Source: Ruminococcus flavefaciens (GTDB taxonomy: Bacteria > Bacillota > Clostridia > Oscillospirales > Ruminococcaceae). Taken from it: a DNA stretch of 49,763 bases. The notes under the pieces were generated by a model. That model saw only the letters and a program-made list of their open reading frames with translations. It was not told the origin of the DNA and ran no database searches. Positions 1 to 49,763 of this stretch are shown here, one piece after another. Numbering within the stretch: position 1 is the stretch's first letter; each line of letters starts with the position of its first letter. A program made the translations under genes and the position numbers. The stretch is taken from NCBI GenBank assembly GCA_902762855.1, contig CACWPR010000026.1, forward strand, positions 1 to 49,763, read 5' to 3'.

Positions 1-54
1 GCGCTGTTTTGGGGCTTTCTACCATCAAAAAGCTCCGTGGAATCGGGATTTTTG

Positions 55-90
55 TGTGACTCAGTGTGACTCGGTGGTACTCAGTGTGAA
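55..90. repeat. Short tandem decamer repeat
   Basis: Three and a half imperfect copies of a 10-base unit (TGTGACTCAG, TGTGACTCGG, TGGTACTCAG, then TGTGAA) stand head to tail. The period is close to one helical turn. The rest of 1-214 shows no coding sequence I can support; the stretch is AT-rich around 90-140. The function is unknown; it could be a protein-binding array or slippage. Confidence 0.6.
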
Positions 91-214
91 ATTGGTTTGA
101 TAATATCATATTTTAATGTGAAAATCAATAGTTTCAGGCTCCTGAACACCTTGTTTTTCTGATTCGGGCATATTTGCAGTTTGTCGCAGAAAACTGTCAT
201 TTCGTCGGGAATAA

Positions 215-243
215 TTGACTTTCACATCATAGTGGTGTATAAT
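215..243 (+). promoter_or_regulatory. Sigma-A type promoter of the zinc-ribbon protein gene
   Basis: TTGACT at 215-220 and TATAAT at 238-243 are separated by 17 bases, one mismatch from consensus. The predicted start is near 250, giving a leader of about 80 bases. That leader holds a hairpin CATCAGA/TCTGATG and a second pairing TGCCGGA/TCCGGCA just before the ribosome-binding site. Confidence 0.8.
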
Positions 244-330
244 TATATACAACATCAGAAATGCTCTGATGCCGGATAGAAACGGCCGGAAATTTGTCCG
301 GCATCCGGATAGCTTTAGGGGGAATGGTCT

Positions 331-1077
331 ATGTTCTGTAAATTCTGCGGCAAGGAGCTTGCCGATGGTACAAAATTCTGTTCTGAGTGCGGAAATTCGC
401 TTGATTCAGAAACACCGATACAGCCTGTAAGGCAGGAGCCTGCTGCTCCTCAGCCCTTTCAGCAGGCAGCCTATCCGCCGCCGTCAATGGGGTATCAGAT
501 GCCATATCTGCCTCCGGTAAAAGTGGGAAAAACTCCGGCTTACTGGATTGGAAAAGTTGCTGTACTCTTTGCACTTTTCTGTTTTATGATGCCCTTTGTA
601 AGGACCAGCATCCGTATCATATCTGACCACGGAAAGTCCTATACAGGCACTTACCTGATGTTCGATGCTCCCGACGACGTGGATTCACGGCACATTGACA
701 GAAGAGATAATACGGCCTATGAAGTCATGACTACGATAGCAGCCATACTTTGGGTGGCTGCCATACTTGCAGTTATAGCGCTTATACTTCCTGTGGGAAC
801 AAGTATTTTTTCCATACTCTCGTCGCTTGTGCTGCTGACCTTTGCGGCCGGATGCCGGGCAGTTGAGGAGGAGCTCCAGGACTCTATTTATTACAGAGGG
901 ATACACGTCCGGGCTCAGTATGGCTTGTACCTTGCGGTGGCATTGCTGATAACTTCTGTTATCCTCATGTGCATGGACAGTTCTATAAGGAGACAGAAAA
1001 AGCGTGAGCTCATGATGCAGCGCAATATGATACAGAATAACGCAATGATGAATAACTATAATAATATGTACAGATAA
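331..1077 (+). CDS. Zinc-ribbon membrane protein
   Basis: The 248-residue product starts with a zinc ribbon: CKFCGKELADGTKFCSECG carries two CxxC pairs within the first 21 residues. A Pro/Gln-rich linker (about 30-65) follows, then roughly four hydrophobic segments between about residues 75 and 215 and a basic Met/Asn-rich tail. This architecture (zinc_ribbon_2-like head on a multi-pass membrane body) is common in Clostridia, and its role is unknown. The start is supported by GGGGGA eight bases upstream of ATG 331. The gene has its own promoter and terminator, so it is monocistronic. Other small zinc ribbon proteins share only the head, so no specific function should be transferred. Confidence 0.85.
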   Translation: MFCKFCGKELADGTKFCSECGNSLDSETPIQPVRQEPAAPQPFQQAAYPPPSMGYQMPYLPPVKVGKTPAYWIGKVAVLFALFCFMMPFVRTSIRIISDHGKSYTGTYLMFDAPDDVDSRHIDRRDNTAYEVMTTIAAILWVAAILAVIALILPVGTSIFSILSSLVLLTFAAGCRAVEEELQDSIYYRGIHVRAQYGLYLAVALLITSVILMCMDSSIRRQKKRELMMQRNMIQNNAMMNNYNNMYR

Positions 1078-1082
1078 TACAT

Positions 1083-1110
1083 ATGCCGCACTTAATGTGC
1101 GGCATTTTTT
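1083..1110 (+). terminator. Intrinsic terminator of the zinc-ribbon gene
   Basis: A perfect 9-bp stem ATGCCGCAC/GTGCGGCAT with loop TTAAT is followed by a run of T. It lies five bases after the stop codon. Confidence 0.9.
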
Positions 1111-1135
1111 ATTGTTTATCATACGACTCAAAGAC

Positions 1136-1164
1136 TTGAAAAATTCATCATATCATGTTATAAT
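1136..1164 (+). promoter_or_regulatory. Promoter of the miaB operon
   Basis: TTGAAA at 1136-1141 and TATAAT at 1159-1164 are 17 bases apart. Transcription would begin near 1171. This rules out translation of miaB from the GTG further upstream at 1097, which lies inside the preceding terminator. Confidence 0.75.
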
Positions 1165-1204
1165 TATATATTACCGGATTTTTAGTGAATGTGAGGGATG
1201 TGCT

Positions 1205-2581
1205 CTGAACGATAATACTGCTGTTATCAGCGAGATAAACCGTATGCTCGGCAGCGGCGTCCGGAAGGCCTATGTAAGGAGCTTCGGATGTCAGCTCAAC
1301 GTTTCCGACGGCGAAAAGATAAAGGGACTTCTGAAAAAAATGGGATATACCTTTACCTCAGACGAGAACGAAGCCGACCTTATCATGCTCAACACCTGCG
1401 CTGTCAGGGAGTCCGCAGAGGACAGGGTCTTTGGCATAGTTGGCAGCATGAAAAAGCTGAAGGAGCTCAGACCTTCGCTTATAATAGGCATTGCCGGCTG
1501 CATGACCGCACAGTCACACATTGCCGGAAAGATAAAGCGGTCCTACCCACAGGTGGACATCGTCCTGGGAACTTCTGCGATAAGTGCACTACCGGCACTG
1601 CTCCTGAACAAGCTCAGGGGAGCGGCATTTTCGGCGGATATAACAGAATACGACGACTTTTCGGCCACTGCAGAGCAGGTACGTGAGAGCAGCTTCAAGG
1701 CCTCTGTGCCTATAATGTTCGGCTGCAACAACTTCTGCACCTACTGCATAGTCCCATATGTCAGAGGACGTGAGCGCAGCAGGGCTCCTATGGACATAAT
1801 CTCAGAGGTGAAGGGACTTGTACAGGCCGGCTACAAGGAGATAATGCTCCTGGGCCAGAACGTCAATTCCTACGGAAAGGACCTTGAAACTCCCATGAGC
1901 TTTCCACAGCTCCTTCGTGAGCTCAACAGCATCGAGGGATACTTCATCATCCGTTTCATGTCCTCTCACCCGAAGGACGCATCAAGGGAGCTGATCGACA
2001 CTATTTTTGAATGTGAAAAGGTGGCAAAGCATCTGCATCTTCCAGTGCAGAGCGGCAGCAGCGATGTGCTCAGAAGGATGAACAGGAACTACACCGCTGA
2101 GAAATATCTGGAGACCATAGACTACATCTACTCCAGAGACCCGGATTTCTCTCTTACCACTGACCTTATCGTGGGATTCCCCGATGAATCTGATGAAGAT
2201 TTCCAGGCGACTCTGGACATAATAAAGCGTGTGAGGTACGACAACATCTATTCCTTCATCTACTCAAAGCGCTCCGGCACCAAGGCGGCTGTCATGCCGG
2301 ACCCGGTGTCAGACGAGGTGAAGGGACAGCGTATGAGGACACTGCTTGAAACTCAGAGGGAAATATCCTCTGAGCACTACAAGCGATTCATCGGCAGGAC
2401 TTTAAGGGTCCTTGTTGACGATAAAGCAAAGAAAAAGCCGGGATACCTTACCGGCAAGAGCAATGAGTTCATTATAGTTGAATTTGAGGGGGACCCCTCC
2501 CTCATCGGACAGTTCGTGGATGTCGAGATAACCGATGCCATGAACTGGGCTGTATCGGGACGGCTGGTGAGCAGTCCATGA
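1205..2581 (+). CDS. miaB: tRNA-2-methylthio-N6-isopentenyladenosine synthase MiaB
   Basis: This radical-SAM methylthiotransferase adds the 2-methylthio group to i6A37 of tRNAs, acting after MiaA, which is also in this window. The N-terminal UPF0004 domain carries the three cluster-binding cysteines (SFGCQLN, NTCAVRE, IAGCMT). The radical-SAM motif is CNNFCTYC. A TRAM-like RNA-binding domain occupies the last 65 residues or so. The start is uncertain. After the mapped promoter there is no in-frame ATG or GTG before 1244. A CTG at 1205 has a good GAGG eight bases upstream and would retain the usual N-terminal helix, so I use it; ATG 1244 is the alternative. The stop overlaps the next start by four bases (ATGA). 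Confidence 0.9.
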   Translation: MNDNTAVISEINRMLGSGVRKAYVRSFGCQLNVSDGEKIKGLLKKMGYTFTSDENEADLIMLNTCAVRESAEDRVFGIVGSMKKLKELRPSLIIGIAGCMTAQSHIAGKIKRSYPQVDIVLGTSAISALPALLLNKLRGAAFSADITEYDDFSATAEQVRESSFKASVPIMFGCNNFCTYCIVPYVRGRERSRAPMDIISEVKGLVQAGYKEIMLLGQNVNSYGKDLETPMSFPQLLRELNSIEGYFIIRFMSSHPKDASRELIDTIFECEKVAKHLHLPVQSGSSDVLRRMNRNYTAEKYLETIDYIYSRDPDFSLTTDLIVGFPDESDEDFQATLDIIKRVRYDNIYSFIYSKRSGTKAAVMPDPVSDEVKGQRMRTLLETQREISSEHYKRFIGRTLRVLVDDKAKKKPGYLTGKSNEFIIVEFEGDPSLIGQFVDVEITDAMNWAVSGRLVSSP

Positions 2582-3522
2582 GAAGAGGCATTCTTACAGC
2601 GGCAGTTCTTGCGGCTGTGATGACAGGCTGTTCATCTCAGGGGGACTCTTCATCTTCGGAAGGCACTTCACATTCGGCTGAGACCACAGCTCCGGCATCA
2701 GCGGAGCCTGTTACTGAGCCGGTCACAGAGGAGAAAACCCCGGCCATAGCCGAGGGACCTCCGGCGGAGATACGGGAGATGAACGAGCAGAAAATCGTGT
2801 TCTTTCTCGGTGACGACCTCTACTGCTATACCGAGCAGGGCGGCCGGGACAGCTCCAACTTCGTACTCAGCCGCAGGTCCGGCGACGGCTTTGTCCCTTT
2901 GGAGGGCGGTGAGGACTGCTATTGGCGATTCTCAGACGGTGAAAGGATATGGGGCACACGCTTCAGCAATGACAGCGGATACTGCGGGAACTGTATATGC
3001 TGCACCGACGGCAGCAAAGTCACGGATGTCAGCGGAAATATCGGCAATTATTTGCCGTACTTCACCCCGGAGGGAGTTTACTTCCTTGAACCGGAAAACG
3101 GAGAGACTGCTCTGATGCTGATGTCATACACCGGGGAGACTTCGGAGAAGGCAGTGCTCAACTGCGGTATGCCGTACAGCTTTCAGGTATACGGCGGAAA
3201 GCTCTATTGTGACAGAAAAAACAGCAGCGGTGTCAGTATATATGACCTGAGCACCGGAGCTTATGAAACTGCTGATGAGATCGCTCAGACGGAAAAGGAA
3301 TACAGCTATGACGATGATTATGTATACCGTGAAGGTACAGACGGCAGAGAGCGGATATTTTCCGCCGGAGAGTTCTGCGGAGGTCCCGGATATTATATCG
3401 GCGGTATACAGGTCAGCGGAGATCAGATATACGTGGATATATGCAGCGGAGCATTCTATTCCCGGATAGTCAGGCTTGACGGCACGGGAGCTTATATAGA
3501 TACGATATACATATCGAAATAG
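2578..3522 (+). CDS. Lipoprotein, beta-propeller-like (DUF5050-like)
   Basis: The 314-residue product has a lipoprotein signal peptide with lipobox MTGC at about residues 15-18, so it is exported and lipid-anchored. A low-complexity Ser/Thr/Glu/Pro linker (about 20-60) follows. The body has repeated short strands rich in Tyr, Gly and Asp (YCYTEQGG, GVYFLEPENGE, YGGKLYCDRK, YYIGGIQVSGDQIYVD), resembling DUF5050-type propeller repeats of clostridial surface proteins. That resemblance is inferred from pattern only. It is translationally coupled to miaB through an ATGA overlap, and heads a run of three lipoprotein genes. No catalytic motif is evident. It may bind a ligand at the cell surface; the function is unknown. 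Confidence 0.8.
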   Translation: MRRGILTAAVLAAVMTGCSSQGDSSSSEGTSHSAETTAPASAEPVTEPVTEEKTPAIAEGPPAEIREMNEQKIVFFLGDDLYCYTEQGGRDSSNFVLSRRSGDGFVPLEGGEDCYWRFSDGERIWGTRFSNDSGYCGNCICCTDGSKVTDVSGNIGNYLPYFTPEGVYFLEPENGETALMLMSYTGETSEKAVLNCGMPYSFQVYGGKLYCDRKNSSGVSIYDLSTGAYETADEIAQTEKEYSYDDDYVYREGTDGRERIFSAGEFCGGPGYYIGGIQVSGDQIYVDICSGAFYSRIVRLDGTGAYIDTIYISK

Positions 3523-3539
3523 ATAGAGGAGTGGATAGA

Positions 3540-4619
3540 ATGAAAAAAATATTACCTATTCTGTGCATCGCAGCGGTACTTGCCGGCTGCGGAAAGGTGG
3601 ACCAGGCAAGCAGCAGCAAGTCCGAACCCCTGCCGGTGGTAAAGGGCGGAACGGTCAGAATGGCTGAGGACACTTCCCAGAGCTCAGAGGAGACCTCCGG
3701 AGCAAGAGGATATTCCGAGAACTACATCCCTCCGGACACTGCCCGTGGGGATGAGGCCAAGGAGCCTACTACCTTCAAGCCATATGTGGCCGGAGAACGT
3801 ACAGGGGGAGCTCCTACAGTTACCTCCATACCAAGACCGGTAAAGCCCGGCGGAAGCTCAAAGCCTGCCGAGAGCGTGCCTACACCTGTGACACCTCCTG
3901 CGAGAACAACAACAGCTCCCACTACAGAGCCGACTACAGTACCTGAGATACCTGCTGAGATAAAGGCATTCAGCGGAGTCCTGGGAGACATCGTAAAGGA
4001 CGGCACAGTGCCGGGAGGTGCATCTGCTGCAAATACGGACAGGGGTGAGGATGTACATGACAACGAATTCTTCATCGCAGACGTTGACCTTGACGGCAGG
4101 GACGAGCTTGTATTCATCCGCAGCAATACCTCTGCTGAGGACCGTTATGCAAAGATATACGGAGTAGGGGACGAGGGTGAGCTCATAGAAGAGCTCTCTT
4201 CCTATTCAGCTCTTACATTCTACAGCAACGGAGTTATAACTGTTGAGTCTGCGGACTCAGAGCTTCCCGGCGGCGGTTTCATGCCATATACACTTTACAG
4301 ATACGACCCGTCAACAGATACATACGACAACATCGCATACGTAACGGCACTTGACCGTGCAGAGGTGGAGCGTCTGGCGCAGGAGGCTGCGGAAAACGGC
4401 ACAGAGCCTGTATACACATACCCTGAGGAGGCCGACACCAGTGATTCCGGCAAGGTGTACTATATAGCTCCTTCCGGCAGCAGCGAATCGCCTCAGCCTA
4501 TTGACAAGACTGCCTATGACGAGTGGCTGCTCAGCTATATAAGCAACGAGGAGGTCATGACCTACAGCAGCAGCAAGCTCTCAGAGGACAATATAAAGGC
4601 ACTTACGAGCCAGAACTAA
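3540..4619 (+). CDS. Lipoprotein with DxDxDG motif
   Basis: Starting at ATG 3540 (AGAGGAG eight bases upstream; a GTG at 3531 sits on that site) the product has 359 residues. A basic start and hydrophobic core end in lipobox LAGC. A long Thr/Pro-rich linker follows to about residue 145. The folded domain contains DVDLDGRDEL, an Asp-rich loop like those in EF-hand, dockerin and FG-GAP calcium sites. The last 150 residues (SNGVI, PYTLYRYD, EEADTSDSGKVYYI) align by eye with the C-terminal third of the following lipoprotein, so the two are paralogues. No enzyme motif is seen. A surface role with calcium binding is plausible but inferred. Confidence 0.82.
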   Translation: MKKILPILCIAAVLAGCGKVDQASSSKSEPLPVVKGGTVRMAEDTSQSSEETSGARGYSENYIPPDTARGDEAKEPTTFKPYVAGERTGGAPTVTSIPRPVKPGGSSKPAESVPTPVTPPARTTTAPTTEPTTVPEIPAEIKAFSGVLGDIVKDGTVPGGASAANTDRGEDVHDNEFFIADVDLDGRDELVFIRSNTSAEDRYAKIYGVGDEGELIEELSSYSALTFYSNGVITVESADSELPGGGFMPYTLYRYDPSTDTYDNIAYVTALDRAEVERLAQEAAENGTEPVYTYPEEADTSDSGKVYYIAPSGSSESPQPIDKTAYDEWLLSYISNEEVMTYSSSKLSEDNIKALTSQN

Positions 4620-4636
4620 CACGATAGGAGGGCAAC

Positions 4637-6451
4637 ATGAAAAGATTCATCGCTATACTCTGCTTTACAGCACTTCTCTGCGGATGCGGAGATATTGAGG
4701 GGACTGACGACAAGAAGAGCAGCTCCTCCGAGCTGGTCACAGAGACTACAGCTCCCACAACAGCCGAGGTCACTACAGAGCCGGAAGAGCAGGAGGTCAC
4801 CTGGCAGGCAGCTTATCGTGAGATAATAGAGGAGTCACGCAGCGAGGCCGGAGAGTACGGGTTGTTCGGAATATATGATTTAGACAGTGACGGCGTGCCG
4901 GAGCTCAGCATTTCCGGCGGCACCGGCGACAGTGCTTTTACAAGGATATACACTGTTTCCAGCGGAGAGACAGTGAAAATAGCAGAGTACACCACAGAGT
5001 CTCCTATGCTCATAGCAGAAACAGGTGTTATCAGAGTTGACGGCTATGACCAGGAGAAGCGCTGTGCCTGGACAGAGTTCTGCTGTATGAAGAATAACGA
5101 GCTTGTCCCTGAGAGCAGATTTGAGCGTATATTCAGTGATTCAGACGATGACAAGCTGCTCTGTGACGGAAAAGAGGTCACTGAGGATGAGTTTAATGCG
5201 GCTATCAGACAGTATGAAAGCGGCCTGTACACGAATCTCGGGGGAGATTTCAGAATTACTGATGAACTCATAGCAGCGGTCCTGGGAGAAGAAATGGACT
5301 GGAAGAGCGCCTACAGCGCATACCTCACAGATGTTCTTCAGACTGTGAACGAAGAGGACGGCGCAGGGTTCTCTGTCCTTGACATAAACGGAGACGGAGT
5401 GCCGGAGCTTTTCCGCTCAGAGGGAATGTACCATGTCTCCGGAGTTGACATACTCACCTATAACGGTGGCCTGAGACATCTCGGATATTTCGGCAGCTAC
5501 GGAAATGTGAGCTACTATCCGGATACCAATGAGCTGCTCAGCTCCAACATGGGAATGGGCTATCTCAGCGGTACCTTCATGACCCTCAACGGCGATGACT
5601 TCATATCGACTCTCAGCTACAGCGACGACTCCGGAGCCATAGACCCGGAAAGCGGAGAAGAGCCGGAGTATATCATAAACGGTCAGAAGGTAACAATGGA
5701 GAAGTATATCGAAGCAACAGGCTCACATAATGAGTATGACTTCTGTGTACTTGGCACTGACAATGAGCTGACCACGGAGAACATCGAGGCTCTTGCCAAG
5801 GGTCAATACAAGGCTCCCACAATGTACAGCGAGACTGTACCGGACCCATCACCTCTTTCCGAGAACTACCGGAATATACTTGAAAAGTTCTACAATTCCT
5901 GCATACTTGAGCATACAGGTATTGAGATAACCGGTTCGGAGTATATGTCAGACAACACCTTTGCAGTATATGACGTTGACAAGGACGGCAGTGACGAGCT
6001 AATAATAAATGTGACATCCACATCCATGGCTGAAATGGTAACAGTCATCTACGGCGAGACATCCGAGGGCGACGTTCTGGTGAAGCTGATATCAAGTCCG
6101 GATCTGACCTATTACGACAACGGAGTCATCGAGGCCGGAGTCATGCACAATCAGGGCCTTGCAGGACGTTTCTGGCCCTACACTATCTACACCTATGACA
6201 GTGAAGATGCTGAGTACAAGTTCTATAAGTACATCGACGCATGGGACAAGGAAGTATATCCGGACGGTTTCCCGGCTGAGGCAGACACCAGCGGCACCGG
6301 CATAGTGTACTATATCAATGCGGACTACTCAGATTCCAACGTTGACCCGATGGATGTAACTGAGTATGAGAAGTGGCACAGTGACTTTATGGCAGGCGCA
6401 AAGCCCGTAGAACTGCCTTATTTGAACATCACTGAGGATAATATTTACTGA
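4637..6451 (+). CDS. Large lipoprotein with three DxDxDG modules
   Basis: The 604-residue product has lipobox LCGC near residue 17 and a Thr/Glu-rich linker. Three similar modules follow, each with an N-terminal helix (AYREIIEESR, AYSAYLTDVL, NYRNILEKFY) and an Asp-loop (DLDSDGVPEL, DINGDGVPEL, DVDKDGSDEL). The third module plus tail matches the preceding 359-residue lipoprotein, pointing to local duplication. GGAGG eleven bases before ATG 4637 supports the start. The spacing of 17 bases places it in the same operon. The Asp-loops suggest calcium-dependent folding; the ligand is unknown. I do not recognise a named family with certainty. Confidence 0.82.
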   Translation: MKRFIAILCFTALLCGCGDIEGTDDKKSSSSELVTETTAPTTAEVTTEPEEQEVTWQAAYREIIEESRSEAGEYGLFGIYDLDSDGVPELSISGGTGDSAFTRIYTVSSGETVKIAEYTTESPMLIAETGVIRVDGYDQEKRCAWTEFCCMKNNELVPESRFERIFSDSDDDKLLCDGKEVTEDEFNAAIRQYESGLYTNLGGDFRITDELIAAVLGEEMDWKSAYSAYLTDVLQTVNEEDGAGFSVLDINGDGVPELFRSEGMYHVSGVDILTYNGGLRHLGYFGSYGNVSYYPDTNELLSSNMGMGYLSGTFMTLNGDDFISTLSYSDDSGAIDPESGEEPEYIINGQKVTMEKYIEATGSHNEYDFCVLGTDNELTTENIEALAKGQYKAPTMYSETVPDPSPLSENYRNILEKFYNSCILEHTGIEITGSEYMSDNTFAVYDVDKDGSDELIINVTSTSMAEMVTVIYGETSEGDVLVKLISSPDLTYYDNGVIEAGVMHNQGLAGRFWPYTIYTYDSEDAEYKFYKYIDAWDKEVYPDGFPAEADTSGTGIVYYINADYSDSNVDPMDVTEYEKWHSDFMAGAKPVELPYLNITEDNIY

Positions 6452-6467
6452 TAAGGAGAAAGAAAAA

Positions 6468-6872
6468 ATGGATATAATCAAAATGACAAGAGAGCTCGGA
6501 AGGGCACTCCAAAACGATGACAGATACATTGCATACAATCTTGCAAAGCAGGTAAATGACGAGGACAAGGAGCTCAACGATGATGTTGAGCGTTTCAGCG
6601 AGCTCCGTAATGAGCTGACCAAGGCAATGAGCGCAGAGGACAAGGACACTGACCTTATCAAGCAGCTTGACGAGGACATCAAGACCACATATCAGAAGGT
6701 AATGAGCAACAAGAACATGATAGTATTCCAGGGTGCACAGAAGGCGCTTGAGGACCTTGTAACAAGCATGAACCAGATAATAACCATGTGTGCGAACGGC
6801 GAGGACCCGGATACCTGCCAGCCCTCCACAGGCTGCACCGGAAGCTGTTCCACCTGCGGCGGCTGTCATTAA
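6468..6872 (+). CDS. YlbF/YmcA-family protein with Cys-rich tail
   Basis: The 134-residue, largely alpha-helical protein matches the Com_YlbF family. Members in Bacillus subtilis (YlbF, YmcA, with YaaT) form a complex that binds iron-sulfur clusters and helps RNase Y mature mRNAs. The helical core spans about 1-112. The last 25 residues hold six cysteines (CANGEDPDTC, then GCTGSCSTCGGCH), a probable cluster or metal site; its use here is inferred. The gene ends the lipoprotein operon (17-base gap) and sits before mutS, a placement I recall as common in Clostridia. ATG 6468 has AAGGAG fourteen bases upstream. Confidence 0.8.
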   Translation: MDIIKMTRELGRALQNDDRYIAYNLAKQVNDEDKELNDDVERFSELRNELTKAMSAEDKDTDLIKQLDEDIKTTYQKVMSNKNMIVFQGAQKALEDLVTSMNQIITMCANGEDPDTCQPSTGCTGSCSTCGGCH

Positions 6873-6873
6873 G

Positions 6874-6923
6874 GCAGCGTGACGCTGCACCCGGCCACGT
6901 TGGCGCTCGTGAACTCGCTCACT
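6874..6923. repeat. Dispersed hairpin repeat, copy A
   Basis: A perfect hairpin GCAGCG-TGA-CGCTGC begins two bases after the YlbF-like stop codon. From 6879 to 6923 the sequence matches 40 of 45 positions of a second copy at 48267-48311. The first stem differs between copies by paired changes (see copy B). The following 125 bases up to mutS hold no gene; a small hairpin CTTAC/GTAAG occurs near 6950. Confidence 0.75.
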
Positions 6924-7050
6924 TTGTACGCAAGGCCTATTCTGCTTTCGCTTACGGGGGCGGTGTAAGGGCGGTGCTTTTGAGTGCGGTGTCTAAAGTA
7001 ACTACTATTTTCAATCTCTAACCTCTATCCATGAAAGGAGTATCACGTAC

Positions 7051-9681
7051 ATGGAAATCGACAGAAGTAAGATCTCTCCCATGATGCAGCAATATTTTGA
7101 AGTCAAGGACAAGTACAAGGACTGTATCCTGTTCTTTCGTCTGGGAGACTTCTACGAGATGTTCTTCGACGACGCAGTTACAGTGTCAAAGGCGCTGGAG
7201 CTGACTCTCACCGGCAGGGACTGCGGACTTGAAGAACGTGCGCCTATGTGCGGAGTGCCCTATCATGCGGCGGATATGTACATCAAGCGGCTCATAGACA
7301 TTGGCTACAAGGTGGCAGTCTGCGAGCAGCTCACCGACCCGGCGGAGACCAAGGGCATAGTAGTCAGGGACGTTATCAGGGTAGTCACTCCCGGTACTCT
7401 CACCGAGAGCAGTATGCTCGACGACGGCAGCAATAACTACATATGCAGCATTTTCTTCGACGAAGCAGCAGGAGCCTGCGGAGTAGCCTCTGCGGACATT
7501 TCCACCGGCGAGGCTGCACTGTGTACCTTTGAGGGAAAGGACATGGAGGCTGGAGTGATAAATGAGCTTTCCAGATGCAGGCCTGCCGAGGTCATCTTCC
7601 CGGAGAGCTTTCTCTCTCTGAAAAATACAGCGGACTTCATCAAGCTGAGACTTAAATGTGCCGTTACTCTCAGGGACTCAGACTGCTTTTCACCTTCACT
7701 GAAGAGGACAGAGACTGCCGCAGTTTTCGGGGCGAAGTCGATGGCTGAACTGGGCATCAGCGAGGACGGCCCGGACTGTGCAGCGGTATGCGGACTTTTC
7801 GACTATATCGCAGATACACAGAAGACCTCAGTTTCACGCTTTACCTCGATAGAGATACTGAACGGCGAGGCCTATATGGGACTTGACCTGAATGCAAGGA
7901 GAAATCTGGAGCTCACAGAGACTCTCCGGAGCAAGGAGAAAAAAGGCTCCCTTCTGTGGGTGCTTGACTCCACAAGGACGTCAATGGGACGCAGACTGCT
8001 GAAAAACTGGATAGAGCAGCCCCTCAAAAGTCCTGCAAGGATAATCGAGAGACTTGACGCAGTTGAGGCCCTGACCAGGAAGAGCGTGGTCCTGGGGGAC
8101 ATCGGTGAAAGACTGGATAGGGTCTATGACCTTGAAAGGCTCATGACCAAGGTCATGTACAAGAGTGCGAATCCCCGTGACCTGAAATCACTTTCCGCAA
8201 CAGCGATGCAGCTCCCGGCACTTAAAGAGGAACTGGAAAAGCTCTCCGAGTCCAAGCTGCTTTCACGGTATAACAGCGAAATCTCTACCCTTGACGAGAT
8301 AGTCCGGTTAGTCGAGAATGCCATAATGGACGAACCTCCCATTTCCGTAAAGGACGGCGGAGTTATCAAGGACGGATTCAACGAGGAGCTTGACAGCCTC
8401 CGCCACATAATGAACAACGGACGGAGCATAATAGATGAGATAGAGCAGCGTGAGAAAGAGGCTACCGGCATCAAGAACCTGAAAATAGGCTTCAACCGGG
8501 TATTTGGCTATTACCTGGAGGTAACCAGGTCCTACTACGACCTTATCCCGGAGGGCTGGATACGAAAGCAGACTCTTGCCAACGCAGAGCGTTTCATCAC
8601 CGAGGAGCTGAAAAACGCAGAGAATGCCATTCTTGGTGCAAAGGACAAGGCACTCTCCCTGGAGGCGGATATATTCGCTGAGGTACGGGACTTCCTGGCC
8701 ACTAAGCTGGAGTCGGTACAGACTACAGCCTCAGCAGTTGCCGCAGTGGACGTTCTCTGTTCCTTTGCAGAGGTCTCACTGAGAAACCTCTATGTCAAGC
8801 CGGACATCACCCTTGACGGAGCCATAGACATAAAGGCCGGACGTCACCCTGTAGTCGAGCTCATGCTCCAGGACGAGATATTCGTGCCTAATGACCTCTA
8901 CATCGACAAGAAGGACAACCGTATGTCCATAATCACAGGCCCGAATATGTCCGGTAAGTCCACATATATGCGCCAGACTGCCCTGATAGTCCTCATGGCA
9001 CAGATGGGATGCTTTGTACCTGCGGACTCCGCAAGGATATCCGTAGTGGACAAGATATTCACCAGAGTAGGCGCCTCCGACGACCTGACAGCCGGACAGT
9101 CCACGTTCATGGTTGAGATGAGCGAGGTGTCGGACATACTGAAAAATGCTACTCCCGACAGCCTTGTCATCCTTGACGAGGTCGGCCGTGGAACATCAAC
9201 CTTTGACGGTGTCAGCATAGCAAGGGCAGTAGCGGAATTTATCTGCAATTCCCGCAAGCTGGGCTGCAAGACCCTCTTCGCCACCCACTACCACGAGCTT
9301 ATAGGACTGGAAAACGAGCTTGAAGGAGTGCGGAATTACAGCATAGCAGTAAACAAGCATGGCGGCACCATAAGATTCCTCAGGAAGATAGTACGAGGCG
9401 GAGTTGACGATAGCTATGGAGTTGACGTTGCAAAGCTGGCAGGACTTCCTGCAAAGGTAGTCAGCAGGGCAAGGGAGCTGCTTGAAGAAATGGAAAAGGC
9501 TCACAGCACAGCAGGAGCGGCAGCTCCTCAGACCTTACAGGATGAGACCAGCGGCCAGATAAGTTTCGGAGCAGTAAACCGTGAAAGAGCACTGGAAATG
9601 CTGGAAAAGACCAATATAAACGAGCTCACAGACGCAGAGTGCAGGGAACTGCTGAAGGATATGCTCAGCGTCATGAGCTGA
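7051..9681 (+). CDS. mutS: DNA mismatch repair protein MutS
   Basis: MutS binds mismatches and recruits MutL. The 876 residues match the family's usual length. The mismatch-reading motif FYE (Phe34-Tyr-Glu36 in LGDFYEMFF) is present. The connector, core and clamp domains fill the middle. The C-terminal ATPase has Walker A GPNMSGKST near residue 630, Walker B with DEVGRGTSTFDG, and the FATHYHEL switch. The start ATG 7051 has AAGGAG ten bases upstream. It is the first gene after the repeat element and probably starts the mutS - GH3 - mutL - miaA unit, since gaps downstream are short. No promoter was identified with confidence in 6924-7050. Confidence 0.97.
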   Translation: MEIDRSKISPMMQQYFEVKDKYKDCILFFRLGDFYEMFFDDAVTVSKALELTLTGRDCGLEERAPMCGVPYHAADMYIKRLIDIGYKVAVCEQLTDPAETKGIVVRDVIRVVTPGTLTESSMLDDGSNNYICSIFFDEAAGACGVASADISTGEAALCTFEGKDMEAGVINELSRCRPAEVIFPESFLSLKNTADFIKLRLKCAVTLRDSDCFSPSLKRTETAAVFGAKSMAELGISEDGPDCAAVCGLFDYIADTQKTSVSRFTSIEILNGEAYMGLDLNARRNLELTETLRSKEKKGSLLWVLDSTRTSMGRRLLKNWIEQPLKSPARIIERLDAVEALTRKSVVLGDIGERLDRVYDLERLMTKVMYKSANPRDLKSLSATAMQLPALKEELEKLSESKLLSRYNSEISTLDEIVRLVENAIMDEPPISVKDGGVIKDGFNEELDSLRHIMNNGRSIIDEIEQREKEATGIKNLKIGFNRVFGYYLEVTRSYYDLIPEGWIRKQTLANAERFITEELKNAENAILGAKDKALSLEADIFAEVRDFLATKLESVQTTASAVAAVDVLCSFAEVSLRNLYVKPDITLDGAIDIKAGRHPVVELMLQDEIFVPNDLYIDKKDNRMSIITGPNMSGKSTYMRQTALIVLMAQMGCFVPADSARISVVDKIFTRVGASDDLTAGQSTFMVEMSEVSDILKNATPDSLVILDEVGRGTSTFDGVSIARAVAEFICNSRKLGCKTLFATHYHELIGLENELEGVRNYSIAVNKHGGTIRFLRKIVRGGVDDSYGVDVAKLAGLPAKVVSRARELLEEMEKAHSTAGAAAPQTLQDETSGQISFGAVNRERALEMLEKTNINELTDAECRELLKDMLSVMS

Positions 9682-9697
9682 ATCAGGAGCGGATAAT

Positions 9698-11038
9698 ATG
9701 TCCATATCATTGAAAGGGAATATACTTGCGGCACTGTGCCTGGGGGCACTTGTCACCGGCTGCGGCAGCAAGGTCTCTACCGCTGACGTAAGTGCAGGTG
9801 CGAAGGAAGTCACCGTAACATCACCTTCCGTGGAGAGCGAGGATACCTCAGAGCCCACAGAGCAGACCACAGAGGAAGTGTCCGAGCCGGCTCAGGAGGA
9901 GAACTCCGGGGAAGTACAGCCGGAGACAACTGAGGCTGAGGAGGTCACAGAGGAGACTACGGCTCCCGAAGAGGAGGAGCAGTCCGATGACCCGGTAGAG
10001 CAGAAGCTCTCGGAGCTGTCCCTGCAGGACAAGGTGTGCCAGATGTTCATAGTCACCCCGGAGCAGCTCACAGGATACGGCTGCGTGACATACGCTGACC
10101 AGGCAATGGAACAGGCACTGTCAACATATAATGTGGGAGGGATAATATTCTTTGCCCAGAACCTCTCCTACTGGGACCAGACTACAGGTCTCCTTGCGGA
10201 CTGCCAGACCTACTCAATGGAGAAAAACGGCCTGGGTCTCTTCACTGCCGTTGATGAGGAGGGCGGAACAGTTGCCCGTGCAGCACAGAAGTTGGGGACT
10301 ACTGCCCTTTACAACATGGAATATTACGGTTCCCTCAACGACAGCGAGACAGCCTACGGAGTGGGAACTACCCTTGGCAGAGACCTTGCGTCCCTGGGAT
10401 TCAATGTGGACTTCGCACCTGTTGCGGATGTCAACTTAAACCCTGCCAATGAGCTTGGAAGCAGGATATTCAGCTCTGACCCCTATATCGTCTCTGACAT
10501 GGTGTCCAACGTGGTAATGGGGATACAGGACCAGGGGGTCTGCGCCACACTGAAACATTTCCCCGGACTTGGCTCCGCAGGGGGAAATACCCACTATGAC
10601 AACTATGTCCACATATACCGTACTCTCGACGAGCTGAGAGCCGCAGAGCTCATCCCTTTCAGGGGCGGCATCGAGGCAGGAGCAGACTTCGTGATGGTGG
10701 GACATCAGATAGTCTCAGGCATAGGCGACGAGCTCCCGGCAGACCTTTCGTACAGCGCAGTCACAGGCCTTCTCAGGAACGAGCTTGGCTTTGAGGGACT
10801 GGCAGTCACCGATGCACAGCAGATGAATACCATAAGTGGAGTCTACGGCTCCGGCGGAGCGGCAGTTATGTCCGTTGAGGCAGGCATAGACCTTATCCTC
10901 ATGCCGGCAGACCTTCCCTCGGCGGTATGGTCAGTCTGCGATGCGGTGGAGTCCGGCAGGATAACCGAGGAACGCATAGATGAAAGCGTAAGGCGGATAC
11001 TGCGTAAGAAGTACGAGCTGGGACTTATGGAAGAATGA
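9698..11038 (+). CDS. Lipoprotein, glycoside hydrolase family 3-like (NagZ-type)
   Basis: The 446-residue product has a lipoprotein signal (lipobox VTGC) and an acidic Glu/Thr-rich linker to about residue 100. A GH3 barrel follows: MFIVTPEQL, FTAVDEEGG, NVDFAPVADVNLNP, KHFPG, DFVMVGHQI, FEGLAVTDAQQM. NagZ-type enzymes cleave beta-N-acetylglucosamine from peptidoglycan fragments or glycans at the cell surface. The nucleophile would be Asp in VTDAQQM. The Asp-x-His dyad of NagZ appears as Asn-Thr-His (GGNTHYD), so the general acid partner is altered. It lies between mutS and mutL with a gap of 16 bases, presumably co-transcribed. Substrate and activity are inferred. Confidence 0.85.
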   Translation: MSISLKGNILAALCLGALVTGCGSKVSTADVSAGAKEVTVTSPSVESEDTSEPTEQTTEEVSEPAQEENSGEVQPETTEAEEVTEETTAPEEEEQSDDPVEQKLSELSLQDKVCQMFIVTPEQLTGYGCVTYADQAMEQALSTYNVGGIIFFAQNLSYWDQTTGLLADCQTYSMEKNGLGLFTAVDEEGGTVARAAQKLGTTALYNMEYYGSLNDSETAYGVGTTLGRDLASLGFNVDFAPVADVNLNPANELGSRIFSSDPYIVSDMVSNVVMGIQDQGVCATLKHFPGLGSAGGNTHYDNYVHIYRTLDELRAAELIPFRGGIEAGADFVMVGHQIVSGIGDELPADLSYSAVTGLLRNELGFEGLAVTDAQQMNTISGVYGSGGAAVMSVEAGIDLILMPADLPSAVWSVCDAVESGRITEERIDESVRRILRKKYELGLMEE

Positions 11039-11057
11039 AAAAGGGAGACAAGGACAG

Positions 11058-11378
11058 ATGAGATATTTTTGTACAAAGGATGAGCTCCACGGCACTGACT
11101 GCCACGAGTTCTTCCCCGGACAGTGGGACGACAGGTTCTGGAACGATGATTCTATCTATATATACGACGATATTTTCAAGGACAGCGGACTGAGACATCT
11201 GCTCAGGCACGTTCTCCCGGACTATTCCCCCTACGATTCAACAGAGGTCTATCCTGAGGACTGGGAGAAAATAAAGGAGAACGCAAAGCTCAATGCTGCG
11301 GAGGCAGTAAAGGAGGCTGATGCCTGGGTACAGTCAGCATTCACTGAACACGGGATGTTCACCATACTTGGGATATAA
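11058..11378 (+). CDS. Small acidic hypothetical protein
   Basis: The 106-residue product is rich in Asp, Glu, Tyr and Trp and has no signal peptide or membrane segment. It contains DELHGTDCHEFFPGQWDD and a His-rich stretch (RHLLRHVLPDY). It is placed 19 bases after the GH3-like gene and 68 bases before mutL, in the same direction, which supports a real gene. I do not recognise a family. Its context would fit a cytosolic accessory protein, but no function should be assigned. Confidence 0.65.
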   Translation: MRYFCTKDELHGTDCHEFFPGQWDDRFWNDDSIYIYDDIFKDSGLRHLLRHVLPDYSPYDSTEVYPEDWEKIKENAKLNAAEAVKEADAWVQSAFTEHGMFTILGI

Positions 11379-11446
11379 AAACGGAGCGCCATTCGTTATC
11401 CTGCCATTTTTCGATTACTATCACGCACATCAGCAAGGGAGGGCAT

Positions 11447-13483
11447 ATGCCAGCGATAAATCTACTCAGCAAAGAGGTCTCGGAGCTTATAGCTGCCGGA
11501 GAAGTAATAGAAAGACCCTCTTCGGTCATAAAGGAGCTTGTGGAGAACTCCATAGACTCAGGAGCAAAGCACATAACAGTTGAGCTGAAAAACGGCGGTA
11601 CTACCTTCATGAGAGTTACCGACGACGGCTGCGGAATGTCATATGAGGACGTACCAAAGGCCTTCCTGCGCCATGCCACGAGCAAAATAAACATCAAGGA
11701 GGACCTTGACAATATCCTGACTCTCGGATTCAGAGGTGAGGCTCTTGCATCTGTTGCCGCAGTTTCAAGGGTAGAGGTCATGACCAAGCAGAAGGACGAG
11801 ATGTACGGCACTATCTACGGAATAGAGGGCAGCGTGGAGACAGTCCACGAGAAGAGCGGCTGTCCCGACGGCACCAGCATAATGATACGTGACCTGTTCT
11901 ACAACGTCCCGGCAAGACAGAAGTTCATGAAAAAGGACGTAACAGAGGCAAATGCTGTGAGCAATATCCTCCAGAAGATAACTATGTCCCACCCGGACAT
12001 AGCCTTCAAGTTCATCCGTGACAACAGGGTGGAGTTCAATTCCAGCGGTGATGGCGAGCTGTTTTCAGCAGTCTATGCAGTCTACGGCAGAGACTTCGCC
12101 AGGGACCTGATCCCGGTGGACTACGAGTACAACGGCGTAAAGGTCAGCGGATTCACAGTAAAGCCCCTTTACTCCAAGAACAACCGCTCCTTCCAGAATT
12201 TCTTCGTCAACGGAAGGTATGTCCGCAGCAAGCTCTGCTCTGCTGCTCTGGAGAATGCCTATACCAACATGATAATGACCGGAAAGTTCCCGGCCTGCGT
12301 GATGATGCTGGAGCTCTCACCTGCGGCAATGGACGTCAACATCCATCCCACAAAGGCTGAGGTCAGGTTCACAGACGAGAAGTCGGTATCAGACGCAGTT
12401 TACTATGGGATAAAGAATGCACTCATGAAGGACGGACTCATTTATGAGTTCCAGCTAAAGCAGCGTCCTGACTTGCGAGACGTTCAGCCGGAGCCGGAGG
12501 AGCTGAAACAGCAGGAGTTCATGTTCACTCCCGTATCTGAGATAGCCAAGGCCGAGGAGGCCCTCTGCGCAAAGGAGCAGCCTGCCCCTGTAAATGAGGC
12601 TCCTGCACCAGAAATATCAGTGCCGGAGCCTGTGACCTGTGCACCTGAAAGGCCTGCCCCGGAGCCTGAGGAGGAGCTCCCCACAGTGAATATTGCACCT
12701 TCAAGAGCCTTTGACAGACCGGCGGAGCCTGTAGTGCAGAGCGTACCGGAGAAGGCTTCCGTGCCGGAGCCTGTCCCTGAGCCTCCCAAGACGGAGCCGG
12801 AGCCTGTTGAGGGATTCACCTATATCAACAGCAGCTCCTTCGCACAGCAGAAGCTCCCGGAGGAAAGACCTGTACAGCCGCAGCAGCCGGGAGGTTCCGT
12901 TTGGACTGAAAAACCGCCGATAAAGGTGATAGGCGAGGCCTTCGGGGTATACATCATAGCCGAGATAGGCGAAAAGACCATGGTGATGATAGACAAACAC
13001 GCTGCCCACGAGAGGATAATCTTCGAGAAACTGAAGAGCCGCAATTGCCGGCAGTACAGCCAGATGCTCATAAACGGGGTCAGGGTGCTGTTAACATCAG
13101 ACGAATTCAGCGCACTTGAGGCGAATACAGAGCTTCTTGCAGACATGGGATTCACCTTTGACCTCAGCGACAGGCCCTATGCCGTGGCAACAGCGGTACC
13201 AACGTTCATAATGGAGCTGGACATGGAGGAGATAATCTGTGAGATAGCCGATAATCTCCGGCTCTACAGTCAGAATCCCCAGTCCCATGCCCTTGACGAT
13301 ATACTTCACACCGTAGCCTGCAAGTCCGCTATAAGAGGCAACGACAAGAACAGCATGGAGGAGCTCCAGGCGCTGGCAGAGCAGGTATACACAGACGAAC
13401 GCATCCGGCACTGTCCCCACGGACGTCCGGTGATGTTCACAATGACAAGATCAAATATCGAGCACCAGTTCGGACGGACCTGA
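11447..13483 (+). CDS. mutL: DNA mismatch repair protein MutL
   Basis: MutL couples MutS to strand incision. The N-terminal GHKL ATPase shows KELVENSIDSGA, DDGCGM and GFRGEALASV. The C-terminal domain has the endonuclease motif DKHAAHERIIFE, then ACKSAIRG and CPHGRP, so this is the nicking type found in bacteria lacking MutH. A Pro/Glu-rich linker occupies about residues 345-475, longer and more repetitive than usual. Length is 678 residues. ATG 11447 has AAGGGAGG seven bases upstream. Its placement with mutS and miaA is the classic Firmicutes arrangement. Confidence 0.97.
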   Translation: MPAINLLSKEVSELIAAGEVIERPSSVIKELVENSIDSGAKHITVELKNGGTTFMRVTDDGCGMSYEDVPKAFLRHATSKINIKEDLDNILTLGFRGEALASVAAVSRVEVMTKQKDEMYGTIYGIEGSVETVHEKSGCPDGTSIMIRDLFYNVPARQKFMKKDVTEANAVSNILQKITMSHPDIAFKFIRDNRVEFNSSGDGELFSAVYAVYGRDFARDLIPVDYEYNGVKVSGFTVKPLYSKNNRSFQNFFVNGRYVRSKLCSAALENAYTNMIMTGKFPACVMMLELSPAAMDVNIHPTKAEVRFTDEKSVSDAVYYGIKNALMKDGLIYEFQLKQRPDLRDVQPEPEELKQQEFMFTPVSEIAKAEEALCAKEQPAPVNEAPAPEISVPEPVTCAPERPAPEPEEELPTVNIAPSRAFDRPAEPVVQSVPEKASVPEPVPEPPKTEPEPVEGFTYINSSSFAQQKLPEERPVQPQQPGGSVWTEKPPIKVIGEAFGVYIIAEIGEKTMVMIDKHAAHERIIFEKLKSRNCRQYSQMLINGVRVLLTSDEFSALEANTELLADMGFTFDLSDRPYAVATAVPTFIMELDMEEIICEIADNLRLYSQNPQSHALDDILHTVACKSAIRGNDKNSMEELQALAEQVYTDERIRHCPHGRPVMFTMTRSNIEHQFGRT

Positions 13484-13508
13484 GACCCGTCCGGGGGAGG
13501 AGGACATA

Positions 13509-13823
13509 ATGAATATACATCTCAGCGACAAGGTCAAATTCGGAGCGGTCAGCTTTGCAGTTGCTTTTGCGGCAGTAATGGCAGTTTTTCTGTGGAAGCC
13601 CCATATCGTCCGCAGCAGAAACAGGTACCTGAGGGCGTTTTTTGTCTTTGCCATAGCCTTTATCCCCGGAGTACTTGCGGCATCCATATGTGCAAAGACC
13701 ATAACCACAGTGTTTGAGAAGGCATTTTCCTCAGAACCGGTGAAGATAACCATGGAGGTTTCCGGTGAGAATGAGGAAAAAGAGGAGGAAAAAGAGGATG
13801 ATGAACGGGGAGAGGCTGTATAG
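13509..13823 (+). CDS. Small two-helix membrane protein
   Basis: The 104-residue product has two hydrophobic segments (about residues 10-27 and 40-58) and a highly acidic Glu-rich tail ending EEEKEDDERGEAV. GGAGGAGG lies seven bases before ATG 13509. It starts 25 bases after mutL. No family is recognised. The tail-encoding purine-rich DNA also supplies the ribosome-binding site of the next overlapping gene. Confidence 0.65.
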   Translation: MNIHLSDKVKFGAVSFAVAFAAVMAVFLWKPHIVRSRNRYLRAFFVFAIAFIPGVLAASICAKTITTVFEKAFSSEPVKITMEVSGENEEKEEEKEDDERGEAV

Positions 13824-14013
13824 CGCCGCTCTGGAGCATAGCTCCGGGATACTGGAGAGCACCACTGCCATGGTGATACTGTTCTCAGCCATAATGGTCA
13901 TCGGCACGCTGCTCTGTGTGGGGATAGCATTATATGCCTCACACCGGCAGCTCAAAAAGCTCCGTGAGGAACAAGAGGAGAGAAAAGATGATAAAGACGA
14001 CGGCCAAGCCTAA
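13798..14013 (+). CDS. Small single-pass membrane protein
   Basis: From ATG 13798 or 13801 the product has about 70 residues, with one hydrophobic segment (TTAMVILFSAIMVIGTLLCV) and a charged Glu/Lys/Asp tail. It overlaps the end of the preceding gene by 26 bases and the miaA start by 26 bases. The site AAAGAGG directly upstream favours this internal start over the upstream ATG 13765, whose added residues are a run of Lys/Arg. Support is mainly hydrophobicity and position, so it could be spurious. Confidence 0.5.
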   Translation: MMNGERLYSAALEHSSGILESTTAMVILFSAIMVIGTLLCVGIALYASHRQLKKLREEQEERKDDKDDGQA

Positions 14014-14941
14014 GGTCCTTGCGGTAGTCGGACCTACCGCATCCGGAAAGACCGGTCTTGGGATAGAGCTTGCAAAGCTGCTTGACGGAGAGGTCATATC
14101 CGCCGATTCCATGCAGATATACAAGGGAATGGACATAGCCTCCGCAAAACCTTCGGAGGAGGAGATGCAGGGTATACCTCACCACCTTATCGGATTCATG
14201 GATATGGGCGGCACATTCAGTGCGGCAGACTACGTGAAACTGGCCAAGGAGAAGATAGAGGAGGTCCGCAGCAGGGGGAACCTCCCTATTATCGTGGGAG
14301 GAACAGGACTCTACGTGGACACTCTCCTTGACAATGTAAGGTTTTCTGAGGGAGGCAGTGACGAGGCCTACCGTGAGGAGCTGCGGAGCTATGTGGAAAA
14401 GGAAGGTCCACAGGCCCTCCATGACAGGCTATCTGCCATAGACCCCACAGCCGCAGCGTCCATACATCCCAACAATATCATTCGTGTTATACGTGCATTG
14501 GAGGTCTGTTATGTAACGGGAAGGCGGTTCAGTGAACTTAAAGCAGAGAGCCGGCAGGAGGAAAGTCCCTATGACTCGCTGATACTGGGCCTGAACTACG
14601 AGGACAGGAGCGTCCTCTACAGCAGGATCGACCGCCGTGTGGACCTTATGCTCAAGGCGGGCCTTGTCCAGGAGGCCAGGGAACTCTGGGAGCACAGCGG
14701 AATGGCTACAGCAGCCAATGCCATAGGCTACAAGGAGCTCATCCCGTACTTCGAGGGGACCAAGTCCCTGGAGGACTGTGTGAGCCTGATAAAGCAGGAG
14801 ACCAGGCACTATGCCAAGAGACAATTGACATGGTTTAGGAAAAATCAACGTATTCAGTGGATTATTTTGGGCGAATTTGATAAAATGAATGAAATTTTAG
14901 AAAAATCTAAAAAATGTATAGCAAATTACTGGAAGATATGA
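13988..14941 (+). CDS. miaA: tRNA dimethylallyltransferase MiaA
   Basis: MiaA transfers dimethylallyl to A37 of tRNAs, the substrate for MiaB at the left of this window. The P-loop is GPTASGKT near residue 13, followed by [23 protein letters not shown] and ANAIGYKEL. The start ATG 13988 has GGAGAG upstream and gives 317 residues, matching the family. An earlier in-frame ATG at 13934 would add an unrelated basic stretch. The last 35 codons (from about 14840) turn strikingly AT-rich (runs of Lys, Ile, Asn) compared with the GC-rich body, and the hfq promoter lies over the stop codon. Confidence 0.96.
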
Positions 14942-14947
14942 TATAAT
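14939..14947 (+). promoter_or_regulatory. Extended -10 promoter of hfq
   Basis: TGATATAAT is a full extended -10 element (TG, one base, TATAAT) and overlaps the miaA stop codon. The -35 position (14919-14924, TAGCAA) is weak, which fits extended -10 promoters. The leader to hfq is about 60 bases and holds TTCCGCA...TGCGGGAA, a short hairpin. Confidence 0.6.
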
Positions 14948-15014
14948 ATATTGTGTGTATTTCCGCATAAGTGCGGGAATGACTGACATAAGTAAATCAG
15001 ATAGGAGAATGTGT

Positions 15015-15254
15015 ATGAACAAGACGATCAATCTTCAGGACGTATTCCTGAATCAGTGCAGAAAAGACAGAATAATGGTGACCATAATCCTTACCAACGG
15101 ATTCCAGTTCAAAGGTATGGTGAGAGGCTTTGACAGCTATGTCGCTATCTTTGACTGCGACGGCAAGCAGCAGCTTGTTTATAAACACGCTATTTCTACA
15201 ATAATACCCGCAAGACCTGTTTCTATCCTGGACGCATCCGAGAAAAGCGAATAA
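15015..15254 (+). CDS. hfq: RNA chaperone Hfq
   Basis: The 79-residue Sm-like protein carries the Hfq signatures [19 protein letters not shown] (Sm1) and [12 protein letters not shown] (Sm2, KH motif). Hfq forms hexameric rings that bind sRNAs and mRNAs; in Firmicutes its role is often minor. The start is set at ATG 15015 by AGGAG nine bases upstream; an earlier in-frame start at 14955 would add 20 unrelated residues. It follows miaA, as in many bacteria, but has its own promoter. The next gene begins 10 bases after the stop. Confidence 0.96.
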
Positions 15255-15264
15255 GGTGACCTGA

Positions 15265-16527
15265 ATGCGCTTTACTAAATCGGAAGGCAGTCTTATGGTC
15301 AAGATACTGCGTAATACGGTACTGGTGCTCTTCCTTGTGATATTCATCAGCATCGTTTACAACTTCCGCAACAGGGAAAGTGATACCGAAAGCGCTCTTA
15401 TCGCAGAGGCTACGGCTTCAGTGGAATTCAAGGGAGTATTCATCAGGGACGAGACTCCGGTCACATACGATGGCACGGGAGTAATCAGCTATAACGTGTC
15501 CGACGGCGGAAAGCTGGGTAAGGGTACGGTCATTGCTGAGGTGTATGCCTCCGAGGACCAGATAGGGGTGAGACGTGAGATAGAAAAGCTCACCAAGGAA
15601 CTGGAGATACTGAAAAAGATACAGAACCCCGGTACACAGGAGTCAGTCCAGCCGGCAGCCCTTGCTGAGAATATCAAGGAGGACTACCGGAATCTGGTGC
15701 TGAGCCGTGACACCGGTAACTATGAGGGAGTCAGTGCGGCCGCTGAGACCATGCTGATACAGCTCAGTACCTATCAGATGATAACCAGTGAGGTGGAAAA
15801 CTTCGAGCCCCAGATAGCGGACCTCAATGCAAGGCTCACCGAGCTGAAAGGCCAGGAGAGCAAGCCGCTGAAAACTATCCCATCAGATTCCTCTGCGTAT
15901 TTCGTAAGCTACTGCGACGGCTACGAGAGCCGGCTCAGCAGCAAGACTCTGGACAAGCTCACTATTGCTGATATAGACGAGGTAACTGACAGCCGTGAGG
16001 CCGGAGGCAACGTGGTCGGCAAGCTGGTGGACGGCTACTGCTGGTACCTTGCAGGTGTTATCGACAACAGCCGCAAGGAGTACAAGGTCGGAGCAGATGT
16101 CCAGATAAGACTTGCATCATCAGCCGAGACCTTCGATGCTGAGATATATGACATCCGGGACGAGGGCGACCCCTCCAGGAGCATCATAATCCTTTCATGC
16201 AGCCAGTTCAGCTATGACCTGGTACAGCACCGCACAGAGACTATCGAGCTCATAAGAGGCGAGTACCGTGGATTGAAAGTCCCCCGTGAGGCTATACGCT
16301 TTGTCACCGACAAGGAAACGGTCACAGGCACCGGCGAGGAAAGTACCGGTGAAGAGACCGAGGAGGTCAGCAGCAAGGGTGTTTATATCCGTGAGGGCGA
16401 GCAGATAGAGTTCAAGAAGATAGAAGTTATCTACGAGGGCAGTGACTACGTCCTGTCAGCTATCCACGAAGAGGACAGCAGCTATCTGGCCCTGTATGAC
16501 GATATTTTGCTGGAAGGTGATGATTGA
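15265..16527 (+). CDS. HlyD-like membrane fusion protein
   Basis: The 420-residue product has one N-terminal transmembrane helix (about 14-32), then a lipoyl/barrel-like segment (FKGVFIRDETPV, GVISYNVSDGGKLGKGTVIAEVY), a coiled-coil hairpin (about 110-205) and a C-terminal barrel region. This is the layout of HlyD/membrane-fusion adaptors. In Clostridia such a protein sits before yggS-sepF, as here, so a link to envelope or division functions is likely, though no transporter gene is adjacent. Start ATG 15265 has AAGGTGA upstream; ATG 15295 is a possible alternative. It overlaps yggS by eight bases. Confidence 0.82.
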   Translation: MRFTKSEGSLMVKILRNTVLVLFLVIFISIVYNFRNRESDTESALIAEATASVEFKGVFIRDETPVTYDGTGVISYNVSDGGKLGKGTVIAEVYASEDQIGVRREIEKLTKELEILKKIQNPGTQESVQPAALAENIKEDYRNLVLSRDTGNYEGVSAAAETMLIQLSTYQMITSEVENFEPQIADLNARLTELKGQESKPLKTIPSDSSAYFVSYCDGYESRLSSKTLDKLTIADIDEVTDSREAGGNVVGKLVDGYCWYLAGVIDNSRKEYKVGADVQIRLASSAETFDAEIYDIRDEGDPSRSIIILSCSQFSYDLVQHRTETIELIRGEYRGLKVPREAIRFVTDKETVTGTGEESTGEETEEVSSKGVYIREGEQIEFKKIEVIYEGSDYVLSAIHEEDSSYLALYDDILLEGDD

Positions 16528-17206
16528 GTTGGAAAACGGATTCAGCTATATTGACGAGAATCTCCGTGTTATAAGGGGAAATATCGCTGAGGCAGCGGCA
16601 AAGTACCGCAGTCCTGACGACGAGGTGCGGATAATGGCTACAGTTCCCCCGGAGGCAGTCAATCATGCGGTAGAACTTGGCATCAGCCTGCTGGGTGAGA
16701 ACAGGGTGCAGGAGTACCTCTCCAAGGCAGAGCTCTACGACAAAAGCGCAGAAGTGCAGTTTATAGGCCATTTACAGACCAATAAGATAAAATATATCAT
16801 AAATACAGTTACGATGATACAGTCCGTGGACAGCCTTAAACTGGCATCGGAAACGGACAGGCTCGCCGGAAAGAACGGCCGTATCATGGATGTCCTCTGC
16901 GAGGTGAATATCGGCGGAGAGGAGTCCAAGAGCGGAGTTTCTCCTGAAGGACTTGCACCTCTGCTTGAGCAGATGTCCGCAATGGAGAACATCAGGGTGA
17001 GAGGCCTCATGACCATTCCTCCTCCGGCGGATTCAGACATTTTCCTGGGAAGGATGCAGGAGCTCTACAGCAGATATGCTGAAAAGTATGGCTTCGATAC
17101 CCTTTCAATGGGAATGACCCACGACTATGCCGACGCAGTCAGATACGGCTCCACCTTAGTAAGGATAGGCACCGGACTCTTCGGCGCAAGAGACTACAGC
17201 AAATAA
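16520..17206 (+). CDS. yggS: YggS/YlmE-family PLP homeostasis protein, lysine site altered
   Basis: YggS proteins bind PLP through one lysine and buffer its level. The family is clear from GENRVQEYLSKAELYD, FIGHLQTNKIKYI, CEVNIGGEESKSGV, GLMTIPP and SMGMTHDYADAVRYGSTLVRIGT. The segment that normally reads like LLAATKTVPPE reads IMATVPPE (about residues 38-45). Three residues including the PLP lysine therefore seem missing by an in-frame deletion near 16634-16645. Start ATG 16520 overlaps the previous stop by eight bases and gives 228 residues, near normal. It may be a PLP-free scaffold, or the deletion may be an assembly or sequencing error. Confidence 0.9.
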   Translation: MIELENGFSYIDENLRVIRGNIAEAAAKYRSPDDEVRIMATVPPEAVNHAVELGISLLGENRVQEYLSKAELYDKSAEVQFIGHLQTNKIKYIINTVTMIQSVDSLKLASETDRLAGKNGRIMDVLCEVNIGGEESKSGVSPEGLAPLLEQMSAMENIRVRGLMTIPPPADSDIFLGRMQELYSRYAEKYGFDTLSMGMTHDYADAVRYGSTLVRIGTGLFGARDYSK

Positions 17207-17235
17207 CCATCACAGCGGAATGCTGAACAGCACGG

Positions 17236-17255
17236 TTTATCCCGCATTTATCCCG
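17236..17255. repeat. Direct repeat upstream of sepF
   Basis: TTTATCCCG occurs at 17236-17244 and again at 17247-17255, 11 bases apart, in the 99-base gap before sepF. This is the spacing of a tandem protein-binding site on one face of the helix. No convincing promoter accompanies it. Confidence 0.45.
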
Positions 17256-17305
17256 TGTACAGAAATAAAAAAAAATACAGCCAATGCGGAGAAATGGAGT
17301 AAAAA

Positions 17306-17788
17306 ATGAAACTGTTCGAGAACATCAAGGAGTTCTTCTTCGCTCCTGAGGATGACGATTTCGACCCCTCTGACGTACCTGCTGCACGTCACAGCGCAGC
17401 TTCTGAGAGGTCAAGCTACCAGCCTGCTGAATCTGATGAGCCTGCAATGGGCGGAGAGAGCAGTGTTGGTGCTGCAAGAAGAAACAAGGTAGTGAACATC
17501 CAGACTACAGCACAGCTCCAGGTAGTACTGGTAAAGCCCTCTGCTTTCACAGATGCTAAGCAGATAGCTGACCACCTTATCGCTAAGAAGACCGTTGTGC
17601 TCAACCTTGAGACTGCATCCCCTGAGAACAAGAGAAGGATAATCGACTTCCTGGTAGGCGTTGCCTATGCAAACGGCGGAAGCCTCAAGCCTGTAGCTAA
17701 CCTCACATACATCATCACCCCCTACAACGTAGGCTTTATCGGTGAGGACCTTGTTGGCGAGCTTGAGAACAACGGCGTATTCATCTGA
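17306..17788 (+). CDS. sepF: Cell division protein SepF
   Basis: SepF binds the FtsZ C-terminus and anchors the Z-ring to the membrane through an N-terminal amphipathic helix. Here the helix is MKLFENIKEFFFAPEDDD, followed by a disordered Ser/Ala/Glu linker (about 20-60). The folded SepF domain carries VVLVKPSAFTDAKQIADHL, TVVLNLE, RRIIDFLVGVAYANGGSL and VGFIGED. Length 160 is normal. It is followed directly by ylmH, the stop overlapping the next ATG, as in Bacillus and Clostridia division clusters. The DNA gap before it has a direct repeat. Confidence 0.95.
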   Translation: MKLFENIKEFFFAPEDDDFDPSDVPAARHSAASERSSYQPAESDEPAMGGESSVGAARRNKVVNIQTTAQLQVVLVKPSAFTDAKQIADHLIAKKTVVLNLETASPENKRRIIDFLVGVAYANGGSLKPVANLTYIITPYNVGFIGEDLVGELENNGVFI

Positions 17789-18546
17789 TGAACGACCCTG
17801 AGGATAAGCTCTTCGCTGCAAGACTGAGTGATATGGTCAGCCGGTGCGAAAGAGACTCCTGTCCGCAGTATTCCGCCTTCCTCGATGAAAGGCAGTGCGC
17901 TGCTGCAGAGCAGTGGTGCCGCAGGAATACCGGAGGGCTCTGCACTGCTCTCTGGGGAGGTTTCCCGGAGGCGAGACGCAGGATGCTGACAGTCTATCCC
18001 GATTTCTGTGAGGACTATGTCATGGAGAGCTTCCCTATGCAATGCCTGACCTTCACCTACCGTAAGGAGGACAGGCTCACACACAGGGACTTTCTGGGCA
18101 CTCTCATGGGGCTCCGTCTGAAAAGGGAGACAGTGGGGGATATAGTCACCGGAGAGGGCATGGCTCAGATATTCGTTACAGATGTGGCAGCAAAACTCAT
18201 CACCGGTTCCCTTTCAAAGATAGGCAAGGTGGGAGTAAAGGTCTTTGACGACCGACCATTCAGCCTTGAGGTGAAGCAGGAATTCCAGGAGATGAACGGT
18301 ACCGTTGCGTCCATGAGACTGGACTGCATTGTGGGACTTGCCGCAAAGCTGAGCCGTGAGAATGCTGCAAAGCTCATCAGGTCCGAGAGAGTGGACATCA
18401 ACCACTTTACCGTGACCTCCGTGTCAGCAGAGCTCCACGAGGGCGACGTGCTCTCTATAAGGGGCAGCGGAAGATTTATCCTTGCAGGTACAGAAGGCTC
18501 CACCAAAAAGGGCCGGATACACATTAAACTTCGTAAATATATTTAG
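17788..18546 (+). CDS. ylmH: YlmH-like S4-domain RNA-binding protein
   Basis: The 252-residue product matches YlmH, a ribosome-associated S4 protein encoded between sepF and divIVA. Family features are the YLDERQ-like segment (SAFLDERQCAAAEQW), FPEARRRML near residue 60, the middle domain RDFLGTLMGLRLKRETVGDI, and a C-terminal S4 domain (about 185-250: DCIVGLAAKLSRENAAKLIRSERV and LHEGDVLSIRGSGRF). Work in Bacillus links YlmH to ribosome quality control and stalled 50S subunits. It is translationally coupled to sepF (TGATG). Confidence 0.92.
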   Translation: MNDPEDKLFAARLSDMVSRCERDSCPQYSAFLDERQCAAAEQWCRRNTGGLCTALWGGFPEARRRMLTVYPDFCEDYVMESFPMQCLTFTYRKEDRLTHRDFLGTLMGLRLKRETVGDIVTGEGMAQIFVTDVAAKLITGSLSKIGKVGVKVFDDRPFSLEVKQEFQEMNGTVASMRLDCIVGLAAKLSRENAAKLIRSERVDINHFTVTSVSAELHEGDVLSIRGSGRFILAGTEGSTKKGRIHIKLRKYI

Positions 18547-18558
18547 AGGTGAATGAAA

Positions 18559-19110
18559 ATGATAACTTCAAAAGACGTAAGAAATAAGAGATTTGAAAAA
18601 GCCGCATTCGGCTACAAGCAGGAAGAGATAGACGAATTTCTCTCACAGCTCGAAGCTGAGCTCGATGAAATGGAGAGAGAGCGTCAGGAGGCTAACGGCA
18701 AGATACAGGTCCTTGCTGACAAGGTAAGGGAGTATATGCGTGACGAGGATGCCCTCAAGGACGCACTTCTCGGAGCTCAGAAGCAGGGCCACCAGGTCAT
18801 CAACGATGCAAATGAGAAGGCAGAGCAGATAATCGCAGCGGCTCAGGCAAAGGCAGCAGAGCTTGAGGACGAGGCTGTCCGTCAGCATGAGGAAGCTATG
18901 GAGAAAAACCGTGCAGAGATAGCAAAGGAGAAGGAAGCTCTTATCGAGGCTCAGCAGCAGGTCGCAGACTTCAAGAAGAGCCTGTTCGATATGTACAAGA
19001 GCCACCTGGAGCTCATTTCCTCTATGCCTGAAACTTTTGAAGAGGCATCAGGCGCAGAGCCCCAGACTGCCGAGGAGATAGCAGCAGCCGTTACAGCAGA
19101 GCTGGAATAA
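18559..19110 (+). CDS. divIVA: DivIVA-family protein
   Basis: DivIVA recognises curved membrane at poles and division sites. The N-terminal lipid-binding segment is DVRNKRFEKAAFGYKQEEIDEFL, followed by long coiled coils (about 25-150) with heptads rich in Glu, Ala and Lys, and an acidic tail. I choose ATG 18559 because AGAGGTG lies eight bases upstream; ATG 18553, two codons earlier, sits too close. The gene ends the sepF-ylmH-divIVA set. A 12-base palindrome GCGGTATACCGC follows its stop. Confidence 0.93.
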   Translation: MITSKDVRNKRFEKAAFGYKQEEIDEFLSQLEAELDEMERERQEANGKIQVLADKVREYMRDEDALKDALLGAQKQGHQVINDANEKAEQIIAAAQAKAAELEDEAVRQHEEAMEKNRAEIAKEKEALIEAQQQVADFKKSLFDMYKSHLELISSMPETFEEASGAEPQTAEEIAAAVTAELE

Positions 19111-19111
19111 G

Positions 19112-19299
19112 GCGGTATACCGCAGAGAAGGCCGCTGCGGACTTTGATAAGGGAATCTTTAAAAAACCATTTCGGGAAGTGTGAGCAGAGGTGCGGCGGA
19201 TGCTGTGCAGAGCCTAACGTTTCCGGAAGGGGTTTTTAGAGGTTCCCGTCAGTAAATCTTTGAAAGGAGGGTCCCTCCGTCTTTTGAAGAGGGATTCAT
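19112..19299 (+). other. Structured ileS leader region
   Basis: The 189 bases between divIVA and ileS hold no gene. They include the palindrome GCGGTATACCGC (19112-19123), an overlapping stem CCGCAG/CTGCGG (19120-19140), and a long-range pairing AAAAACC/GGTTTTT with CGGGA/TTCCG inside it (about 19160-19235). A short GGAGG/CCTCC palindrome lies at about 19267-19277. The T-box core sequence TGGNACC is absent, so I do not call a T-box. Confidence 0.4.
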
Positions 19300-19305
19300 T
19301 TGAAA

Positions 19306-22039
19306 ATGGCACAGGATTATAACAATACCTTAAATTTACCGAAAACTGACTTTCCGATGAGGGGAAATCTTCCTAAGAGAGAACCTGAAACTCTTGAAAA
19401 GTGGGAGAGCGAAAGACTCTACTACAAGATGATAGAAAAGAATAAGGGAAAGACTCCCTACGTTCTCCACGACGGACCTCCCTATGCAAACGGCGAGATC
19501 CACCTTGGTCATGCACTCAACAAGTCTCTCAAGGATTTCATTGTCAAGTATAAGAACATGACCGGATTCTGTGCTCCGTACGTTCCGGGCTGGGACACTC
19601 ATGGACTTCCTATCGAGCTTAAAGCTATGAAGGCTATCGGCATCAAGGACGGCGCTATCCCGCCTACAGAGCTCAGAAAGCACTGCCGTGAATATGCCAT
19701 GACTCAGGTCGCAAACCAGATGAAGGGCTTCAAGAGACTTGGTTCACTGGGCGACTATGACTATCCCTACCTCACACTCCGTCCTGCATATGAGGCAAGA
19801 CAGGTAGAGGTGTTCGGTGAAATGGCAAAGAAGGGCTATATGTACAAGGGCCTCAAGCCTGTTTACTGGTGCCCTGACTGTAATACAGCTCTTGCAGAGG
19901 CTGAGATAGAGTATTCAAATGATCCCTGCTATTCAATCTATGTAAAGTTCAATGTTACCGATATATTTCGTTATCTGGACAACTACTACCTGGACTATCC
20001 CCGGCAACCTGGCTATATGCCTCGGTCCGGAGTATAACTATACACTCGTTCATGTAGGCGATGAGTACTACGTAATGGCCGAGGAGCTCGTAAAGACAAC
20101 TATGGAGACTGCCGGCATTACTGAGTATACCACCGAGCACATCTTCACAGGTGCCGAGCTGGAGGGCATGAAGACTAAGCATCCCCTCTATGACCGTCCC
20201 TCACCGATAATCGTAGGCGACCACGTTACTCTTGAATCCGGTACCGGATGCGTTCATACCGCTCCCGGCTACGGTGTTGAGGACTTTGAGGTCTGCAAGA
20301 ACTACGATGACATCGGAATAATCGTATGCGTTGATGCCAAGGGCAGACAGACTGCCGAGGCCGGCGAGTTCGAGGGAATGGACACAGATGAGGCAAACAA
20401 GGCTATCGCTGCCAAGCTCACAGAACTGGGCGCAATGCTGGCAACTCAGAAGATAGTCCACCAGTATCCTCACTGCTGGAGATGTAACAGCCCCATAATC
20501 TACCGTGCTACAGAGCAGTGGTTCTGCTCCGTGAACGGATTCAAGGACGAGGCTATCAAGGCTATTGAAAGCGTTAAGTGGATACCTGAGTGGGGCGAGG
20601 ACCGCATCAAGGGAATGGTCCGTGACAGAAGCGACTGGTGTATCTCCCGTCAGAGAACATGGGGCGTTCCGATACCTGTTATCTATTGTAAGGACTGCGG
20701 AAAGCCTATCTACAATGACGTTACGATAAAGGCTATCGCTGACCTCTTCCGCAAGGAAGGCTCAGACGCATGGTGGACAAAGGAAGCCTCCGAATTCATC
20801 CCTTCAAGCGTAAAGTGCGACTGCGGCTGCGGTGAATTCACCAAGGAGTACGACATCATGGACGTTTGGTTCGACAGCGGCGTTTCACATACCTCAGTTA
20901 TGGAGGGTGACGACTTCCCAAGCCTCTCATGGCCTGCTGACCTTTACCTTGAAGGCGCTGACCAGTACAGAGGATGGTTCCAGTCCTCACTGCTCACATC
21001 TGTAGTATTCAAGGGCAGCTCCCCCTACAAGGCTGTATGCACACACGGCTGGGTAGTTGACGGCGAGGGCAAGACAATGCACAAGTCCCTCGGAAACGGT
21101 ATTGACCCCAGTGAGATAACAGACCAGTACGGCGCTGACATCCTTCGTCTGTGGGTAGCATCCTCCGATTACCACAGCGATATACGTATATCCAAGCCTA
21201 TCCTCAGCCAGCTTTCCGACGCTTACAAGAAGATAAGAAACACTGCAAGGTTCATCCTCGGAAACCTGGGCAACGGCGATGGCTTTGACCCCGACAAGGA
21301 CTCCGTTTCTGACGACAAGCTCACAGAACTCGACAAGTGGGCACTCATGAAGCTGGATAACCTTATCGACAAGGTAAAGGAAGGCTACGAGGCTTTCGAT
21401 TTCCATATAGCATTCCACGCAATACACAATTTCTGCGTAATAGATATGTCCAACTTCTACCTTGACATCATCAAGGACAGACTCTACTGTGAGAAGGAGA
21501 AGTCCGAGCTGAGACGCTCTGCACAGACTGCAATGTACCGTATACTCAGCGCAGTTGCAAGACTTGCAGCTCCTATCATTTCATTCACAGCCGAGGAGAT
21601 ATGGCAGTTCATGCCTCACACCTCCGGCGACGACACAGAGAGCGTATTCCTCAACCAGATGCCTGAGAAGTCCGGTATCGAGTTCAGTGCTGATTTCACC
21701 GACAAGTGGAGCTTCATCTACGATACAAGACTTGCTGCCAACAAGGTTCTTGAGGACGCAAGAAATGAAAAGCTCATCGGTAAGTCACTTGAGGCAAAAA
21801 TAATCATCAAGAGCTCCGATGCTGACTATGACAGATATGCTACACTGGCTGACCAGCTTGCAGAGATACTCATAGTTTCCGGAGTTGAAGTTGAAAAGTC
21901 CGGAGCTGAGACTTCATTTGAGGTCGCAAAGGCTGACGGTGAGAAGTGCGAGCGCTGCTGGTGCTACTCCAAGTACGTTGGCACTAATCACGAGCATCCC
22001 ACACTCTGCGAGAGATGTGCGATAGCTATTGAAGTTTGA
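19306..22039 (+). pseudogene. ileS: Isoleucyl-tRNA synthetase, frameshifted
   Basis: IleRS charges tRNA-Ile. The first frame (19306-20037) carries [12 protein letters not shown] (HIGH motif) and reads through KFNVTD, then goes off-family. The second frame (open from 19952 to 22039) resumes with [15 protein letters not shown], the start of the CP1 editing domain, then GEGKTMHKSLGN (KMSKS equivalent, a variant I recall in Clostridia) and a C-terminal zinc site CERC...CERC. The switch lies at about 19951-19966. Homologues have roughly ten more residues here, so a short deletion that is not a multiple of three is likely. IleRS is essential: expect a sequencing error, recoding, or a second copy. 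TTG 19300 is an alternative start. Confidence 0.9.
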
Positions 22040-22053
22040 TTTATAACTATATT

Positions 22054-22087
22054 GCCTGCTGTCTGAAAGGCGGCAGGCGTATTGTTT
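22054..22087 (+). terminator. Probable terminator after ileS
   Basis: GCCTGCTGTC pairs with GGCGGCAGGC (two G-U pairs) around loop TGAAA at 22054-22078. The T tract that follows is interrupted (GTATTGTTT), so termination may be partial, allowing read-through into lspA. Confidence 0.6.
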
Positions 22088-22100
22088 GATTGAAAGGAAA

Positions 22101-22616
22101 ATGACCTTGGGAGCGACTCTGCTTGTTTTATCTATTGCTGTCCTGATAGGAGCTGACCAGCTCATCAAGTACTGGGCAGTACACACATTACAGCCGAAGG
22201 GGACTATGGAGTTCATACATTTCGGCAACTTCAAGGTCTTTGACCTGACCTATCTTGAAAACGACGGAGCCATTTTCGGAAGTATGTCCGGACAGCGGTG
22301 GTTCCTCATAGGCTTCACGCTGATAGTGATAATCGCCGGAATGGTGGGGCTTTTCCTGCTGAGGAAGCGTTCAAGGCTCCTGACAGCGGCAATAGCTCTG
22401 TTCATAGCAGGGGGCATTGGCAACTTCATTGACCGTGTGCGCTATGGATATGTTGTGGATATGTTCGAGTTCAAGATATTCAAATTTGCAATATTCAATT
22501 TTGCGGACATCTGCGTGACCTTCGCCTTCATAATGCTGCTGGTCTATGGCATATTCATTGACCCGAAGATAGAAAAGGCAAAGAAGGCTGAAAAAGAGGC
22601 TGAGAAAAATGAGTGA
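22101..22616 (+). CDS. lspA: Prolipoprotein signal peptidase LspA
   Basis: LspA removes signal peptides from the diacylglyceryl-modified lipoproteins, several of which are encoded in this window. Four membrane helices are visible. The catalytic Asp residues are in GGIGNFIDRVRYGYVVDM and FNFADICVT. YLENDGAIFGSM is the family's conserved N-x-G-A-x-F loop. AAAGG precedes ATG 22101; an in-frame TTG at 22086 would add five residues. The C-terminal tail is rich in Lys and Glu. The stop overlaps the next start by eight bases. Confidence 0.95.
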   Translation: MTLGATLLVLSIAVLIGADQLIKYWAVHTLQPKGTMEFIHFGNFKVFDLTYLENDGAIFGSMSGQRWFLIGFTLIVIIAGMVGLFLLRKRSRLLTAAIALFIAGGIGNFIDRVRYGYVVDMFEFKIFKFAIFNFADICVTFAFIMLLVYGIFIDPKIEKAKKAEKEAEKNE

Positions 22617-23523
22617 ACAGGTCAGCCTGACACCTTCACCGGAGGACACCGGGGGAAGGATAGATAAATATATTTCGGACAATATTGCACAGCTCACCCG
22701 TTCCGCTGTACAGGGACTCCTGACTGATGGAGCTGTCCTGGTGAACGGCAGCGGAGTAAGCAAGAACTACAAGTTAAGACCGGGAGACAGTGTGACTGTC
22801 CTCATCCCGGACCCTCAGCCAATGGATGCTGTCCCGGAGGACATCCCCCTGGACATAATCTACGAGGACCGGGACCTTCTTGTGGTGAACAAGCCTAAGG
22901 GTATGGTGGTGCATCCGGCTCACGGAAACTGGTCCGGGACTATGGTGAATGCTCTGCTCCACCACTGCGGCGGCAGTCTTTCCGGGATAAACGGAGTCAT
23001 CCGGCCGGGGATAGTCCACCGCATCGACAAGAACACCAGCGGTCTGCTTATCGTGGCGAAGAATGATTCCGCCCACCTGCATCTTGCGGAGCAGATAAAG
23101 GCACACAGTTTCACCCGTGAATACGAAGCGGTGGCTGTGGGAGCGTTCAAGGAGACCGAGGGCACAGTTGACGCACCAATAGGCCGGCACAAGACCGACC
23201 GGAAAAAAATGTGCGTGACACAGGAAAAATCCCGGAACGCAGTCACACATTACAGTGTGATAAGGCAGTACGGAGGCTATGCCCACGTAAGGCTCAGGCT
23301 GGAGACCGGAAGGACTCACCAGATACGAGTCCACCTGGCCTATATCGGCCACCCTGTGCTGGGTGACGACGTCTACGGCAAGCCCTTCAAGGGACTTGAG
23401 GGCCAGTGTCTCCACGCAAAGAAGATAGGATTCATCCACCCCTCCACAGGGGAGTATATGGAATTTGACAGCGAGCTGCCGGAGTATTTTCAGGCAGTAC
23501 TGCGAAAACTGGAAAAGATGTAG
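22609..23523 (+). CDS. rluD: RluA-family 23S rRNA pseudouridine synthase (RluD-like)
   Basis: The 304-residue enzyme has an N-terminal S4 domain (about 10-75: GRIDKYISDNIAQLTRSAVQ) and a pseudouridine synthase domain with catalytic Asp in GIVHRIDKNTSGLLIVAK. Further family blocks are VVNKPKGMVVHPAHGN, EYEAVAVG and LETGRTHQIRVHLAYIGHPV. RluD-type enzymes modify helix 69 of 23S rRNA; the exact target here is inferred from architecture and from its place directly after lspA, as in many bacteria (ylyB in Bacillus). It overlaps lspA by eight bases. Confidence 0.93.
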   Translation: MSEQVSLTPSPEDTGGRIDKYISDNIAQLTRSAVQGLLTDGAVLVNGSGVSKNYKLRPGDSVTVLIPDPQPMDAVPEDIPLDIIYEDRDLLVVNKPKGMVVHPAHGNWSGTMVNALLHHCGGSLSGINGVIRPGIVHRIDKNTSGLLIVAKNDSAHLHLAEQIKAHSFTREYEAVAVGAFKETEGTVDAPIGRHKTDRKKMCVTQEKSRNAVTHYSVIRQYGGYAHVRLRLETGRTHQIRVHLAYIGHPVLGDDVYGKPFKGLEGQCLHAKKIGFIHPSTGEYMEFDSELPEYFQAVLRKLEKM

Positions 23524-23534
23524 GAGGTCAGCTC

Positions 23535-24365
23535 TTGTTTGAAGATATAACAAAAGTCATCCTGCTGAGTGATATGGACGGTACTCTGCTTGATTCATCC
23601 AAGAATATCACAGATACCGACCGCAGCGCCATAAGGCGATTCAAGGAGCTCGGCGGACATTTCACCGTGGCAACAGGCAGGACCATCCAGTCCTTTGAGC
23701 AGTACGTTGAGCTGCTGGAGCTCCGTGACCCGGTGATAATGTACAACGGCGCCGCTATCCACGACTACGGCTCCGGAGAGACTCTGTACACACACCCTTT
23801 GCCGGCAAATGCCAGACAGACGGCCATGAAGATAATGGAGCTCATGCCTGAACTTGGCGGTGAGGTCCTCAGGACCGAGGGTACCTACGTATTCCGGAAC
23901 AACGATTATCAGATACTCCATACCAAGCTCTGCGGGATAGTCCCAAACTATGCGGAGCTCAGCGAGATAGAGGAGGGCGGCTGGCTTAAAGTTCTTTTCT
24001 CCATGTCTCCTGAGGATATGGACTACATACAGACCCTTGTGAAGCACATCGACTGCTCTGGACTGGATTTTGTGAAGTCCTCGGAGATGTTCTACGAGAT
24101 GCTGCCGGCAGGAGTCAGCAAGGGGTCGGCCCTTGAACAGTACCGGAAACTTTCAGGCTATGAGGGGTATACCTTTGTGGCTGTGGGAGACTTCGACAAC
24201 GACATAGAAATGATATCAGCAGCAGACCTGGGAGCCTGCCCTGCCAATGCTGAGGAGTCGGTCAAGTCAAAGGCAGACCTGGTACTGGAGCACACCAATG
24301 ACGAAGGAGCTGTTGCAGAGCTGATAGAGCACATCATCAGCCGCTGCGGAGCTCAGAAAAGCTAA
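23535..24365 (+). CDS. Cof-type HAD-IIB phosphatase
   Basis: This 276-residue HAD hydrolase has motif I DMDGTLLDSS (nucleophile Asp), motif II TVATGRT, the conserved Lys at SKGSALEQY, and motif IV VAVGDFDNDIEM. The large cap between about 85 and 190 is of the C2B type. Such enzymes dephosphorylate sugar phosphates, FMN or PLP; substrate cannot be told from sequence. The start codon is TTG 23535, with AGGAGG seven bases upstream. It follows the rluD-like gene after 11 bases. Confidence 0.9.
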   Translation: MFEDITKVILLSDMDGTLLDSSKNITDTDRSAIRRFKELGGHFTVATGRTIQSFEQYVELLELRDPVIMYNGAAIHDYGSGETLYTHPLPANARQTAMKIMELMPELGGEVLRTEGTYVFRNNDYQILHTKLCGIVPNYAELSEIEEGGWLKVLFSMSPEDMDYIQTLVKHIDCSGLDFVKSSEMFYEMLPAGVSKGSALEQYRKLSGYEGYTFVAVGDFDNDIEMISAADLGACPANAEESVKSKADLVLEHTNDEGAVAELIEHIISRCGAQKS

Positions 24366-24403
24366 AAAACGGCCTGTGCCGTATAATAATACTGGAGGTT
24401 ATT

Positions 24404-25243
24404 ATGGACGCATCAAAGAAAAAAGACCTGCAAAAGATCGCCTGTAAGGTGAGAATGGGCGTTATCGAGGGAACCTATAACGCCAAGTCCGGACATCCCG
24501 GCGGTTCGCTGTCAATAAGCGACACTCTGACATACCTTTACTACAGCAAGATGAACGTTGACCCGAAGGACCCTGACAATGCCGACAGAGACAGACTCGT
24601 CCTTTCAAAGGGACACACAGCACCTGCACTTTACTCAGTGCTGGCACAGAAGGGCTACTTCTCTGTGGAGGAGCTGAAGTCACTGCGTCACATCGGAGCA
24701 CTTTTACAGGGACATCCCTGCATTCACATCCCCGGAGTGGATATGTCCAGCGGTTCACTGGGACAGGGCATCTCTGCTGCCTGCGGAATGGCACTTGCAG
24801 GAAAGATCAGCGGAAAGTCCTATAATGTATACACTATCCTCGGTGACGGCGAGATAGAGGAAGGCCAGGTATGGGAGGCAGCAATGTTCGCCGCTCATTA
24901 CAAGCTGGGCAACCTCGTGGCAGTAGTAGATAACAACGGCCTCCAGATAGACGGCCCTGTAACAGAGGTCTGCTCACCTGAGCCTATCACAGACAAGTTT
25001 GCAGCTTTCGGCTGGCACGTAATAACAATGGACGCTCACGACTTTGACAGCATTGAGGCTGCATTTGATGAGGCGTCAAGCGTCACAGACAAGCCTGTGG
25101 CTATAATCCAGAAGTCCGTTAAGGGCAAGGGCGTATCCTTTATGGAGAACCAGGTAGGCTGGCACGGTACAGCACCCAACAAGGAGCAGTACGACCAGGC
25201 TATGTCCGAGCTCAATGCACAGTTAAAGGAATTGGAGGACTGA
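24404..25243 (+). CDS. Transketolase, N-terminal subunit
   Basis: The 279-residue product is the thiamine-diphosphate-binding half of a two-subunit transketolase, which moves two-carbon units in the pentose phosphate pathway. It shows SGHPGGSLS, KGHTAPALYSVL and the ThDP motif GDGEIEEGQVWEAAMFAAHYKLGNL...DNN. The split form is frequent in Clostridia and archaea. GGAGG lies five bases before ATG 24404. The C-terminal subunit begins four bases after the stop, so both are made from one transcript. Confidence 0.95.
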   Translation: MDASKKKDLQKIACKVRMGVIEGTYNAKSGHPGGSLSISDTLTYLYYSKMNVDPKDPDNADRDRLVLSKGHTAPALYSVLAQKGYFSVEELKSLRHIGALLQGHPCIHIPGVDMSSGSLGQGISAACGMALAGKISGKSYNVYTILGDGEIEEGQVWEAAMFAAHYKLGNLVAVVDNNGLQIDGPVTEVCSPEPITDKFAAFGWHVITMDAHDFDSIEAAFDEASSVTDKPVAIIQKSVKGKGVSFMENQVGWHGTAPNKEQYDQAMSELNAQLKELED

Positions 25244-25247
25244 GAAA

Positions 25248-26192
25248 ATGGCAGATGTTATCAAAAAGGCTACCAGAGAGAGCTACGGCGAGGCACTCAG
25301 AGACCTTGCAGAGGAATACAAGGACCTTGTAGTCCTTGATGCAGACCTTGCTGCTGCAACAAAGACCGGTATTTTCAAGAAGGCATATCCGGACCGTTTC
25401 TTCGACTGCGGCATTGCAGAGGCAAACATGATGGGTGTTGCAGCAGGACTTGCAGCCTGCGGAAAGATACCCTTTGCGTCCACATTTGCAATGTTTGCAG
25501 CAGGAAGAGCCTATGAGATAGTCCGCAACTCCATTGGCTATCCCCACCTCAATGTAAAGATAGGAGCAACTCACGCAGGAATCTCAGTAGGAGAGGACGG
25601 AGCAACTCACCAGTGCAACGAGGACATCGCTCTTATGAGGACTATCCCCGGCATGACTATCATCAACCCCTGTGACGACGTAGAGGCAAGAGCTGCCGTA
25701 AAGGCTGCCCTGGACTTCAACGGCCCTGTATATATGCGTTTCGGACGTCTTGCAGTACCGGTGATAAACGATAAGGACACCTACAAGTTCGAGCTTGGCA
25801 AGGGAGTTACCATGAAGGACGGAAATGACGTAACTATCGTAGCTACCGGACTTATGGTAAACGAAGCACTGGAGGCTGCAAAGTCACTGGAGAATGACGG
25901 TATATCCGCAAGAGTAGTGAATATCCACACTATCAAGCCCCTTGACAGGGAGCTCATCTGCAAGTGTGCAAAGGAGACAGGACTGATCGTAACAGCCGAG
26001 GAGCACAGCATCATCGGCGGACTGGGCTCAGCAGTAGCAGAGGCAGTAACAGAGTGCTGCCCTGTGCCTGTAGTGAAGATAGGTGTAAACGATGAATTCG
26101 GCCACTCAGGTCCCGCAGTTGACCTGCTGAAGGAATTCGGACTTTCCGCAGAGAACATTGCAGCCACAGTAAAGAAGGCGCTTAACAAGTAA
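25248..26192 (+). CDS. Transketolase, C-terminal subunit
   Basis: The 314-residue subunit has the pyrimidine-binding domain (VVLDADLAAATKTG, RFFDCGIAEANMMGVAAGLA with the Glu that activates ThDP, FASTFAMFAAGRAYEIVRNS) and the C-terminal transketolase domain (MKDGNDVTIVATGLMVNEAL, EEHSIIGGLGSAVAE). It completes the enzyme with the preceding gene. Length and motif order match archaeal and clostridial split transketolases. Confidence 0.95.
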   Translation: MADVIKKATRESYGEALRDLAEEYKDLVVLDADLAAATKTGIFKKAYPDRFFDCGIAEANMMGVAAGLAACGKIPFASTFAMFAAGRAYEIVRNSIGYPHLNVKIGATHAGISVGEDGATHQCNEDIALMRTIPGMTIINPCDDVEARAAVKAALDFNGPVYMRFGRLAVPVINDKDTYKFELGKGVTMKDGNDVTIVATGLMVNEALEAAKSLENDGISARVVNIHTIKPLDRELICKCAKETGLIVTAEEHSIIGGLGSAVAEAVTECCPVPVVKIGVNDEFGHSGPAVDLLKEFGLSAENIAATVKKALNK

Positions 26193-26237
26193 GGGCAAAG
26201 GCTGTTGTCTTGTCATCAGGCAAATAGATGTTATATC

Positions 26238-26270
26238 AGAGGACTGACGAAATGTCGGTCCTCTTTGTTG
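26238..26270 (+). terminator. Terminator of the transketolase unit
   Basis: AGAGGACTGAC pairs with GTCGGTCCTCT (one G-U pair) around loop GAAAT, followed by TTGTTG. It lies 45 bases after the stop codon. Confidence 0.8.
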
Positions 26271-26314
26271 TATATGCACAAAAATATTTGGCTGAAAAAT
26301 GACTCACTTGGGTA

Positions 26315-26343
26315 TTGTGTATTTTTTTATAGTATGCTACAAT
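26315..26343 (+). promoter_or_regulatory. Promoter of the secreted protein and peptide genes
   Basis: TTGTGT at 26315-26320 and TACAAT at 26338-26343 are 17 bases apart, and TGC directly before TACAAT makes an extended -10. The surrounding DNA is AT-rich. Confidence 0.6.
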
Positions 26344-26391
26344 AAGTATATCCAAATCCCTTATACTTTTATTTAAAAAGGAGTGATCTAT

Positions 26392-27744
26392 ATGAAAAAA
26401 ATGATTAAACGTGCGGCAGCGGCAGCCCTTGCGCTGACTATTGTAGGCGGTGCTTTGCCGGCTGGATTTGGCGGTGCAGACCTGTTTGCTGCTCCTATTG
26501 TGGCTGATGCAGCGGATGAAGTAGGTGTAGGTACAAGGTGGTACATAGGAGATACCATAGATACTGATGCATATTTTGATGTAATGCTGCCTACATATGA
26601 TGGTGTCGATTGTGAGCAGGAATTTGTAAATAAAACGTTTCAATTAGAAAACACAACACTTCCGGAGTGCTGGCCGCTTTATATTAATGAGTATCAAGAA
26701 GGCTCTGAAGGAGTCCAGTTTACAGGTGTTATAGACTGTGTAACTTTAAGCTCTCACTATTATAGAATGGCCTGGGATAATGAAACTGAGAAATTTTGGG
26801 GTAGAGACTCTGACTTTTGGGAGATTGCATTTTATTATGACGGAGAACGTTCCGACGTTAAGGGCATTGAAATAACAGGCGGAAAGGGTACGGAAGAGGA
26901 ACCGTACACGCTTGATATTTTCACAGTTGCAGATATAGATAACAAGGTCACAGGCGCAAGCGTGAGCCTCGACGGAACTATCGGAGTGAATTTCTACTCT
27001 GTATTAAACAGTGATACCGCAAAGGCTGTTCTCAGCGGTCCTAACGGCGATATCGAGATAACAGACCTTGAAAGCACTAAGCAGGATAACGGACAGTACA
27101 AGTTCAGCTACCCTGTTTATTCAGATCAGGCAGCTGAAAAGATAGCTCTCAAATTGTTCGATGCAGACGGCAATCAGCTTGATGTTTATAATTCCGGCGG
27201 CGAGCTTGACGAGGATAAGACTATCGAATTTTCCGTAAACGACTATATCACAGGCTACGAAGCAAGCGAAAACACCAAGCAGAATGACCTTGTTGCAGCT
27301 CTCGACAATTACTGCAAGGCTGCGGATAATTATTTCAACGGCGCAGGCAATACTGTTGAGGGTATCAGCGGTATCAATTACAACAGCGTAAAGGGATATG
27401 CTCCCACTTTATGTGGAAACAAAATGGCTCTTCTGCTCAATGCTGACACTTCTATCCGTATATTCTACAACGGTGATGCCGAGCAGGCTAATCTGAATTA
27501 CGGCGACGCTCTTTTAACTAAGATAACCAAGGGCGAAAAGTCTTATTTCGAGATACCCAATATTTCAGCAGACAAGCTCAGCGAAGAGTTTGTACTTGTT
27601 ATCGGTGATGACGAATTGGAATTCAGCGCATTGTCCTACAGCGTTCTTGCACTGAAAAAGACCACCGACCAGAATCTTTGGAATCTTTCAAAGGCACTCT
27701 GCGTTTACGCAGACGCTGCAAAGGCATATAAGGAAAGCCTGTAA
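26392..27744 (+). CDS. Secreted protein of unknown function
   Basis: From ATG 26392 (AAGGAG eight bases upstream) the product has 450 residues, with a clear signal peptide (MKKMIKRAAAAALALTIVGG, cleavage near ADAAD). Residues about 45-180 are Trp/Tyr-rich and unrecognised. From about 185 the sequence (GASVSLDGTIGVNFYSVL, YKFSYPVYSDQAAEKIALKL, NDLVAALDNYCKAADNYF, SYSVLALKK) resembles a C-terminal region I recall from large clostridial extracellular proteins with leucine-rich repeats; it has no function known to me. The first third is clearly more AT-rich than the rest, which suggests a joined domain. It is likely co-transcribed with the small peptide gene after it. Confidence 0.85.
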   Translation: MKKMIKRAAAAALALTIVGGALPAGFGGADLFAAPIVADAADEVGVGTRWYIGDTIDTDAYFDVMLPTYDGVDCEQEFVNKTFQLENTTLPECWPLYINEYQEGSEGVQFTGVIDCVTLSSHYYRMAWDNETEKFWGRDSDFWEIAFYYDGERSDVKGIEITGGKGTEEEPYTLDIFTVADIDNKVTGASVSLDGTIGVNFYSVLNSDTAKAVLSGPNGDIEITDLESTKQDNGQYKFSYPVYSDQAAEKIALKLFDADGNQLDVYNSGGELDEDKTIEFSVNDYITGYEASENTKQNDLVAALDNYCKAADNYFNGAGNTVEGISGINYNSVKGYAPTLCGNKMALLLNADTSIRIFYNGDAEQANLNYGDALLTKITKGEKSYFEIPNISADKLSEEFVLVIGDDELEFSALSYSVLALKKTTDQNLWNLSKALCVYADAAKAYKESL

Positions 27745-27764
27745 TTTAAGTAAGGAGGATAACA

Positions 27765-27863
27765 ATGAAAGAAAAATATACAGCTCCCGAAGTGGAGATA
27801 ATTGCGTTCGACAACGAGGATGTAATAACTACAAGTAATCAGACTCCCGAACTTGGCGAGTAA
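27765..27863 (+). CDS. 32-residue peptide with EDVITTS motif
   Basis: ATG 27765 has a strong GGAGG seven bases upstream and opens a 32-codon frame ending in TAA followed directly by another stop. The product begins MKEKYTAPEVEIIAFDNEDV and ends ITTSNQTPELGE. It is acidic (nine Asp/Glu, three Lys) with no signal peptide. The Y-x-x-P-E-x-E...F...EDVITTS pattern resembles short orphan peptides I have seen in ruminococcal and other clostridial genomes, but I know no function. It lies 20 bases after the secreted-protein gene and before a strong terminator, so it closes that operon. Confidence 0.7.
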   Translation: MKEKYTAPEVEIIAFDNEDVITTSNQTPELGE

Positions 27864-27876
27864 TAAAGCACATAAA

Positions 27877-27908
27877 ACAGGCAGTCCAAGCGGCTGCCTG
27901 TTGTTTTT
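27877..27908 (+). terminator. Terminator after the peptide gene
   Basis: ACAGGCAG and CTGCCTGT form an 8-bp stem around a nine-base loop, followed by TGTTTTT. It starts 13 bases after the peptide stop codon. Confidence 0.85.
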
Positions 27909-28014
27909 CATTGAGTGCGGAAAATGCCTGTCTGACCGCTGACAGTCTGATGTGTACATCCTGCAAACGGCTAAACATAGACATTTGGTAGGCTTAGAAA
28001 ATATTATAAATCTA

Positions 28015-28043
28015 TTGCAAAATCCGGGGCAATGGTATATAAT
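28015..28043 (+). promoter_or_regulatory. Promoter of the cysteine-synthase-like gene
   Basis: TTGCAA at 28015-28020 and TATAAT at 28038-28043 are separated by 17 bases. The leader to ATG 28082 is about 30 bases and shows no riboswitch-like fold. Confidence 0.8.
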
Positions 28044-28081
28044 AATAATGATATGCTTATTAAAAACAGATAAGGAGAAAT

Positions 28082-29014
28082 ATGATGATATACGAAAATA
28101 TCCTGGAAGCAATGGGACATACTCCTATGATAAAGCTGGCCCGCATGAACAAGCCCGGCAATGCCGACGTGATCGTTAAGTTCGAGGGACTCAATGTAGG
28201 CGGCTCGGTAAAGACACGTACCGCATACAATATGATACTCCACGCAGAAAAGGAGGGTCTCATCAACAAGGACACGATAATCGTCGAGCCTACCAGCGGA
28301 AATCAGGGCATAGGCCTTGCACTTGTGGGAGCAGTCAGAGGCTACAGGACTATAATAATCATGCCGGACTCCGTAAGTGAGGAGCGCAGAAAGCTGGTCC
28401 GCCATTACGGTGCCGAGGTAATACTCATCCACGACGACGGAGACATCGGAAAGTGCATCGAGGAGTGCCTGAATACAGCCCTCAGAATGGCTGCCGAGGA
28501 CCCCAACGTCTTTGTACCTCAGCAGTTTGCCAACCCCAATAACACCAACGCTCACAAGTACCACACCGCCCTGGAGATACTTGAGCAGACAGCAGTGAAG
28601 ATAGACGGCTTCTGCTCCGGCATCGGCACAGGCGGTACAATAACAGGTATAGGCGAGGCCCTGAAGGCCCAGTATCCTGACATAGAGATATGGGCAGTTG
28701 AGCCGGAGAACGCAGCGATACTTGCAGGCGGCACCATAGGCACACACCTCCAGATGGGCATAGGCGACGGCATAATCCCTCCCATACTGAACAAGGAGAT
28801 ATACGACAATATCTACATCGTCACAGACGAGGAGGCTATCCAGACAGCCAAGGACCTTGCCGCAAAGGAGGGCATAATGTGTGGTATATCCAGCGGAACG
28901 AATGTAGCTGCCGCCCTTAAACTGGCAGAAAAGCTGGGTCCCGGAAAAACAGTGGTGACAATACTTCCAGACACTGCCGAAAGGTACTTCTCCACACCGC
29001 TCTTTGACGAGTGA
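28082..29014 (+). CDS. cysK: Cysteine synthase-like PLP enzyme
   Basis: The 310-residue product is a fold-type II PLP enzyme of the O-acetylserine sulfhydrylase group. The PLP lysine is in GGSVKTRTAYNM (usually SVKDR; here Lys-Thr). PTSGNQGIGLA matches the substrate loop, SGIGTGGTITGIGE the phosphate-binding loop, and ISSGTN the ring-contacting Ser. CysK makes cysteine from O-acetylserine and sulfide; cystathionine beta-synthase-like or other beta-replacement activity cannot be excluded given the Asp-to-Thr change. ATG 28082 and 28085 are both possible starts (AAGGAG upstream). The CPBP-like gene follows closely. Confidence 0.88.
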   Translation: MMIYENILEAMGHTPMIKLARMNKPGNADVIVKFEGLNVGGSVKTRTAYNMILHAEKEGLINKDTIIVEPTSGNQGIGLALVGAVRGYRTIIIMPDSVSEERRKLVRHYGAEVILIHDDGDIGKCIEECLNTALRMAAEDPNVFVPQQFANPNNTNAHKYHTALEILEQTAVKIDGFCSGIGTGGTITGIGEALKAQYPDIEIWAVEPENAAILAGGTIGTHLQMGIGDGIIPPILNKEIYDNIYIVTDEEAIQTAKDLAAKEGIMCGISSGTNVAAALKLAEKLGPGKTVVTILPDTAERYFSTPLFDE

Positions 29015-29037
29015 GACATGAATGGGGGACGGGGAAA

Positions 29038-29754
29038 ATGAATAAGAAATATCTTCCTGTATTCCTGCCGGTACGCTCAGTGATTTTCCTGCTGATATTT
29101 GTACTTGGTTCAGTGATGACCGGCAGGGACATAGACCACATAAGCAACTGCTGGTCCATAGCAGCTACACTTGTGAATGTGGGGACCGTACTTCTGCTGG
29201 TATTTCTTGCAAGAAAGTGCGGCTTCAATTACCGGGAGCTGATAAACTATCAGAAGGGCCGGACAAGAGCAAAGCAGGTCATCATTGTGACCGCAGTGGT
29301 ACTCCTTATGGGAATGGGCGGGATGTTCCTTGCAGGCTTTCTGTGCTACGGAGTCATGCCCTATCTTGCGCCTATGATGATAGCGCCGATACCTGTAGTA
29401 CTTGCTGTGATAAACATACCGCTCCTTCCGGTGACAACAGCCCTTGCAGAGGACGGCCTGTATTTAGGCTGTGGAGTTGACAAGATAAAGAACAAGTACG
29501 CAGCAATACTGATACCGGCATTTTTCTTTGCATTGCAGCACTGCTTCATCCCGACGATATTTGAGGCAAGGTACATACTGTATAGATTTCTGTCGTTCCT
29601 GCCTCTGACTATATGGCTTTGCTGGTATTATCACAAGGAACGTGACCCGCTTCCTATAATGATAGGTCACGCAGTCATAGATGTGGCAACGGTGATGCAG
29701 ATAGCTGCCACATCAGCGATACCCGGATTTTACGATAAAATGTGCGGAAATTAA
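29038..29754 (+). CDS. CPBP-family intramembrane protein
   Basis: The 238-residue product has about seven hydrophobic segments. The CPBP (Abi/Rce1) motifs appear as AEDGLYLG where the family has EExxxR, then FFFALQHCF (Phe-x-x-x-His) and IMIGHAVIDVA (His-x-x-x-Asp/Asn). The family includes CAAX-type proteases and bacteriocin-immunity proteins. The second Glu and the Arg are not conserved, so activity is uncertain. ATG 29038 with a G-rich site upstream is preferred; a GTG at 29011 overlaps the previous stop. It ends before a strong bidirectional hairpin. Confidence 0.75.
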   Translation: MNKKYLPVFLPVRSVIFLLIFVLGSVMTGRDIDHISNCWSIAATLVNVGTVLLLVFLARKCGFNYRELINYQKGRTRAKQVIIVTAVVLLMGMGGMFLAGFLCYGVMPYLAPMMIAPIPVVLAVINIPLLPVTTALAEDGLYLGCGVDKIKNKYAAILIPAFFFALQHCFIPTIFEARYILYRFLSFLPLTIWLCWYYHKERDPLPIMIGHAVIDVATVMQIAATSAIPGFYDKMCGN

Positions 29755-29755
29755 A

Positions 29756-29783
29756 ATATGCCCCGGAGCAGAAGCTCCGGGGC
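29756..29783. terminator. Bidirectional terminator hairpin
   Basis: A perfect 10-bp stem GCCCCGGAGC/GCTCCGGGGC with loop AGAA lies between the convergent CPBP-like and alpha-galactosidase genes. The better T-rich flank is on the minus side (CATATTTTAA when read leftward). Confidence 0.75.
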
Positions 29784-29801
29784 AGTTATCATATACGGGA
29801 G

Positions 29802-31439
29802 TTATATCCTGTACTGGGCATTATAGACCTTTTCGCCCAGCATAAATCTAATTTTCAGCAGTTTTTCAGTAGTTTCCGCAGAGATTATCTCAGCGTCCCG
29901 GAGCTTCATGATACCGCTTAGCAGCCGGAGCTGTTCAGAGGTGTACTCCGCAGCGTTGTCTGAGTTGAACAGCACACCGCCGGTCATGGCATTTATCTCA
30001 GCCAGGCACTTTTTCTGGGGAGCTGTCAGTGAGGTATTATCCGAGCGGAGGATGAAAACGTCGGGGTCGTTGTAGAAGAAGCGTCCATTGAGCTGACGGC
30101 GGAAAACTGAATTGAGGATAGTGTTCCTTGTGCTTACTCTTTCACGGTGGAGGAGCCTCATATGGGGCTTGTCGTTCCAGTCAAGGCTGACGTCGCAGCC
30201 TATGCGGCAGTAGTCAACATAGCCGAAGGCAGATGCCAGAGGAACTCCGCAGCCCAGAATAAGGGCGTCTCCGGCGAATTCCCGGAGCATGGCCATAGCG
30301 TCGGCCATTATCATTCCACGGGTCTTGTCCGGTCTGGGAACGATACAGGCGGCATAGAGAAAGTCCAGCTTCAGCAGGCCGAAGCCCCACTCATTGACCA
30401 CAGTATTGAACACATTCCTGAGGTGCTCCCGGAAATCCTGATTGTAGATGTCCAGAGCATAGAAGCCGCTCCAGTTGGAGCCACCCTTGACGTAATTCCC
30501 CTCATCGTCAGTGACAAGCCAGTCCTTGTGCAGAGCGAACAGTTCAGACTTCTCCTCACATACCAGGGGAGCCAGCCACAGTCCGGGGACCATGTCCTTG
30601 CTGCGGATGTCACCGGCAGTTTTTTTCATACCCTCCGGGAACTTTTCACTGTCAACGGAGAGCCAGTCGCCAACGGCTGTCTGATAGCCGTCGTCTATCT
30701 GGAAAATATCCGCCTTGAACTTCTGACCGGCCAGTCCCTCCAGGTCCTGAGCGATGATGCTGTCGCTGATGTTCTGATAGTGGCGGTACCAGCTCGTATA
30801 GCCGAAAACCGGCTTCACATCCGGGCGGAGTTTTGTTCCGAGAGCCTCGGCCCAGCGGTCAAACACTTCCTTTTCGCTGCCCTCAGTAATGATGAGGTCT
30901 ATACCGCTGTAGTCTCCGCATAGCTCAAGTCCGGAGCAGTCCTTGGTAACGGTGATGATATTTCCGGCTGTGTCAGTGGCTATTTTAGTGAATCCGGACT
31001 TCTCGCTGAGAGAGCCGATAAAGCAGAAGAACTCTCCGGTACGCACATAGCCGTAGGACCAGCCATGGAGCTGCCCCTCATGGCCGTAGCTGGTGAAGTC
31101 GTAGTCGCCGTAGCGGTTGAGTGCCCACTTCTCTATAGTTTTTGCAGGAACTCTTTCCAGACTGTGCATACGTCCGTTAGTGCGGTGCTCGACGCTGTCC
31201 GTCCAGGACTGGTAGCCGTTGAGAAATATCCTGTCCTGGTCTGAGAAATCGTGTTCAAAAACGGCACTTAGCTGTCTGAGCGTGACAGGTCTGCCGGACC
31301 TTATGTCAGCGGAGAAGAAGTCGCCGGTGGTGTGGATGTCAAGGCTGAACCCCTCCGAGCTTACAGAGCGGCAGGTGGTGACAGAGAACAGCTCGTCGCC
31401 GTCCTCGAAAGAAAGGTGTACCTGTTTGAGCTTAAGCAT
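29802..31439 (-). CDS. Alpha-galactosidase, GH36
   Basis: The 545-residue product has the GH36 layout: an N-terminal beta domain (to about 190), a barrel (GYTSWYRHYQNIS, FQIDDGYQTAVGDW, GLWLAPLVCEEKSELF) and a C-terminal beta domain. The nucleophile Asp is in LLKLDFLYAA (about residue 356), and the acid/base Asp in CRIGCDVSLDW (about 415). There is no signal peptide, so it acts in the cytosol on imported alpha-galactosides. It is shorter than typical 700-residue GH36 enzymes, closer to the compact clostridial form. Its start overlaps the end of the symporter gene by eight bases; both belong to the tetR operon. Confidence 0.9.
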   Translation of the reverse strand: MLKLKQVHLSFEDGDELFSVTTCRSVSSEGFSLDIHTTGDFFSADIRSGRPVTLRQLSAVFEHDFSDQDRIFLNGYQSWTDSVEHRTNGRMHSLERVPAKTIEKWALNRYGDYDFTSYGHEGQLHGWSYGYVRTGEFFCFIGSLSEKSGFTKIATDTAGNIITVTKDCSGLELCGDYSGIDLIITEGSEKEVFDRWAEALGTKLRPDVKPVFGYTSWYRHYQNISDSIIAQDLEGLAGQKFKADIFQIDDGYQTAVGDWLSVDSEKFPEGMKKTAGDIRSKDMVPGLWLAPLVCEEKSELFALHKDWLVTDDEGNYVKGGSNWSGFYALDIYNQDFREHLRNVFNTVVNEWGFGLLKLDFLYAACIVPRPDKTRGMIMADAMAMLREFAGDALILGCGVPLASAFGYVDYCRIGCDVSLDWNDKPHMRLLHRERVSTRNTILNSVFRRQLNGRFFYNDPDVFILRSDNTSLTAPQKKCLAEINAMTGGVLFNSDNAAEYTSEQLRLLSGIMKLRDAEIISAETTEKLLKIRFMLGEKVYNAQYRI

Positions 31440-32802
31440 TATTATCCTCCTTATTGCTTTCGATGCGTGAGAGTACCTGTGACTCGTTATATTTCAGGAA
31501 AACGATGCCTCCCAGCAGACAGAGCACAGCGGCGATAACAGCAGTGAGCCTGTATCCGAGACCGGAGCTCTTGCCGATAGTGGCGACACTTGTGAAGATG
31601 AGCATAGCCACGGACTGTCCCAGTTTGAAGGCAAATGTGCGGGCGGCGTAGAACATACCCTGACGGTTCTCGCCGGTGTCGAGTTTGTCAGATTCAGCGA
31701 TGTCAGCCACAACAGCCTGTGGGAGGATGCCGAGGATAGCCATTGGAAGGGCGGCAAGCACGGCGATGATGACTCCGTAGGCCAGTGAGGGGATACCGGT
31801 CTTTCCGGCGAAGGCAGTCACCAGGAAGGTGAGCGAGAAGAAAATGAATGCAAAGGCAACTGGCTTTTTCTTGCCCGTCTTTTTTGAGATGATATTCACC
31901 GGGACGTAGAAGCAGAGGGAGACCACAGACATGATGATGAAAAGCATGGTGGACATAGACTCTTTCAGCCCCATGAGTTCAGTGACGTAGAACAGCAGGC
32001 CGGTCTGGAAGAGGGTAAGGGCTATCCAATAGAGGATGTCCGAGGCAACGAAGGTCCTGAACTGCTTGTTCCGGAAGGTGGATGCCAGTGAGCTGAAAGC
32101 AGACGATTCGCTGGGAGTAGTATCAGCGTATTTGTTCTCGTCTATGAGAAATGCGGGGACGAGCATACACACCACAGCAACGGCGGCGATAATTGCGATA
32201 GAGATGCGGTAGCTGCCTGCGTATCCGGCAGTGCTGCGGAGCATACCTGCCATGACCGGCACCACATAGGCAATAGCAGTACCGAAGAAGTAGGTTATGG
32301 AAATAAAAGTGGAAAGATTTATCCTTGACTCCTGAGTGCTACCCAGTTCGGGGATGAGGGCATTATAGGGAGTGCAGTAGCAGGTCATGCAGAGGTAGAA
32401 AAGCATGGCACAGAAGAAAAGAGTTACGGAATTGAGTGTGCTCTCGCCGTTCACAGGTGAAATGAACATGAGGACGGTCACAACACCGAAGGGTATAGCG
32501 GCATAGCGCATAAATGGGATGCGCCGTCCCAGCTTATGCCGGAGCCTGTCAGAGCGGCCGGCGATGAGAGGGTCAGTGAAGGCATCGAAAAGCCTTCCCA
32601 CAGCGGAGATTATTCCGATGACGGTGAGTCCGATGAACTTGCCCTGAGTGATAAAGAGCTGCTGCCCGTCGCTGAGGGCCTCTTCGCCGGGGAGGTAGAA
32701 AAATACCAGGAGATTGGTCACTATGCCGGAAAGCATGGACCAGCCGAGCTGACCGACGGCAAATATCCAGAGTATCTTATTGGAAGCAGTCTTTTTCTCC
32801 AT
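31432..32802 (-). CDS. GPH-family sugar:cation symporter (MelB-like)
   Basis: The 456-residue product has about twelve membrane helices. The family motif is seen as LFDAFTDPLIAGRSDRLRHKLGRRIPF (given here in part by its key residues D-A-F-T-D-P and G-R-R), matching glycoside-pentoside-hexuronide:cation symporters such as MelB. With the GH36 enzyme downstream, melibiose or raffinose-type galactosides are the likely substrate (inferred). It starts three bases after the tetR stop and overlaps the alpha-galactosidase start, so the three genes are coupled. GGAGT lies upstream of the ATG. Confidence 0.9.
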   Translation of the reverse strand: MEKKTASNKILWIFAVGQLGWSMLSGIVTNLLVFFYLPGEEALSDGQQLFITQGKFIGLTVIGIISAVGRLFDAFTDPLIAGRSDRLRHKLGRRIPFMRYAAIPFGVVTVLMFISPVNGESTLNSVTLFFCAMLFYLCMTCYCTPYNALIPELGSTQESRINLSTFISITYFFGTAIAYVVPVMAGMLRSTAGYAGSYRISIAIIAAVAVVCMLVPAFLIDENKYADTTPSESSAFSSLASTFRNKQFRTFVASDILYWIALTLFQTGLLFYVTELMGLKESMSTMLFIIMSVVSLCFYVPVNIISKKTGKKKPVAFAFIFFSLTFLVTAFAGKTGIPSLAYGVIIAVLAALPMAILGILPQAVVADIAESDKLDTGENRQGMFYAARTFAFKLGQSVAMLIFTSVATIGKSSGLGYRLTAVIAAVLCLLGGIVFLKYNESQVLSRIESNKEDNNA

Positions 32803-32805
32803 AGT

Positions 32806-33453
32806 TTACTCCTTTCGCAGGTAGCAGACGGCCGCCTCGATGAGCATCTCCATTTCCTTTTCGCCGGCGGAGAAGTCGTCGGAGGGCAGGAGCTCGCCCA
32901 GGATGAGTTTCTTGCCCAGTTCCATAAGGGCATGAGCGTATGAGCGGTAGAAAAGGCGGAAGTCGATGTCGTCCCGGACGGTGCCGTCAGCGAGGCCGGT
33001 AACGAAGGCTCTCTCCACAACGGGGTAGAAGTCGATGACGGACTGGTCGTACTCCTTCAGCTCCTCTTTGGGGACTCTGTCACGGATGATGATGAGGTCG
33101 AATTCACTGAGTAGCTTCATGAAGCCTGGGTGAGCCTCATAGAGCACCAGGAACATCCTCATGAGGTCGGTGAGCTGTTTAAGGCCGGACTGCCTGAGGA
33201 AAACCTCAGACTCGAATACGCCGCTGAACATTTTTTTCAGTTCGTTCCACATATAGGTCATAGCGGCGATGGTCATGCCGGTCTTAGTGCCGAAGTAGCG
33301 GTAGAGAGTAGCCACTCCGATGTCGCTTTCCTCAGCAATATCGGTCATTTTGACGTTGTCGATGCCACGCTCGATGAAGAGCTGGGCGCTGACCTCCACT
33401 GCCTTGTCGAAGCGTTTGCTTTTAAGTTTTTCCTGAGAAAATTCGTATTCCAC
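32806..33453 (-). CDS. TetR-family transcriptional regulator
   Basis: The 215-residue product has an N-terminal TetR helix-turn-helix (about 15-62: AQLFIERGIDNVKMTDIAEE, VATLYRYFGTKTGM) and a helical ligand domain. The start is GTG 33453 with GGAGG seven bases upstream. It heads the operon tetR - symporter - alpha-galactosidase. The divergent promoter region it faces is a long palindrome covering both -10 elements, so it almost certainly represses itself and the gene at 33548. The inducer is unknown; a sugar or its product is likely. Confidence 0.92.
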   Translation of the reverse strand: MEYEFSQEKLKSKRFDKAVEVSAQLFIERGIDNVKMTDIAEESDIGVATLYRYFGTKTGMTIAAMTYMWNELKKMFSGVFESEVFLRQSGLKQLTDLMRMFLVLYEAHPGFMKLLSEFDLIIIRDRVPKEELKEYDQSVIDFYPVVERAFVTGLADGTVRDDIDFRLFYRSYAHALMELGKKLILGELLPSDDFSAGEKEMEMLIEAAVCYLRKE

Positions 33454-33529
33454 TTGACAATCCTCCTTTTTTATGATAGACTATATATCAACTGATAGAT
33501 AGTCTATCATATTTTTTGCGATTTGTCAA
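33454..33529. promoter_or_regulatory. Mirror-symmetric divergent promoters with palindromic operator
   Basis: Rightward: TTGACA 33454-33459, 17 bases, TAGACT 33477-33482. Leftward: the identical pair TTGACA (33529-33524), 17 bases, TAGACT (33506-33501). Between and over them, arms ATGATAGACTAT (33473-33484) and ATAGTCTATCAT (33499-33510) are perfect inverted repeats, and TATCA-AC-TGATA fills the centre. Promoters and palindrome share the same centre, 33491.5. A TetR dimer or pair of dimers here would shut both promoters at once. Confidence 0.88.
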
Positions 33530-33547
33530 GAGTCTGGAGGTATTTTT

Positions 33548-35014
33548 ATGGATAAAGCAAGAAAAATTTTCGGAAACGACATTCCCGGCCGTGTATATAG
33601 GAAGGCAGTCCGCACCAAGGAGAAGTTCATCAGGAAGTACGGCGACGACTCTGAGGAGGTCTATCACCTTTCCGCAGTGCCTGCCCCTGCCATAGGAAAG
33701 ACCCTGGGAGTGAAGAATATAGTCATCACTGAAAAGAACGGAGTGAGCTTTGACGATAAAAGTCTTATCATAGGCAACATCCGCATGGGATTCGGCCACT
33801 ACAGAATATCAATGGCAATAGCGTCAGCGGCCAGGGCAATGGGATATGACCCCTACTGGTTCGACCTGCACTCGTTCAGCCAGGCTACTTGCGGAAAGAT
33901 AATAAGCAGTCAGAACGACCTTTATTCAATGGGTTCAAGGCTCTCACAGAAGAGCTGGCTCTTCAACAGACTTGTCTGGGAACCTCTCAACAGCGAGGGA
34001 TTCCGCAGACTCTCATACAATGCCGGGGACCAGAAGACCTCCGAGCTCATGACCGCAGTATACAGGGATCTTCCCAGGGACATCCCCTTTGTGGCAACTC
34101 ATGTATGGCCGGCACAGGCAGCGGTACACGCAGGACTTACGAGGGTAGTGAACGCAGTTCCGGACAACTGGCCAATGGCACTTCATCTATCCGAGGGAGC
34201 AGTGCATACAGTTCAGACGCCCTCAGCGTATATAGGCTACCGGGCACTCAGGGGAATGGGCGGAAAGCGTCAGCTCAGGCCTATGTCCGGGGAGGACGTG
34301 GTGTACACCGGTCACTACGTTGACCATGAGCTTGTGGAGAACATCGAAAGGGACTGTGCCGCCAGGAATGAGAGAGCACTTACGGGCAAGCCACGGCGCT
34401 GGCTCATGTCAGTAGGAGGTGCCGGAGCACAGAAGGAGATATTCGTCACAGTGATAAGGAAGCTGCTGCCGGAGATAAAGAAGGGCAGGGCAGTACTGCT
34501 CATAAACGTGGGAGACCATGCGAGGGTATGGCATGAGCTGGTCAGGGAGGTGCCGCAGATGAAGGCCTTCCTCAGTGAGCATTTCGATGATTTCAGCGAG
34601 ACAGAGAGGTTCTGCCGGGAGGCTGAAAATGGTGAAATAAATGGCATCCACGCATTCTGCCACAGCGATATATTTGCGGCAGTCTACTCCACAAATCTTC
34701 TAATGAGGGTATCGGACGTTCTGATAACCAAGCCCAGCGAGCTGTCCTTCTACCCGGTCCCGAAGCTGATGATAAAGCGGGTCGGAGGCCACGAGGCATG
34801 GGGAGCTGTCAGGTCAGCGGAGGTAGGCGACGGCACCTATGAGTGTACCACACCTGCCGAAACAGCGGCAATGCTGGACCTCATCCAGAATAACGGGGAT
34901 ATTATCGCAAAGATGTGCAGTAACATCCTCACAGCAAAGCAGGCAGGAGTCTACGACGGTGCGTACCGTGCAGTGGAGCTTGCAGTCAAGGGAAAAGCCG
35001 GGGCGCAGACTTGA
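33548..35014 (+). CDS. Putative GT-B glycosyltransferase-like protein
   Basis: The 488-residue cytosolic protein has an N-terminal nucleotide-fold segment SLIIGNIRMGFGHYRISMAI (Gly-x-Gly-His-x-Arg near residue 84), as at the start of MurG or galactolipid-synthase-type GT-B enzymes. A second half has MSVGGAGAQKEIF and VLITKPSELSFYPVPKLMI, like the donor-site region of that fold. I cannot name the family. It is divergent from tetR and under the same operator, which ties it to the galactoside locus. Possible roles include making or remodelling a galactose-bearing glycan or lipid. TGGAGG lies nine bases before ATG 33548. A strong terminator follows. Confidence 0.6.
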   Translation: MDKARKIFGNDIPGRVYRKAVRTKEKFIRKYGDDSEEVYHLSAVPAPAIGKTLGVKNIVITEKNGVSFDDKSLIIGNIRMGFGHYRISMAIASAARAMGYDPYWFDLHSFSQATCGKIISSQNDLYSMGSRLSQKSWLFNRLVWEPLNSEGFRRLSYNAGDQKTSELMTAVYRDLPRDIPFVATHVWPAQAAVHAGLTRVVNAVPDNWPMALHLSEGAVHTVQTPSAYIGYRALRGMGGKRQLRPMSGEDVVYTGHYVDHELVENIERDCAARNERALTGKPRRWLMSVGGAGAQKEIFVTVIRKLLPEIKKGRAVLLINVGDHARVWHELVREVPQMKAFLSEHFDDFSETERFCREAENGEINGIHAFCHSDIFAAVYSTNLLMRVSDVLITKPSELSFYPVPKLMIKRVGGHEAWGAVRSAEVGDGTYECTTPAETAAMLDLIQNNGDIIAKMCSNILTAKQAGVYDGAYRAVELAVKGKAGAQT

Positions 35015-35036
35015 CTATTTCAGGCCAATAGTTTAT

Positions 35037-35076
35037 AATAAGACCGGGACCTTTATAGGGAACGGTCTTATTTTTT
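35037..35076 (+). terminator. Terminator of the glycosyltransferase-like gene
   Basis: AATAAGACCG (35037-35046) and CGGTCTTATT (35063-35072) form a 10-bp stem with a short inner CCT/AGG pairing, followed by an unbroken T run to 35076. Confidence 0.88.
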
Positions 35077-35095
35077 CAGACATGGAGATGTAATA

Positions 35096-35509
35096 ATGGT
35101 AAGAGACATCGTAAAAGACACCGATTTTCTTAAAATAAAGTCAGAGCCTGCCTCTCGTGAGGATATGCAGCTCATCCGGGACCTTGCAGACACGCTCAAT
35201 GCTCACAAGGAGCACTGTGTGGGACTTGCAGCCAACATGATAGGTGAGAGCAAGACGGTCCTTGCAGCTATCCTTGGAGGGGAGACAGTTGTGATGATAA
35301 ATCCCTTCATAACGGACCGCTCTGCCGGGGAGTATGAAACTGAGGAGAGCTGCCTTTCGCTGAAGGGGAGCCGTCCTGTAAAGCGCCGCCGTGTGATAAC
35401 AGTTGAGTACCGTGACAGGAATTTCAAGAAGAAAAAGAAGATACTCCGGGACTTCGAGGCCCAGATAGTCCAGCATGAAATGGACCATTTTGAAGGGATA
35501 CTCATCTGA
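35096..35509 (+). CDS. Peptide deformylase-like protein
   Basis: The 137-residue product matches the deformylase fold. Motif 1 is VGLAANMIG where classical enzymes have GLAAxQ, so Met replaces the catalytic Gln. Motif 2 is EESCLSL (Cys metal ligand kept) and motif 3 QHEMDHFEGIL (two His ligands and Glu kept). Deformylases remove formyl from new proteins. This divergent form occurs in Clostridia as I recall, often beside a classical def elsewhere, so a side role is possible. The next gene starts two bases after its stop. Confidence 0.85.
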   Translation: MVRDIVKDTDFLKIKSEPASREDMQLIRDLADTLNAHKEHCVGLAANMIGESKTVLAAILGGETVVMINPFITDRSAGEYETEESCLSLKGSRPVKRRRVITVEYRDRNFKKKKKILRDFEAQIVQHEMDHFEGILI

Positions 35510-35511
35510 AA

Positions 35512-36624
35512 ATGGAAAGGATACTCAGATTTGCGAAAGCACAGCCGGTGCTTTTAATATCCCTCATAGCGGCAGTTGTGACGATGTTCATAGTGCCGCC
35601 GGACTCCCGGTATCCCGGCTACATAAACCGGACAGTCCTCATAGAGCTGGGCGCACTTATGGCGGCAGTTGCAGGCTTCCGGAGCATAGGCATCTTTGAC
35701 ACAGTGACCGCAGTGATACTCCGGAGAGCAGGCAGCATCCGGCGGCTGGGAGCAGTCCTGGTGCTGATATGCTTTTTCAGTGCAATGCTCGTGACCAACG
35801 ACGTCGCACTGATAACCTTTGTACCTCTGACTCTGCTGATATACAGAAACATCAGCGATGAAAAGAGCCGCATAATGACCATTGTCCTGGAAACAGTAGC
35901 GGCTAACATGGGAAGTATGCTCACACCTGTAGGAAATCCGCAGAATCTGTACCTCTGCGACGAATACGGCCTGACGGCAGGAACATTTGTGAAGACCATG
36001 CTCCTGGCAGGCATCCTGGGACTTGTCTGTGTTATGCTGCTTACGCTGACACTTCCGGCAGAGCCCTGCAAGGCTCCGGAGAGCGTGGGAGGCAGGACCT
36101 CACCTGGAAAGGCCGCAGCATATGGAGCAATGTTCCTGCTTTGTCTGCTGACAGTATTCCGTGCAGTCCCGGACCTTGTATGTCTTGCAGGAGCGCTGGC
36201 AATAGTACTTGCGGCAGACTGGCGGCTCCTGGGAAAGATAGACTACGCACTGCTCGCCACATTCGTATGCTTTTTCGTTTTTGTGGGAAATATAGCCCGT
36301 ATAGAGGCGGTCAGCGGATTTTTCTCAGGGATACTGGAGGGCCGGGAGGTCCTCATAGGAGCAGGACTTTCACAGGTCATAAGCAACGTTCCGGCGGCAG
36401 TCATGCTGTCCGGTTTCACAGATAACGGCGCAATGCTGATGCTTGGAGCGGACATAGGCGGACTGGGCACAGTGATAGCGTCGCTGGCAAGTCTCATATC
36501 CTTCCAGTTCTACAGACAGGCAGAGGGCGCCCGGACCGGCAGATATATGCTGGTATTTTCGGCGGTGAACTTCGGTATGCTGGCTCTGATGCTGGGAGCT
36601 GAATTCGCAGCAGGCAACATATGA
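35512..36624 (+). CDS. Anion permease of the ArsB/SLC13-like superfamily
   Basis: The 370-residue membrane protein has about ten hydrophobic segments. It carries VTNDVALITFVPLTL and the paired motif NMGSMLTPVGNPQNLYL, which mark ion-transporter superfamily permeases (citrate, arsenite, dicarboxylate). A second half-site is GLSQVISNVPAAVMLSGFT. Substrate cannot be told. It is shorter than most (about 420), but both motif halves are intact. It is transcribed with the deformylase-like gene (two-base gap). A hairpin CCCGGC/GCCGGG without T tract follows its stop. Confidence 0.85.
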   Translation: MERILRFAKAQPVLLISLIAAVVTMFIVPPDSRYPGYINRTVLIELGALMAAVAGFRSIGIFDTVTAVILRRAGSIRRLGAVLVLICFFSAMLVTNDVALITFVPLTLLIYRNISDEKSRIMTIVLETVAANMGSMLTPVGNPQNLYLCDEYGLTAGTFVKTMLLAGILGLVCVMLLTLTLPAEPCKAPESVGGRTSPGKAAAYGAMFLLCLLTVFRAVPDLVCLAGALAIVLAADWRLLGKIDYALLATFVCFFVFVGNIARIEAVSGFFSGILEGREVLIGAGLSQVISNVPAAVMLSGFTDNGAMLMLGADIGGLGTVIASLASLISFQFYRQAEGARTGRYMLVFSAVNFGMLALMLGAEFAAGNI

Positions 36625-36657
36625 CCCCGGCGGTAAAGCCGGGAAAGGGGGAGAAAT

Positions 36658-37302
36658 ATGGACAATAAGCAGAAGAACATACTCATAGCAGTACTTTCAG
36701 CAATAATACTGATACTGCTTGTGATAATAGGAACAGGAGCACTCAAGGGTGACGGTGACAAGTCCGGGACATCCTCTGAGACCTCGGACATAATCAGTGC
36801 GGACCACTTCCAGGACTCCGCCGATGTGACTACGACGGAAGCAGAAGAGAAGGTGACCACCAGTCTTACGACTACGAAGAAGTCCAGGACCACCGTGACC
36901 CAGACAACCACCAAGAAGGTCACTACTTCAAAGACCTCCAAGACAAAAAAGACCAAGACAACAGCAGTTACTACCACAGTTACTACTACCACGACAGCGG
37001 CAGTTCAGGATGACAGCTATGTGGAGTATCATTTCCGTAACAAGAAGCTGCTGAACCAGCACTTTGAGAAGCACGGAGGGGAATTCCGTGATGATTTCGG
37101 CTACGAGACCGCTGAGGAGTACGAAAAGGGAGCCAGTGATGTTATCAACGCTCCGGATGCGCTGTATAAGTTGGAAGCCGAGGACGGCGACGGGGTGTAT
37201 TATATCGAGGATACCAATGAATTTGTAATATTGTCCACGGACGGCTATATACGTACATATTTCAGGCCAAGCGGAGGAATAGATTACTTTAACAGGCAAT
37301 AA
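36658..37302 (+). CDS. Membrane-anchored protein with Thr-rich linker and nuclease-like C-terminal domain
   Basis: The 214-residue product has one N-terminal helix (about 9-29), then a Thr/Lys-rich low-complexity stretch (about 55-115). The compact C-terminal domain (about 120-214) has YHFRNKKLLNQHFEKHG, AEEYEKGASDVI, YIEDTNEFVILSTDGYIRTY and FRPSGGIDYFNRQ. The His-x-x-x-His, Thr-Asn-x-Phe and Thr-Tyr-Phe pattern resembles C-terminal domains of polymorphic and MuF-type toxins with a barnase/colicin D-like fold. That similarity is from memory and unproven. The domain would face outside the cell. No immunity gene is evident beside it. Confidence 0.65.
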   Translation: MDNKQKNILIAVLSAIILILLVIIGTGALKGDGDKSGTSSETSDIISADHFQDSADVTTTEAEEKVTTSLTTTKKSRTTVTQTTTKKVTTSKTSKTKKTKTTAVTTTVTTTTTAAVQDDSYVEYHFRNKKLLNQHFEKHGGEFRDDFGYETAEEYEKGASDVINAPDALYKLEAEDGDGVYYIEDTNEFVILSTDGYIRTYFRPSGGIDYFNRQ

Positions 37303-37337
37303 AACACCGAAAAAATATCATCAGAGGTGAATCAGCC

Positions 37338-39164
37338 ATGAACCCAAGACTACCGTATCTCCGCAACAAGACCTCCCGGCTGACCCAGTCTCCGGGAGTC
37401 TATATAATGCGTAACAAGGACAGCGGGATAATCTACATCGGAAAGGCCAAGAACCTCCACAATCGTGTGAGCAGCTATTTCCGTGAGAACCCCGACCATA
37501 CCCCTAAGGTAGCGGCAATGGTGTCCAATGTCTACGACTACGACTTCATCGTCACCGACAGCGAGTACGAGGCTTTGCTGCTGGAGTGCAGTCTCATAAA
37601 GCAGCACAAGCCAAAGTACAACATCCTGCTGAAGGACGACAAGGGTTACCACTACATCCGCATCTCCGATGAGGAGTATCCACGGATAACCAACGAAAAG
37701 AACACCAAACAGCCGGGCAGGTACCTGGGACCCTACACCAGCGGCTTCATCACCAAGGAGGCTGTGAACGAGGTGAACCGGGTGTTCATGCTGCCCACCT
37801 GTCACAGGAAGTTCCCCCAGGATTTCGGCAAGGGACGCCCCTGTCTCAACTACCACATCAAGAACTGCATGGGACTCTGCCGTGGAAAGATAAGCCGGGA
37901 GGAGTATACAGGCATCATAGACCAGGCCGAGGAGTTCATAAAGACAGGCAGTGCAGGCTCAGTAGAGCGCATGGAGGCTGAGATGAATGCCGCCGCTGAG
38001 GAGCTTGACTTCGAGAAAGCGGCAGTCCTCCGTGACCGTATCGCCGCAGTAAAAAAGGCGGCTGAAAAGCAGAAGATAATCAACAGCGGAGTTGATTCCG
38101 CAGACGTTATCGGTTCCGCAGAGTACTACAACGGGGTGTACATCTCAGTGCTGATGTACCGTGAGAACCGACTTTTCGACAAGGCAGTATTCGGCTTTGA
38201 CAAGCCGGAGGACGGCGAGGACATCCTTGGCTCCTTCATGCTACAGTTCTACTACAGCCGGTCTGACATCCCCAGGAACGTCATAATCGACCATATGCCG
38301 GAGGACGGTGAGCTCCTTGGGGAGCTCATGGAGCAGCAGGCAGGCCACAAGGTACAGCTCCACGTACCCCAGAGGGGACGTCAGCTTGAACTGCTCAGGC
38401 TTGCAGTGAACAACAGTGCGGAGTATGCGGCACTGAAAAACGACCGTACCGGTCGTGAGGTCATTGCCCTTGAACAGCTTGGAAAGAGCCTTGGACTCAG
38501 CGCTCCGCCGAAGTATATAGAGGCCTATGACATCTCCAACCTGTCATCGGAGTCAATGGTAGCAGGAATGGTAGTATTCGAGGACGGCCGTCCCCTTAAA
38601 CGGGCATACAAGCGCTTCACCATAAAGGAACAGGACCAGCAGAACGATTACGGCTCCATGCAGGAGGTTCTCCGCCGTAGACTGATGCATATAGTCACAG
38701 GGGAAGGGGATCAGTTCTTCACGAGAAAGCCGGACCTGATACTCCTTGACGGCGGACGTGGCCACGTTCACGCCATAGAGCCGGTGTTGAAGGAGCTTGG
38801 CCTGGAGGACATCCCCCTGTACGGAATGGTCAAGGACAACAAGCACCGTACCAGAGCCATAGCCACAGGAGGCCGGGAGATACAGCTCAGCCGCATGAAG
38901 GCGGCCTTTGACCTTGTAACGAGGATACAGGACGAGGTCCACAGGTACTCAGTGAGCTTCATGCATTCAAGACATAAGAAAAAGACCTACAGCTCAGAGC
39001 TGCTGAACGTCAGGGGCATAGGCGAGAAGAAGGCAGCAAAGCTGATGATAAAGTATAAGACCATAGCCAACCTGAAAGCTGCCTCCCCCCAGGAGCTTGC
39101 GGTAACTGCGGGAGTAGGGGCGGACATTGCAATGGAGCTGTGGCGGACAATACAGGAGATGTAA
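37338..39164 (+). CDS. uvrC: Excinuclease ABC subunit C
   Basis: UvrC makes both incisions in nucleotide excision repair. The N-terminal GIY-YIG nuclease shows PGVYIMRNKDSGIIYIGKAK. A UVR domain (about 205-235: AAEELDFEKAAVLRDRIAAV) follows, then the RNase H-like domain (IEAYDISNLSSE, DLILLDGGRGHV, DEVHRYSVSFMH) and a C-terminal helix-hairpin-helix (LNVRGIGEKKAAKLM). Length 608 is typical. It lies 35 bases after the preceding gene and ends at a strong hairpin. Confidence 0.97.
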   Translation: MNPRLPYLRNKTSRLTQSPGVYIMRNKDSGIIYIGKAKNLHNRVSSYFRENPDHTPKVAAMVSNVYDYDFIVTDSEYEALLLECSLIKQHKPKYNILLKDDKGYHYIRISDEEYPRITNEKNTKQPGRYLGPYTSGFITKEAVNEVNRVFMLPTCHRKFPQDFGKGRPCLNYHIKNCMGLCRGKISREEYTGIIDQAEEFIKTGSAGSVERMEAEMNAAAEELDFEKAAVLRDRIAAVKKAAEKQKIINSGVDSADVIGSAEYYNGVYISVLMYRENRLFDKAVFGFDKPEDGEDILGSFMLQFYYSRSDIPRNVIIDHMPEDGELLGELMEQQAGHKVQLHVPQRGRQLELLRLAVNNSAEYAALKNDRTGREVIALEQLGKSLGLSAPPKYIEAYDISNLSSESMVAGMVVFEDGRPLKRAYKRFTIKEQDQQNDYGSMQEVLRRRLMHIVTGEGDQFFTRKPDLILLDGGRGHVHAIEPVLKELGLEDIPLYGMVKDNKHRTRAIATGGREIQLSRMKAAFDLVTRIQDEVHRYSVSFMHSRHKKKTYSSELLNVRGIGEKKAAKLMIKYKTIANLKAASPQELAVTAGVGADIAMELWRTIQEM

Positions 39165-39199
39165 AAAAGGACGCATCACGTGGATGCGTCCTTTTTTTA
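39163..39199. terminator. Bidirectional terminator between uvrC and the pectinase
   Basis: GGACGCATC and GATGCGTCC form a 9-bp stem with loop ACGTG, flanked by a run of A before and T after. It therefore works for uvrC rightward and for the dockerin pectinase leftward, which ends two bases away. Confidence 0.92.
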
Positions 39200-39200
39200 T

Positions 39201-42200
39201 TTAAGCATAGGGGTCAAGGTCAGTCACCATTTCCAGGAGGAATCTCTGTATCTGGAGAGCGTCCTGAACGGTAAGGCCGGTATTATCGGGGTCAACGACA
39301 TTAGCCAGTGCCATTCCCTTGTCGGTGATGTGGTTTTCGTCAGTGCCGTCAAGGCCGTACTTGTCATTATTTGAGATGGACTGCATGATAAGTACAACGT
39401 CGTTCATAGCGACGACACCATTGTCATCAGCATCTCCCCATATCCTATTGAGGGGGAATGATGTAGTTGTAGTAGCAGAAGTAGTTGTGGAAGTTGTAGT
39501 AGTTGTGGTAGTTGTAGTAGTGGTGGTAGTTGTAGTGGTGGTAGTAGTAGTTACCACAGGCTGCTCAGCGGCGAATACGATATACTGCATAACACCGGAG
39601 CTCTGGCCGTTTGTGCCGAGGACTACCTTTTCTCCTGCGCTTACCTTCAGAGAGTAAACATCGAAGGCCTTTTCGCTGGAAGAATCAGTGATGCCGACAG
39701 TGTAGGACTCCTTGGTGTAGCCGTTCATCCATGAAGGAAGAGAGGTCATACGGCTGTCGATAGCGATATAGATAATCTCGTCAGCAGCGGCAGTGAAGTA
39801 AGCCAGCTCGGAGTCAGTGTTCTTGGAGTCGCAGGCAGTGATGATACGCTCTGTGCCGGCGAGGTCAGAGGGGAGTGAAGTGATAGTGAACTCACGGTCA
39901 CCGAAAGCAAGGTCACCGGTTGATGAGCTGCTGTCAATGGACCAGCCGGATGCGTGCTCAGAGTCCTCAACGACGAGGCTGCGGATGAGAGTGCCGCTTA
40001 CGGGAAGAGCAGCGGATTCGATGTTCCAGTCCTGGCAATTGAAGCCGTTAACAGTCCATTCCTGAACGTTAGCGCCGTACTCCATGCTGCCGTTTTCTAT
40101 CTCAACAGCGGACTTGTCTGAGGATACCTTAGTGAGTATCTTGTAGGAGCCGTCGCTGTTCTTAGTGAACTTGAACTTCTGATTGTCGCCGCCGTTGTAC
40201 TGATAGAGGTCGATATTGGTACCATCGTCAGCCTTCTTGCCGGCAACGTCGAGGACGAAGGTCTTTCTGTCACCGAGGGCGGAGTAGATGTAGTAGTAAC
40301 CGTCACCGGCGCTGTAGAGTATCCAGGTGTTCCACTCGCCGGCCTTGTTTGTGCCTTCGCCGTTAGCCTCCCACTGCTGGATGTTGGCATTGTTCTCAGC
40401 GAGACCGTTAGCAACTTCGAGGTAGAGGCCGCTGTTTACGTTCTTGAACATTACCATAGTGCCGTCAGTGAATGACTCTGCGGAGGATGAACCTGAGCCT
40501 GAGGAAGTGCCGCTGTTGTAGGCCTTGCCCTGGCGCATACGTCCGGAGTACTCCATGACCTCAGTCTTTGCATCGTCAGCGGACTGAAGGGTGTAGGATG
40601 TGTACATCTTGGAAGAGCTGATGTCGAAGTTGTCGTAAGCGTCACCGCCGGACTTCTGGTTGGCGATAGTAACGTTGGAGGACTTGTTGGAAACGATAGA
40701 GTAAGCAAGTCCGCTGCCCATAGTGCAGCTCACGAACTTGTCGTTGTAGGACTTGATAGTGCCTGAGTAAGCATCGGAGCCCATAGCCTCAGCGGCAAGG
40801 GGCTTGTAGGTGCCCTCGAAGTAGTTGGCCTCGGAGAATATCTTGGAGTTGTATGAAGCGCCGAGACCGTACTGTGCATTAGTTGTGAAGTAGTTGTTGT
40901 AGCTGTGGATATGAGCGTTTCTCGCACGGGGATTACGGGACTCAGTGTTGCTGAACCAGTTGTGGTGATAGGTTATCCAGTCCTGGAACTGAGTAGTACC
41001 GCCGCCGACCAGAGAGGTCTTATGGCAGTTGATGTAGTAGTTGTAGGAGATAGTAACGTACTCGGACCACTTGATGTCAGTGGAGCCGTCGCCGTCGGCC
41101 TTGTCGGCGTCAACGGTGCCGTTGCCTGCGTAGGCATTGTAGCCCTTTTCGATAGTGTTGTTGTGGACCCACATATGAGTGGACTTGTTGTCAGCGTCGC
41201 CGGTCATTGAGATACCGTCGTCGGGGTACTGACCCAGCCAGAGATTGCGGACCTCACAGCTTGTGCAGCGCTTCATCTCGAAGCCCCATTTGTTGAGGTT
41301 AGCGTTGTAGCCGATACCCTCGATAGTAACGTTCTGGCCGTACTGGAGGTAGAGCATACTTGAACCGTCGTTCTGCTGACCGTCATTTGCCTTAGCACCG
41401 GAGGGAACGTCGATAGTGCCGATGAAACGGAATACCACGTTGGAGGGCTTTGCGCTGTAGAAGATGTTGTAGAGACCGGTCTTGCCGCCGTAGGTTATAG
41501 TATCCTTGTTGGAGTTTGTGACGTAGATAACAGTAACACCGGACTTGAGGGTACCGTCGTTATTGTAAGCGCCGACACCTGAGGAGTAGTTCCAGTGAGC
41601 GTAGCCGGAGCGGTCGAAGGACATAGTCTTGACAGTGCAGGAAGCAGAGCCGGAGGAGCCTTCCACCTTAATGGTATACTCAGTATTGCCCTTTAGGCCG
41701 GGGATGTCCACACGGTTGCTGCGGATGAGTTCGGAGTCAACTGTGGTATAGCTTGAAGAGCCGGACTGAGCGTAGCTTACCTTGACGCTGCTGCCTATCT
41801 TTGAGGAATCCCACTCAGCGAATGCCTCCTCATACCAGCCGCCGCAGAGGGTGATAGCGCCGTCAGCGGAGGAAGATGAACCGGATGAAGAAGAGCTTGA
41901 AGTGATGTTGAGGAAGGTGGGAGTCCAGTTTTTCATGTAGCTTGTGAGTGTGATGCCGTTGGCATCGGAAGCAGAGAGCACATGGCCCTTTCTGGAGGAG
42001 AGGGAGACAGCAGTACCGTCAGCCAGCTTTGTACCGTACTCCTTGAATCCGGCAACATTTTCCGGCTGTACGCCGCTCATTGAGTACCAGCCGGCAGCGT
42101 CGATGCAGTCAGCGCTCTGGAGGGTAGTGTTGATGTACATTACCTTAGCAGTATCTCTCCAGGGACGTCCAAGGTATCCGGTCTTGACAGTAAGAGCGGA

Positions 42201-43130
42201 GTTCTTTGTGATATTGCAGTTGCTGAAGAGGTAGCCTGTGTCGTCATTGGAATCATCTCTTGCAGCGGTGATATAACCGCCGGCAGCGTTGGCACTGTAG
42301 CCCTTCCAGCGGAGCTCGCAGGCATCGAAAACAGCGGAGCTGTCACCGAAGATATAGTCGGTCTGACCCTCGATAAGGCAGTTTTTATAATACTGAGGGG
42401 AAGCTCCGGTGTAGAGAGTGTCCTGGCTGCTGAGGAACTGACATCCGAGGAATTCGCAGTAGCCGGCATCTGCTGCAAAAGCGGCAGCACGCTCGGTAGC
42501 GGCCTTGGTCTGGACGTCAGTGGAGGAAGTTCTGACCTGAGATATGCTTGAAACGGAGGTATCTCCCACAAGCTCAACACCGTCAGCTATTTCTTCCTTA
42601 GTGATATAGCGGTTGAATGAGTTCTCGAAAATGATGTTCTGAGCCTTGAAGTACTGAGCCTTGCTCTGGAGCCAGACAGTAGCGCCCCAGCGGTATGGGG
42701 TATTTTTCTGTGACTTGGCGGAGGCATAGGAAGCGTCGTATGTACCGTTGTTCTTGCTGGTATTGACGCTGTAGTACTTGTAGCCGATGCTGTAATAGAA
42801 GGTGATGAGAACATCGCCCTTGGAGGGTTCGTCATTTACGAATGTGATGTAGGGGGTATTGATGAGTACCTGTTCACGGTAAGTACCAGGAGCAATGTGG
42901 ATAGTAACACGTGCAGACTCGCTGGTTGGGTTGATGCTGGCTGCCTTGTTGACAGCCTCCTGAACGGTTGAGAAGTTATTGCTTTTGCCGGAATAGCCTA
43001 CATAGAGGTCAGTACCTGCGGCGGAGGAGCTGAGTGACGGTGGGAATACCAGCGCCAGAGTCAGCAGTACCACCATGGCAGCAATAACCGCAGCCGCTCT
43101 TTTGAAGAGAGGTTTGGTAGTTCTTGTCAT
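39201..43130 (-). CDS. Dockerin-bearing pectin methylesterase - pectate lyase
   Basis: The 1309-residue secreted enzyme begins at ATG 43130 (AAGGAG nine bases upstream). Domains in order: signal peptide (1-38); CE8 pectin methylesterase (about 40-360; SSQDTLYTG, GQTDYIFGDSSAVF, YLGRPWRD); a fibronectin III-like segment (about 427-510); PL1 pectate lyase (about 513-830; DDGISMTGD, TISYNYYINCHKTSLVGG, HHNWFSNTESRNPRARN); a ricin-type CBM13-like domain (about 890-1040); a beta-rich domain (about 1040-1190); a poly-Thr linker; and a type I dockerin (about 1228-1306; GDADDNGVVAMNDVVLIMQ and VDPDNTGLTVQDALQIQRFL). The two catalytic domains would de-esterify and then cleave homogalacturonan, docked on a cellulosome-like scaffold. 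Confidence 0.93.
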   Translation of the reverse strand: MTRTTKPLFKRAAAVIAAMVVLLTLALVFPPSLSSSAAGTDLYVGYSGKSNNFSTVQEAVNKAASINPTSESARVTIHIAPGTYREQVLINTPYITFVNDEPSKGDVLITFYYSIGYKYYSVNTSKNNGTYDASYASAKSQKNTPYRWGATVWLQSKAQYFKAQNIIFENSFNRYITKEEIADGVELVGDTSVSSISQVRTSSTDVQTKAATERAAAFAADAGYCEFLGCQFLSSQDTLYTGASPQYYKNCLIEGQTDYIFGDSSAVFDACELRWKGYSANAAGGYITAARDDSNDDTGYLFSNCNITKNSALTVKTGYLGRPWRDTAKVMYINTTLQSADCIDAAGWYSMSGVQPENVAGFKEYGTKLADGTAVSLSSRKGHVLSASDANGITLTSYMKNWTPTFLNITSSSSSSGSSSSADGAITLCGGWYEEAFAEWDSSKIGSSVKVSYAQSGSSSYTTVDSELIRSNRVDIPGLKGNTEYTIKVEGSSGSASCTVKTMSFDRSGYAHWNYSSGVGAYNNDGTLKSGVTVIYVTNSNKDTITYGGKTGLYNIFYSAKPSNVVFRFIGTIDVPSGAKANDGQQNDGSSMLYLQYGQNVTIEGIGYNANLNKWGFEMKRCTSCEVRNLWLGQYPDDGISMTGDADNKSTHMWVHNNTIEKGYNAYAGNGTVDADKADGDGSTDIKWSEYVTISYNYYINCHKTSLVGGGTTQFQDWITYHHNWFSNTESRNPRARNAHIHSYNNYFTTNAQYGLGASYNSKIFSEANYFEGTYKPLAAEAMGSDAYSGTIKSYNDKFVSCTMGSGLAYSIVSNKSSNVTIANQKSGGDAYDNFDISSSKMYTSYTLQSADDAKTEVMEYSGRMRQGKAYNSGTSSGSGSSSAESFTDGTMVMFKNVNSGLYLEVANGLAENNANIQQWEANGEGTNKAGEWNTWILYSAGDGYYYIYSALGDRKTFVLDVAGKKADDGTNIDLYQYNGGDNQKFKFTKNSDGSYKILTKVSSDKSAVEIENGSMEYGANVQEWTVNGFNCQDWNIESAALPVSGTLIRSLVVEDSEHASGWSIDSSSSTGDLAFGDREFTITSLPSDLAGTERIITACDSKNTDSELAYFTAAADEIIYIAIDSRMTSLPSWMNGYTKESYTVGITDSSSEKAFDVYSLKVSAGEKVVLGTNGQSSGVMQYIVFAAEQPVVTTTTTTTTTTTTTTTTTTTTSTTTSATTTTSFPLNRIWGDADDNGVVAMNDVVLIMQSISNNDKYGLDGTDENHITDKGMALANVVDPDNTGLTVQDALQIQRFLLEMVTDLDPYA
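39463..39555. repeat. Poly-threonine linker triplet repeat
   Basis: More than 25 near-consecutive Thr codons (ACN, read on the minus strand) form an imperfect trinucleotide repeat inside the pectinase gene. Codon usage alternates ACC/ACT/ACA, which limits slippage. The stretch links the last beta-rich domain to the dockerin and is probably flexible and glycosylated. Confidence 0.85.
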
Positions 43131-43207
43131 AGTATTAACTCCTTTTTGAGGTGAGAGGTCGGCGCAGCACTGCCTTATGCTTCGCCTTGCATATCTATAC
43201 ACGATAC

Positions 43208-43236
43208 ATTATAGCGCATAAAGCGGGAAAAGTAAA
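43208..43236 (-). promoter_or_regulatory. Promoter of the pectinase gene
   Basis: Reading leftward, TTTACT (43236-43231), 17 bases, then TATAAT (43213-43208). The leader to ATG 43130 is about 70 bases. The weak -35 fits a promoter that needs an activator such as the adjacent AraC protein. The rest of 43131-43394 has no gene. Confidence 0.65.
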
Positions 43237-43353
43237 TGAAATTTATGAACATTAATTTATATTTGTAATTCTTTCACAAGAGCAGCTTCCTCTGATTGGT
43301 AAAATTGCAGACAAATATTACTGATAGTATATAGTCCCGTCTCCGATACCCAT

Positions 43354-43384
43354 AGAAAAAGCCGGGCGGCAAATGCCGTCCGGC
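43354..43384 (-). terminator. Terminator of the AraC regulator gene
   Basis: GCCGGGCGGCA and TGCCGTCCGGC form an 11-bp stem (one G-U) with a two-base connector; when read leftward it is followed by TTTTT. It lies just after the regulator's stop codon. Confidence 0.85.
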
Positions 43385-43394
43385 GGGAAAGGAT

Positions 43395-45629
43395 TCATTG
43401 TTTATCAGGACATTCGTTTTTATGAGCTTCCCGGAATTCAGTGGGGGAGACTCCCTCTGAGGCACGGAACTGCCTTACAAAGTAATTGTAGGAGGAGTAG
43501 CCGCAGCGCTTTGAGATCTCAGTAACGGAGAGCTCGGTCTGCATGAGGAGCCTTTTGGCAGTCTCGATGCGGAAGCCTATCATCTCCTCAATGATGCTCT
43601 TTCCGAAAAAGGCCTTGTAGGTCTTCTGGAGGTAGCTTTTGCTGAGGTACAGGCTGTCAGCAATGTCGCTGATATTCCAGGAGAGCTCAGGGTTTTTCAT
43701 TATCCTGCTTCGGAGGGCGCAGAGCTTTTCAAACTGAGGATTTGCGTTGACCTCGGAGATATTATAGGAATATATCTTGTTCACGGTGGACTTGTACATA
43801 GCCTCGCCCAGGCTGATATTCTCGTCAGTGCGCTGGGTGTAGAGTCCGACGGAGAAGTCGATATTGCAGTCGTCGCTCTGGTCGTAGCGTTTTTCCTTCA
43901 GCTTGGAGCTGAGCTCCTCATAAATATCTGATGCTCGTCCGGAGTCGAAGGAGATGACGCAGAGGGTCTGGGAGTTCCACATACCGCATATCTCCTTGCT
44001 GCTTATGCAGCTTTTGAGGAGTTTAGCGAAGGATGAAGATATCTGGTTGCATTTTTCCTCGCCGCTGCGGTAGTAGGTATTCTTTATGCCGGTGAGTTCG
44101 ATAGTGATGAAGTCAGCGGAAGAGGTATGTCCGATGACAGCCAGTCTCTTGGCAAATTCCTGTTCGATTCCGCTTCGGTTGAGCATACCTGTGACCTTGT
44201 CGTAGAGGAGGGCACGGTTAGTATTGAGGATAGTGTGGGACATTATGGCCTTTATCCTCACGAGCTCCAGAGCCACATTCACGTAGTTTATCCACTGGAG
44301 GTAGAGAGAGCTGAAGGAGATGGTATGCTTTCCGAAGGACACGGCGCTGTAGCCAAAGAAGTTATCATTATAGTGTATAGGTGAGATATAGAAAACAGAG
44401 GGGTATTTCCGGTCAATGTCGAAGTCAGGTATGAGCTCAGATGAGCTGAAGAAGTCGGGGTGAGTGTACTCTCTGGCGATAGAGGACTTGGCCAGTATCA
44501 TCCTGACGTCGTCGCCGCATTTGAAGTCCAGCTTGTCGTGATAGATCCCCTTTGTGGAGTTCATGTACTTCTGAGTCAGGCAGATCCTCAGGTGTGCCAT
44601 TTTGTACAGCATATAAGTATAATTGTCCAGTCTGTCAGCGAAAACAAAAGGACTGTCGGTGTTGGTGATGTCGAAGAGCATATCACCGTAGAGGAGGTTC
44701 GACTCAAGCCGGGAGTTTACTTTTTTATTGCGTTTAATGTCCTTATGGAGCGCAGGCTGTTTATTGCAGCCGCAGCTCCTTCCGATACGGAGCTCGCCGT
44801 TTTCGTTGGGGACCTTGGGACATATCCTGCCGGTGATTATCCTGTAGAGCCGGCGGAAGGCCTCGGAGCCGAGCTGGAAGTTAGGACGGCTGTAGGAGGT
44901 TATAGAGGGCTCGAAGGAAGCACCTTCAACAGAAGCGTCGTAGCCGGTGACAGCAATGTCTCCGGGGACTTTTATGCCTTTTGTGCTCAGGTGTCTGATA
45001 AGGGAGATAGCGGTGATGTCGTTGCCGCAGACTACGGCATCTGGCCGTGGGAGCCGTCCGTCGATAATTTTCTCGGCCATATTTTTAGCGGCCTCCATCC
45101 AGAAGTCGCCGTAGTGGACAGAATTTTTGTCCACAGGCAGACCGTGCTTTTTCATGGAGGTGAGGAAGCCTTTCAGGCGCTCCTCGGAGACGTAAACCTT
45201 TTTGGGACCGGTAAGGCAGTAGATTTTTTTGCACTCATGGACCTCGATGAGGTGGTCGGTTATCATCTCGAAGGCGTCGCAGTCGTCCACGGAGGTTGTC
45301 TCGAAATTCTTATGGTCACAGGAGTCCAGCAGCATAACGGGCTTGCCGGAGATAGTGAGGAGGCCGTCGATATACGAGCGTATCTCCTCGCCGTAGAAGG
45401 TGTTCCTGTCGTAGAGGAAGCCGTCGAATTTTTCAGAAAGGATGAGGTCGAAGATATATTTTTCGGTATCCTTGTGGGCAGTGCCGGAGTAGAAGTTATG
45501 CAGAGGGGCGATAACTGCCACATCGCAGTTGCTTTTGAAGGCCTGTGAGGAGATGCCTCGCATTATTTCCTCCTGGAAATCTATATGGCAGTCGGTGATG
45601 ATAACACCGATGAGCAGACGTTTTTTCAA
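43395..45629 (-). CDS. AraC-family regulator with periplasmic-binding-protein-like sensor
   Basis: The 744-residue product starts at TTG 45629. Residues 1-285 form a LacI/PBP1-like sugar-sensing domain (IGVIITDCHIDFQEEIMRGI, DAVVCGNDITAISLIRHLS, IAVTGYDASVEG) without a LacI helix-turn-helix. A middle region (about 300-460) is GAF-like. Residues about 465-625 resemble a degenerate GGDEF domain (ALLYDKVTGMLNRSGIE, DFSVGLYTQRTDENISLGEAM) lacking the GGDEF signature. The last 100 residues are an AraC domain (DIADSLYLSKSYLQKTYKAFFGKS, VTEISKRCGYSSYNYFVRQFR). It is transcribed toward the pectinase gene and is its probable activator. Confidence 0.92.
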   Translation of the reverse strand: MKKRLLIGVIITDCHIDFQEEIMRGISSQAFKSNCDVAVIAPLHNFYSGTAHKDTEKYIFDLILSEKFDGFLYDRNTFYGEEIRSYIDGLLTISGKPVMLLDSCDHKNFETTSVDDCDAFEMITDHLIEVHECKKIYCLTGPKKVYVSEERLKGFLTSMKKHGLPVDKNSVHYGDFWMEAAKNMAEKIIDGRLPRPDAVVCGNDITAISLIRHLSTKGIKVPGDIAVTGYDASVEGASFEPSITSYSRPNFQLGSEAFRRLYRIITGRICPKVPNENGELRIGRSCGCNKQPALHKDIKRNKKVNSRLESNLLYGDMLFDITNTDSPFVFADRLDNYTYMLYKMAHLRICLTQKYMNSTKGIYHDKLDFKCGDDVRMILAKSSIAREYTHPDFFSSSELIPDFDIDRKYPSVFYISPIHYNDNFFGYSAVSFGKHTISFSSLYLQWINYVNVALELVRIKAIMSHTILNTNRALLYDKVTGMLNRSGIEQEFAKRLAVIGHTSSADFITIELTGIKNTYYRSGEEKCNQISSSFAKLLKSCISSKEICGMWNSQTLCVISFDSGRASDIYEELSSKLKEKRYDQSDDCNIDFSVGLYTQRTDENISLGEAMYKSTVNKIYSYNISEVNANPQFEKLCALRSRIMKNPELSWNISDIADSLYLSKSYLQKTYKAFFGKSIIEEMIGFRIETAKRLLMQTELSVTEISKRCGYSSYNYFVRQFRASEGVSPTEFREAHKNECPDKQ

Positions 45630-45687
45630 GGTCTCACATCCTTTGCAGAATCAATGTACACGAACAACATTATAATTTATGTGTAAT

Positions 45688-45716
45688 ATTGTATCATAAC
45701 ATTCCTTGAAATGCAA
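45688..45716 (-). promoter_or_regulatory. Promoter of the AraC regulator gene
   Basis: Reading leftward, TTGCAT (45716-45711), 17 bases, TACAAT (45693-45688), with TGA directly before TACAAT as an extended -10. The leader is about 50 bases. Confidence 0.65.
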
Positions 45717-45779
45717 GATGATTCTGCATATTTTTTTTGAGGAATAACAAAAATCTTCTGAATATGATAGAATTATTGA

Positions 45780-45807
45780 TTGCAGAGAGCTGAATTTTGT
45801 GTATAAT
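45780..45807 (+). promoter_or_regulatory. Promoter of a candidate non-coding RNA
   Basis: TTGCAG at 45780-45785 and TATAAT at 45802-45807 are 16 bases apart, on the plus strand, facing away from the araC promoter. No open reading frame follows; the GC-rich hairpin region does. Confidence 0.6.
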
Positions 45808-45813
45808 ATAAAT

Positions 45814-46075
45814 ATAGGCACAGCATAGTACTCATGAGCAGACCGCCTTCAGGGGAACAGCCGTAAAGCGACGGCAGGAGCGGAGCTCACAGAGCGGATA
45901 TGCACAAAAGCGTATGCGGCAGGAAAAGAGCTGGAAAGACCTCAGGCAATAGGCAGCCGGAGGAACAGTACAGAGCGTGAGCCGGATGCGTAAACAGCTT
46001 ATATAACTTACAGACACATTTTCCCTCATATCCGGACTCACTCAGCACAGGAGTCCGGACTTACCAAGCGTTTTT
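45814..46075 (+). ncRNA. Candidate structured non-coding RNA
   Basis: The 559-base gap between araC and metG contains no convincing frame, yet from the promoter onward the DNA changes from AT-rich to GC-rich and purine-rich. Local hairpins are GCCGT-AAAGCG-ACGGC (45860-45875), GAGC-GGA-GCTC (45878-45888), ATATGC-ACAAAA-GCGTAT (45898-45915) and CCTC/GAGG enclosing GGC/GCC (45940-45963). A 9-bp stem TCCGGACTC/GAGTCCGGA (46031-46059) precedes T5 at 46071. Purine-rich joining segments (AGGAAAAGAG, two copies of GGAACAG) are typical of folded RNAs. I cannot assign a class; raiA-type RNA and 6S RNA are candidates to test. Confidence 0.5.
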
Positions 46076-46151
46076 CCCTCTATATATATCCCTCCGAAAG
46101 CTCTTCCCACCTCTCAGGGAGGAGTTTTCTGCTGTCCGGGCGCATAAAGGA

Positions 46152-46190
46152 AAAGAAAAAGCCGCATACAGATGTATGCGGCGATTTTTT
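46152..46190. terminator. Bidirectional terminator between the RNA region and metG
   Basis: A perfect 9-bp stem GCCGCATAC/GTATGCGGC with loop AGAT (46161-46182) is flanked by an A-rich run (46150-46160) and T6 (46185-46190). It ends metG leftward and would also stop any rightward RNA. A further stem CCCTCC/GGGAGG lies at about 46090-46121. Confidence 0.88.
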
Positions 46191-48162
46191 ATCTTATCTT
46201 GGAACCAACAGGGATAGAATCGTCAACGAAGATGACCTTAACACCGTCGGGAGTATCAGCGGCACATATCATTCCGTTGCTGTCCACACCTCTGAGCTTT
46301 ACGGGCTTGAGGTTGGCGATGAGCTGTATCTTTTTGCCGATGAGGTCCTCAGGAGCGTAGTACTGAGCTATGCCGGAGACGACCTGACGGCCGCCCATGC
46401 CGTCGTCGAGCTGTAAGCAGAGGAGCTTGTCGGACTTCTTAACCTTTTCGCAGGCAGTTACCTTGGCAACTCTTATCTCCACCTTAGCGAAGTCGTCGAT
46501 AGTTATTTCAGGAGCCAGGGTGATAGGCTCAGCAGGAGCGGACTCGCCCTTTTCCTCAGCGGACAGCTTAGCCTGAGCGGCGTCCATATTTTTCTTGATG
46601 ATAGCGTTGAGCTCCTCTATCTCCTTGTCAACGTCGATACGTGGGAAGAGGATAGCGCCCTTGTGAACGGTAACGTTCATGGGGAGCACACCGAACTTGT
46701 CAGCGTTTTCGTAGGTGGTATCCTCAGCGGAAGCGCCTATCTGCTCCCAGACCTGGGGCATAGTAGAGGGCATGAAGGGGGAGAGAAGGGTAGAAACTAT
46801 ACGGATAGCCTCCAGGAGGTTGTAGAGGACGGAGGCCAGCCTTGGGCTGTCAGCCTCATTCTTGCCCAGCTTCCAGGGCTCAGTCTCGTCGATGTACTTG
46901 TTTGCACGGTCAACGACCTTGAAAATATCCTCCAGAGCGGACTTTATCTTAGTCTCGTCGATAGACTTGTCCACAGAGTCACGGAGAGCGGTTACAACTG
47001 AGATGAAATCCTTGTCGATGTCAGCCTCCAGACGGTCCTCAGGGAGGGTACCTCCGAAGTACTTGTCAGCCATAGCGACGGTACGGGAAACGAGGTTTCC
47101 GAAGCCGTTAGCCAGGTCGGAGTTGATGCGGTTTATCATTATCTCATTTGAGAATGAGCTGTCAGCGCCGAGAGCCATTTCACGGAGGATATGGTATCTG
47201 ATAGCGTCACAGCCGTAGCGTTCACCGAGGACGAAGGGGTCAACGACGTTGCCCAGGGACTTGGACATTTTCTCGCCGTTCATAGTAATCCAGCCGTGGA
47301 TAGCCAGGTGCTTGGGGAGCGGAATATCCAGAGCCATGAGCATAGCAGGCCATATGATAGCGTGGAAGCGCATGATGTCCTTAGCGACCATGTGGACGTC
47401 GGCAGGCCAGAACTTATCAAAATCGTTGTAAGCAGAGTTGAGGTAGCCGAGAGCAGTGATGTAGTTTGAGAGAGCGTCTATCCAGACGTAAACGACGTGA
47501 CCCTCATCGAAGGTAACGGGGATGCCCCACTTAAAGGTAGTACGTGAAACGCAGAGGTCCTCCAGACCGGGCTTGATGAAGTTGTTTACCAGCTCAGTGG
47601 CACGGGTCTTAGGCTGGAGGTAGTCGGTCTCAGTGAGGAGCTTTTCGATGCGGTCAGCGAAGGGGGCCATTTTCATGAAGTAAGCCTCTTCCTTAGCGAA
47701 AGTCACAGGTCTGTGACATTCAGGGCAGCAGCCGTTCTCATCGAGCTGAGAATCGGTCCAGAAGCTCTCGCAGGGAGTACAGTACTTTCCGGAGTACTCG
47801 CCCTTATAGATGTAGCCCTTGTCGTAGAGTGCCTTGAAAATTTTCTGAACGGACTCAACGTGGTAGTCGTCAGTGGTACGGATGTATCTGTCGTAGCTGA
47901 TGTTCATATATTTCCAGAGTTTCTGGAACTGAGCAACGATGCCGTCAACGTATTCCTTGGGGGTGATACCGGCCTCAGCGGCTTTCTGTTCTATTTTAAG
48001 TCCATGTTCGTCAGTACCGGTAAGGAACATGACGTCATAACCCTGCATTCGTCTGTAACGGGCGATAGAGTCGCAGGCGACTGTAGTATAGCAGTGACCT
48101 ATATGGGGGTTGCCCGAGGGGTAGTAGATAGGCGTAGTAATGTAAAAGGGTTTTTTGGACAT
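46189..48162 (-). CDS. metG: Methionyl-tRNA synthetase
   Basis: MetRS charges tRNA-Met. The catalytic domain shows YPSGNPHIGHCYTT (HIGH), a zinc knuckle (CTPCESFWTDSQLDENGCC, then PECH) and GEKMSKSLGN (KMSKS). The anticodon-binding helices follow. The last 110 residues or so form a tRNA-binding domain of the Trbp111/CsaA type (DDFAKVEIRVAKVTACEKV, LQLDDGMGGRQVVSGIAQYY). Length 657 is typical of Gram-positives. It is transcribed from a consensus promoter with a leader of about 55 bases and ends at a hairpin adjoining its stop. Confidence 0.97.
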   Translation of the reverse strand: MSKKPFYITTPIYYPSGNPHIGHCYTTVACDSIARYRRMQGYDVMFLTGTDEHGLKIEQKAAEAGITPKEYVDGIVAQFQKLWKYMNISYDRYIRTTDDYHVESVQKIFKALYDKGYIYKGEYSGKYCTPCESFWTDSQLDENGCCPECHRPVTFAKEEAYFMKMAPFADRIEKLLTETDYLQPKTRATELVNNFIKPGLEDLCVSRTTFKWGIPVTFDEGHVVYVWIDALSNYITALGYLNSAYNDFDKFWPADVHMVAKDIMRFHAIIWPAMLMALDIPLPKHLAIHGWITMNGEKMSKSLGNVVDPFVLGERYGCDAIRYHILREMALGADSSFSNEIMINRINSDLANGFGNLVSRTVAMADKYFGGTLPEDRLEADIDKDFISVVTALRDSVDKSIDETKIKSALEDIFKVVDRANKYIDETEPWKLGKNEADSPRLASVLYNLLEAIRIVSTLLSPFMPSTMPQVWEQIGASAEDTTYENADKFGVLPMNVTVHKGAILFPRIDVDKEIEELNAIIKKNMDAAQAKLSAEEKGESAPAEPITLAPEITIDDFAKVEIRVAKVTACEKVKKSDKLLCLQLDDGMGGRQVVSGIAQYYAPEDLIGKKIQLIANLKPVKLRGVDSNGMICAADTPDGVKVIFVDDSIPVGSKIR

Positions 48163-48223
48163 GATGATCTCTCCAATCAGAATGAATTCCGGTGCTCCGG
48201 ATGAAAGAGCACGGTATTTACAT

Positions 48224-48252
48224 ATTATACCACACTATTCCATATTTGTCAA
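48224..48252 (-). promoter_or_regulatory. Consensus promoter of metG
   Basis: Reading leftward, TTGACA (48252-48247), 17 bases, TATAAT (48229-48224), with TGG before TATAAT as an extended -10. All twelve key positions match consensus. The leader has a small stem GTGCTC/GAGCAC and no T-box features. Confidence 0.9.
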
Positions 48253-48261
48253 AGCCCCCAG

Positions 48262-48366
48262 CCAGTGTGACGCTGGACCCAGCCACGTTGCCGCTCTTAA
48301 ACTCGCTCACTCACCGGGTAAGAACTCATCGCAAGCGTCAGCGTGGCCAGCCCTGCCTTCGGCAGG
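48262..48366. repeat. Dispersed hairpin repeat, copy B, with further inverted repeats
   Basis: The first hairpin CCAGTG-TGA-CGCTGG (48262-48276) corresponds to GCAGCG-TGA-CGCTGC in copy A at 6874. The outer G-C pair has become C-G and an inner C-G has become T-G, so pairing is kept. 48267-48311 matches copy A at 40 of 45 positions. Downstream, CCACGTTGCCGCT (48283-48295) can pair with AGCGTCAGCGTGG (48334-48346), and CCTGCC-TTC-GGCAGG closes at 48352-48366. No coding frame covers it. The remaining gap to 48532 is AT-rich and shows nothing else I can name. Confidence 0.7.
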
Positions 48367-48532
48367 TATGAAATATACTGGGAGGCGACTTGATGATAAA
48401 AATTTTGCAGGTTCGGACTTATCTTACGTCGAAAAAAGATGAAAAAGTTTGTAAAATTGTGAAATATGAAGATAAATCCAAAAAAATCTGAAAAAGTGTT
48501 TCAAAATAATTGAAAACATCGTTTGAATAGAC

Positions 48533-48561
48533 TTGAAGTTCATATGAACCTGTGATATAAT
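48533..48561 (+). promoter_or_regulatory. Promoter of the DUF1836 gene with operator-like palindrome
   Basis: TTGAAG at 48533-48538 and TATAAT at 48556-48561 are 17 bases apart, with TGA making an extended -10. A perfect 12-base palindrome GTTCATATGAAC (48538-48549) lies in the spacer, the position used by MerR-type regulators. Confidence 0.75.
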
Positions 48562-48591
48562 CATATCATCACGAAAGGAGTTGTTAAGGCC

Positions 48592-49155
48592 ATGGAACGT
48601 ATGATACCCGGCACTACACTTAAATTTACTGAACAGGCAAGAGATGAGGCTTTTTCACTTATCTCGCCGGTGCTGGAGGCTACAGGCGGCCTTACGCTCT
48701 CACAGCTCTCCAAGCTCACCGGACTTGAGGGTACAACCATCCAGAACTGGATAAAACGGGGCTGGGTGTCATCCACAAAGGGGAAGAAGTACTCCGAAAA
48801 GCAGGTCCTGCGGATACTCCTCATAAATATGCTGCGGGGTGCCATGAAACTTGAGGACATCGCAAAGCTGATGAGCTACGTGAACGGCGACGTGGAGGAC
48901 ACCTCCGATGACATAATCGCTGACATACATCTTTACAACATCCTCTGCAAGGTGATATTCACCGCCGAGGACAGCGGAGCCTTTGACGAGCAGTCGCTCA
49001 GGGGTATCATCGGCTCTGAGATAGCAGAGAATACGCATATGATAGCCGACGACGAGAAGCTGGCAGGAGCAATGTACTCAATGGTGCTGGCCTACAGGAG
49101 CGGACGGCTGAAGGCAGAAATGGAAAAAAGTCTTGAAAAGCTCATCAGGTCATGA
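48592..49155 (+). CDS. DUF1836 (MerR-like) regulator
   Basis: The 187-residue product matches the DUF1836 family of Firmicutes regulators. A winged helix-turn-helix like MerR covers about residues 38-85 (LSQLSKLTGLEGTTIQNWIK, GKKYSEKQVLRILLINML). A helical C-terminal half follows, with no Cys ligands, so it is not a metal sensor of the classic kind. AAAGGAG is 12 bases before ATG 48592. The palindrome in its own promoter suggests autoregulation (inferred). The small membrane protein gene follows after 21 bases. Confidence 0.85.
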   Translation: MERMIPGTTLKFTEQARDEAFSLISPVLEATGGLTLSQLSKLTGLEGTTIQNWIKRGWVSSTKGKKYSEKQVLRILLINMLRGAMKLEDIAKLMSYVNGDVEDTSDDIIADIHLYNILCKVIFTAEDSGAFDEQSLRGIIGSEIAENTHMIADDEKLAGAMYSMVLAYRSGRLKAEMEKSLEKLIRS

Positions 49156-49176
49156 TATAGTCCGGGGGGACTTGAT

Positions 49177-49512
49177 ATGAAAAGGGATAAAGAGGAAACA
49201 ATATTTCAGAAGATAGTAGTAATATCCGTTGAGGTATTCATCATAGCAATATTAATAGTCGGCTCTGTGCTCATAGACTTTTATGGAGGACTGTTCATTT
49301 GTCTGCCCTTTGCGGCGGCGGTGGTAAAAGAGTTTTTCAGTGAGGACGGAGACAGCAGGTTGTTTGGCAGCGGAGACAATTCTCCAACACAGGGGGAGCT
49401 GGTAAGCTACCGGGAGTACCCGGAGGTGAGGAAGGAAAGCTCACAGAGGACAGTCTCCAGCGGTAAAATGGACGACTTGTTCACACCGGAGGACGTGAGC
49501 CGCAAAAGCTAA
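49177..49512 (+). CDS. Small membrane protein
   Basis: The 111-residue product has a hydrophobic region (about 14-52: VVISVEVFIIAILIVGSVLI, then GGLFICLPFAAAVV), probably two helices, and a polar Ser/Glu-rich tail. No signal peptide cleavage site or family is recognised. It is co-directional with the DUF1836 gene and probably in its operon. GGGGGACTTG lies before ATG 49177. The structured RNA candidate begins about 12 bases after its stop. Confidence 0.65.
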   Translation: MKRDKEETIFQKIVVISVEVFIIAILIVGSVLIDFYGGLFICLPFAAAVVKEFFSEDGDSRLFGSGDNSPTQGELVSYREYPEVRKESSQRTVSSGKMDDLFTPEDVSRKS

Positions 49513-49523
49513 GTGTTCATCTG

Positions 49524-49603
49524 CAATAGGGATAAATATAGAGGGACGGAGCCAATAGGGCTCCGGAAAAGCGGAGGTGGGGATACCTCTGCTATTGGGG
49601 TAA
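49524..49603 (+). ncRNA. Candidate three-way-junction RNA upstream of a terminator
   Basis: CAATAG (49524-49529) pairs with CTATTG (49592-49597), enclosing GGAGCC-AATAG-GGCTCC (49548-49564) and CGGAGGT-GGGGAT-ACCTCTG (49572-49591). This gives a compact three-way junction. CCAATAG at 49552-49558 can also pair with CTATTGG, so two exclusive folds are possible. With the terminator directly after, it looks like a riboswitch expression platform or a small RNA. I do not recognise the class. Confidence 0.5.
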
Positions 49604-49648
49604 GAAAACAGCCTCCGCTGCGGTTGCGGAGGCTGTTTTCGTTTTTAT
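49604..49648 (+). terminator. Very strong intrinsic terminator
   Basis: A perfect 15-bp stem GAAAACAGCCTCCGC/GCGGAGGCTGTTTTC with a seven-base loop is followed by GTTTTTAT. The A-rich 5' flank also gives some T-run leftward. Confidence 0.92.
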
Positions 49649-49655
49649 CGGACTG

Positions 49656-49763
49656 TCAGTCTTTAGGGCAACACCGCACAAAGACCGCCTGACGTCTTTG
49701 TACTGAATCTGCTTGGATATTTTCCGTCATCTTGCACAGAAATCCCTTGACATACGTCAGTAT
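49656..49763 (-). other. Open frame running off the window edge
   Basis: Reading leftward from the last base, 35 codons are open before TGA at 49658-49656 (product ...GFLCKMTENIQADSVQRRQA..., then FVRCCPKD). There is no start inside the window. It may be the end of a gene, or a translated copy of an intergenic repeat; I recall similar short frames recurring in ruminococcal genomes but cannot confirm it. Confidence 0.25.

Follow-up and report, generated by a model that had tools for sequence, protein, structure and literature searches.

Genomic context and boundaries of the ncRNA

The window, that is, the whole 49,763-nt stretch of Ruminococcus flavefaciens DNA analyzed here, contains a gene-free gap of 559 bases between a regulator gene and metG, both encoded on the minus strand, and within this gap a structured noncoding RNA (ncRNA) is placed on the plus strand (Table 1). 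This arrangement agrees with the initial annotation, as does the plus-strand promoter, which was read from the sequence and was absent from the output of a simple promoter scan, and whose −10 box TATAAT recurs at the matching position in relatives. The 5′ end of the RNA was placed from this −10 box. The 3′ end had originally been assigned to a 9-bp hairpin stem followed by T5. However, T5 (46071 to 46075) lies 11 bases beyond the stem of that hairpin, which is thus no intrinsic terminator; the terminator is the downstream stem-loop followed by TTTTCT, so that the RNA would end at about position 46130 rather than at 46075.

Folding of the ncRNA stretch gave a predicted minimum free energy of −92.3 (z = −3.0), and none of 100 shuffled sequences was equally low. 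Its composition confirmed a core rich in G+C and purines, while the AT-rich flanks claimed earlier were found on the 5′ side (GC of 0.25 to 0.29) but not on the 3′ side (0.40 to 0.51). Similarly, GGAACAG, described earlier as a repeat, does occur in two exact copies in this stretch (by eye), but the repeats are not notable, the only pair returned by a repeat search being a 22-nt one with 73% identity located elsewhere. A small open reading frame in place of the ncRNA was rejected, since no suitably spaced start codon follows CAGGGGA (by eye) and relatives read by eye show no constant frame. Between the ncRNA and metG lies a terminator-like hairpin legible on either strand.

Table 1. Coordinates of features at the ncRNA locus (window positions)
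Feature	Position	Strand	Basis or remark
Large secreted protein gene	39201-43202	-	Pectinesterase, pectate-lyase and ricin-B-lectin domains; dockerin-bearing by regex
Divergent regulator, 744 aa	43395-45629	-	Periplasmic-binding-protein-like, GGDEF and AraC-type HTH domains (Pfam)
Gene-free gap	45630-46188		559 bases
AT-rich block with ATGCAAGATGATTCTGCAT	45700-45760
Operator-like element	45752-45782	+	Common to the PL11 promoter; 2 genome sites, 0 mismatches, reversed control 0
Promoter (-35 TTGCAG, 16-nt spacer, -10 TATAAT)	45780-45807	+	Read from sequence
Structured ncRNA, ~315 nt	45816-46130	+	Promoter, terminator, fold z -3.0, orthologous RNAs in congeners
CAGGGGA motif	45850-45856	+	In 14/30 de-redundified ncRNAs, shuffle maximum 3
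Hairpin CCUCaGGC-AAUAGGCA-GCCgGAGG	45940-45963	+	UAGGC at 45950-45954; predicted loop unpaired probability 1.0
Hairpin initially mistaken for the terminator	46031-46059	+
Segment complementary to PL1-CBM77 pectate lyase (L205) start region, 14 nt	46086-46099	+	Not conserved
Intrinsic terminator (stem-loop 46100-46125, then TTTTCT)	46100-46130	+
Terminator-like hairpin	46161-46182	Either
metG	46189-48162	-

The operator-like element and alternation of the ncRNA with PL11

When up to three mismatches were allowed, the operator-like sequence AATCTTCTNAANATGAYAGNATTNTTNATTG was found at two places in the window assembly, at the ncRNA and at a PL11 gene on another contig, both being perfect. A looser pattern (≤2 mismatches) was present in 67 of 125 genomes, mostly beside the regulator and as a single site in all but five, so that the ncRNA is the sole site found in many genomes that carry it, the pattern having been built from these very sites. 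Extra operator-like sites were considered as markers of further ncRNAs and rejected, because those in G028, G108, G127, and G099 lead instead into genes whose products look secreted; one such leader, L179 (G108:C96), contains CGGCAG-UUUAGGCU-CUGCCG (by eye). The AT-rich block is kept beside the element in relatives and is possibly the regulator's own control site. We infer that the regulator binds the operator-like element and senses a pectic sugar. The gene on its other side encodes a large secreted protein with pectin-related domains (Table 1).

Homologues of the regulator, which is of the LacI/GGDEF/AraC type, were detected in 105 of 125 genomes of the genus (E ≤ 1e-60), and the locus also occurs in the named records FD-1, 007c, ATCC 19208, and ND2009 of R. 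flavefaciens and relatives. The 90 upstream regions compared, from which weak regulator hits, incomplete ones lacking a start (e.g., G096), and one lacking upstream sequence (G138) had been omitted, comprised 47 with a delimited ncRNA (promoter plus terminator), 4 with an undelimited one (L037, L038, L120, and L128), 32 with a PL11 rhamnogalacturonan-lyase gene in the position of the ncRNA, 6 with neither (L096, L097, L101, L102, L136, and L137), and 1 cut by a contig edge (L119). The delimited ncRNAs range from 107 to 479 nt (ends set by hand in 8 of the 47; L128 was removed from the set), and the 51 ncRNAs in total are devoid of a long reading frame. PL11 was called by a sequence signature in 31 cases and by eye in L123, with two examples being RGL11 by Pfam. 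On a tree of 40 regulators, PL11 and ncRNA states switch six times, of which at least five switches are forced by well-supported branches, although this tree was a quick one of hand-chosen sequences with long branches, on which L037 and L038 were scored as ncRNA. As for the other neighbor, metG was rejected as a partner of the ncRNA, because among 29 metG-downstream stretches of relatives read by eye, an RNA stands beside metG in G024 only.

Structure and motifs conserved in the ncRNA family

When 60 genomes were searched by plain DNA similarity, the window ncRNA segment matched only itself (1/60), which taken alone would argue against conservation in close relatives, the point on which the initial annotation had staked the RNA; the orthologous locus recognized by synteny, however, is conserved in design. 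No Rfam family was found at the gathering threshold in the window or in 18 relatives' loci, so the family search proposed earlier yielded no identity, and the weak matches obtained on the gap at E ≤ 10 include none that convincingly spans the ncRNA. In addition, a 6S identity was rejected, since 6S RNA was found elsewhere in the window genome.

Covariation, in contrast, was seen among relatives. In 18 alignable ncRNAs (176 to 234 nt), 14 of 29 predicted pairs had changed on both sides, and 93.1% of the paired cells were filled by pairs versus 87.0% after shuffling (0/500 as high) and at most 69.6% after sliding, with the structure derived from the tested alignment and hence biased in its favor. 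Further pair types were less clear (24/500 shuffles as high), and the long-range AGGGG/CCUC helix varies on a single side, leaving this pairing unproven. Among ten short ncRNAs (107 to 132 nt), 3 of 21 predicted pairs showed double changes. The window ncRNA is too diverged for either alignment and could be aligned in short blocks only with those of G024, G064, and G103.

After removal of near copies, 30 of the 47 ncRNAs were retained, among which CAGGGGA occurs in 14, ACAGGAC in 12, TACCCTC in 12, and TAGGCA in 17, compared with shuffle maxima of 2 to 6. In the short ncRNAs, the UAGGC motif is located in the terminator loop. The conserved promoter and operator-like element, the motifs, the covarying structure, and the terminators that congeners have at the corresponding locus argue, at the level of sequence, for the structured ncRNA proposed in the initial annotation.

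These observations also bear on whether the RNA is a functionless relic, left over as leader and 3′ end after a PL11 transcript lost its reading frame. The alternation of the PL11 gene and the ncRNA at one promoter would fit such an origin, as would the 3′ ends of PL11 loci, at least 7 of 23 of which carry UACCCU and a terminator shortly past the stop codon, with UAGGCA inside the terminator loop in L338 and L344 as in the short ncRNAs (all by eye); moreover, UACCCUC was not enriched as a general 3′-untranslated-region feature in the window-genome (G000) sample. This resemblance suggests common descent rather than absence of function. Compensatory changes, the recurrence of motifs over diverged RNAs, and the retention of the RNA in most ncRNA lineages together with an intact regulator and operator all point to selection, and a relic without function therefore appears decidedly improbable.

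Complementarity to pectate lyase mRNAs

A base-pairing role was also evaluated, in which a C-rich segment near the 3′ end would pair with the Shine-Dalgarno regions of pectinase mRNAs and alter their translation. The longest perfect complement of the ncRNA in 740 start regions of G000 indeed spans 14 nt and belongs to a PL1-CBM77 pectate lyase (L205:10143, minus strand), a second lyase (PL1-CBM77-dockerin, L218:12207, minus strand) matches the same ncRNA site over 11 nt, and CCCTC-type motifs are recurrent in the ncRNA family. The two lyases are paralogous, however, and so amount to about one observation, and matches of at least 10 nt were about as frequent in the start regions (16/740) as in a sense-strand control (13/740), including those to dockerin genes (2 versus 2), which as a group match no better (p = 0.49). 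Whole-RNA duplexes ranked the two lyases only 169th and 363rd of 740, with ranks of 1 and 5 being reached solely with a 35-nt segment picked after the match had been seen, and structure prediction leaves little of the segment unpaired within the RNA (unpaired probability of 0.10 at position 46090). Across the PL1 leaders of 11 ncRNA genomes, the genome's own ncRNA formed the best duplex in three and the long match occurred in G000 only, so that the conserved complementarity of a Shine-Dalgarno-blocking RNA was not found. We thus consider base pairing of this kind unlikely.

The UAGGC hairpin in ncRNAs and mRNA leaders

Among the hairpin-loop 5-mers of the ncRNAs, UAGGC ranks first of 1,024, with 17 of 30 ncRNAs having it in a loop closed by five or more pairs. 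The window ncRNA has a single such hairpin, whose stem of 3 + 4 pairs flanks an A-G mismatch and fails the strict 5-pair rule, and 13 of the 30 ncRNAs lack a strict one; therefore, multivalency is not general.

The same hairpin occurs in mRNA leaders. In a sample of the window genome covering 1.63 of 2.70 Mb, 5 of 680 leaders carry it, preceding genes for a GH74-like protein (named by eye; Pfam reports BNR/Sortilin repeats), for a GH43 enzyme whose top NCBIfam match, to an arabinan endo-arabinosidase, stays under its cutoff, for a DUF6055 protein, for a protein resembling GDSL esterases, and for a protein with a solute-binding domain that by eye looks secreted. Four of the five are dockerin-bearing, compared with 26 of 680 overall (Fisher test, 8e-6; best of 505 5-mers), by a dockerin regex loosened post hoc once the esterase had been seen; the original regex gave 3/5 versus 23/680, and only one of these five proteins has a Pfam Dockerin_1 match. 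In other species, UAGGC hairpins were present in 9 of 29 GH74-like leaders, as the top loop 5-mer with its own shifts as runners-up, and in 7 of 30 DUF6055 leaders, as the top 5-mer tied with the overlapping AGGCA, leaving 20 and 23 leaders, respectively, without a strict hairpin. By the same rule, UAGGC was found in none of the control leaders (PL1, 0/28; metG, 0/26; PL11, 0/32). These sets were 29 of 30 for GH74-like (L408 being cut by a contig end), 28 of 30 for PL1 (without L382 and L390), and 26 of 30 for metG (without L017, L018, L022, and L023). In the leader L400 (G090), two tandem UAGGC hairpins stand ahead of the GH74-like gene.

UAGGC copies lie inside hairpin loops in 9 of 14 cases in GH74-like leaders, 7 of 12 in DUF6055 leaders, and 19 of 38 in ncRNAs, whereas the loop share of other three-G/C 5-mers is 0.9%, 1.1%, and 4.6%, respectively; over all window-genome leaders, the values are 5 of 33 versus 3.5% (p = 0.005). 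Because the sequences are related, the p-values of the UAGGC statistics are inflated. In an initial scan of 850 kb that scored loops by 5-mer density, UAGGC went unranked, its count being below the limit. Rfam searches over the hairpin-bearing loci returned only tRNAs and one NiCo riboswitch (L419, 1146 to 1230, minus strand, near the GH74-like gene in G021) and no family covering the UAGGC hairpins.

The stems around the loop differ among the GH74-like leaders (e.g., ACCGGAU/GUCCGGU, GCGGAA/UUCCGC, and GGCGGAU/AUCCGCC), and such differing stems around one loop argue for repeated selection of the UAGGC loop. A fixed loop on free stems, common to the ncRNA and enzyme leaders, is what would be expected if a shared binding partner selects. 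Alternatively, the hairpins may be 5′ stabilizers or processing sites of highly expressed transcripts that have no action in trans. Leader hairpins do often lie just downstream of the promoter (by eye), and hairpins associated with selective RNA processing and stabilization of cellulosome mRNAs are reported for the cip-cel operon, as are stem-loops that determine how stable the mRNAs of Ruminiclostridium cellulosomal operons are (PMC4423207, PMC8219983, and PMC10311766). However, those hairpins reportedly stand at processing sites or at the 3′ ends of operon genes, while those considered here are in 5′ leaders, have a fixed loop, and are common to a separate ncRNA. A stabilizer would select the stem rather than a fixed five-base loop, yet stems vary freely among the 30 distinct hairpins (a set selected for loop and pairing), and the motif also occupies the terminator loop of short ncRNAs. 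The probability of this alternative is accordingly low.

Relation to known systems and a proposed decoy mechanism

A hairpin-loop motif that appears from sequence to be present in both an ncRNA and mRNA leaders recalls the Csr/Rsm systems (CsrB/CsrC and RsmX/Y/Z), with which a carbon-related titration would be the common logic. Nevertheless, the top recurrent loop here is UAGGC and not GGA, and often one hairpin is present where Csr/Rsm decoys have many; of the features of such decoys, the hairpin common to ncRNA and leaders was found, while several GGA-loop hairpins were not. A sponge for CsrA acting through GGA-rich sequence was rejected, since the CsrA family PF02599 had no match in G000 (92.88% complete), with matches in 3 of 14 genomes in the control.

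ANTAR-target RNAs consist of two neighboring hairpins whose hexaloops have a conserved A1 and G4, and small RNAs have been proposed to sequester EutV, an ANTAR-type antiterminator, in ethanolamine utilization in Firmicutes. If the UAGGC hairpins were antiterminator targets of this type, the ncRNA would sequester the antiterminator. The logic and the recognition of a hairpin loop, with an ncRNA decoy in Firmicutes, are similar, AUAGGC-like loops fit the A1/G4 pattern, and the leader L400 has two hairpins. But the position preceding TAGGC is T in 15 and A in only 11 of 30 distinct hairpins, so A1 is not conserved, and most leaders have a single hairpin with a fixed five-base motif, unlike the pair of A1/G4-loop hairpins in ANTAR targets, which makes an ANTAR identity very improbable.

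In the portions available to us, the literature on small and structured RNAs of Ruminococcus and on cellulosome small RNAs contained nothing on this ncRNA or hairpin, although candidate lists (e.g., PMC8040213) could hold it, and likewise nothing on small-RNA control of Ruminococcus fiber degradation.

The comparisons suggest that the ncRNA, whose operator-like element also stands at a pectin-degrading gene, may be a decoy controlling fiber-enzyme genes. In the mechanism that we propose, the regulator would sense a pectin-derived sugar and switch on the ncRNA, whose UAGGC hairpins would titrate a putative factor, presumably a protein and less likely another RNA. This factor would otherwise bind the UAGGC hairpins that enzyme mRNAs carry ahead of their start codons, and its titration would change the translation or stability of the hairpin-led mRNAs; by analogy with CsrB, the ncRNA would relieve repression. 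In the simplest reading, the decoy would tune enzyme mRNAs to the pectic substrate. Counting against a decoy are the single imperfect hairpin of the window ncRNA and the absence of a strict one from 13 of 30 ncRNAs and from most GH74-like and DUF6055 leaders; PL11, the other presumed target of the regulator, has no such hairpin in its leaders either. On balance, a stand-alone structured ncRNA of the R. flavefaciens group, linked to a pectin-related regulator and altering enzyme mRNAs through titration by its UAGGC hairpins, is plausible but tentative, somewhat short of probable. More doubtful is the wider proposal of a regulon of its own, unrelated to Csr/Rsm, in which the putative factor would read the UAGGC-loop leaders of cellulosome and other fiber-related mRNAs and an ncRNA under a pectin-linked transcription factor would titrate it, with ncRNA and PL11 swapped repeatedly.

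The shared hairpin could serve as a bait for the putative factor, and it points to particular leaders for assays and to the ncRNA as a deletion target. Should the proposed reading hold, decoy systems of the Csr type would have been built a second time and independently, in a bacterium that is a major degrader of fiber in ruminants, and one promoter would at this locus serve an enzyme gene and an ncRNA by turns.
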